A stretch of 38,700 nt of DNA from Methanomicrobiales archaeon (GTDB lineage: Archaea > Halobacteriota > Methanomicrobia > Methanomicrobiales > Methanospirillaceae). Both the position numbers and the translations under genes were made by a program. The first letter of the stretch is position 1, and each line of letters begins with the position of its first letter. The notes under the pieces are model-generated. The model ran no database searches. It had not been told where the DNA came from and saw only the letters and a program-made list of their open reading frames with translations. Of the stretch, positions 1-38,700 are shown piece after piece. The stretch is taken from assembly GCA_026394715.1 (NCBI GenBank), contig JAPKXR010000189.1:1-38700 (forward strand), read 5' to 3'.

Positions 1-31
1 TGATCCACCGGGCTCATTAAAAATTGATCCA
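1..31. repeat. IS21 left terminal repeats
   Basis: A full copy of the terminal motif (GCTCATT ... TGATCCA) lies at 12-31. The TGATCCA at 1-7 is the inner part of an outer copy cut by the window edge. The copies are spaced about 24 bp. Confidence 0.75.
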
Positions 32-76
32 GTCCCAGCATAGATTCTCATTGATACCTGAAAAAAGGAGCGGGAG

Positions 77-790
77 TTACCGCTGCCTGAAACTGGCACC
101 CGTCATATTAAGAATAAGAGCCCGATGGGTGATTCGGTCAAGCAGAGCGGCAGTAAGTGCCTTATCATGAAAGATCTTAACCCATTCAGAGAACATCAGG
201 TTAGATGTTACCATCGTGCTGGAAGACTCATACCGTGATGCGAGCAGCTGGAAAAGCAGTTCTGCGCCGGGAAGATCGAAGGTAATGTACCCCAGTTCAT
301 CCAGAATCAGCAAATCCACCTGTTTCAGTAATCGGAGTGTGTAGGTCAATCGGCTGTCCCTTTTAGCCTCGATCAACTCGTTCACCAGCCCTGCAGCCGT
401 CTTGAACACCACCCTGAAATTTCCTTCACAGGCACGGATTCCTGTAGCAATAGCCAGATGTGTCTTCCCAGTACCCGAGTTCCCAATCATCAGGATATTC
501 CTGTGTTCCTCAAGGAATCTCAAGTCCTTCAATGTAGCCAGATAAGATTTCCCATCGTCCGGTAGTGCATCCACCACCAGATCATCAAATCGTTTCATTG
601 TGGGAAATCCTGCCACACGGATGGCGTTCAATCGGCGCCTGGCCATTCTGAGGTTGGATTCTGTTTCCAGTGCATGAACCAGAAATGACACAATCTCCTG
701 ATTATGGGGTGTGGGTTCGAGTTCCTGAACGCAGGACGCTATCCCGGAAAGCCGGAGTGTATGACAGAGTTCTTCGATCCGATCTGACAT
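77..790 (-). CDS. istB: IS21 transposition helper ATPase IstB
   Basis: This is an AAA+ ATPase of the IstB/DnaC type that assists IstA by binding target DNA and promoting strand transfer. The 237-residue protein has a Walker A motif GNSGTGKT at about residues 103-110 and a Walker B stretch LLILDELGY around 160-168 with D164/E165. An Arg-rich N-terminal part resembles other IstB proteins (MARRRLNAIRVAGFP), and the length is usual for the family. It starts 3 bases after the istA stop, so the two are cotranscribed and probably translationally coupled. No frameshift or missing key residue is seen. Confidence 0.95.
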   Translation of the reverse strand: MSDRIEELCHTLRLSGIASCVQELEPTPHNQEIVSFLVHALETESNLRMARRRLNAIRVAGFPTMKRFDDLVVDALPDDGKSYLATLKDLRFLEEHRNILMIGNSGTGKTHLAIATGIRACEGNFRVVFKTAAGLVNELIEAKRDSRLTYTLRLLKQVDLLILDELGYITFDLPGAELLFQLLASRYESSSTMVTSNLMFSEWVKIFHDKALTAALLDRITHRALILNMTGASFRQR

Positions 791-793
791 CCT

Positions 794-2266
794 TCAGACC
801 CCCATCAGGTTATCATAGACCAAGAGGTTCGGTTCAGCCACTATAACCTCACAGGGAAGTGAGAGCGGCTCCACCATCTGGTAAGGTTGCTGCATGATGA
901 CGCACTTCAGGGTTTCATACGTGGGAACCATCTGGTGTTCTTCGAGCATCTGAATCGCAAAGATCAGACCCTCCACAGAAGACTCTCTGATAAGATTGAG
1001 AATCGGAAGAAACTCCTTCGGTTTATGGAGGTAGTACTGCTGGTATATCCGTTGAATATCTTTATGCAGCTGATGGAATGCCTTTGATTGGGGCAGTGCT
1101 CCTGGTTTCTTTCGGAACGTTTTGAGATAGTGAGAAATATCGAAAAAATGCTCGCATTTCCCAAAGTACCGGGTGTGACTTGCGATGACCTTGTCCCTAT
1201 TGACCAGTTCAAGATGATCTGGATACACCTTCAGTGTCAGGTATTCACCCCGGTGCTCATCCGGGACAGAGTAGTAGTTTGATTCAAAGGAGACGAGAGA
1301 ATAATTCGAGATATGCGCTGTTCGGGTAATGTAGTTGGAGAATTCCAAGGTTGGCAGGAGACCCAACGTATCTCGCTCGTTCTCGAGACCTTCAAACGGA
1401 ACAGATTTCCGACGATACACCGGACGCGCATTGATCTCAGCTAACTGTTTCTCAAGGTACTGGTTTGCCTCAGCAAGCGTTGTAAACGTGGTTCGCTCAC
1501 AAAAGACAGTCCTCCTGATATACCCGACAGATTCTTCATCAGTTCCTTTTTCGTGTGGCGACCGGACGTTGCATGCGTGAGGTTCAAATCCATAATGGAG
1601 TGCAAATACAAGAAACCGGGGATTCCACACTTTTGTTACGGGATCGATAATTGCTCGCATATTGTCATAAAAGATAGTCTTGGGTACTCCTCCAATCATG
1701 TTGAAGAATTCAATGTGGGCTGCGATGATCTCAAGAAGGGATTCACGGAGATAGAGACGGGAAAACCGGTAGAGGGAGTTGTTCAGGACCATGATTGCCA
1801 TCGGATACTTTCCCCAGTGGCCATCGATGCAGAGATCTGTTTTCCCCCAGTCAAACTCCGCACGGAATCCGGGTTCGGGATCCTGGAGGATAAAGACTTC
1901 CCGGTGACCATGTTCCTCTCTCCATTGTGCCATTACCCTTTTCACTGTGCAGTAACTGATGGTGTTACCCGATTGAACGAGGTGGCGCCAGATCTTCTTT
2001 CCGTTCCATCGCTGTTTCCGAGGGAGGTCCTGGTTTTCTTCAAGGGTGCGGTGGATCTTTTCTTTTACTTCCAATGTAACGACGCTGCACTGTCGCCGGA
2101 TCTGACGATCCTCTGGTATGATCTCTTCCTCGATTCCTTTTCGGACCGATTGAACGCGTTCAACATACTTTTTCACCGTGTTTCGGGATATGTTGAGTTC
2201 CTTTGCGACTTTTCTGATTGAACCATAGAGTTCATACAGTTCGATAATTCGCCGAATATCGCTCAT
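794..2266 (-). CDS. istA: IS21 transposase IstA
   Basis: This is the DDE transposase of the element. An N-terminal helix-turn-helix (about residues 15-37 of the longer reading, KVAKELNISRNTVKKYV) should bind the terminal repeats. The retroviral-integrase-like core shows FDWGKTD (first Asp), FYDNMRA (second Asp) and HEKGTDE (catalytic Glu). The C-terminal part carries the Mu-transposase-like beta domain seen in IS21 (SLVSFESNYYSVP). I chose ATG 2266 rather than GTG 2275 because an AAGGTGA ribosome-binding sequence at 2272-2278 precedes it. Length (about 490 aa) is normal and the frame is intact. It is followed at once by istB. Confidence 0.95.
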   Translation of the reverse strand: MSDIRRIIELYELYGSIRKVAKELNISRNTVKKYVERVQSVRKGIEEEIIPEDRQIRRQCSVVTLEVKEKIHRTLEENQDLPRKQRWNGKKIWRHLVQSGNTISYCTVKRVMAQWREEHGHREVFILQDPEPGFRAEFDWGKTDLCIDGHWGKYPMAIMVLNNSLYRFSRLYLRESLLEIIAAHIEFFNMIGGVPKTIFYDNMRAIIDPVTKVWNPRFLVFALHYGFEPHACNVRSPHEKGTDEESVGYIRRTVFCERTTFTTLAEANQYLEKQLAEINARPVYRRKSVPFEGLENERDTLGLLPTLEFSNYITRTAHISNYSLVSFESNYYSVPDEHRGEYLTLKVYPDHLELVNRDKVIASHTRYFGKCEHFFDISHYLKTFRKKPGALPQSKAFHQLHKDIQRIYQQYYLHKPKEFLPILNLIRESSVEGLIFAIQMLEEHQMVPTYETLKCVIMQQPYQMVEPLSLPCEVIVAEPNLLVYDNLMGV

Positions 2267-2325
2267 TTTGTTCACCTTGTCTTCCCTCCCAATCGTGTGA
2301 TAGTTCGGGAAGGATTTTTCTTGGG

Positions 2326-2386
2326 TGGATCAGTTTTAAATGAGCGTTTCTGTGTTTATTGGATCACTTTGTAATGAGCGAAAACA
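2326..2386. repeat. IS21 right terminal repeats and end
   Basis: Two inverted copies of the left-end motif are present: TGGATCA ... ATGAGCG at 2326-2346 and again at 2360-2380, spaced 34 bp. AAAACA then completes the proposed element end at 2386. They lie just upstream of istA, so they may also overlap its promoter. Confidence 0.75.
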
Positions 2387-2754
2387 AATATAGGCCTGAC
2401 GAATTGGAAAGAGGTAAAGGTGCGTAAAGGCGATGTGACGATTGCGAAAAATCACCTCAACGAAGAGGAAATCCGACAACTCAACCGTATCGTTACCATG
2501 TACCTCGATTATGCCGAATCGCGAGGCTGAACGGCGGCAGCCTATGTATATGAGAGACTGGAAAGTAAAGCTGGATGCATTTCTTTCAGTTTAATGAACA
2601 GGATGTCCTCAATGATTCAGGGCGTATTTCAATGGAAATTGTCCAGCAACTGGCAATTAAAGAACCTGTCCAATTTTTCCACCGAAGGCTTATCAGAGAA
2701 GGCTGAAACCGAAAAGACAAAGATTTCGAACAGGTAGCGAAACAACTCAAATGA
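2387..2754 (+). pseudogene. Decayed RhuM-family gene, C-terminal remnant interrupted by the IS
   Basis: Reading across frames recovers the C-terminal part of a RhuM-family (virulence protein RhuM, often near restriction or other mobile loci) protein. Frame 1 at 2387-2530 gives GLTNWKEVKVRKGDVTIAKN, then LNRIVTMYLDYAESRG and a stop. A shifted frame continues with PMYMRDWKVKLDAF at about 2541. A third segment gives FNEQDVLNDSGRISMEI and ends DFEQVAKQLK-stop at 2754, with one internal stop near 2704. So there are at least two frameshifts and in-frame stops. The coding signal resumes exactly at the proposed IS21 right end, which suggests that the IS inserted into this gene and that the N-terminal half lies left of the window. 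Assignment rests on remembered family motifs, not a search. Confidence 0.75.
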
Positions 2755-3268
2755 TACTTGACTGATAACGTCGATTAACAGGCACCATTATCTATTAACT
2801 TACATTTCTCTCAAACTACGGTTCGGTGCACTTCGCTGCATGCAACGGGGCGTAATTCACAACCGCCGCCTTGTTGTTCTGTTGATCGGGCAATGGTACT
2901 TGGGTCCACCAATAATCCTGGAGAGCCTTGCTTCTACCCGCCAGCAACCTGTTGGATATCCCGATAAAATTAATGTATCCTGCCAAATAGGGAAAATGAA
3001 TACATCCGGCGGATTATTTTTTCCACTGGTGAAATTAAATCATCCCGAAGACAACCGTATTTTTTATTTACGTTTGAAAATTATCCTCCAAAAACCGCGG
3101 ATTTTAAAATACCCACTATAATCCCGCATTATCCGTGACAACCACCCTTAATCCCCATTTCGTATATAAACTATATGCTGCGATATGAAAGATGGATATT
3201 TTTTGTCCCGCCAGAAGGCCAAAAACGGGAAATCTTATAATAACCAGTTGTGCCCAACCGTATTATTA
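2755..3268. other. Intergenic region, AT-rich, no convincing gene
   Basis: The stretch between the rhuM remnant and the DUF5806 gene holds a 93-codon open frame (2840-3121) with no recognisable domain and no ribosome-binding site; I do not call it. Two good archaeal TATA-like boxes lie before the next gene: TATATAAAC near 3162-3170 and CTTATAATA near 3233-3241. The first would fit a leaderless start at ATG 3185, the second a leaderless start at ATG 3269. Confidence 0.5.
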
Positions 3269-3811
3269 ATGGAAGACCCCACTCGCAAGCCGGAAATCAG
3301 CAAATACACCAAGTTTAAAAAGGTAGACGGCGCGACATACCGGAGGGTAAACGAATTTCTCAGGAAACGAACCTATATCACCGCCAGGGAATGGGCACTC
3401 GCGAGACTCTGCACAGATTTCAGAACACGAGGCGGGGCAGAGATGACATTCATCGGGCAGCACCTCCCGGAGCTGGTCCCCTTCATGCAGGAGCCATATA
3501 CCCCGCAGGCCGTCAACCAGGCGCGGAACTCTTTTAAGAAGAAAGTGAACAAGGCAGGCGCCACATTTTTCTACGGTGCAATGTGCGGATTTTTTTCACC
3601 CGACGAACTCGATGACATGCTCTTCGAGTCGGGTGAAGTTGCACGGTTCCTCCTCGAAGTAGAAGGGACATCACTCGAAATCGATGAAGAGATCGATATT
3701 GAGGACCGGATCACGAAGGTGATGAGAGGGGTTGGCGAGGCAGCACGGATCATGCTCGAAAAAAGGGCCGTCGCAGACCAAATAGAGAGCAAGGATAAAG
3801 ATCTGGTTTAA
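3269..3811 (+). CDS. DUF5806 family protein, function unknown
   Basis: This soluble protein of 180 residues matches my memory of the archaeal DUF5806 family (KYTKFKKVDGATYRRVNEFLRKRT start; ARLCTDFRTRGGAEMTFIG; middle TPQAVNQARNSFKKKVNKAGATFFYGAMCGFF). It is mostly helical, with an acidic stretch LEIDEEIDIEDR near the C-terminus and no signal peptide or membrane segment. The frame stays open upstream to ATG 3185, but the extra 28 residues are unlike the conserved body. A TATA-like CTTATAATA about 28 bases before 3269 fits leaderless initiation there, so I prefer 3269. Repeated basic residues and the helical pattern could suit nucleic-acid binding, which is only a guess. It stands alone between the IS remnant and a transporter-type lipoprotein. 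Confidence 0.75.
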   Translation: MEDPTRKPEISKYTKFKKVDGATYRRVNEFLRKRTYITAREWALARLCTDFRTRGGAEMTFIGQHLPELVPFMQEPYTPQAVNQARNSFKKKVNKAGATFFYGAMCGFFSPDELDDMLFESGEVARFLLEVEGTSLEIDEEIDIEDRITKVMRGVGEAARIMLEKRAVADQIESKDKDLV

Positions 3812-3885
3812 CAAAATTGCGAAAAACCCCAAATTTTAAATTGTGTAATCACGAAAAACATTCCCCGCCCTATTGAAAGCAGAAG

Positions 3886-3896
3886 ATATTTTAAAT
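3886..3896 (+). promoter_or_regulatory. TATA box of the substrate-binding lipoprotein gene
   Basis: ATATTTTAAAT lies 23 bases before ATG 3919. This spacing predicts a leaderless or nearly leaderless transcript. Confidence 0.5.
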
Positions 3897-3918
3897 GCCG
3901 CGTTCCCTGTGATATTAT

Positions 3919-5151
3919 ATGAAATCCGGAATGCTTTTTGTAGTGGCATTACTGATTACCAGCGTTATTCTCTGTGGGTGTATGGGACCACCACCCATCA
4001 CCAAATCAAAGGACATCGTTATCGGGGCACTGGTTCCCCTTACCGGGGACTGGAGTTCGAAGGGACAGAACTTCAACGCCGCAATTGTAATTGCGGCGAA
4101 CGATACCAACGCGAACCTCGCAACAATCGGGTCCGGGAAAAAGGTCCGTCTGCTCGTTGAAGACACCGGAACAGATCCTGCCGTTGCAATTGAAAAAATT
4201 AAGAAATTACACCAGGAAGGTGCACGAATTATCGTAGGCCCGGCCACGAGTGCGGAGCTTGCCGGCGTCAAAGACTGGGCAGACCAGCAGGGGATCATTG
4301 TAATCAGCTATGGAAGTACCTCCCCTGCCTTGTCAATTGCCGGGGATAATGTATTCCGGTTAGTACCGGATGACACACGGCAGGGAGAGGCAATGGCCGG
4401 ATACCTCGATCGGTCCGGGATCCGGGTAATCATCCCGGTTGTCAGGAATGATACATGGGGTAAAGGCCTTTTAAGTGCGACAAAAACCCGCTTCGAACAG
4501 AATGGAGGGGTTGTTATGAACGGGTACTTTTTTGAACCAGGTTCCAGGGACTTCACCCCGATCCTGGCAGACCTGTCGCCACAGGTAAAGGCAGCGCAGC
4601 AGCAGTATGGCAATAATTCTGTTGGGGTTTATTCAATTGGATTTGATGAAATGGTGCCCCTGCTATCCGGTGCTGCAGATTACCCGCCTCTTGAAACGGT
4701 TTTGTGGTTCGGAAGCGACGGAGCCGCAAAAACCGATGCTGTGACAAAGAATGCGTCGGCTGCGTATTTTGCAGAGAAGACGGGATTTTATAGCCCGGTC
4801 TACGGGGAAGAGAATGAATCAGGAGGGTTTCTGGATGTCAAACGACGGGTCCAGGCAATGACGGGCGTTGCAGCGGACCCGTATTCCCTTGCGGCGTATG
4901 ATGCAACAGCGATTGCAGCGCGTTCACTCCTGAATTCCGAAGATGCCTCGTATGACCAACTGAAGAAAGCGGTAGAGCATACTGCCAGTTATTATTACGG
5001 TGTAACAGGGTGGACGAAATTTGTTGCGTCCGGGGACAGGGCATACGCAGTGTACGGGTTCTGGACGGTGAAGACCGTAAATGGTACCCCGACATGGGTG
5101 CAGGTAGCCCGTTTCCAGAGCGACCCGGGCAAGACTGGCCGCTTCACCTGA
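3919..5151 (+). CDS. ABC-type branched-chain amino acid substrate-binding lipoprotein (Leu/Ile/Val-binding fold)
   Basis: This is a periplasmic-binding-protein-like receptor on the outside of the cell membrane. The N-terminus is a lipoprotein signal ending ILCGC (Cys 21 as the lipid anchor), followed by a short Pro-rich linker. Then comes the start typical of type I LivJ/Peripla_BP_6 domains: DIVIGALVPLTGDWSSKGQ at about 32-50. Other family marks are VEDTGTDPAVAIEKIKKL, IVGPATSAE, the hinge VVRNDTWGKGL and the C-terminal YDATAIAARSLL. Length 410 is usual. No permease or ATPase genes lie beside it, so it is either an orphan transporter component or a sensory receptor. The ligand cannot be told from sequence; amino acids or small amides are the usual substrates of the family. 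Confidence 0.88.
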   Translation: MKSGMLFVVALLITSVILCGCMGPPPITKSKDIVIGALVPLTGDWSSKGQNFNAAIVIAANDTNANLATIGSGKKVRLLVEDTGTDPAVAIEKIKKLHQEGARIIVGPATSAELAGVKDWADQQGIIVISYGSTSPALSIAGDNVFRLVPDDTRQGEAMAGYLDRSGIRVIIPVVRNDTWGKGLLSATKTRFEQNGGVVMNGYFFEPGSRDFTPILADLSPQVKAAQQQYGNNSVGVYSIGFDEMVPLLSGAADYPPLETVLWFGSDGAAKTDAVTKNASAAYFAEKTGFYSPVYGEENESGGFLDVKRRVQAMTGVAADPYSLAAYDATAIAARSLLNSEDASYDQLKKAVEHTASYYYGVTGWTKFVASGDRAYAVYGFWTVKTVNGTPTWVQVARFQSDPGKTGRFT

Positions 5152-5426
5152 TTTTTTCCATGGCCGGCCCCCAGGCTTTTAAGAAACAAATATCAAACGT
5201 ATGATAAACTTCCAGCAGGAGGAACACATCAATCCCCCATTTTTCCCCCCCTGGCCGGTATCGTCACCCGGAAGGAGTCGGGTGGTGTGAACGAAACGAG
5301 ATCGCGACCTGCCGAACTTATTTCCGTTAAAATAAAGATATACTGTATGAGAGAACAGGTGACATACAATACCCGGAACACCTGGGAAACCGTATGTGCA
5401 CCAGAATATCCCCGGAGTCACAAGGA

Positions 5427-6797
5427 ATGGCTGTTAAAAAATTAGAGAAACGATTATTCGGGACGAACGGTGTCAGGGGCATCGTTGGAAAGGACATGAC
5501 ACCTGACCTAGTCCTCTCGATCGGTCTTGCACTCGGATCGATGCGTAAAGGCCGTATCGCGGTCGGCAGGGACTCAAGGACCTCGGGGGAAAGTCTCGCA
5601 AATGCCGTAAAAGCAGGCCTGATGGCAGCGGGATGTGACGTGGTCGACTGTGGGATGCTCCCGACGCCGGCCCTCCAATACCTTGTGATGCACCACTTTG
5701 ATGGGGGCGCGATGATCACGGCCTCACATAATCCCCCTGAATATAACGGGGTCAAAATTATCGAACCCGATGGTACCGAGATGGGAGATGAGCAGACGTT
5801 ACTCCTTGAAGAGCGGATATTTTCCCGGAATTTTGATGTAAAATCATGGGAACATGTCGGTTCCGGGACTACGGCCACCCAGTTGGTCAACGACTATACC
5901 GACGCAATAATCAGGTCAGTACCGGAGAATATCGGCCGGAATATGTCAGTGGTGGTCGACCCGGGGTGCGGGGCTGCCTCGGTCACCACACCTAAAATCC
6001 TGACAGGACTCGGGTGCCGGGTGTTCTCGATTAACGCCCAGGTAGACGGGCATTTCCCGGGACGACTTCCGGAACCTTCGCTTGACGGGCTTAAGGGGCT
6101 TGCAGATCTTGTCAGGTCAACCGGGTCTGCATTTGGAGTTGCCCACGACGGGGATGCGGACAGGGCAGTCTTTGTCGATGAAAACGGTCGCTTCATCGAA
6201 GAAAATCAGGAATTTGCCCTGGTTGCGGATCACATCTGCCGGAAGCATTCGGGGGTAGTTGTCACGCCAGTCAGTTCTTCCCTGCTGGTAGAGACCATCG
6301 TAAAAAAACACGGGGGCTCGGTGGTATATACCCCGGTCGGAAGCATTTACGTGGCAAGGACCATGAGGGATCTCCTTGAAAAGGGTGAACCCGTCGTATT
6401 TGGTGGGGAAGGGAACGGCGGCCTCATATTCCCGGACCACCAGTTCTGCCGGGATGGTGGCATGACGGCCACAATGATGGTCGCAATCCTTGCCGGTTCT
6501 GATCTCCCGTTATCAACGCTCATTGATCAACTGCCCGTGTTCCACATGATAAAAGAAAAAATCCGGGTTGCCCACCCGGAGCATTTGATCGAACTGCTGG
6601 CAGAGTCCTGCAAGACATACCATATTGACCGTACCGATGGTCTGCGGATCACAAAAGGCGATGCCTGGGCACTTGTCAGGCAATCAGGCACAGAACCGCT
6701 CGTCCGCGTTATGGTGGAGTCGGCGGTACCAGACTCGGCCAGAAAGTTTTTCCAGGAATTAATGGATTATATCAGCCCTGTTTTAAAACATGAATGA
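5427..6797 (+). CDS. glmM: Phosphoglucosamine mutase / phosphohexomutase
   Basis: This cytosolic alpha-D-phosphohexomutase interconverts hexose 6- and 1-phosphates; for GlmM, glucosamine-6-P to glucosamine-1-P on the way to UDP-GlcNAc. All four family signatures are present in the 456-residue protein: the catalytic phosphoserine loop TASHNPP (Ser 100), the Mg site DGDADR (241-246), the sugar loop GEGNGG (327-332) and the phosphate-binding loop RQSGTEPLVRV (from 418). The start FGTNGVRG is the usual GlmM beginning. I chose ATG 5427, which has GGAG ten bases upstream, over ATG 5394. Archaeal members can act on glucosamine or glucose/mannose phosphates, so exact substrate is inferred. The 275-base gap before it contains an inverted repeat CACCCG-n8-CGGGTG at 5265-5284 and TATA-like sequences around 5325-5343. 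Confidence 0.93.
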   Translation: MAVKKLEKRLFGTNGVRGIVGKDMTPDLVLSIGLALGSMRKGRIAVGRDSRTSGESLANAVKAGLMAAGCDVVDCGMLPTPALQYLVMHHFDGGAMITASHNPPEYNGVKIIEPDGTEMGDEQTLLLEERIFSRNFDVKSWEHVGSGTTATQLVNDYTDAIIRSVPENIGRNMSVVVDPGCGAASVTTPKILTGLGCRVFSINAQVDGHFPGRLPEPSLDGLKGLADLVRSTGSAFGVAHDGDADRAVFVDENGRFIEENQEFALVADHICRKHSGVVVTPVSSSLLVETIVKKHGGSVVYTPVGSIYVARTMRDLLEKGEPVVFGGEGNGGLIFPDHQFCRDGGMTATMMVAILAGSDLPLSTLIDQLPVFHMIKEKIRVAHPEHLIELLAESCKTYHIDRTDGLRITKGDAWALVRQSGTEPLVRVMVESAVPDSARKFFQELMDYISPVLKHE

Positions 6798-7207
6798 TTT
6801 TTCCCCCATTTCCCCCGGAAATCCGTGGTCCCCGTATTATGTTCCATAAAATCGGGGGCATATTTATTTTAACAGGATTTGCCAGTACGGCGTTCAAAAG
6901 AAAAAGTCTAATATCTCATTTATCTAAATTTTAATTCAGACTATCACAATGAGGACCGTTGAACTTCGTGTTGTTGCCGGATGCGATCATTGAGTCCTGT
7001 GTAATTTAGGGCTGGGTTCATCACTCTATGTGCCAGGCCAATCCACATGGTGGCAGGTATGATGAAACAATCTTCTTACACTACCTGGATTTCTTCGCAG
7101 TGGGGCGGTGTTTAGGTACAAACCGCAATACCGTGAATGTTAATTGTTCATGGATCCGGGAATCACATCCGGAGTAACGAGAAAACCTTGGCCTAAAGGG
7201 AGAAAGA
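6798..7207. other. Intergenic region with possible transposase fragment
   Basis: No complete gene is visible. A 49-codon frame from ATG 7028 to the stop ending at 7177 reads HYLDFFAVGRCLGTNRNTVN followed by SWIRESHPE. This loosely resembles the helix-turn-helix entrance of some IS transposases (xxxAxGxxLGINRNTVxxWxxxIRE). It may be a transposase remnant, but the match is short. A T-rich stretch follows glmM and may serve as its terminator. AGGGAGAAAG just before 7208 is the ribosome-binding site of the next gene. Confidence 0.3.
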
Positions 7208-7483
7208 ATGCAGACAGTTGAGATCCATATCTCGGGAAAGGTCCAGAGAATCGGGTTCCGGAGTTGTGTGAAAAGAATTTCACAGAAACTAAACATCCGG
7301 GGCGAGGTGATGAACCTCCCGGACGGTTCAGTCCGGATTATTTCAACCGGTGACAAAATTGTGCTCGACAAATTCACTTCGATGATTTACGGGTGCCCGC
7401 GTGCGGTGATCAGAGATATGAAAATGATAGACCGGGAATTCCAGGAATTCAATGAGTTTACCGTAATAAAACCTAATACCTAA
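7208..7483 (+). CDS. Acylphosphatase-like protein
   Basis: This 91-residue protein has the compact acylphosphatase fold signature. A first strand VEIHISGKVQRIGFRSCV contains the catalytic Arg (R18), and NLPDGSV contains the catalytic Asn (N36). Known acylphosphatases hydrolyse acyl-phosphate bonds such as those of 1,3-bisphosphoglycerate or carbamoyl phosphate. The phosphate-binding loop normally reads GxVQGVGFR; here the Gly after VQ is Arg (VQRIGFR), which could alter anion binding. It is preceded by a good AGGGAGAAAG site. The gene stands alone, and a pair of T-rich repeats directly follows it. It is a family member by sequence; activity is less certain because of the loop change. Confidence 0.85.
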   Translation: MQTVEIHISGKVQRIGFRSCVKRISQKLNIRGEVMNLPDGSVRIISTGDKIVLDKFTSMIYGCPRAVIRDMKMIDREFQEFNEFTVIKPNT

Positions 7484-7493
7484 AAATTGTGAA

Positions 7494-7524
7494 TGTTCCC
7501 GTTTTTTAATTGTTCCCGTTTTTG
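7494..7524 (+). terminator. Tandem T-rich terminator after the acylphosphatase gene
   Basis: The sequence TGTTCCCGTTTTT occurs twice with a 17-base period (from 7494 and from 7511), each ending in a run of 5-6 T. Poly-T runs are the usual archaeal intrinsic terminators, so this looks like a doubled stop signal. Confidence 0.5.
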
Positions 7525-7943
7525 TACCATTTTATCAAAATTCCGTATATCGGCAGGCATCGCTATTATCCGGGCGGGTCATCGGAATTCTTCCGCATAA
7601 GACGCAGGAATACCTTAAATCCTTGAAATTTAACTCATTATTGCATCAATCTCAATATTTACCGTTATTTATTTCACTTTTTCGCAGAGAGTGAGGCCGG
7701 CTATAAACCATATATTGCTATATTGTAGTATTCTCCGCTTACTGCATCAATGGACTCGTCTTTCGAAAACCGTATGACCGGTTTTCATATAACCGGAAAC
7801 CTCTTCTAAACATTCGTTTCCGAATCAACGGGATTCCCCGAATTTTATGGTACTGGCGTATCCCTTGCAACGCCGGTGAAAAAAAAAAAAGTGTTGATCA
7901 GGGCAACCCACGGGTTGGGAAAAAAGAGAAAATTATATGATCC
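7525..7943. other. AT-rich intergenic region downstream of cas1
   Basis: No gene is seen between the acylphosphatase terminator and the end of cas1. There are several TATA-like runs (for example around 7701-7725), a stretch of 12 A at about 7879-7890, and the overlapping inverted repeats listed separately. No repeat-spacer array is present. Confidence 0.5.
7766..7795. repeat. Two overlapping inverted repeats
   Basis: AAAACCG at 7766-7772 is inverted as CGGTTTT at 7779-7785 (6-base loop). CCGGTT at 7779-7784 region is inverted again as AACCGG at 7790-7795 (7-base loop). The shared middle arm can pair with either side, giving two mutually exclusive hairpins or a protein-binding site. Confidence 0.5.
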
Positions 7944-7958
7944 CCGGGTAATGCCCGG
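7922..7958 (-). terminator. Hairpin terminator of cas1
   Basis: CCGGG at 7944-7948 and CCCGG at 7954-7958 form a 5-bp stem with a 5-base loop, 10 bases past the cas1 stop on the minus strand. A T-rich tract follows on that strand (around 7938 down to 7919). Confidence 0.55.
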
Positions 7959-7968
7959 TAAAACATTA

Positions 7969-8895
7969 TTACCGCTCGATGATGTAGTCAGTTGTTTGTT
8001 CAAGGGATTCACGAAGAGCGGCAACCTGGCGGTCAATTGCATCCTGATCGATAGTCTTGTGAAATAACCGGATTAATTCTTTCATACAGGAGTCTGACAG
8101 GATGCAGCGGGCAGGGCCACATTCGTAATCCTGTTCACAGAAATCCTCCCTGATGATCCGGATCGCTTCCCTGTCAATCATATCCGCCTTAAAAGGTTCC
8201 ATGACATCATAGACCAGAGATGAGGGCCCCCGGTGTAACATACCCGTATCCGGATCAAGATTGGCACCTGTCACCGAGAACATCACATTCCCAAAGAGCA
8301 TCGCATATCCAAATGCAAGTATCGCATTCACCGGGTCATGGTAGGGCCGGTCAGTCCGCCGCCTGAATCCGAACTTAGTGGGAAGTGCACGGGAAAGGAC
8401 CTCGTAGTACATATCGGTTGTCAGACGCTCAATCCGGCGGATCTCGCTGATTTTAATAAGGTATTCCAGTTCATCCAGAGCATTCGAAAAAATCTCTGAT
8501 TCACCCTCATAATAAAGCTCCCGCCCCGCAATTTCACCAAGTCTCCCGATAAGGAGGGTTTTGGATTTCATAGAACCCCTCGCTATCGAAACAGCATACC
8601 GATAACTGGGTGCATTTTTCTGGATTTGCGAAAGCTCCGCTTCTTTTGAGTTATTAAACGGGCGTATCGTGCCAACGGGTTTACCATCTGCTTCAAAAAA
8701 TGACAACCGGGCCCCCTTTTTTACAAGGTTTGCAATAACCGGCGTATGCAGGGTATGACCACCAATAATCAAAAGGTGGCGGACGGAATCAAGCGGGTAT
8801 TCCTCAATCACTCCTTCTTTTTGTACGAACAGTGTGTTCCGTGTCGATTTGATATGAGCACCGAAACCGGCCACAACAAGCCAGGGGACATCCAC
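7969..8895 (-). CDS. cas1: Stand-alone Cas1 integrase (cas1-solo type)
   Basis: This is a Cas1-family metal-dependent integrase/nuclease. The 308-residue protein has the N-terminal beta domain (STRNTLFVQKEGVIEEYPLDSVRHLLIIGG, about 17-46) and the helical C-terminal domain. The expected active-site residues are there: Glu in MYYEVLSRAL (E165), His in MLHRGPSS (H221) and the acidic pair in YDVMEPF (D230/E233). DPVNAILAFGYAMLF and NLDPDTGMLHRG are typical Cas1 blocks. The start is GTG 8895, preceded by GGAAAGGA at 8901-8908. Strikingly, there is no cas2, no other cas gene and no CRISPR array within this window, and no PolB, so it is not an evident casposon. Solo Cas1 proteins of unknown role are known in Methanomicrobia; this gene looks like one. 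It has its own terminator and is monocistronic. Confidence 0.92.
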   Translation of the reverse strand: MDVPWLVVAGFGAHIKSTRNTLFVQKEGVIEEYPLDSVRHLLIIGGHTLHTPVIANLVKKGARLSFFEADGKPVGTIRPFNNSKEAELSQIQKNAPSYRYAVSIARGSMKSKTLLIGRLGEIAGRELYYEGESEIFSNALDELEYLIKISEIRRIERLTTDMYYEVLSRALPTKFGFRRRTDRPYHDPVNAILAFGYAMLFGNVMFSVTGANLDPDTGMLHRGPSSLVYDVMEPFKADMIDREAIRIIREDFCEQDYECGPARCILSDSCMKELIRLFHKTIDQDAIDRQVAALRESLEQTTDYIIER

Positions 8896-9245
8896 GTGAT
8901 TCCTTTCCTAAAAAGCCAATATTTTGCCTCTATAGATATTAACAGCGCGATACCAATAAATTAAGGCATCGTTTTTTTTGCATGTTTCTTTTTTTTAACC
9001 TGGGTCGCCGGTGGTGACGGGTTTCGGAATTATCAACCGGTTTTCCTCACGGGGATACAGTAAATCAGAATTGAAATATTTGCAGATCTCGTACGGCAAG
9101 GGTACCATACAACATGTATGCCATTTCAGTTTCACCTGCCCATGCTATGTTTTGACAAGCTTTTATACACGCTGCGATACAATTATTTTAAGAAATTAAC
9201 CGAAATCAGGCAGGATTTCGCAAGTAATTTTAATTGGGTGAACGA
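8896..9245. other. Divergent promoter region between cas1 and the ligase cluster
   Basis: The region separates the minus-strand cas1 from the plus-strand ligase genes. It holds AT-rich TATA-like sequence on the cas1 side (around 8930-8942), T8 runs near 8972-8998 and two TATA boxes on the ligase side (9160-9170 and 9181-9190). No gene or CRISPR repeat is seen. Confidence 0.5.
9160..9170 (+). promoter_or_regulatory. TATA box of the ligase operon
   Basis: CTTTTATACAC is a strong archaeal TATA-like box. If used, transcription would begin near 9190-9196 and leave an unusually long leader of about 120 bases before the ligase ATG at 9313. A second candidate, AATTATTTTA at 9181-9190, would still leave about 95 bases. 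Confidence 0.45.
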
Positions 9246-9326
9246 ATGAAAATCCGAACAGCAGCCGGGAAATCACGTACCGGCAGATCAATTCCGGGAG
9301 GAGGGGCCAGTCATGTTCTGGGATAA
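9246..9326 (+). CDS. Possible 26-codon upstream ORF
   Basis: A short frame starts at ATG 9246 behind GGGTGA (about 9236-9241) and ends with TAA at 9324-9326, overlapping the ligase start (9313) by 14 bases in another frame. The predicted peptide is rich in Arg, Gly and Ser (MKIRTAAGKSRTGRS...) and has no aromatic residue, so it does not look like an aromatic amino acid attenuator. It may couple translation to the ligase or be chance. Confidence 0.25.
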   Translation: MKIRTAAGKSRTGRSIPGGGASHVLG

Positions 9327-10602
9327 GGTTAATGAAACGCTGGCGCCTGGTGAACTGGCAAAGCTCCAGTTAAAACGGCTGAAAAAAACGTTAAACAGCG
9401 CTAATAATGTAGAATTTTACCGGAAACAATTCTCTGATGCGGGGGTCCGTGCCTCCGACATCCGTACCCTCGAAGATATCAGGAAACTCCCCTTTACAAA
9501 GAAACAGGACCTCCGGAGCGGGTACCCGTTTGGTTTTTTAGCCGTCCCACTTAACCGGGTGGTCCGGATCCATACCACCTCCGGGACAACGGGAAAACCT
9601 ACGGTAGTCGGGTATACCAGGAATGACCTGGAGGCCTGGGCACATCTTATCGCAAGAAACATGACTATGGTTGGACTCGGCGAAGAAGATGTATTTCAGA
9701 ATATGGTCAATTACGGCATGTTCACCGGGGGTCTCGGGTTCCATTACGGCGCTGAGAAGATCGGGATGGCAGTAATCCCAAGTGCAACAGGTAACACAAC
9801 GCGACAGATTGAGATGATCCAGGATTTCGGCGTCACCGCAATCCACTGTACACCCAGTTATGCCATGCACCTTGCAGAAGTCGCGGAAGAGCGGCATGCA
9901 GAATTCCCATCTCTAAAGACCGGGATCTTTGGCGCTGAGCCATGGTCTGAATCAATGAGGACAGAACTGGAAGAAAAACTCGGGGTGACGGCATATGATT
10001 CCTACGGCCTTTCTGAGTTATTTGGTCCCGGTGTTGCCTTCGAATGCGTCGAGCGTGATGGCCTTCACATATGGCATGACTACTACCTGGTCGAGATTAT
10101 CAACCCCGAGACCGGCGAGGTGCTGGGTGACGGGGAGCGGGGAGAACTCGTTGTCACACCCCTCTTAAAGGAGGCGATGCCGTTGATCCGGTACAGGACC
10201 GGGGACGTGACATTCAGGATGGACGATGGCTGCCTGTGCGGGCGTATGCAGAAAATCGGAAGAATTACAGGCAGAAGTGATGATATGCTGGTGATCAGGG
10301 GAATAAACGTATTCCCGTCACAGATTGAACACGTTCTCCTCTCCCTGCCTGAGGTTGGGAACCAGTTCATGGTATATATCGACCGGGTGAACCATCTCGA
10401 TGAGATGTCGATTGAAGTCGAATTGAACCGCGAGTATTTCCACGGCGAGCTCCAGGACCTTACCCGGATGCAGGCGAAAGTCGTAAAGGCACTGCGGGAC
10501 GTGCTTGAACTCCGGACTTCGGTAAAGCTGGTCGAACCCGGGTCTCTCCCGAGGTTTGAAGGGAAAGCAAAACGAGTCATCGATCGAAGGGGTGAGATAT
10601 AA
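9313..10602 (+). CDS. PaaK-type acyl-CoA/F390 synthetase-like adenylate-forming ligase (copy 1)
   Basis: This protein belongs to the ANL adenylate-forming superfamily, phenylacetate-CoA ligase branch (COG1541). It should activate a carboxylate (or, for coenzyme F390 synthetase of methanogens, transfer AMP/GMP to F420) using a nucleotide triphosphate. The ATP loop TTSGTTGKPT is at 88-97, GAEPWSE near 208, YGLSELFGPG near 231-240, the RTGDVT hinge region near 295 and the C-terminal core RSDDMLVIRGINVFPSQIE from 321. CLCGR near 307 is a Cys motif often found in PaaK relatives. A strong GGGAGGAGGG precedes the start. It forms a cluster with a paralogue and a double-ACT protein. Methanogen relatives are named FtsA (F390 synthetase), but aryl-acetate ligases look alike, so substrate is open. 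Confidence 0.88.
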   Translation: MFWDKVNETLAPGELAKLQLKRLKKTLNSANNVEFYRKQFSDAGVRASDIRTLEDIRKLPFTKKQDLRSGYPFGFLAVPLNRVVRIHTTSGTTGKPTVVGYTRNDLEAWAHLIARNMTMVGLGEEDVFQNMVNYGMFTGGLGFHYGAEKIGMAVIPSATGNTTRQIEMIQDFGVTAIHCTPSYAMHLAEVAEERHAEFPSLKTGIFGAEPWSESMRTELEEKLGVTAYDSYGLSELFGPGVAFECVERDGLHIWHDYYLVEIINPETGEVLGDGERGELVVTPLLKEAMPLIRYRTGDVTFRMDDGCLCGRMQKIGRITGRSDDMLVIRGINVFPSQIEHVLLSLPEVGNQFMVYIDRVNHLDEMSIEVELNREYFHGELQDLTRMQAKVVKALRDVLELRTSVKLVEPGSLPRFEGKAKRVIDRRGEI

Positions 10603-10603
10603 C

Positions 10604-11905
10604 GTGGTGATATGGGACCCGCAAATTGAGGAAATGCCGAAGGCAGATATCCAAAAACTGCAGTACCGCCTATTGAAGACCCTGGTATACCGGTTATACA
10701 GTTTTTCCCCGTTCTATCACGAGCGGATGAAACAGGCAAACGTCCACCCTGACGACATAACGTCTCTTGCGGACGTTAAAAAACTCCCCTTCATGTATAA
10801 AGCGGACCTCCGGGACAATTACCCGGACCGGCTTTTTACTGCCTCCCGGGATGACCTTGTGCGGTACCACGTTTCATCGGGAACGACCGGCAAGCCAACC
10901 GTGGTCGGATATACAGCACATGATCTTGATAACTGGACCACCTCGCTGGCACGTGGCCTTGTCTCGTGCGGGCTCGGGCGGAGCGACGTGATACAAGTCA
11001 GTTACGGGTATGGGTTGTTCACGGGGGGTCTTGGCCTCCACTATGGCGCCGAGCGAATCGGCGCAACGGTACTCCCAACGAGTGTCGGGAACACCGAACG
11101 CCAGATCGAACTCATGCAGGACCTGCACGCGACCGCCATCTGCTGTACCCCTTCGTACCTTCTCCACATGGGGGAAGTCGCCGAGAAAATGGGTATAAGC
11201 ATTAAAAACGACACGGACCTTACAACCGGCATCCTTGGTGCTGAACCATGGACTGACGTGATGCGGAGCCGGATACAGGAATGGCTTGGGATCAGGGCAT
11301 ATGACATCTATGGTACCAGCGAGCTTTCAGGCCCCATGTTTGTTGAATGCACTGAGCAGAAAGGATTTCATGTATGGTCTGACCTGGCCCTTGTCGAGGT
11401 ACTGGACAAAGATACCGGTGAAACACTTGCCCCGGGAGAGAGGGGAGAACTCGTGATTACGATGCTCCAGAAAGAGGCACTCCCGATGATCAGGTTCCGG
11501 ATAGGGGATGTATCTGTCCTTGACGAAGAGCCCTGCCCATGTGGCCGGACCCACCCGCGTATCCGGCGCATTCAAGGAAGGGTAGATGATATGCTGATTA
11601 TCCGGGGGATCAATGTCTTCCCGTCCCAGGTGGAACATACGTTGATGTCAATTCCAGAAGTCGGGCAACATTTCCAGATCGTCGTCGACCGCCGGGGGGC
11701 CCTGGATGACATGCTCGTCCGGGTTGAGATCTCAAAAAATGCATTTTCAGATAAAATCAATGACCTGATGCAGATCAGGTCCAAGGTAGAACATAAGCTC
11801 CGTAATGCGCTGAATGTTGGTGTGAATGTAGAGTTGGTCGAGCCAGGCTCATTGCCGCGGTTCGAAGGGAAATCAAAGAAAGTTATTGACAGGAGGAATC
11901 TGTAA
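10604..11905 (+). CDS. PaaK-type acyl-CoA/F390 synthetase-like ligase (copy 2)
   Basis: This is a paralogue of the preceding gene with the same motif order: SSGTTGKPTVVGYT, YGLFTGGLGLHYGAERIG, GAEPWTDVM, YGTSELSGPMF, RIGDVS, CPCGRTHPR and GRVDDMLIIRGINVFPSQVE. An ATG lies upstream at 10556 inside copy 1. I chose GTG 10604 because GGTGAGAT sits at 10591-10598, the protein then begins VVIWDPQIEEMPKADIQ like copy 1, and it lies one base past the copy 1 stop. Length is then 433 residues. The two copies differ across the protein, so they are old duplicates with likely different substrates. Translation is probably coupled to copy 1. The exact reaction is uncertain for the same reason as for copy 1. 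Confidence 0.88.
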   Translation: MVIWDPQIEEMPKADIQKLQYRLLKTLVYRLYSFSPFYHERMKQANVHPDDITSLADVKKLPFMYKADLRDNYPDRLFTASRDDLVRYHVSSGTTGKPTVVGYTAHDLDNWTTSLARGLVSCGLGRSDVIQVSYGYGLFTGGLGLHYGAERIGATVLPTSVGNTERQIELMQDLHATAICCTPSYLLHMGEVAEKMGISIKNDTDLTTGILGAEPWTDVMRSRIQEWLGIRAYDIYGTSELSGPMFVECTEQKGFHVWSDLALVEVLDKDTGETLAPGERGELVITMLQKEALPMIRFRIGDVSVLDEEPCPCGRTHPRIRRIQGRVDDMLIIRGINVFPSQVEHTLMSIPEVGQHFQIVVDRRGALDDMLVRVEISKNAFSDKINDLMQIRSKVEHKLRNALNVGVNVELVEPGSLPRFEGKSKKVIDRRNL

Positions 11906-11907
11906 CC

Positions 11908-12342
11908 ATGGACGTAAAGAACTATATCATCCGGCAGATCTCGGTCTTCTCCGAGAATAAACCAGGACGGCTGGCATCAATTGCAAAGGCATTCCTGGAG
12001 GAAAAAATTAACATCCTCGCGTTCTCCATCGCTGAAGCGGACGGGTTCGGTGTCGTGCGGGCGCTGGTAAACCAGCCCGACAAGGCTTTTACAAAACTGA
12101 CAGCTCTTGGCTACAACGTGGCGTTTACCGACGTGATCGCAGTAAAAATGAAGGACCAGCCTGGCGGCCTTTTCGAGATTGCAGATCTCCTTGGAGATGC
12201 CGGGATCAATATGGAATATGCGTATGCATACAGCGGTAAAGAAGCAGCAGTACTGATCATCAGGGTTGACCATGTCGATGAGGCAGTCAGCCGAATCCTC
12301 TCCAAGGGTGGAACACTGCTGGAGGCGAAGGTCTTCATCTGA
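11908..12342 (+). CDS. Tandem ACT domain protein
   Basis: This 144-residue protein consists of two ACT domains, small ligand-binding modules that usually bind amino acids. The first spans about 7-70 (ISVFSENKPGRLASIAKAFLEEKINILAFSI) and the second about 75-140 (VAVKM-like start, DQPGGLFEIADLLGDAGINMEYAYAY). Each carries the conserved PG(R/G)L turn. It has no catalytic domain, so it is probably a regulator or ligand sensor. It starts two bases after the second ligase, with GAGGA upstream, and is clearly in the same operon. Genes of this type often accompany PaaK-like ligases in methanogens and other anaerobes, which suggests it controls them or senses their amino-acid-derived substrate. Confidence 0.88.
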   Translation: MDVKNYIIRQISVFSENKPGRLASIAKAFLEEKINILAFSIAEADGFGVVRALVNQPDKAFTKLTALGYNVAFTDVIAVKMKDQPGGLFEIADLLGDAGINMEYAYAYSGKEAAVLIIRVDHVDEAVSRILSKGGTLLEAKVFI

Positions 12343-12471
12343 TACCATACCAGTAGCGGGACTATGCCAGCCCCCCATAAAAAAAAGTCCTTTCTTTCAA
12401 TCAGGAACACCAGTTCGATGGAAGTCACCCTGGGGAAAAAACGCCATATTCCAGCCCGTTATTCCAAAAAT

Positions 12472-12513
12472 AAGGGGGTTTTTCTCGTTGCACCACCATG
12501 TACTAACCCCCTT
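12472..12513. repeat. Inverted repeat
   Basis: AAGGGGGTT at 12472-12480 pairs perfectly with AACCCCCTT at 12505-12513 across a 24-base spacer. It may be a structured RNA element or transcript end of the ligase operon. Confidence 0.45.
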
Positions 12514-12694
12514 CCTGCAAGTGCCCGGATTTTTGATTGTAAGAGGCAGAATTTAACCCATTTTAAGAAAATAACCGATTATAAGCCATATTTTTTTAAA
12601 ACTTCGATACGTCCTTCTTTTATTCGAATCCGGGCCCATAATGGACCCTTATTTGATACACCCCGGCATTACCAGGATAGTGGATGATTAAAAC

Positions 12695-12732
12695 GGGTGC
12701 GATATCCAGCCGGAATTTTTGATACCGCACCC
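12695..12732. terminator. Long hairpin, possible bidirectional terminator
   Basis: GGGTGCGATATC (12695-12706) pairs with GATACCGCACCC (12721-12732), 11 of 12 positions, with a 14-base loop that ends in T5. It lies between two convergent genes. Confidence 0.4.
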
Positions 12733-12868
12733 ACCTGTAAATTATTGAAATATTATTACGACTTCGATAAACGCCTGGCATCATCAGAAGGAGATTTTCG
12801 GGCCATCGAACTGTAACATACGCCTTCAGTTTCGTTCCAGTGCGGAGTCTCCGGTAACAATACCCGGA

Positions 12869-14158
12869 TTATCTTTTTTTCTCCCACTTTGTCAGCGCTG
12901 AAATCTGTGCCAGGGTACTGCCCCGGTGGATCTCTTCCCTGATGCGCTCCTCTGTTTTTTTCACCTCGAGGGCACGGCGGGCAACTTCATAGGCACGTTC
13001 TTTCGGCACCACGACAACCCCACTCTCATCCCCGATGACCCAGTCTCCCGGCCGGACCACCTGGCCGCAACATGAGATCTCTGCATTGATCTCACCCATC
13101 CCCTTGGGTTCACCGGCATTTGGAACAATTGCCTTGGCGAAAACAGGGAATTTTAATCGTCTGATATCATCGACGTCACGGACGGCACCATCAATCACGA
13201 CGCCTGCAATCCCTTTTACCACGCAGCTCAGTGTAGCAAGTTCGCCCCATGGGGCGACATGGGTACCGCCATCATTATTTATCACGATCACATCCCCGGG
13301 ACCTGCCAGATCAATCGCCTCGACAGGTTTTGCCCAGTCCCCCGCAAACGTCTGCACGGTAACTGCCCGCCCGATCATCTTCACATCCCCGCACATCGAT
13401 AATATACCATTCATCGCCCCTTTACGGTGCATTGCATCAGATATGTTGGGAGATGAGACCTTCTGGAAGATACTACGGACCTCTTCCCCGACCGGGAGCC
13501 CCTTTGAAACTACCTCGCCAGGCGAATCAATTGAAGCCCTTATCAGGGCGGTGCCGGATTTCACGTCTGCAGAACGGGTAATCCACCCGCCAATAATCAC
13601 GATATCGGCACCCGACCTGACAGCCTCTGCAGCGGTACTACTATCAAGACCCCCGGCAACCGCTACGGGGACCAGAAGATTCCCGGCCAGTGATGAAAGG
13701 AGGTCGATGGAATTTTTTCCGACCATCTGCTGGTCAATCCCAACATGAGCAACAATAATATCGATACCAAGGGCCTCAAGCTCTTTCGCCCGGGTCACCG
13801 GATCTCTTGTATTAATCAGGTCTGCCATCAGCCTGACACCGAACACAGACGCCGCCCTTACGGCATCGGCAATGACGGCATCGTCCGCATCACCGAGCAG
13901 GCTGACCACCGTCGCACCTGCCTTTGCGGCCATTTCAACCTCCATCGCCCCGGTATCTGCCACTTTCATATCGGCAACGATGGTCCGGTCAGGGAACTGT
14001 TTTACCAGGGCGCGGACAGCTGCCATACCCTCGCTTTTGATAAGGGGGGTGCCGGCCTCGATCCAGTCAGCACCGCCAAGAACAGATTCTTTCGCAATGG
14101 CAAGTGCCCGGTCCAGTTCTAAGAGATCGAGCGCTACCTGCAAAATAGGCTTCTTCAT
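12869..14158 (-). CDS. Fused 3-hexulose-6-phosphate synthase / RraA-like protein
   Basis: This protein has two domains. Residues 1 to about 210 form an OMP-decarboxylase-fold hexulose-6-phosphate synthase: [13 protein letters not shown] at the start, [11 protein letters not shown] near 30-40, the metal/active-site motif DMKVADTG near 63-70 and [27 protein letters not shown]. In archaea HPS runs the ribulose monophosphate pathway, making ribulose-5-P from hexulose-6-P or fixing formaldehyde. Residues about 225-400 are RraA/HMG-aldolase-like ([45 protein letters not shown]). The initiating codon is ATG 14158; the frame extends one codon to TTG 14161. No partner isomerase (PHI) is nearby. The role of the RraA part in such fusions is not known to me; RraA relatives are aldolases/decarboxylases or RNase E inhibitors. 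Confidence 0.92.
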
Positions 14159-14461
14159 CAAAAGAGGAATGTGAAGTACATGATGTTAAGGCTTACTTAC
14201 CCAAGGGAAGTTCAGGAAGACTGAGTCTCTTCCACCGGGACTACCCCATGGTCGGACATCCCGCACCGGTCCCGGCGGGGGCGCGTGGATTCGATGGTTG
14301 AGTGGGAATTAAAACAGAATTATCAATAATAACCCGGGCGGAAAAGGCATCTCTGCCAGTATGTCGTGGCATCCACCAGGCGGGAAGGGGTTGCTTTCAG
14401 AACATGGCAGAGGTCCATGCAGTGCTTCACGATAACCAGAGAAATCAGGAGAAGGGCAATT
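14159..14461. other. Intergenic region, nothing clear
   Basis: About 300 bases lie between the rhodanese stop and the HPS start. The HPS promoter should be within the part near 14160-14200. A T-rich tract on the minus strand around 14308-14330 may end the upstream transcript. No gene or RNA is recognised. Confidence 0.4.
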
Positions 14462-14821
14462 TCAGGGCTCAGTTGGCAGGCCTGATTCTTTCCAGCCGGT
14501 AATGCCCCCGGACATATTATAGACCCTCTTAAACCCACACTTCTTCATTCGTTCCATGGCCGATTTTCCCCGGTTGCCTTTCAGGCAATACACAATACAG
14601 GGCGTACTGGGGTCAAGCTGTTCAACCTGTGCACGAAAAGAAGGGCTGAAAAAATCGATATTCGTTGCCCCGGCAATCCGGGACTCGTGATATTCCCGCG
14701 GGGTACGGACATCAATAAGATTGCAGTCGCCCGGATTTTTTTCTTTGATCAGGGTGAAACAATCGCTTGGATCGAGTTCCCCAGAATCCAGTCCCTGCTG
14801 ATCTCGGTCCCGCAAGGTCAT
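14462..14821 (-). CDS. Rhodanese-like domain protein
   Basis: This 119-residue single-domain rhodanese has the entry motif NLIDVRTPREYHESRIAGATNIDF (about 35-58), the active-site loop YCLKGNRG with the catalytic Cys, and the closing GGITGWKESGLP. Such proteins carry persulfide sulfur on that Cys and donate it in sulfur transfer or detoxification. It has no signal peptide, so it is cytosolic. It lies 34 bases after the nitroreductase on the same strand and is probably cotranscribed. The physiological acceptor cannot be inferred. Confidence 0.92.
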   Translation of the reverse strand: MTLRDRDQQGLDSGELDPSDCFTLIKEKNPGDCNLIDVRTPREYHESRIAGATNIDFFSPSFRAQVEQLDPSTPCIVYCLKGNRGKSAMERMKKCGFKRVYNMSGGITGWKESGLPTEP

Positions 14822-14855
14822 ATCCAGGCCACCACATTACCCGATAACCGGGTAC

Positions 14856-15362
14856 TCATCCCTCACAGTAAATGTTCGAGAACGTGACCGTGCCGATATC
14901 TTTTTTTTCCGGGAGGGTGATATCCGCAGCAAACCCGGCAGGCACGAGCGAGACAAGGGTATATGCTTCGGGCACATTCAGGAGTACCCGTACGGGTTCC
15001 GCGTGGTCCTTTTTATCACCCGCAACCCAGCACGAACCGACACCATAAGACTGGAGTGCGAGGATCATATTTTGTGTCGCTGCACAGCAGTCCTCAAGAT
15101 AGTATTTTGCCGATTTATCACCGAATACTGCAAAGCAGACCGGGGCATAGGCAAGAAATTTTCCGTGATCGGTAAGCCCCGCAATTTTTTTCTTCAGTTC
15201 AGGGTCTGTGATCGTGCCAAAAAGCCAGGGCTGGAGATTCATGGCGGTAGGGGCAAGCCTTGCACATTCAAGTACATCCCTGATTATCCATTCATCGATT
15301 TTTGTGTCTTTATACTTCCTGACACTATGCCGGCACTTGATTATCGTCGTACCAAGGTTCAT
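14856..15362 (-). CDS. Nitroreductase family FMN protein
   Basis: This small nitroreductase-fold flavoprotein (about 168 residues) should bind FMN and reduce a substrate with NAD(P)H or F420H2. It has the starting CRHSVRKYKDTKID, the ligand loop ARLAPTAMNLQPW and the central helix CCAATQNMILALQSYGVGSCWVAG. I chose ATG 15362; the frame also allows TTG 15371. The conserved C-terminal Arg region is replaced by the short end DIGTVTFSNIYCEG, so it is a compact subfamily. It precedes the rhodanese gene by 34 bases and likely forms a two-gene redox/sulfur operon. Substrate unknown. Confidence 0.88.
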   Translation of the reverse strand: MNLGTTIIKCRHSVRKYKDTKIDEWIIRDVLECARLAPTAMNLQPWLFGTITDPELKKKIAGLTDHGKFLAYAPVCFAVFGDKSAKYYLEDCCAATQNMILALQSYGVGSCWVAGDKKDHAEPVRVLLNVPEAYTLVSLVPAGFAADITLPEKKDIGTVTFSNIYCEG

Positions 15363-15443
15363 GAAATCCAATTGGTCCTGCGGTTAAAAAAGGTTAGTGA
15401 ACCCAGGGGTAATGTGTGACCTGTTGGAATAGGGGATTTGCAT

Positions 15444-16463
15444 TTACCCACGCAATTTCTGGCAGATCAAACCGGCACCAATACAGCCTATGACAAGAAT
15501 TACCCCGGGAGCGGGAATAGTCGTTGGCGTCGCAGGTGCAGGAGGCTGGGTGGGCTGAATGGCAGGCGGGGTTGTGGGTGGCGGCGGGGGGAGACTTGTT
15601 ACCACCTGTGTTGCGTCAGTGGTTGCAGGGATTGTTACCGGCAAGGTAACAGGGCTCCTCGTTGTAACGGTTACAGGCAGCAGGGACTGTACCGGAACCG
15701 CCGTTGTGGGTGTTGTGGGGGATAAAATAAGTGGGTTGACACTCTGGATCAACAGGTTGCCCTGGGGTTCAACAGGTGTTATTGTCTTACCAGGCATGTT
15801 ATAATTATCATTCATGCTGTTTGCATTGCATTCAGCCCAGACCGAATACGTCCCCGAGGAATAGGACCCGGTGTCCCAGATCGGTCCGGTAGAATACGGT
15901 GATGCCCCCACAGGGATATTCACAAGGCTGTTGCCTGAAACCGAGGTGTATTCCGTACCGTCGGGAGAACGAATCCGGATAGTAACCGGCGCACCCGCTA
16001 CATTGGGCCGGTTTGTCATCTGGTAGAGGTTCGATACGATACGAAACCCGATTGAATCCCCTTTTGGAACCCAGCGGGTAGTCCCCACCACCTGGAAGTC
16101 CAGGGTCTCATCGTAAATCTGGAGGCTCATGGAGGGTTCATCCACGTAAAATGCAAGTTTTCGCCCGGGAAAGGTATACCAGGGTCCTGTTTTCCCGATA
16201 AATGCTGACGGGGCGATATAATAACTCCCGGCATCGTCAACCAGGTAAGTCGTTGCCGGTGACCCCGCTTGCACGTTCGCATTCCCAAACCATGCAATTG
16301 TGGAACCGGTGGTAGCACCGGTTGAACGTATATCGAGCCCCTGCTCACCAATAAACGCCGTCCCACCAAGAGGAACGGTATTAATTGCCGCGGTAACAGG
16401 CATTGCCAGGAAAGAGATCGCAATAACAGACGCAATGAAACAGATTGTATACAGGTATTTCAT
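15444..16463 (-). CDS. DUF3821 cell-surface protein with Pro/Thr-rich stalk
   Basis: This is a predicted exported, membrane-anchored surface protein of 339 residues. A signal peptide (MKYLYTICFIASVIAISFLAMPVTA) is followed by a DUF3821 domain, beginning PLGGTAFIGEQGLDI, a family common in Methanomicrobiales envelope proteins. Two further stretches (FRIVSNLYQM..., SGTYSVWAECNANSMNDNY) belong to the same domain. From about residue 255 comes a Thr/Pro/Val-rich linker (TTPTTAVPVQS, LPPPPPTTPP), a likely O-glycosylated stalk. A final hydrophobic segment PGVILVIGCIGAGLI and a basic end (QKLRG) anchor it. ATG 16463 was chosen because GTGAG lies just upstream and the signal peptide begins there; the frame extends to 16538. 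Confidence 0.87.
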   Translation of the reverse strand: MKYLYTICFIASVIAISFLAMPVTAAINTVPLGGTAFIGEQGLDIRSTGATTGSTIAWFGNANVQAGSPATTYLVDDAGSYYIAPSAFIGKTGPWYTFPGRKLAFYVDEPSMSLQIYDETLDFQVVGTTRWVPKGDSIGFRIVSNLYQMTNRPNVAGAPVTIRIRSPDGTEYTSVSGNSLVNIPVGASPYSTGPIWDTGSYSSGTYSVWAECNANSMNDNYNMPGKTITPVEPQGNLLIQSVNPLILSPTTPTTAVPVQSLLPVTVTTRSPVTLPVTIPATTDATQVVTSLPPPPPTTPPAIQPTQPPAPATPTTIPAPGVILVIGCIGAGLICQKLRG

Positions 16464-16720
16464 GTTCTCACATCCAGGAAACTTCCAACAATTGGTACAC
16501 CTGGTACTGATTGGATCGTTCAGCAGGGAGATAAACATTCTTCTACCAGATAGATGAATGGACCTGTTATGGAAGCAGGCATCATGTGCATCAGCCCCAA
16601 AGAGGACGTCATTTAAAAAAAATACCGCAACGCAGGAGATTTTATTTTATGTGCGCTCTTTTTTCTTCCGGGACACAAAAGGACAATCAAAAAATTATTG
16701 TGGATTTGTGCGGGTTGCCA

Positions 16721-17920
16721 TCACCTGAAAAGAGAGGTAAAGGCGATCCACATATTGCTAAAACCCATGGTAATAATGACACCCGGATCAACATGGAGGA
16801 TCGGGATAATGAAAAATATGTACGCAAAAGTACCAATTGTGCTTCCCACATTTGCCATCGCCGCAACGATGACCACGCGGAATAACGGGATGCGCCACAT
16901 TTCAGTGAAACTCTCTGCCTCAAAGATCTTCTTGAAGTCTGAAGGGGCAGGTTTCCGGATCTTTGCTTCGACGATTGCACAGAACCAGCCCGCTGCAATG
17001 AGGGGATTTAACGCAGTAAACCAGGACACCGCGAACCCTGTCAGCGCAGAAAGCGGATGTCCTTTCGCAGCCAGGGTGAAAATTGCAGTAAGCGCACCAT
17101 GGATGACAACCCAGTAGATCAGGGCCATGATAAGGATATCCCACCCTACCCCGGAATATGCAATCGCCACGATAAACAGGACGAATACCAGGGTGACCCC
17201 GACGCCGAATATTGTTCCCCACGGGACAGGCTTGATATCCTTAACGAGTTCCTCCATGGACGGCAACGTTTCAGGTGCATCAAGGTATTTCTTCACACCA
17301 TCAACATGACCTGCACCGATAACCACAAGGACGCGTTCGTTATTCATCCGAAGCCGGTTAATCTGGTCTGCAAGGTACGCATCCCGCTCATCAATGAGAG
17401 CCCTGGCACCGTTCGGAGAGAATTTCCGGAACTCTGCCATCGCCATCTCCATGACGTCCTGTTTTTTAAGTTCCTCGACATCAATTTTCTCCTCGCTGGT
17501 GCTCATAACAGAAATGACCAGGATATAGACCATCCTGATCTTCTCAAGGAGTGATAATGCATGCCAGAAACGGCGGAGCGTGATACGCAGGTCCCGGTCG
17601 ATAAGCCCGATACCAATCCCCCTCGACTCAGCCACATTAATCGCCGCTTTCATCTCTGCGCCGGGCTCAACACCGACATCCAACCCGACCTTGCGCTGGA
17701 GGTAGGACAGGATCCACTGTACCAGGAGCTGGTTGAAGTTGCCGGATTCGATGACCTCCGAAACATTCGGGGCTGCGGCCTGTTTTTTTAATGCCGCGTA
17801 CCGGGGGGGATCAAGTTCCACGGCTATTACGTCCGGGTTAAACTCCTGGACTGCCTCCAATACCTCTTCAACGCTTTTCTGCGAGACGTGTGCAGTCCCG
17901 ACAATTCTTACTTCACTCAT
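16721..17920 (-). CDS. TraB/PrgY family membrane protein
   Basis: This 399-residue protein has an N-terminal TraB domain: VRIVGTAHVSQKSVEEV at 3-20, VIAVELDPPRYAAL, ERDAYLADQINRL and VLVVIGAGHVDGVKKYL near 210-225. These GTAH, ERD and GAGH motifs resemble the Tiki/TraB putative metalloprotease core. The C-terminal 160 residues hold about four to five membrane segments, separated by a basic loop (AKIRKPAPSDFKKIF), as in other archaeal PrgY-like proteins. ATG 17920 (MSEVRIVG) was chosen over upstream ATG 17992. Bacterial TraB/PrgY shuts down pheromone signalling; the archaeal role is unknown. It lies alone between the surface protein and guaA. Confidence 0.9.
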   Translation of the reverse strand: MSEVRIVGTAHVSQKSVEEVLEAVQEFNPDVIAVELDPPRYAALKKQAAAPNVSEVIESGNFNQLLVQWILSYLQRKVGLDVGVEPGAEMKAAINVAESRGIGIGLIDRDLRITLRRFWHALSLLEKIRMVYILVISVMSTSEEKIDVEELKKQDVMEMAMAEFRKFSPNGARALIDERDAYLADQINRLRMNNERVLVVIGAGHVDGVKKYLDAPETLPSMEELVKDIKPVPWGTIFGVGVTLVFVLFIVAIAYSGVGWDILIMALIYWVVIHGALTAIFTLAAKGHPLSALTGFAVSWFTALNPLIAAGWFCAIVEAKIRKPAPSDFKKIFEAESFTEMWRIPLFRVVIVAAMANVGSTIGTFAYIFFIIPILHVDPGVIITMGFSNMWIAFTSLFR

Positions 17921-18129
17921 GGATATGACCCTTGATTCCCTCACGTTTCGATTAACTCCCGGGCCCGCCAGATAGCAGCGGGTGTACCGCAAGTAATTTC
18001 CTGATCATATATCCCCTGATATTTCGACATTCTGCCAAGCAGGCGGATCTATTGCAATTCTGCAGGCATAGAGGCAGTAGTTGTTATACCGGGTTACCGT
18101 TCCTGAAATCATAATGACTGGCAGGATCC

Positions 18130-18693
18130 TTACCCGGACTGCCCGAGCGTTATCCGGTTGAAATTTTCATACACCAGGCTCCCGTTCTCGCTATGGCTCA
18201 CTTCGGGGTGCCACTGGAGACCGTATAGGTGCTTTCCGGGCAACGCCAGGGCCTCGTTGCTACAGACCGCTGATTTTGCGATCCTGGTGAACCCCGGCGG
18301 GACCGTGACGACTTCGTCAGCGTGGGATGCCCAGACCCGGATTTTTTCCGGGTACCCTGAAAGGATCCCGTCGTTTTCAATGATCTCGACATCTATCGCA
18401 CCATAACCACCGGAAGTACCGGGCTCAACCTTCCCGCCAAATGCAGCTGCGAGCACATGGAGGCCGAGGCAGATACCCAGAACGGGAAGGCCGAGTCTGC
18501 AGTATTCAGCACATTTTCCAGCCCTCTCAATCGTCGGGCCACCTCCAAGGACAATACCCCTGCAGGAACTGGCCACCTTCTCCGGAGGTATGGTGTTGCT
18601 GATCATCACCGAGTCAATATCGAGGTCACGAAGCATCCGCTGGATCAGGTGGTTAAACTGCCCAAAATTATTGACCACATAGATGGGGAGCAT
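18130..18693 (-). CDS. guaAA: GMP synthase glutaminase subunit A
   Basis: This class I glutamine amidotransferase supplies ammonia to the separate archaeal PP-ATPase subunit (GuaAB), which turns XMP into GMP. The protein has 187 residues, the usual size. The catalytic triad is visible: Cys 75 in GICLGLH, and His 162/Glu 164 in LQWHPEVSHSENG. GIVLGGGPTIE forms the oxyanion strand. The partner gene is not in the window. It stands 40 bases downstream of cobT on the same strand and may be cotranscribed with it. Confidence 0.95.
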   Translation of the reverse strand: MLPIYVVNNFGQFNHLIQRMLRDLDIDSVMISNTIPPEKVASSCRGIVLGGGPTIERAGKCAEYCRLGLPVLGICLGLHVLAAAFGGKVEPGTSGGYGAIDVEIIENDGILSGYPEKIRVWASHADEVVTVPPGFTRIAKSAVCSNEALALPGKHLYGLQWHPEVSHSENGSLVYENFNRITLGQSG

Positions 18694-18733
18694 TCGCGGG
18701 ATTAGCTTTGACGCCAGGGATTATAAGTCCTGT

Positions 18734-19744
18734 TCAATGGTACCTGCTCACGGTCGAAAAGATCTGGTGCCGGATACGTTCAGGGGTGAACCCCTGCAGG
18801 CTGGCAAGGAACATTGCACCCCCGGCACCCATACCTTCCTTCACTTCGCCAATACAGTACCGCGCGAGACCAGGGTGCCCGATGTCTCCAAAACCAGGAT
18901 CAACCGAGAAAATTTCCACCCCAATTGCCTGTCCTGTGGATGTAATATCTGCCTCCGGGTCATTCCGGACATAGCAGGTCATTGCAATACCAGGCACTTT
19001 TTTCCCCATTGCCTTTAATACCGCTGCAACGGCAAGCATCTGGGTCCCCCCCGCAAGGAGCACATTTCCTTTGCAGCCGCTGACTATTCCCGCCACAGCT
19101 GCCATCATGGGGTCCCCGGTGGTCCTGACAATCTCAAGGGGATATTCAGGGTTGAAATTCCCTGCACGTGCGTGCACAGCATCCCATATCCCCTCCTTGA
19201 TACAGACCGGGTTCTCAGCATAACTGCTGCTCACACGGGCCGGGTAGCCGAGTGCCCGTAACACGCAGAGCGCGGTCGTTGTCCCGCCGGGAACACACTC
19301 CCCAAGGACAAGGAGATCAGAGTACTGTGAAAGCAGCCGGCCTGCAGTCTCACCCTTCAAAAAAATATCGCTGGCCCCGGGCACGGCATCCGAGTACCGG
19401 GGGTCCTCGCCAGGGGAACCGTAGAGGTCAAGGCAGGGCACCGTGGGAGTATGCACAAGCCCGGCATTGACAAAAAGTGGGGTGATGTCCAGGAGTTCCA
19501 TCACCGCCCTCGTAATTGTTGCAGGCGTCGGGCAGCCGGTCGGAGTGTTTGGCCTGACCGGCATACTCGTAATGGCCCCGTTCGTGATCAGCTCGGCATC
19601 GAGCACCGGGGTGAGCAGGGTTTTTTTAGCCGTCGGCCCGGCACCGGAAACACCCGGGACGGTGGAAAGCCGGGTGTTTGCAAGGATACCGACAAAAAGA
19701 GGGTTATCCGCTTTTTTTAATCCGTGAGGTGTAACAAATACCAT
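18734..19744 (-). CDS. cobT: Archaeal nicotinate-nucleotide-dimethylbenzimidazole phosphoribosyltransferase-like protein (CobT, UPF0284)
   Basis: This 336-residue protein belongs to the archaeal CobT-like UPF0284 family, which is thought to activate the lower-ligand base for cobamide synthesis. Family marks include NPLFVGILANTRLSTVPGVSGAG, LITNGAITSMPV, TPTGCPTPATITRA, ECVPGGTTTALCVLRALGYPA, RTTGDPMMAAVAGI and LAGGTQMLAVAAVLKA. It begins at ATG 19744 and is divergent from the cobZ-cobS pair, 174 bases away. This neighbourhood strongly supports a role in cobamide nucleotide-loop assembly. No riboswitch is recognised in the shared upstream region. Confidence 0.92.
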   Translation of the reverse strand: MVFVTPHGLKKADNPLFVGILANTRLSTVPGVSGAGPTAKKTLLTPVLDAELITNGAITSMPVRPNTPTGCPTPATITRAVMELLDITPLFVNAGLVHTPTVPCLDLYGSPGEDPRYSDAVPGASDIFLKGETAGRLLSQYSDLLVLGECVPGGTTTALCVLRALGYPARVSSSYAENPVCIKEGIWDAVHARAGNFNPEYPLEIVRTTGDPMMAAVAGIVSGCKGNVLLAGGTQMLAVAAVLKAMGKKVPGIAMTCYVRNDPEADITSTGQAIGVEIFSVDPGFGDIGHPGLARYCIGEVKEGMGAGGAMFLASLQGFTPERIRHQIFSTVSRYH

Positions 19745-19918
19745 TTTTTATCATCACCGGCGGAACAGTTGAGCCCCGTCCCGTTTACCTTACCTATCAA
19801 TGGGTTTTTTAATCATCAAGCTATCCCGCGGGAGCTAAAAAAATCATCTGGTCCCGGAAAACAGTGGTTCCCCCGTACCAGGTAATCGCACCCTATAATT
19901 ACAGGCGGGAGAACTACT

Positions 19919-20368
19919 ATGGTAATGTTTGAAATTGAGCAGCGCCTGCTGAAGAAAGGAGTGACCACCGGGGCGATTGTTGACAGTGCGATGGAGTTGT
20001 ACGTAGGGCACGGGATGGAGGCAGCAGAGGCACGTGGCGTGCTGCACACCAAGATCGTGAAGAGCTTCAATGACCCAAATGTCTCTTCCCTGTTACTCGG
20101 TGCGATCCTTCTCGAAGACGAACTCTACTGGAAACGGGAGGACTCAGAGATAAAAGACGACCCGGTCTTTCTCCTCTCGGACGAGATTATCGGCATGGCC
20201 ATCGCCGAGTGTATCGGTGGTACCTATGCCCGTTTCGAATTCACCCGCTACGACCAGAAAAAGCCAGGTATCCTCGGAACGCTCGGGCCGTTCCTTGATG
20301 ATGCCGTGGCCGGACTGATCGCCGGGTGCACCTCGCGCCTCTATACAGAATGTTTTGAATGTGCCTGA
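19919..20368 (+). CDS. cobZ: Alpha-ribazole phosphatase CobZ
   Basis: CobZ is the archaeal enzyme that removes phosphate from alpha-ribazole-5'-phosphate or adenosylcobalamin phosphate in cobamide synthesis. The 149-residue protein has the PgpA-like helical fold signature (VGHGMEAAEARGVLHTKIVKSFNDPNVSSLLLGAILLEDELY and DEIIGMAIAECIGGTYARFEFTRYDQKKPGILGTLGPFLDDAVAGLIAG). The YDxxKPG with DDAVAG end is a mark of the family. ATG 19919 is preceded by GGGAG at 19907-19911, and a TATA-like CCTATAATTA lies at about 19892-19901. The gene overlaps cobS by 10 bases. Confidence 0.92.
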   Translation: MVMFEIEQRLLKKGVTTGAIVDSAMELYVGHGMEAAEARGVLHTKIVKSFNDPNVSSLLLGAILLEDELYWKREDSEIKDDPVFLLSDEIIGMAIAECIGGTYARFEFTRYDQKKPGILGTLGPFLDDAVAGLIAGCTSRLYTECFECA

Positions 20369-21075
20369 AATCGATCATCGCCCTGTTACAGTTCTGCACG
20401 ATCCTACCCCTCGGGAAACCGCAGGAGTTTGAAAATTTTGCAAAAAGGACCTGGCTGTACCCTGTTGCGGGCTACGTAACGGGAGCGTTCGCAGCACTTG
20501 TATCCTTCTGGATAACCAACCCTGCCATTGCCGCAGCGTTTGCCATTGGAGGCCTGCTCCTGATTACCGGCTGCAACCATTTTGACGGACTCCTCGACCT
20601 TGGGGACGGCCTGATGGCCCATGGAGGAAGGGAGAGACGTATCACCGCACTCACCGATCGGCAGATTGGGACAGGTGCATTTGCCCTCGCTATCTCGGTC
20701 GTCCTGGTCACCTGGGCAGGTCTGCAGGCGGCATATCCTATCATCTGGGTCCTGGTACTGTCAGAGGTGTGCGCCAAATTTTCGATGGTCCTCCTCACCG
20801 TGTCAGGTAAACCATTCCGCCAGGGCATCCACGCGTACCTCCATGAGCAGAGCCATCCACAATTTGTACTATACGCTGCCATTCTATGCCTCCCCCTTGC
20901 ATTGATACCAGTTCCACCCATGAAACTTGTTGCAGCCGCCGTACTCATGGTCATTGTGCCACTGGTCCTGCTTGCGGTCTCCGGCAGGGCATTTGGTGGT
21001 GTGAACGGTGACGTCGTCGGTGCCTCAAATGAAATCACCCGGGCGATGGTCATTATTGCGGTCGTGCTCATCTGA
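20359..21075 (+). CDS. cobS: Adenosylcobinamide-GDP ribazoletransferase (cobalamin synthase)
   Basis: CobS is the membrane enzyme that joins alpha-ribazole (or its phosphate) to adenosylcobinamide-GDP. The 238-residue protein has five or six membrane segments and the conserved acidic, metal-binding stretch NHFDGLLDLGDGLMAHGGRERRITALTDRQIGTGA (about 74-108, DxxDG type). A second motif, GRAFGGVNGDVVGASNEITRA, lies near the C-terminus. Its ATG overlaps the cobZ end by 10 bases, so translation is coupled. With cobT opposite, three of the late cobamide genes are together; the kinase/guanylyltransferase (CobY/CobU) is not in this window. Confidence 0.94.
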   Translation: MCLKSIIALLQFCTILPLGKPQEFENFAKRTWLYPVAGYVTGAFAALVSFWITNPAIAAAFAIGGLLLITGCNHFDGLLDLGDGLMAHGGRERRITALTDRQIGTGAFALAISVVLVTWAGLQAAYPIIWVLVLSEVCAKFSMVLLTVSGKPFRQGIHAYLHEQSHPQFVLYAAILCLPLALIPVPPMKLVAAAVLMVIVPLVLLAVSGRAFGGVNGDVVGASNEITRAMVIIAVVLI

Positions 21076-21141
21076 TCCCGGGAGAAAATCACCTGAACTA
21101 TCATAGAGTTTAAGAACGAGCCATTAGTAAAAGTGATCCAG

Positions 21142-22017
21142 ATGAAGCGTGATACCGAGATACATATGAAGGGCGGGGTGATTACCGAGCGAAATGCCGA
21201 CTTCTGTACCGTCAGGACAAGAATTCCGGCAGGGATTGTTACGCTGGAGCAGGTCCGGGGTATTGCTAAAATTATGAAACGGTATGGTAAAGACATGGTC
21301 CACCTTACCACCCGGCAGACGATCGAGATACCCCACGTAGACCCGAAAGTTCTCCCTAAACTGGCCGCAGACCTCGAAAAAAATGGCACACCAATCGGAT
21401 CCGAGCGGGACGAAGTGGTGAACATTGTTGCCTGCCCGGGCCTCGAACGCTGTGTTTTCGCAAATATTGATTCGGGTAATATAGCAAAAATGATTGATAA
21501 GCGCCTTTTCGGAAAGGAGATGCCGGTGAAAGTCCGTATTTCGATCTCCGGGTGCCCGAATGGCTGCACAAGCCCGATGCTGAATGAAATCGGGATCAGC
21601 GGCAGGGTTGACCCCCTGAGGACTCCGGGGCTTTGTACCGGCTGCGGTAGTTGTGTGATGTATTGCCGTGAGGAGGCCATCAGTATTAAGAACGGGATTT
21701 CGGTACTCAACGAAGACCTGTGCATCAGCTGCGGCACCTGTGTACGGTCCTGCCCGTTTGACCTCTTAAAATCCAGGGGAGTCCGTTACCTGATAACGGT
21801 CGGGGGGCGCAGAGGGCGGCACCCGCATATCGGTCGTGAACTGATCTCACTCTCTGATCCCGAAGAGGTGGCAATAGTAGTTGAAAAAGTGGTAACCTGG
21901 ATTTACCGGAAGGCATGGAGTGGCAGGCACCTCTATGAACAGATGGACGAACTCCAGTTTGAGCAGTTTAAAACCGAGATCACATCAAAGGTTACAGCTG
22001 CAAGAGATACGACCTGA
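21142..22017 (+). CDS. Small sulfite reductase-like siroheme/ferredoxin protein
   Basis: This 291-residue protein joins a nitrite/sulfite reductase half domain with an inserted two-cluster ferredoxin. The siroheme-[4Fe4S] motifs are CPGLERC (Cx5C) and CPNGC (Cx3C). Two ferredoxin motifs follow: CTGCGSCVMYC and CISCGTCVRSC. KGGVITERNADFCTVRTRIPAG is the usual start of the family. This matches the group of dissimilatory sulfite reductase-like proteins of methanogens, whose substrate is mostly unknown. ATG 21142 has the SD-like GTGATC at 21133-21138; GTG 21133 is the alternative. A TATA-like GAGTTTAAG lies near 21105. It could reduce sulfite, but the lone subunit and missing partners leave this open. 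Confidence 0.85.
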   Translation: MKRDTEIHMKGGVITERNADFCTVRTRIPAGIVTLEQVRGIAKIMKRYGKDMVHLTTRQTIEIPHVDPKVLPKLAADLEKNGTPIGSERDEVVNIVACPGLERCVFANIDSGNIAKMIDKRLFGKEMPVKVRISISGCPNGCTSPMLNEIGISGRVDPLRTPGLCTGCGSCVMYCREEAISIKNGISVLNEDLCISCGTCVRSCPFDLLKSRGVRYLITVGGRRGRHPHIGRELISLSDPEEVAIVVEKVVTWIYRKAWSGRHLYEQMDELQFEQFKTEITSKVTAARDTT

Positions 22018-22039
22018 TACGATAATCCCTAAAAAAAAA

Positions 22040-22339
22040 TCACCGGTACCGGCTCTGGTACCCGGCACCCACATCATCATCACATTCAATCGCATCTCCG
22101 TCCCGGACAAGCAGGTTAAACTGGAGTGCGGCATTCATCAGCCCTTCATCATCCGGGTTACCACGCTGGATTTTATTCCATACCAGTTCCTGGGGCGAAG
22201 GGTACACACGTGACCCCATGCGGACGCCCCGGCAGTGTTTACAGTATGCGCAGTAGCGGTACAAGGACAATACTCCCGTGCTACATTCAACGGTTATGTC
22301 GCTTTTTTTTTCTTCGCGGTGCATCGGTAATGTCTTCAT
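22040..22339 (-). CDS. Small Cys-containing hypothetical protein
   Basis: I do not recognise this 99-residue protein. It carries CAYCKHC (a CxxCxxC cluster, about 31-37), then an acidic C-terminal half (GDAIECDDDVGAG) containing Trp/Asn-rich WNKIQRGNPDDEGLMNAALQFNLL. The composition is protein-like and the frame is not a shadow of another gene. The CxxCxxC may bind zinc or an Fe-S cluster. It could begin at ATG 22339 (with GGGTAG upstream) or ATG 22324. It runs towards the siroheme gene, whose stop is about 20 bases away. Confidence 0.45.
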   Translation of the reverse strand: MKTLPMHREEKKSDITVECSTGVLSLYRYCAYCKHCRGVRMGSRVYPSPQELVWNKIQRGNPDDEGLMNAALQFNLLVRDGDAIECDDDVGAGYQSRYR

Positions 22340-22464
22340 AGCTACCCGGAAGATACATCATTTCGTGATATCACTCTACCGGTTTACTTGGAAATCCGGG
22401 GAATTGCCGCAATCTGGGCTTATCGAAATGATTAATATAGATGCGTTTCCAATAAGTAATACTC

Positions 22465-22475
22465 GCATAAATAGG
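22465..22475 (+). promoter_or_regulatory. TATA box of the EF-1A gene
   Basis: GCATAAATAGG lies 49 bases before ATG 22514, so transcription should start near 22495 with a leader of about 20 bases that contains GGAGG at 22503-22507. Confidence 0.5.
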
Positions 22476-22513
22476 CTGTAGAGAGGCAGTCGGATATTTA
22501 TCGGAGGATGGTT

Positions 22514-23797
22514 ATGGCAGCTGAGAAGCCTCACATGAATCTGGCAGTCATCGGACACATTGACCACGGGAAGTCTACCTGCGTGGGTCGCATGATGTTC
22601 GAGACTGGAGCTGTACCCGCGCATATTATCGAAGGGTACCGTAAAGAAGCCGAATCGAAAGGAAAGGCAACATTCGAATTTGCCTGGGTTATGGATAACT
22701 TAAAGGAAGAGAGGGAACGGGGTATCACCATAGATATCGCTCACAAGCGGTTCGATACGGCGAAGTTCTACTTTACCGTCGTGGACTGTCCAGGGCACAG
22801 GGACTTCGTCAAGAACATGATCACCGGTGCATCACAGGCCGATGCGGCAATTCTTGTTGTCGCAGCATCTGATGGTGTGATGGACCAGACAAAGGAGCAT
22901 GTTTTCCTTTCAAGGACGCTCGGTATCACCCAGCTCATTATCGCCATCAACAAGATGGATGCCCTTAAACCGCCTTACGACCAGAAGCGGTTTGAGGAGG
23001 TCAAGAAAGATCTCTCGGCACTCCTCTCGATGGTAGGATACAAGCCGGCGGAAATTCTCTTCATCCCCATCAGCGCTCTTGCCGGCACGAACCTCAAGGT
23101 AAAAAGCCCTGATACCCCATGGTATACGGGTCCGACGCTTCTCGAAGCACTTGACACACTAAAAGAACCGGAGAAACCTACCGACAAGCCATTCCGGCTT
23201 CCAATTCAGGACGTCTACAGTATCTCGGGTATCGGGACAGTCCCGGTTGGTCGTGTTGAGACAGGCATCATGAAGAAGGGAATGAAAGTCTCCTTCCAGC
23301 CCGCCAACAAGGACGGGGAAATCAAGTCTATTGAGATGCATCACGAAGAAATCCCACAGGCATTACCTGGCGACAACATCGGGTTCAACGTCCGAGGTCT
23401 TGGTAAGGGGGACATACGCCGTGGTGATGTGTGCGGCCCGGCCGAAGCACCACCAACAGTCGCTGACGAATTTACGGCTCAGATCGTCATCCTCCAGCAC
23501 CCAAGCGCAATCACCATCGGGTACACCCCTGTGTTCCACTGTCACACGACACAGACTGCCTGTACGTTCGTTGAGTTGAAACGGAAGCTTGACCCGCGTA
23601 CCGGCCAGACCAAGGAGGAGAACCCGACATTCCTGAAATCAGGAGATGCAGCAATTGTTCAGGTCAAACCCACAAAGCCAATGGTCATAGAGAACGTGAA
23701 GGACCTCCCGCAGCTCGGAAGGTTCGCCATCCGTGATATGGGACAGACAATTGCAGCAGGCATGTGCATTGCGGTTCAGCCCAAACAGATGAGATAA
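22514..23797 (+). CDS. tuf: Translation elongation factor 1-alpha
   Basis: EF-1A is the GTPase that brings aminoacyl-tRNA to the ribosome. The G1 box GHIDHGKST, effector region [23 protein letters not shown] (G3), NKMD (G4) and ISAL (G5) are all intact. Domains II and III follow as usual. The start is ATG 22514, six bases after GGAGG at 22503-22507; ATG 22508 would be too close to the site. Length is 427 residues. It is followed by rps10 after 27 bases, the standard archaeal EF-1A-S10 order, so the two form a translation operon. Confidence 0.98.
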
Positions 23798-23824
23798 TAT
23801 CAATACATTTTTTGGTGAAACGTT

Positions 23825-24133
23825 ATGCAAAAAGCCAGAATACGCCTTACAGGCACGGATTTCAAGAAAGTAGAGATGGTATGCAACCGCATCAAGGAGA
23901 TCGCGGAACGCACAGGTGTGAATCTGGCTGGTCCGATTCCCCTTCCGACGAAGAAACTGGTAGTCCCTATCAGGAAAAGCCCGGATGGAGAAGGGACCGC
24001 AACATGGGACCGCTGGCAGATGAGAGTCCATAAAAGACTGATCGATATGGATGCGGACGAACGTGCACTCCGCCAGTTGATGCGCACTCAGGTCCCGAAA
24101 GATATCGGCATTGAGATCGTTCTTGAGAGCTGA
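23825..24133 (+). CDS. rps10: 30S ribosomal protein S10
   Basis: This 102-residue protein is the archaeal/eukaryotic type S10 (uS10) of the small subunit head. It has the opening [19 protein letters not shown], then [52 protein letters not shown] and [18 protein letters not shown] lies a few bases upstream of its ATG. It follows tuf in the usual order, and a terminator-like hairpin with T8 begins only four bases after its stop. Confidence 0.98.
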
Positions 24134-24137
24134 GGGA

Positions 24138-24163
24138 CGGCGTGTCAGCCGCCGCTTTTTTTT
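24138..24163 (+). terminator. Hairpin plus T8 after rps10, straddling the next start codon
   Basis: CGGCG (24138-24142) pairs with CGCCG (24150-24154) with a 7-base loop, followed by C and T8 (24156-24163). It is a good intrinsic-type terminator for tuf-rps10. The GTG start of the next gene (24142-24144) is inside the stem, and the T run encodes its first Phe residues. Confidence 0.6.
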
Positions 24164-25929
24164 CCGGAATTACAAAAAGGCTCTCTTTTGAGAGATGTTT
24201 TCTTTTAGTACTAATCCTCGCAATCATACTCCGGTTCGCGTTCCTTGACCTGAAGTTGTTGCACCATGACGAGGCAATTCATGCATGGTTCGCCTACGAA
24301 CTCGTGACAAAAGGGGTGTATAGCTATGACCCGATGTACCACGGTCCATTGCTCTACTACCTGACCGCCAGCATGTACTGGTTACTGGGCCAATCAGATC
24401 TTATCGCCCGTCTTCTCCCTGCCCTGTTCGGTACACTGCTTATACCACTCATATATTTTATTTACCGGCTTGGGTACCTCGATAAACGGCAGGCACTTGT
24501 CGCCGCCTTATTCGTGGCAATTTCCCCGGACATGATCTATTTCTCCCGGTTTCTCAGGCACGATATATTTCAGCTCTTCTTTACCCTGCTGATCCTTGTC
24601 GCCCTGCTCTATTACCTGAATTCGGGCAGGCTGCGGTACGCATTACTGGCAGGGATCGGCGTTGCCGGGGGGATGGGGCTCAAAGAAGATATGCCGCTGT
24701 TCCTCCTGGTCTTCCTGGTCTTCGGGCTTTACCTTCTTGCCAGTAAAAAAATTGTGCTGCCAAGACACTGGAAACGGGACGCGTTCCTCGGTATCCTTCT
24801 TGCAGTAGCAATTCTAGCAGTCCTGTACTCCTCATTCGGAATGCATACTGAAGTCCTTGAGACGGGATTGATGAAGGCATGGAACCACTGGACTGCGATG
24901 CATGGCCAGTGCCGTATCTGTGGACCATGGTTCTTCTATATTCTCCTGTTCCTGCTTTACGAGGCCCCCATCTTTATCTTTGCGATCGTTGGTATCGTCC
25001 AGTTTGCAGGAAAAGGTGACAGGCTGAAAAACGCATTTGAAACATTTATCCGATATTTTGACCGGTTCAAGAAACAGCCAGGACCGGACTCATCAACGCA
25101 TGACCTTGTCGGAGCAAGTATCTGTCAGTTGGAACGCAGGAAGGCCAGACCTATCCTTAAAGACAAGCGGGATGTTTTTTTTGTATTCTGCCTGTTCTGG
25201 CTGGTTATTTCACTGGGTGCCTATGCCTATATCGGGGAGAAAGTGCCCTGGCTCATCATCCACCAGTTGTTACCGATGATCTTTGTTGCCGTCTACATGA
25301 TGACAAAAAAGAAGATGCTCATCGCGCTTATTGCATGTCTGTTCCTTATTGTCATGACATGGCACGTTGCATTTGTCCCAACAGATGTAAACGAGCCAAT
25401 TGTACAGGTGCAAAACTCAGAAGATGTCCGGACAATCATAAAAATTATCGATGCATCAGATATCGTTATGATCGCGTCGAAAGATTACTGGCCACTGCCA
25501 TGGTACGATCGCGGGCATGGCTGGGATAAGATCAGGTTCTACGGTGAGATACTCAATACCAGTGAGATCTACAAACAGCTACCGGATATGGTCATCACCC
25601 ATGACCTCGAGAGCTATCCTGAGCTGACGGGATACCATAAGAGGACCTACAAGCTCTCATACTGGTTCTCGGTCATTGATAATGAGAACCGGGTCCCGGA
25701 GTATTATTTTTACCGTGATGGGAAAATGGGCAGTATTAACCTCGATATTTTTACACGGATCGGGACGAATGCAGATGAGGTAATGATGAACGGACCAGAA
25801 AGCGGGGGCAAGACATGGAACTTCGCATTATCGACCGGTTCCGGGATCCCCAAAGGAGACCCCGTCCCACTGGTATATTCCAATCCCTTTTCCAACCTGA
25901 CAAGGATATTTGGAACTCCCGGCATTTAA
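24142..25929 (+). CDS. Agl23-like flippase-associated membrane protein (TIGR03663 type)
   Basis: This 595-residue membrane protein has a glycosyltransferase-39/PMT-like N-terminal half with about 11 membrane segments. The family mark is an acidic HHDEAIHAWFAYEL (about 41-54), followed by YDPMYHGPLLYYLTASMYWLLG, RLLPALFG, and RHDIFQLFF. The C-terminal soluble part contains DASDIVMIASKDYWPLPWYDRG. It matches my memory of TIGR03663 (flippase activity-associated protein Agl23), found next to YYY-type proteins. It should act on lipid-linked sugars for N-glycosylation; its exact activity is unknown. GTG 24142 is the only in-frame start, behind GAGGG at about 24132-24136. It stands nine bases after rps10, but is separated from it by the terminator-like hairpin. 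Confidence 0.85.
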   Translation: MSAAAFFSGITKRLSFERCFLLVLILAIILRFAFLDLKLLHHDEAIHAWFAYELVTKGVYSYDPMYHGPLLYYLTASMYWLLGQSDLIARLLPALFGTLLIPLIYFIYRLGYLDKRQALVAALFVAISPDMIYFSRFLRHDIFQLFFTLLILVALLYYLNSGRLRYALLAGIGVAGGMGLKEDMPLFLLVFLVFGLYLLASKKIVLPRHWKRDAFLGILLAVAILAVLYSSFGMHTEVLETGLMKAWNHWTAMHGQCRICGPWFFYILLFLLYEAPIFIFAIVGIVQFAGKGDRLKNAFETFIRYFDRFKKQPGPDSSTHDLVGASICQLERRKARPILKDKRDVFFVFCLFWLVISLGAYAYIGEKVPWLIIHQLLPMIFVAVYMMTKKKMLIALIACLFLIVMTWHVAFVPTDVNEPIVQVQNSEDVRTIIKIIDASDIVMIASKDYWPLPWYDRGHGWDKIRFYGEILNTSEIYKQLPDMVITHDLESYPELTGYHKRTYKLSYWFSVIDNENRVPEYYFYRDGKMGSINLDIFTRIGTNADEVMMNGPESGGKTWNFALSTGSGIPKGDPVPLVYSNPFSNLTRIFGTPGI

Positions 25930-26214
25930 TTCCCATTTCACCGGGCAGAATGTCAGGATTGTACCCCTCATATAACCCTTTTTCTCCGGGCAGAATACTA
26001 AAATAACCCTGTGGTCTTGGCACCCAAACATCTTTTCCAAATAATTATTGACCCCGGTTCACAGAAATCCCGGGGGTTAACCCACGCATCCCCATGTCAC
26101 TCCATTGATATATCCAAACGATAAACAAAGCGATAATCGATAACTGTTTCAAGTAATGCCCGTGAATTCCACCATCATTGAAACCCCGGGTAAACCCAGG
26201 TTTAAAAAAAGATA
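25930..26214. repeat. Convergent intergenic region with an imperfect direct repeat
   Basis: CCGGGCAGAAT occurs at 25941-25951 and 25986-25996, each followed by ATAACCCT (25972-25979 and 26003-26010). A palindrome AAACC-TG-GGTTT at about 26194-26206 next to a run of A7 (T7 on the minus strand) fits a terminator of the membrane protein gene. No gene is seen. Confidence 0.45.
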
Positions 26215-27390
26215 TTATGCAAGCTCATCCCAGTCGGTGCGCCTGCGGCGATAGAGAACAATTCCAACGACAATGACAACCGCAATGACAACAATTATGA
26301 CGATGTAGATGAGGATGCTGCCAAGTCCGCTGGCCGCTCCACCAAATATACCCCCAATCCCTTTTGTTACGGAGTCCAGCGGGTTGGCCTCACCAATGTC
26401 CTTTCTTAACACAAGTGCCGCATTATAGCTTTCTTTTGCCATGTCCGACGACTGTACCGCCTTGTCCTTCGCCCCGGTGAAATCGTTTTTCGGCAGGAGG
26501 TCGTTTGCTTCCGATAACAGGTCTGCAGCCCGGTCCCGCTTTTGAATTATCTGGGCAAGTCGCGGGTCATTTCCCATGCTCCGGTTCACCTTGAAGTAAG
26601 TAATGAGACCATCTGTCTGGTCAATAGGTGTTTGTGCCTCGTTAATGACCTGCTGAGCCATTGCCCTGTCAAGTGCTGCCTGGCCGTCTTTCAACAGTAC
26701 CTGTGCATTCGTCAGGTAGGTCTGGGCTGCTGAGAACGAAGAGGATTTCTCGGCATTAGAAATCGCAGTATTTGCGGCCGAATATTTTTCCATCGCACCG
26801 GTTGTTTCAATTCCCGCCTGGGCCTTTTCATCAATCAATGCCCGGAATGCCGTGAGGGCGATTTTCACATCAGATATCGCCTTGGTTTTATCAGCCGGAT
26901 TTATTACGTACCGTTCCCGGATTACTTCACTGCCGGATACCGCTTCCGACTTGCCACTCAGTTCCGCGACCCGGATAATCGTCTTGTTACCTGAGGTCGT
27001 CACCGTGGGGACTTCCCCGTTCAGGGTGACCTTCATGGATAATTCCCTTTTCGAAGGATATGAAAGGACCCAGCCGTTGATATTTAAATTCCGCCCGTTT
27101 GCAGTAACGGCCGGATTCGGATTACCATCGAGGGAGGTAATATAGGACCATTGCCCGTTTTCCAGATCGGTTGACATCGTCAGTGTCTCCCCACTCGGGA
27201 ACGTTTCGCCACCGGTCGGATTAAAATCGATTGTGAAAATTGCAGTAACAGGATTTGGCGGTTTCTGGCCCGAAACGAGGTCACCTACGGGGGTAATTGC
27301 AATATTTTTTACGCTTATCGACGCAGCTGCGACAGTAATGCCTGCAATAAGAATCAGCAGGACAACAAGGCTTGTCTTCAATGTACTCAT
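26215..27390 (-). CDS. Exported membrane-anchored protein with helical region, CetZ partner candidate
   Basis: I do not recognise a family. The 391-residue protein begins with a signal/anchor (TLKTSLVVLLILIAGITVAAASIS), then a beta-rich outer region to about 150 (PVGDLVSGQKPPNPVTAIFTIDF). From about 165 to 340 it is long and helical, rich in Ala/Glu/Lys/Asp (KAISDVKIALTAFRALIDEKAQ, NAQVLLKDGQAALDRAMAQQ, DLLSEANDLLPKNDF). Near the end is one strong membrane helix (GSILIYIVIIVVIAVVIVVGIVLY), followed by a basic stop-transfer RRRRTDWDELA. It starts 12 bases after the cetZ stop, so the two are cotranscribed. It could be an extracellular, S-layer-side or envelope partner of the cytoskeletal protein. 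The cytoplasmic tail is very short, which limits direct contact with CetZ. Confidence 0.75.
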   Translation of the reverse strand: MSTLKTSLVVLLILIAGITVAAASISVKNIAITPVGDLVSGQKPPNPVTAIFTIDFNPTGGETFPSGETLTMSTDLENGQWSYITSLDGNPNPAVTANGRNLNINGWVLSYPSKRELSMKVTLNGEVPTVTTSGNKTIIRVAELSGKSEAVSGSEVIRERYVINPADKTKAISDVKIALTAFRALIDEKAQAGIETTGAMEKYSAANTAISNAEKSSSFSAAQTYLTNAQVLLKDGQAALDRAMAQQVINEAQTPIDQTDGLITYFKVNRSMGNDPRLAQIIQKRDRAADLLSEANDLLPKNDFTGAKDKAVQSSDMAKESYNAALVLRKDIGEANPLDSVTKGIGGIFGGAASGLGSILIYIVIIVVIAVVIVVGIVLYRRRRTDWDELA

Positions 27391-27402
27391 ATAATGCGGA
27401 CC

Positions 27403-28587
27403 TCACTCAAACAGCGGTTCAATTGACTCCTGCTCAAACATTGTTGATTTTTGTCGCCGGTCAGGTTTGTATACATCATCTTTTGTCTCTTTGGCAATTT
27501 CAAGAAGTTCCCTGATGCGCGGTGCATTCCCAATACTGGCAAGCACCACCACAACGGCAACATATTCACTGTTTACCGGGTAATCTCCACCCCGGACTTC
27601 AACACCGGCGATATTCTCTTCCACCCAGCTCTTCGCCTTCTCGATCCCTTTCCGGTCAAGTTCATTCGGGGGCCCCGCAACAAGGACCAGGGCCCGCTCA
27701 GCCGTTGAAAAATCACAGGGAAGCGTAAGTCGCCCGAGCATCGCCCGTCTCACAAGCGATATGACCTTTGCAGTCCTGTCCTCACCCAGAAGGCCTTCAT
27801 CCTCGTGGCCCTTCCGGATAATTGTGTCTTTGATAGTGGTGATAAATGCACCGATATTCTTCTGTTTCTTTTTCGAAGATACGCTGCTGATTGCATACCC
27901 AACCGTCGTAATCCCACCACCCCGGAGCGTATTAATAATTTCGCTGGAGTCAACAACCATCTCGCCGACACCAAACCGCCCGGGTTCACCTGCCCGGAAG
28001 AGAATGCCAAAACGGCGTACAATTTCATCGTTTAACCGCTGAAACGCACTTTTAACACTTTCTCCCTCATTTTTCCAGGCAGAATTATCGAAAAGGAAGG
28101 TATTATCCGCCTCGTTAATGATGGTCTTCAGGCTCCTTGCGGCGTTGTAAGAATAGAGCCGCCCTTCTTCGGGAGCAGGCAGAATGCCAAGGACATAGAC
28201 AGGTTCCTGGTATATTTTTTTCAACTCTCGCGCAAGCACGGGGGTACCTCCTGATCCCGTCCCACCACCAAGCCCTGCGACGATCATAAATGCGTCCACA
28301 TCGTGTGTCCCCACACGGTCGATCGCACTCATGATGCCATCCACTTCATCAAGGGTGATCCGGGCCCCTGCGGCATTGTCTGTCCCGACGCCATGCCCTT
28401 TCACCACGGTCTGCCCAATCAGTATGCGGTCCTTCATCGGGACAATCTTCAATCCCATCAGGTCAGTCCGTGCGGTATTGACAACGATTCCCCTGAAACT
28501 CTGGGTACCGAGCCGCTTGTCCTGGGAGAGGAACATATCTACGATTTTTCCTCCCGCCTGTCCAAACCCGATGAAAAATATCTTCAT
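27403..28587 (-). CDS. CetZ-type tubulin/FtsZ-family GTPase
   Basis: This 394-residue protein is a tubulin superfamily GTPase of the CetZ (FtsZ3) type, which in haloarchaea shapes cells and supports motility. It starts FFIGFGQAGGKIVDMFL and has the G-box GLGGGTGSGGTPVLAREL at 105-122. The T7 loop reads MVVDSSEIIN, so D213 and E216 stand where FtsZ has DxxD; CetZ proteins use Glu there. Other CetZ features are RGGGITTVGYAIS and the long LPAPEEGRLYSYNAARSLKTIINEADNTFLFDN. The C-terminal tail is short and acidic and lacks the FtsZ-type binding peptide. It is the first gene of a two-gene operon with a membrane protein. Division-type FtsZ proteins should be elsewhere. Confidence 0.92.
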   Translation of the reverse strand: MKIFFIGFGQAGGKIVDMFLSQDKRLGTQSFRGIVVNTARTDLMGLKIVPMKDRILIGQTVVKGHGVGTDNAAGARITLDEVDGIMSAIDRVGTHDVDAFMIVAGLGGGTGSGGTPVLARELKKIYQEPVYVLGILPAPEEGRLYSYNAARSLKTIINEADNTFLFDNSAWKNEGESVKSAFQRLNDEIVRRFGILFRAGEPGRFGVGEMVVDSSEIINTLRGGGITTVGYAISSVSSKKKQKNIGAFITTIKDTIIRKGHEDEGLLGEDRTAKVISLVRRAMLGRLTLPCDFSTAERALVLVAGPPNELDRKGIEKAKSWVEENIAGVEVRGGDYPVNSEYVAVVVVLASIGNAPRIRELLEIAKETKDDVYKPDRRQKSTMFEQESIEPLFE

Positions 28588-28807
28588 AAAATGATACCCG
28601 ACAGCCTGTTTATGACTTCTATTATCAGTTTTATCTCCTAAGAACTTATCTGTCCGGAGTTCAAATACTTTCTTATAACCGTAAACTGCCCGGAGCCTCT
28701 ATTTTGTCGATAGTCCGGGGCAGAGCCTTTTTTATCCTTCGTTTTGTTAATACTATAGGGAGAATAATCTGTTGGGAACCAGCTGTTCCTGCGATATTGT
28801 CACTATC

Positions 28808-30040
28808 ATGAAGATCTGTATCATTGGCGGAGGACTGACCGGCCTTACAGCGGCGTACGCGCTCTCCGGCAGGCACGATATCGACCTTTTAGAAAAGACC
28901 TCCGCACCAGGTGGCTGCCTCTCCTCGTACCAGGTGAGGAATTACTGGATTGAGAAATACTACCACCACTGCTTTTCCGGGGACCAGGCACTGCTCTCAC
29001 TATTTGACAACCTTGGCCTCGCGGATAAACTTGAATGGAGAAGCGGGACAACCGGGTATTACGCAGGTGGGAAGATTTACCCGTTGACGACCCCGTCCGA
29101 AATCCTCCGTTATCCGGAGCTCGGCCTGGCAGACAAGGCACGGCTCGCATTACTTACCCTGAAAGCGAAAAAAATGGATACCCTGCCGCTCGATTCGGTG
29201 ACCGCAGAGGATTTCATCCTTCAGCACGTCGGGAAAAGGGTGTATACTTCATTTTTCGAACCATTGCTCCGGAGCAAATTCGGAGAACGCCGTTCGGAAG
29301 TTTCTGCCGCCTGGCTTATCAGCCGTATAAAAATCAGGTCTGATCGGGGCATCTCCGGCGAACGGCTTGGATACCTGAACGGGGGCTTCCACCTGCTTGT
29401 TGATGCACTGGTCTCTGCTATTTCCGCCCGGGGGACACATGTTTTGTATAACACCCCTGCAACGACGCTGGTAAAAAACGGGGACTCCTGGAGTGTAAAT
29501 GGCACGAAGTACGATGCAGTAATCTCGACAATGCCACCCGGCCAGCTCCAGCAGATCGGTGGGCCGGAATTACCAACAATCCCTTACCAGGGTGCCGCCT
29601 GCATGACAATCGGGCTCGACCGTGATGTCACGAATAATATTTACTGGCTCAATATGAAAGATGAGACCCCGTACGGGGCCGTTGTTTCCCACACCAACTT
29701 CATACCTGCCGAACGGTACGGGGAACATGTCCTATACCTTGCATCGTATTTTTCAGGGTCAATTCAGCCAGGCCTTGACCAGGTAATGATGGCAGACTTC
29801 TGCAGGAGATTTTCCATTCCAAAAGAAGCAATACACTGGCATAAACTGGCCATTGACCCATTTGCCGGACCCGTCTACACTACCGGTTTCCGCCAGTTAA
29901 TCCCGTCATACGGTAAGGCGGGGCTGTACATGGCAGGCATGTTTTCAACACCAAATTATCCTGAGCGGAGCATGGAGGGGTCAGTCCAGTCCGGGTTCGG
30001 CGTTGCAGGCGTGGTTGACCAGGGGTCAGAAAATGACTAG
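28808..30040 (+). CDS. FAD-dependent amine-oxidase-like oxidoreductase
   Basis: This protein is an NAD(P)/FAD-binding oxidoreductase of the HemY/phytoene-desaturase-like group (COG1232). The ADP-binding motif CIIGGGLTGLTAAYALS opens the protein, followed by LLEKTSAPGGCLSSY and, near the end, YMAGMFSTPNYPERSMEGSVQSGFGVA, the usual FAD-binding close. Length is 411 residues. ATG 28808 was chosen because the Rossmann motif starts there. It is followed by a GT2 gene with an ATG that overlaps its end, then by a flippase-like gene. This context suggests a role in modifying a lipid-linked sugar or isoprenoid, rather than haem synthesis. It begins a plus-strand operon divergent from cetZ. Confidence 0.88.
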   Translation: MKICIIGGGLTGLTAAYALSGRHDIDLLEKTSAPGGCLSSYQVRNYWIEKYYHHCFSGDQALLSLFDNLGLADKLEWRSGTTGYYAGGKIYPLTTPSEILRYPELGLADKARLALLTLKAKKMDTLPLDSVTAEDFILQHVGKRVYTSFFEPLLRSKFGERRSEVSAAWLISRIKIRSDRGISGERLGYLNGGFHLLVDALVSAISARGTHVLYNTPATTLVKNGDSWSVNGTKYDAVISTMPPGQLQQIGGPELPTIPYQGAACMTIGLDRDVTNNIYWLNMKDETPYGAVVSHTNFIPAERYGEHVLYLASYFSGSIQPGLDQVMMADFCRRFSIPKEAIHWHKLAIDPFAGPVYTTGFRQLIPSYGKAGLYMAGMFSTPNYPERSMEGSVQSGFGVAGVVDQGSEND

Positions 30041-30749
30041 CCCTGCCATCGCAGCCGTGATACCGGTATATAATGACCGGAAAGCCCTGGAACGCGCAAT
30101 CCCTGTTTCCCTGCAATACCTCGGGGAGATTACACCTGACTTTGAACTGATCATCGCCGAGGACGGCAGCACGGACGGTAGTGCAGATCTGGTCAGGGAG
30201 ACCAGCCGGCAGGACCCGCGTGTCCGCCTCCTTCACAGTGATGAACGTCTTGGACGGGGAAGGGCATTGAACCGGGCCTTTCGTGAAACTTCTGCACCGA
30301 TTGTCCTTTATTATGATGTTGACCTGGCTACCAGCATGGAGCACCTGCGAAAACTGGTCAGTGCGATACAGGAAGGCTACGACATCGCAACGGGGTCAAG
30401 ACTTCTCCCGGACAGTCGGATCCGGCGTACAGGAGGAAGGGAATTTGCCAGCAGGGGATATAATTTCCTTGTACGGTTGGTCCTCCGGAGCAGGCTCCAC
30501 GACCACCAGTGCGGGTTCAAGTCGTTTCGTCGCGACCGTGTCATTTTAGTTGCGGAAAAGGTCCGGGAGCGTCACTGGTTCTGGGATACCGAGATACTGG
30601 TCAGGGCCCAGCGCAAGGGTTACCGGATACTGGAGTTTCCGGTACACTGGGAGCAGGGGCCGGGCACAACAGTCCGAAAAAGTGATGTGACCGGTATGGG
30701 ACTCTCGGTATTGCGGTTATGGTGGCGGCTCAATGTTCAAAAAGATTAG
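30033..30749 (+). CDS. Family 2 glycosyltransferase, dolichyl-phosphate sugar synthase type
   Basis: This 238-residue GT-A enzyme probably transfers a sugar from a nucleotide sugar to a polyprenyl/dolichyl phosphate. It starts IAAVIPVYNDRKALERAI, followed by LIIAEDGSTDGSADLV, the metal-binding YYDVDLATSMEHL (DxD-like DVD), a HDHQCGFKSFRRD acceptor motif and HWFWDTEILVRAQRKGYRILEFPVHWE. It has no membrane segment. ATG 30033 overlaps the end of the oxidoreductase by eight bases, and AGGGGTCAG lies upstream; longer frames from 30003 are less likely. It overlaps the next flippase-like gene by 17 bases. It should act at the inner face of the membrane. Confidence 0.92.
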   Translation: MTSPAIAAVIPVYNDRKALERAIPVSLQYLGEITPDFELIIAEDGSTDGSADLVRETSRQDPRVRLLHSDERLGRGRALNRAFRETSAPIVLYYDVDLATSMEHLRKLVSAIQEGYDIATGSRLLPDSRIRRTGGREFASRGYNFLVRLVLRSRLHDHQCGFKSFRRDRVILVAEKVRERHWFWDTEILVRAQRKGYRILEFPVHWEQGPGTTVRKSDVTGMGLSVLRLWWRLNVQKD

Positions 30750-31710
30750 TGCGATTGTTATTCCCACGCTTATTGCGGCCGGGATTATTATCTATATGCT
30801 CCTTTCGGTATGGGATGAGCTGCTTATCGCACTCCAACACGTGGTGCCCCTTTATATCGTCCCGGCGGTGCTCGTCTGTCTCCTGGCTTGGATACTGCGT
30901 GGCGCCCGGTACATGGGGATCTTAAAAAGCCTCCAGGTGAAGGCAGGGATGCTTGTTTCCACGGCCTGTATATTTGTCTCCCAGACGGCAAACCTCGTGA
31001 TCCCGGCCCGGCTCGGTGACCTCGTCAGGATTTTCATCCTGAAGCACGAGTATGAGACATCGGTATCTACCGGCATCTCGTCCCTTGTTGTGGAGAGACT
31101 GTTTGATATCATCATGGTCGCACTCCTCGGCGTACTTATGCTCCCCTTTGTCCTGAATGTGCCGCAATGGTTTTACTGGGTAATAGTTGCCCCGCTTATC
31201 ATCGGGGCGGTGTTCATGATCGTCCTGGTAGCACTGGGACGGGTGAAATCAGGAAATAAATATATCATGCTTATCCTGACCATGCTGGATGAGGTGCGAA
31301 AGGCCTCGCTCAGCATCAGGTCACTCATCCAGTTCTCCGCGCTATCTGTCGTTATCTGGCTGCTCGATATCGGTGTATGTATCTTTGTCGTGTACATGTT
31401 TGGCCAGAGCATCGGGTTGCCGATCGTAGTACTTGCCATTGTCATCGGGAACCTCGTAAAAGCAGTCCCGCTGACGCCCGGGGGGGTCGGGACCTATGAA
31501 CTGGCCGTTGCACTGGTCCTCCAGCTGGCGGGAGTCGAGCCGGCACTGGCATTCCTCATTGCCGTGACTGACCACCTGATCAAGAACCTGGTCACGCTTA
31601 TCGGCGGGGTTATTTCCATCTATTACCTCGGTGACTGGGTCCTGTCAACAATAAAATCAGCCTTCAACAAGGAGCTTGGTGAAGGGGCGGGGGGCAATGC
31701 TGGGCGCTGA
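30733..31710 (+). CDS. Flippase-like integral membrane protein (UPF0104, LPG_synthase_TM)
   Basis: This 325-residue protein has about eight membrane segments and the lysylphosphatidylglycerol-synthase-type membrane fold. Marks are SLQVKAGMLVSTACIFVSQTANLVIPARLGDLVRIFIL and GISSLVVERLFDIIMVALL, followed by the conserved KAVPLTPGGVGTYELAVALVL near 240-260. Archaeal relatives often stand beside GT2 genes and are proposed to move lipids or lipid-linked sugars. It overlaps both neighbours (17 bases with the GT2, up to 32 bases with the YYY gene), so the four genes form one operon. No soluble domain is attached. Confidence 0.9.
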   Translation: MFKKISAIVIPTLIAAGIIIYMLLSVWDELLIALQHVVPLYIVPAVLVCLLAWILRGARYMGILKSLQVKAGMLVSTACIFVSQTANLVIPARLGDLVRIFILKHEYETSVSTGISSLVVERLFDIIMVALLGVLMLPFVLNVPQWFYWVIVAPLIIGAVFMIVLVALGRVKSGNKYIMLILTMLDEVRKASLSIRSLIQFSALSVVIWLLDIGVCIFVVYMFGQSIGLPIVVLAIVIGNLVKAVPLTPGGVGTYELAVALVLQLAGVEPALAFLIAVTDHLIKNLVTLIGGVISIYYLGDWVLSTIKSAFNKELGEGAGGNAGR

Positions 31711-33850
31711 TATCCAGGTCCTGTCGGTAATCTCGTGGCTGCTTATCCTCACCCTCCTCCAGCTCTCGCTCTGGCCGTACCTGAAAAAAGCAATCGGTGA
31801 CCTTGCGTTTCCTGTCGCATTCCCGGCATCCGTTTTACTATTCACCATTATTTCATGGTATTGCGGACTGGCACGGGTCCCGGTTTTTATTGCGCTGGTC
31901 CCGTTTATCCTCCTGCTTCTCGTTGCCCTGTATCGCAGGGAGTATTCATGGAACGGACTTAAAGGTGAGGGGAAATGGGAGTTCCTGTTCCTGGTCTGCT
32001 TCCTGTTCATGCTCAATGTCAGGTTCGTGAACCCTTCGGCCTCCTTTGCCGAGAAATTCATGGACCATGGGTTCATCGCCTCGGTGATGCGTGACCCGGT
32101 CGTGCCCCCGTTCGACCCCTGGTTCTCCGGGGGGTACATGAATGTTTATTATTACCTGGGGTACTGGGCAATCGGGGCCCTTGGTGTTGTAAGCGGGGCA
32201 CCGTCAAATGTCGTGTTCAACCTCGCCCTTCCGACCGTCTTTGCTCTCTCTGCGGTGACGATGTACGCGCTCGGTCACCTGCTCCTCGAACGCTTCAGGT
32301 GGCTTTTACTCGCGACATTTCTTATCGTTAACCCCTCGTTTCTCTACGAGGCCGTCAGGGGAACGGCCGCCGGGTCGCTCTTCTGGAACAGTACCAGGAC
32401 GATACCGAACGCGATCAATGAGTTCCCGCTCTTTTCACTCCTCTGGGGAGATGTCCACCCCCATCTCATCGGCATGTTCAACCAGGTCTTTTTCATATTC
32501 CTCCTGGTTTTTTCATTGAAACGATGGGGGAGTCTTCCCAACCATGGACGCTGGTGCGTTATTGGATTGTCTGCTCTCTCGCTCGGCGCGATGCCGCTGA
32601 TCAATACCTGGGACATCCTGCTCTATGCACCGTTCATGGTTGTTGTCGGGGTGCTGGTCTGGCACGTGACGGTTCACCAGCGTGGCATCCAGGCTCCCGA
32701 TAGAATATCCGGAGTTGCAGGGAGACTCTCCTTCAGGGTCCGTTCTGCACGAACGTGCATCGTGAATGCAACCAGGGAATGTATTTCGGTACTCCGAAAA
32801 TCCCCAGGAAATATCGCTGACACACCTTTGGGATTCCTGTTCCTTGTCCCGCCCCTCGCCGTGCTGTTATGGGTGCCGTTCTATTTCCAATTGAACACGC
32901 AGGGTATCCAGGGAATCGGATTTGTCGTATCCCCCACGGGCCTTCCGGATTTCCTACTTGTCCATGGCATATTTCTCCTGGTATTTATCGCCTACCTGTG
33001 GAGAGATATCATAAAGCGGCCCTGGCTCATTCTTTTGGTAATTCCGTTTGCGGTTGCCGGTTACCTCTCCGCGGCGGTCGCACTGGTACCACTCATCTAC
33101 CTCGTCGCACGCTGGAGACCAGATCCGGTGGAAATTCTCGCAATCGCGGGGCTTGTCATCATCATATTCTGCGAATTTTTCTACCTCAAAGACAACATGG
33201 GGGACGTTTATTACCGGATGAACACCGTATTCAAATTCTATTTTGCAGCCTGGCTTCTCCTTGGGGCTTCAGGATTTGCAATGCTTGGATTGATGCTTGC
33301 CAGGTGGGTCCGGCCACGGTCTATCCCCCTGCATGCCCGGCGCATCCTGGCCCTTGTTCTGGCGGTAGGATTTATCCTCATACCGCTGGTCGCTCCGGTC
33401 ACGATGTTCGAAGGCCCGAGGTCCCTTGATGCCCTCGCCTATATTGATACCAGCCATCCCGGGGATGCGGCAGCGGTTGCATGGCTCCGTTCCCTGCCAG
33501 GGAATATCTCTATCGTAGAGGCTGAAAGCGGCGACTATACCTACTATTCACGGATCTCTTCTTTTACTGGCATACCTACTATCATCGGCTGGCCATTCCA
33601 CGAATTTATGTGGCGCGGTGACACGTCCGGGTGGTATGGTACCCGGATGAATGACGTCAGATCGATCTATGAAAAACCGAAAGAGACCGTGGCACTAATG
33701 AAGAAATACAATGCCACGCTCTTATATGTCGGTGATTCAGAACGGTCACGGTACCACGTTGACCTTGATTCTGCAGACATCATGCCGGTATATGACCATG
33801 AGGGCGTGAAAATTTATACACCGCGTTCCGTAAATTACCGGGCATTTTGA
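31697..33850 (+). CDS. YYY-type large membrane protein (DUF2298, TIGR03662)
   Basis: This is a polytopic membrane protein of about 717 residues with 14 or more membrane segments. It has the name-giving motif YMNVYYYLGYWAIGALG, with Pro-rich PPFDPWFSGG before it, and SLLWGDVHPHLIGM and MNTVFKFYFAAWLLLG later, which are marks of the Chlor_Arch_YYY/DUF2298 family. The C-terminal outer part (DAAAVAWLRSLPGNISIVEAESGDYTYYSRISSFTGIPTIIGWPFHEFMWRG) resembles glycosyltransferase-39-like soluble regions. It is thought to transfer or handle lipid-linked sugars. ATG 31697 is preferred; GTG 31679 after AAGGAG is also possible and would overlap the flippase-like gene by 32 bases. The Agl23-like partner lies upstream, beyond the cetZ operon. 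Confidence 0.85.
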   Translation: MLGADIQVLSVISWLLILTLLQLSLWPYLKKAIGDLAFPVAFPASVLLFTIISWYCGLARVPVFIALVPFILLLLVALYRREYSWNGLKGEGKWEFLFLVCFLFMLNVRFVNPSASFAEKFMDHGFIASVMRDPVVPPFDPWFSGGYMNVYYYLGYWAIGALGVVSGAPSNVVFNLALPTVFALSAVTMYALGHLLLERFRWLLLATFLIVNPSFLYEAVRGTAAGSLFWNSTRTIPNAINEFPLFSLLWGDVHPHLIGMFNQVFFIFLLVFSLKRWGSLPNHGRWCVIGLSALSLGAMPLINTWDILLYAPFMVVVGVLVWHVTVHQRGIQAPDRISGVAGRLSFRVRSARTCIVNATRECISVLRKSPGNIADTPLGFLFLVPPLAVLLWVPFYFQLNTQGIQGIGFVVSPTGLPDFLLVHGIFLLVFIAYLWRDIIKRPWLILLVIPFAVAGYLSAAVALVPLIYLVARWRPDPVEILAIAGLVIIIFCEFFYLKDNMGDVYYRMNTVFKFYFAAWLLLGASGFAMLGLMLARWVRPRSIPLHARRILALVLAVGFILIPLVAPVTMFEGPRSLDALAYIDTSHPGDAAAVAWLRSLPGNISIVEAESGDYTYYSRISSFTGIPTIIGWPFHEFMWRGDTSGWYGTRMNDVRSIYEKPKETVALMKKYNATLLYVGDSERSRYHVDLDSADIMPVYDHEGVKIYTPRSVNYRAF

Positions 33851-33961
33851 GGACCTCGTGCGGTGATGGGAAAAACGGGCAGATAATATAAAAAAGAGGC
33901 AACATAAGCACGGTGTTCATGGGTGTCCGGCAGGGGATAACAAACCTTTATTGCCACTCCT

Positions 33962-33974
33962 GTTAAAATAATAT
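33962..33974 (+). promoter_or_regulatory. TATA box of the L7Ae operon
   Basis: GTTAAAATAATAT predicts transcription start about 25 bases downstream (near 33990-33998), giving a leader of about 40-45 bases before ATG 34036. Confidence 0.5.
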
Positions 33975-33990
33975 GGCTACATCGTCGCTG

Positions 33991-34035
33991 ACTGATGAGT
34001 GATGAGGGAGATGCTACTCCTGAATGAGGTGAGTT
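33991..34035 (+). promoter_or_regulatory. L7Ae leader, candidate kink-turn or C/D-like autoregulatory element
   Basis: The short predicted leader has the C-box-like RTGATGA (33999-34005) and CTGA (34020-34023), with a hairpin GGGAG (34006-34010), loop ATGCTA, CTCCT (34017-34021) between them. G34004-A34005 and G34022-A34023 could form the tandem G.A pairs of a kink-turn. L7Ae binds kink-turns, and archaeal L7Ae autoregulation has been described, so this may be the operator. The outer stem looks weak. GAGGTGAG at 34025-34032 is the ribosome-binding site. Confidence 0.4.
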
Positions 34036-34404
34036 ATGGCAAACGCATTTGTTAAATTCCAGGTACCTGAAGAGATTCAGAATAAAGCGCTTGAGGCGCT
34101 CGAGATCGCAAGAGACACAGGGAAGATCAAGAAGGGCTCAAACGAGGCAACAAAAGCCATCGAGAGAAGCATCGCAGCCCTGGTGCTGATCGGTGCAGAC
34201 GTGGAACCCGCTGAGATCGTGATGCACCTCGGACCACTCTGTGATGAGAAAAAGATCCCCTACTTGTATATCAATAAGCAGAATGACCTCGGCGCCGCAA
34301 GCGGCCTTGATGTCGGCTCTGCTGCTGCTGCAATTGTAAAGCCCGGAAAGGCGAAGGAAATTATTGACGATATCATAAAGCAGGTCACTGACCTGAGAGC
34401 GTGA
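34036..34404 (+). CDS. rpl7ae: Ribosomal protein L7Ae
   Basis: L7Ae is a kink-turn-binding protein of the large subunit, box C/D and H/ACA RNPs and RNase P. The 122-residue protein has the RNA-binding motif [15 protein letters not shown] (about 31-45) and the following [21 protein letters not shown] and AAAIVK motifs. A strong GAGGTGAG lies upstream of ATG 34036. It is the first gene of the L7Ae-S28e-L24e-NDK operon, with eight bases or fewer between genes. Its short leader may be its own binding site. Confidence 0.98.
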
Positions 34405-34411
34405 GGAAATT

Positions 34412-34621
34412 ATGGCAGAAGAAGGAACACCCGCGGAGGTGATCGAGGTGATCGGCTCAACCGGAATGCATGGCGAGGCGATGCAGGTGAAATGCCGGAT
34501 CCTTGACGGAGTAAACAAGGGCCGTATCATTACCCGCAATACAGTGGGCCCCATACGTGAAGGCGATGTGCTGATGCTCCTCGAGACCGAGCGCGAAGCA
34601 AAGAAACTATCGAGGCGGTGA
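34412..34621 (+). CDS. rps28e: 30S ribosomal protein S28e
   Basis: This 69-residue protein is the archaeal/eukaryotic S28e. It shows the usual start [57 protein letters not shown] and the basic end KKLSRR. It lies seven bases after the L7Ae gene, and its ATG is preceded by GAGGAAAT. It belongs to the standard archaeal operon. Confidence 0.98.
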
Positions 34622-34628
34622 GCAGAAA

Positions 34629-34820
34629 ATGGTAGAGATGCGCAACTGCACATTCTGTGGCGGAGCAGTAGAACCCGGTACCGGGAAACTCTTCGTCCGG
34701 AAAGACGGGAGCCTGTTTTACTTCTGCAGCACAAAATGCCAGAAGAATTACAAGCTCGGCCGCGTAGCCCGCAAAGTTGCATGGACTGCTGCAGGCCGCA
34801 AGGCCCTCGGAAAGGAGTGA
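34629..34820 (+). CDS. rpl24e: 50S ribosomal protein L24e
   Basis: This 63-residue protein binds zinc through CTFCGG near the start and the second pair CSTKCQ, as expected for L24e (CxxC...CxxxC). The middle [19 protein letters not shown] is typical. ATG 34629 has GGTGA upstream; ATG 34638 is a weaker choice. It follows S28e by seven bases and is followed by ndk after six bases. Confidence 0.97.
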
Positions 34821-34826
34821 GCCGGC

Positions 34827-35276
34827 TTGGAGCGCACTTTTGTGATGGTCAAGCCCGACGGGGTCCAGAGAGGACTTGTTGGTGAGGCAGTAGGAAGGCT
34901 TGAATCCAAGGGCCTCAAGCTCGTGGCAGCACGTTTCGAGCTGATGCCTGACAAATGTGTGATTGAACAGTACAAAGAACACCAGCAGAAGCCGTTCTTT
35001 AATTCGCTCAAAAAGTATATCATGAGCGGGCCGGTAGTTCTCATGGCCTGGGAAGGGAAGAATGCCGTAAAGATCGTGCGTACCGTTATCGGGGCCACGA
35101 ACCCGGCAGAGGCAGCTCCCGGTACAATCCGCGGAGATTTTGGACTTGATATCGGAAGGAACGTTATCCACGCTTCTGATTCGGTTGAGAGCGCAAACCG
35201 CGAGATTGCAATCCACTTTACCGCAGATAATCTCGTCAGTTACACAAGAATTGACGAGACGGTCCTCTACGAGTGA
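34827..35276 (+). CDS. ndk: Nucleoside diphosphate kinase
   Basis: NDK transfers the gamma phosphate between NTPs and NDPs through a phosphohistidine. The 149-residue protein has [17 protein letters not shown] at the start, [15 protein letters not shown] and the active-site His 115 in [12 protein letters not shown]. The start is TTG 34827, with GGAGTGAG upstream (around 34814-34821). In many archaea translation factor IF-2 follows here, but in this genome a terminator and a nitrilase-type gene come next. Confidence 0.97.
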
Positions 35277-35312
35277 CGGGACAAGACCCCGGCTCTTTTT
35301 TTCTCTTTTTTT
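35277..35312 (+). terminator. Terminator of the L7Ae-NDK operon
   Basis: CGGG (35277-35280) and CCCG (35288-35291) form a short stem next to the ndk stop, followed by two T7 runs (35296-35302 and 35306-35312). The T runs are the more convincing part. Confidence 0.6.
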
Positions 35313-35431
35313 AAAAAAAAGCAATACTCATATCAGATAAGCGCAAATTACCGCGTATATCACTCGTGCCTGCATCAGGACGTGTGCCCCGGAGCGCTTA
35401 TGAGACTGAATTGCCTTGAACGGACGGTACT

Positions 35432-36238
35432 ATGACCGTGAGAATTGCCCTTGCACAGGTCACACCGGTATGGGAAGACCCAGGGGAGACGCTTCACCAC
35501 ATTGAACCGTTGGTAGCGGAGGCCGCGAAGAAGGGAGCGTCAATAATCTGTTTCCCTGAGCAGTTCGGGACAGGCTGGGACCCGGGCTCTGTATCCAATG
35601 CTCAACCGGTTGATGGATTGATTGTCCAGACACTGGCAGGTTATGCAAAACGCCATCATATTGCAATTCTTGGCTCTCTGCGCCTGCTTGAGCAGGGGAA
35701 ATTATTCAATGCCTGCATCGTCGCCGGTAGAGACGGGACACTTATTGCCAGTTACCGGAAGGTCCACCTGTTTTCACCACTCATGGAGGGTGCTAATTAT
35801 CAGCCGGGTGAGCGCATCGGAACATTCCAGCTCGGGGGCATGACATTCGGGATAGCCATCTGTTATGACCTCCGCTTTTCCCCACTATTCCACGTCTATG
35901 CAGCCGCAGGGGCAGAATGTGTACTGGTGCCATCGGCCTGGCCTGCCTCACGGATGGACGCATGGGAGCTCTTCATCAGGACGCGTGCCATCGAAAACCA
36001 GGTATTTGTCGCAGGGATTAATACCATCGGGACGACCCCTGTCGACACGTATCAAGGAAATTCGATTGTTGCCGGACCGTTGGGTGACATCATCTGCCGG
36101 GCACCAGCCAATGAGGGGGTTACCTGCACAGAGCTCGATCCGGGTGCAATCAGGCAGGCCCACCAGGCGATGCATGTCGAGGAGGACCGGCAGACCGGAC
36201 TCTATCACGAGATGGCGAAGGCCACAAAAAAGAAATGA
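35432..36238 (+). CDS. Carbon-nitrogen hydrolase (nitrilase superfamily amidase)
   Basis: This 268-residue enzyme has the nitrilase catalytic triad: Glu 43 in CFPEQFGTG, Lys 110 in YRKVHLFSP and Cys 144 in GIAICYDLRFSP. It begins VRIALAQVTPVWEDP, as in the family. It should cleave an amide or carbamoyl C-N bond, for example omega-amides of 2-oxo acids or N-carbamoyl compounds; the exact substrate cannot be read. It lacks added domains and a signal peptide, so it is cytosolic. ATG 35432 lies 155 bases after ndk, beyond its terminator. Confidence 0.93.
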   Translation: MTVRIALAQVTPVWEDPGETLHHIEPLVAEAAKKGASIICFPEQFGTGWDPGSVSNAQPVDGLIVQTLAGYAKRHHIAILGSLRLLEQGKLFNACIVAGRDGTLIASYRKVHLFSPLMEGANYQPGERIGTFQLGGMTFGIAICYDLRFSPLFHVYAAAGAECVLVPSAWPASRMDAWELFIRTRAIENQVFVAGINTIGTTPVDTYQGNSIVAGPLGDIICRAPANEGVTCTELDPGAIRQAHQAMHVEEDRQTGLYHEMAKATKKK

Positions 36239-36684
36239 TCCCAGATGAACAACGTACTGCAGCGTATGCCTCAGTTCCGCCTTTTTATTACCGGTGAGGG
36301 ACAGTTATCCCCCAGATATACCTGGTATCAGTTTTCACCTGATTGTCACTATCGCGTAGCGGTACCCGATGAGCACTACCAGGTTGACATCGCAAAAAAA
36401 GGGACTGACGGGAGCCCTGATGTACCAAAGACCCCCCTGGTAATTAACGGTGGGGGAAACGGTTACCTTCAATCTCTCAATTGATACCAGGGACTCGTAG
36501 AAAATCCTTGAAACCTGCCGGGTAATCCGGGTCAGAAACCTGGGGCGGGACTCATCCATTAAAATGGAAAACTTCGACGTTTACATCCCATGGCTACACG
36601 AAAAACGGCTAAAATACTCATCCTGCTGGGGCAGAAACTGCGGAGAGCCTTGCCTATATCTACCGGGAAGACCCATTTCTGTAT
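36239..36684. other. Intergenic region, possible small ORF only
   Basis: About 450 bases lie between the nitrilase-type gene and threonine synthase. An open frame of 79 codons (36245-36484) starts six bases after the nitrilase stop, but shows no domain, no upstream ribosome-binding site and ordinary composition; I leave it as doubtful. A TATA-like CCTATATCTA near 36649-36658 fits a leaderless or short-leader start of thrC at 36685. Confidence 0.4.
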
Positions 36685-37890
36685 ATGTACCGTCTCGTGT
36701 GCGTCCACTGTGGAGAAGAATATGCACCTGACGAGATCATCTATAACTGCCGGCGGTGCGGTCACCTGCTCGCAGTACAGTATGACCTTGACAATATTTC
36801 TGTTTCGAGATCAGAATGGGACAAGCGGCCACTCTCGGTCTGGCGTTACCGCGAGATCCTTCCGGTAACGATCGACCCGGTTACCCTGTACGAGGGGGGG
36901 ACCCCGCTCTACCATCTGAAGGCAATAGGGAAGGAGCTCGGGCTCCCCGAACTCTATGCAAAACATGAAGGCATGAACCCGTCAGGATCGTTTAAGGACA
37001 GGGGGATGACGGTCGGTGTCTCGATGGCGTTGCAGCTCAAAAAAACCCATGTTGCGTGCGCGAGCACAGGTAATACTTCGGCAAGCCTTGCCGTATATGC
37101 TGCAAAAGCCGGTATCCCGGCGGTCGTACTCCTCCCAGCCGGAAAGGTAGCACTCGGGAAAGTTGCGCAGGCCCTGATGCATGGCGCCAACGTGATCTCA
37201 GTCCGGGGGAATTTTGACAAGGCGCTTGAGATGGTCCACGACCTCTGCCTTTCCCATGGCCTCTACCTGCTGAACTCTGTCAACCCGTACCGGCTGGAAG
37301 GCCAGAAGACGATCGGGTTTGAAGCGATTGACCAGCTGGGTGGAGTACCTGACCGGATCGTACTGCCTGTTGGTAATGCTGGGAATATCTCTGCCGTGCA
37401 CAAAGGATTAAACGAGCTAATTGAACTTGGGTTCATCGACCACCTGCCCATGATGACCGGTATCCAGGCAGCAGGTTCCGCACCGATTGTTGATGCCATA
37501 CAAAACAACCTGCCAGAAGTGATCCCTGAAAAGAACCCGGAGACCGTGGCCACTGCCATCCGTATCGGCGCACCGGTCAACGCCGAGAAAGCCCTGACGG
37601 CAATAAGGAAAACAGGAGGGACTGCAATATCTGTCACCGACGCAGAGATCCTGAAGATGCAGCGCGACCTCGCCCGGATGGAGGGGATCGGTGTCGAACC
37701 GGCATCAGCTGCATCCGTTGCCGGGGTCCGGCGCCTTGTCGAGGACGGCATTATTGACCGGAACGAACGAATTGTCTGCGTGGTTACAGGCCACCTCTTA
37801 AAAGACCCGGAGACGGTGATAAAACAATGCGAGCCCCCCATCGAGATAGACGCGGACCTTGCGTCACTCTGCTCTGCCTTGCACTTGTAA
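36685..37890 (+). CDS. thrC: Threonine synthase
   Basis: This PLP-dependent enzyme forms threonine from O-phosphohomoserine. The 401-residue protein starts with a zinc-ribbon CVHCGEEY...CRRCG (Cys 6, 9, 22, 25), seen in many archaeal threonine synthases. The PLP lysine is K104 in NPSGSFKDRGM. STGNTSASLA holds substrate, and PVGNAGNISAVHKG is the phosphate-binding glycine loop. GVEPASAASVAG closes the catalytic part. It overlaps the next gene by 64 bases. A TATA-like box lies about 30 bases upstream. Confidence 0.95.
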   Translation: MYRLVCVHCGEEYAPDEIIYNCRRCGHLLAVQYDLDNISVSRSEWDKRPLSVWRYREILPVTIDPVTLYEGGTPLYHLKAIGKELGLPELYAKHEGMNPSGSFKDRGMTVGVSMALQLKKTHVACASTGNTSASLAVYAAKAGIPAVVLLPAGKVALGKVAQALMHGANVISVRGNFDKALEMVHDLCLSHGLYLLNSVNPYRLEGQKTIGFEAIDQLGGVPDRIVLPVGNAGNISAVHKGLNELIELGFIDHLPMMTGIQAAGSAPIVDAIQNNLPEVIPEKNPETVATAIRIGAPVNAEKALTAIRKTGGTAISVTDAEILKMQRDLARMEGIGVEPASAASVAGVRRLVEDGIIDRNERIVCVVTGHLLKDPETVIKQCEPPIEIDADLASLCSALHL

Positions 37891-38459
37891 GCCTGCTGGC
37901 AGCGGCCTTTGTGGTACCAGTGCTGGGGCTTTCCATAGAGTACCGGGTCCTTCCAAACGGGACTGCGTACGATGGAATAGTCCAGGTGGAGAAGAGTACC
38001 GGGTACCAGTTTTACGAGACCGGGGCAATGGGAGAACGCCTGCCCGTGAAGGTGACCAACATATCACTCAGCGGGGCGTGTTCCCCCTGTACCTACAACC
38101 TCTCCGGCGATTCGGGAATTTCATACCCGGAGGGGAACTACACAATTTCCTACCAGGGGCCGGTCCGGGAGAACCATATCATCACCTCGTTCGAACGGCC
38201 TTATAATGTAAGCGTGGTCCTGCCATGGGGTCTTGATGTACGGAACCAGTTCCTCGGTGTAGTAAGTCCCGGTGGTGACATTACTGCCATAAACAATACA
38301 TCGGTGAATGTAAACTGGACCGGTGTACGATCAGTGGAACTACGGTTTTATGACCAGGGCAGGGAATCTTTGCTTTACATGTTTGCAAATTTCTGGCTCA
38401 TCATCGCATTCGTCCTCCTGACCCCGTTCCTCCTCTCGATGAAAAGAAAACAAAAATAA
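37827..38459 (+). CDS. DUF5803 family membrane protein
   Basis: This 210-residue protein matches my memory of archaeal DUF5803. It has an N-terminal signal or membrane segment (TLLCLALVSLLAAAFVVPVLG), an outer beta-rich region with many Asn-x-Ser/Thr sites (NISLSG, NLSGDS, NYTIS, NVSVVLPWG), and a C-terminal membrane helix FANFWLIIAFVLLTPFLL ending in basic MKRKQK. Its ATG at 37827 lies inside thrC, giving a 64-base overlap in another frame. No later start codon lies before the hydrophobic segment, so the overlap looks real. The protein may sit in the envelope. Its function is unknown. Confidence 0.8.
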   Translation: MRAPHRDRRGPCVTLLCLALVSLLAAAFVVPVLGLSIEYRVLPNGTAYDGIVQVEKSTGYQFYETGAMGERLPVKVTNISLSGACSPCTYNLSGDSGISYPEGNYTISYQGPVRENHIITSFERPYNVSVVLPWGLDVRNQFLGVVSPGGDITAINNTSVNVNWTGVRSVELRFYDQGRESLLYMFANFWLIIAFVLLTPFLLSMKRKQK

Positions 38460-38460
38460 C

Positions 38461-38494
38461 AGGATTGCCAGACATCCTGACAGGTGTTTTTTTT
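38461..38494 (+). terminator. Terminator after the DUF5803 gene
   Basis: AGGAT (38461-38465) and ATCCT (38474-38478) form a short stem, followed shortly by T8 (38487-38494). It lies next to the stop codon. Confidence 0.55.
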
Positions 38495-38700
38495 AATTTC
38501 TGATGCATAACAACGGATTCTTTCTTTTTTATCCACTGAAACTTTGCAACCATTCGGGTCAAGATATGTGAAAACAGGGGGTCCCGGGGTCACGTGTGGA
38601 GCGGGGGGGGCCGATACACAAAGGGAAAATCTTACCTCCCTGACCTGTTGTGAATAGGCACGGGGTATTCAACGAGGTTCAATGGTTGATGCGGCGAACT
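38495..38700. other. Window-end region, no gene called
   Basis: No complete gene is seen. A minus-strand frame (38375-38593) runs into the DUF5803 coding region and is not convincing. A C8/G8 run lies near 38603-38610. The end of the window may contain the beginning of a neighbouring gene. Confidence 0.3.

Follow-up and report, generated by a model that had tools for sequence, protein, structure and literature searches.

Cas1 is the signature protein of CRISPR systems, and the locus described here raises the question of what a cas1 gene does when it stands alone on an archaeal chromosome. The window, i.e., the whole 38.7 kb stretch of DNA analysed, harbors such a cas1-solo gene at 7969..8895 on the minus strand. 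An earlier note on this DNA had described it as a complete ORF with a GTG start, an SD-like site and its own hairpin terminator. The reading frame runs from a GTG at 8895 to a stop at 7969 and encodes 308 aa, and the SD-like motif AGGAAAGGA is present in the sequence just upstream of the start. A hairpin (CCGGG-CATTA-CCCGG) is likewise visible 3' of the stop, but the T tract starts only about 13 nt further on and the hairpin is not among the terminators called by the scan. The PF01867 (Cas_Cas1) domain spans the whole protein (E 3.1e-53) and the match to TIGR00287 lies well above the cut-off; none of the type-specific Cas1 models scored above its cut-off for this protein.

The neighbors of cas1-solo in the window are ordinary chromosomal genes, including glmM, a convergent acylphosphatase gene (7208..7483, plus strand), two genes for PaaK-type CoA ligases, one of which lies divergently upstream (9313..10602, plus strand), and genes for an EF-Tu/EF-1A-type factor, CetZ and a sulfite-reductase-like protein. 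As the earlier note had stated, repeat and ORF scans of the 38.7 kb revealed no CRISPR-like repeat or repeat-spacer pattern, no other cas gene among the ORFs scanned and no family-B polymerase (PolB); matches to PF00136 were located on other contigs of the genome (C140 and C121). The flanking inverted repeats it had named as a substrate for integration were not recovered, as no terminal inverted repeats (TIRs) were found near the gene. Apart from this, the window features an IS21-type element at its left end (77-2275, minus strand; IstB ATPase at 77-790, IstA-like transposase at 794-2275), a gene fusing an OMP decarboxylase/hexulose-phosphate-synthase-like domain to an RraA-like one (12869-14161, minus strand) and, at 27403-28587 (minus strand), the gene for the tubulin-like CetZ.

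A genome-wide scan for arrays and cas2 showed that the source genome (G000; 402 contigs, 98% complete) does possess both, but on another contig and not at the cas1-solo locus. On contig C401, one further Cas1 is encoded in a type I-C cluster, cas4-cas1-cas2, next to an array comprising five copies of the repeat GTCACACCCCTCGCGGGTGTGTGGATTGAAAT. No other occurrence of this repeat with up to two mismatches was detected in the assembly, and besides the cas genes of C401 there is one weak Cas4-like match on contig C15. Both Cas1 proteins of this genome share the PF01867 domain, although BLAST aligns only their C-terminal halves, with an identity of about 31-33%. Whereas cas4, cas2 and an array accompany the type I-C gene, the window gene has none of these at its locus, and a linkage to CRISPR is absent.

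The affiliation of the protein was addressed with a Cas1 tree of 94 proteins, comprising 53 members of Cas1-solo group 1, 31 CRISPR-type and 10 casposase-type Cas1s. The CRISPR-type label refers to arrays and, for many proteins, Cas2 at the locus, although in the segments retrieved a few (e.g., L221 and L229) had neither. The casposase-type proteins were labelled by sequence, since a simple-motif search of these loci found no PolB, and on the basis of a length of 400-415 aa, no detected Cas2 and the match of the L199 Cas1 to the casposase 6opm at 5.6e-194. Group 1 was monophyletic (100/100) and set apart from both other types, and the casposase-type Cas1s formed a clade of their own (100/100) with the window protein outside. 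Based on this tree and on 81-89% identity to its congeners, the window protein is, judged by its sequence, a member of Cas1-solo group 1 and does not group with CRISPR types. Group 1 sits at the end of a long branch (1.7 changes per column). Such a length would be expected once constraint had shifted, and it makes the exact sister group uncertain. According to Makarova et al. (2013), as rendered by Krupovic et al. (2014; PMC4046053), group 1 is restricted to Methanomicrobiales and horizontal transfer is not evident. As far as these accounts describe the group, the order restriction, the missing CRISPR link, the vertical inheritance, the separate clade and the family-wide lack of a full active site are the same here.

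Across the class, the solo gene was found in 148 of 149 genomes, including 128 of the 129 high-quality ones, and in a set of relatives it was present in 58/61, the three genomes without it being 62-78% complete. The single high-quality exception (G127, 96% complete) lacked the gene also upon a repeated profile search, which may reflect an assembly gap or a real loss. A wide score gap separates the solo orthologues (E<=6.3e-52) from CRISPR Cas1s (E>=6e-27). In a sample of 295 genomes from the phylum, the matches ended at the boundary of the order, with CRISPR-type Cas1s scoring far lower and no orthologue outside Methanomicrobiales rising above the CRISPR background; a scan of viral contigs found no relatives either. 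Cas2 (PF09827) was detected in 73/149 class genomes and absent from 76/149, a count that type I-E Cas2 would escape, as the search missed the E. coli control. Moreover, the solo gene is the sole Cas1 in 6 of 19 sampled members of the order. With about half of the genomes lacking a PF09827 Cas2 and several lacking any other Cas1, the solo gene consequently represents a core gene of the order which is independent of CRISPR.

Synteny in related genomes, whose comparison the earlier note had proposed, turned out to be conserved. At 61/80 orthologous loci, a homologue of the acylphosphatase is encoded no more than 2.5 kb from the solo gene, convergently in the main cluster; PaaK CoA ligase homologues are close at 45/81 loci, and glmM together with PaaK homologues occurs nearby at many loci. 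These shared neighbors speak for an old chromosomal position, with the acylphosphatase gene serving as synteny marker and not as operon partner. Thus, the assignment to a maintained, chromosomal first group of solo genes, neither CRISPR-linked nor a casposase, is borne out by tree, distribution and locus.

A partner gene conserved on the same strand throughout the order was not found. An operon partner was rejected, as the same-strand neighbors vary by clade (a KH-domain protein, phosphoglycerate kinase and others), some of these calls being antisense shadow ORFs produced by simple longest-ORF gene picking. Cas4 was dismissed as a partner as well, because PF01930 occurs in 101/149 genomes only and many of the matches are in very long proteins or CRISPR loci. 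In one genus (code g29; L098 7314-8935 and relatives), a gene for an archaemetzincin (Peptidase M54) abuts or overlaps the cas1-solo start on the same strand, followed in some loci by an Obg-like GTPase; an archaemetzincin/cas1-solo operon confined to this clade is possible. At 37/81 loci (e.g., L073 9231-12848), a protein of about 1200 aa adjoins the acylphosphatase/cas1-solo pair on the far side of the acylphosphatase gene; it has no Pfam match, looks like helical repeats and is absent from the window.

The active site had previously been reported as intact, which proved correct in part. Alignment with solved Cas1s and with 41 CRISPR- or casposase-type Cas1s identified the catalytic Glu as E156 (codon GAG, 8428..8430; E. 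coli E141) and not as E165 (8401..8403), located nine residues further on. H221 (codon CAC, 8233..8235; E. coli H208), D230 (8206..8208; E. coli D218) and E233 (8197..8199; E. coli D221) had been named correctly, so that all four residues, each encoded on the minus strand, are indeed present. In the 41 other Cas1s (31 CRISPR-type, 10 casposase-type) the four positions are kept without exception, with E or D at 233. Group 1, however, has lost the canonical residues at the family level. Among 152 unique orthologues, position 156 is His in 78, Ser in 30, Phe in 13 and Glu in only nine, position 221 is His in 83, and the columns 156 and 221 range near the 60th percentile of variability, about that of an average residue; D230 is kept in 151/152 and E or D at 233 in 140/152. 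A combination of H156, H221, D230 and D/E at 233 is found in 45/152 orthologues, and the complete E-H-D-E set in the window protein alone (1/152). In Cas1 structures, positions 156, 221 and 233 are the metal ligands, so that it is the metal site which has been lost in group 1, with D230 retained.

The complete set of the window protein differs from the published statement that no member of group 1 carries the full active-site complement (Krupovic et al., 2014; PMC4046053). At codon 221, the window reads CAC and differs by one base from its nearest sister; the three congeners (81-89% identity) read AAC, AAC and AAA, i.e., N or K. Assuming independent columns, about 4.5 of the 152 orthologues would be expected to combine E, H and an acid at 233 and one was seen, so that the full set needs no special explanation; given the fragmented assembly of 402 contigs, a base error at this codon is also possible.

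The gene itself is under purifying selection, as reflected by a dN/dS of 0.10-0.12 among four congeners, and other residues have become fixed. E132, R154, Y164, E165, R169 and C264 are invariant in 152/152 orthologues and R263 occurs in 98.7%; E165 is variable in CRISPR Cas1. These seven residues belong to a list of positions which are fixed to at least 95% within group 1 and rare in CRISPR Cas1, including also W5, H47, R112, M162, R179 and M239, with position 112 being Lys in the window protein. Judged by helical spacing, R154, M162, E165 and R169 share one face of the helix bearing position 156 and could together make up a novel interface or site. A structure model calculated from a three-sequence alignment was of poor quality (pLDDT 45.5).

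Several explanations could account for this pattern. An origin as casposase or casposon remnant comes to mind for a solo Cas1 in a methanogen, since casposases (Cas1-solo group 2; PDB 6opm) are likewise Cas1 homologues outside CRISPR. However, the hallmarks PolB and TIRs are missing at the window locus, the casposase-type Cas1s, which differ from group 1 in keeping E/H/D/E in 10/10, form their separate clade, and the locus next to the acylphosphatase gene is ancient; tree and gene context refute this option, to which we assign a negligible probability. An active integrase or nuclease, at least in the window species, was the reading of the earlier note and would fit the presence of E156, H221, D230 and E233. 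Such a maintained enzyme with intact site is not supported, as positions 156 and 221 vary freely, sister species carry N or K at 221, the combination is within chance expectation and neither target repeats nor TIRs were found; we regard it as very improbable, the intact site most likely being a one-species coincidence.

CRISPR integrase complexes are known to include Cas1 subunits without a catalytic role. Group 1 proteins could hence assist CRISPR adaptation in trans, as accessory structural subunits or regulators that work together with the Cas1-Cas2 of the genome, for which the type I-C cluster and array on C401 would provide the counterpart. Retention of the gene in the 76/149 genomes without PF09827 Cas2, and where no other Cas1 exists, renders this distinctly unlikely. 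Of the hallmarks of a CRISPR adaptation Cas1, the window locus lacks cas2 and an array, and group 1 lacks an active site conserved across the family. A rebuilt enzyme, in which new invariant residues (e.g., E132, E165, D230 and C264 with R154, R169 and R263) took over catalysis, would be in keeping with their fixation in 150-152 of 152 orthologues, their mostly variable state in CRISPR Cas1 and the strong purifying selection. The same charged residues could equally serve salt bridges or binding, and we consider this a minority option, though not a negligible one.

The loss of canonical metal-binding residues together with the fixation of new ones suggests that group 1 probably fulfils another, non-CRISPR job. 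We favor, with about an even chance of being right, a Cas1 devoid of metal-dependent chemistry that is vertically kept as a non-catalytic, nucleic-acid-binding scaffold on chromosomal DNA. Accordingly conceived, a Cas1 would have been acquired or split off once, ahead of the diversification of Methanomicrobiales, would then have lost its metal-dependent integrase/nuclease chemistry and would have been retained as chromosomal gene by vertical descent. Its product would be a probably dimeric scaffold with Cas1 fold, with newly fixed arginines and acids located along the helix that was once catalytic and in the C-terminal part, and could act on branched or damaged chromosomal DNA in a maintenance role independent of CRISPR. 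Nucleic-acid binding is here deduced from the fold and the arginines. In the window species, a single base change relative to its sisters would have assembled the canonical four, most likely without functional meaning. Against this scaffold count the four canonical residues of the window protein itself and the 45/152 orthologues with H156, H221, D230 and D/E233, which might still bind metal. A more far-reaching version, in which the metal site was dismantled and a new functional site (E132, R154, E165, R169, R263, C264) supports a core chromosomal function not known in other Cas1s, appears rather unlikely to us.

By family membership, the window protein is an ordinary representative of an already known group of probably retired Cas1s. 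The fixed residues listed above offer concrete mutant targets for the function of group 1, whose fate differs from the path leading from casposons to CRISPR. Near-universal among the members of an archaeal order, not dependent on CRISPR and devoid of its metal site, such a Cas1 lineage would mean that the fold of a CRISPR protein has been taken over for a job of the host.
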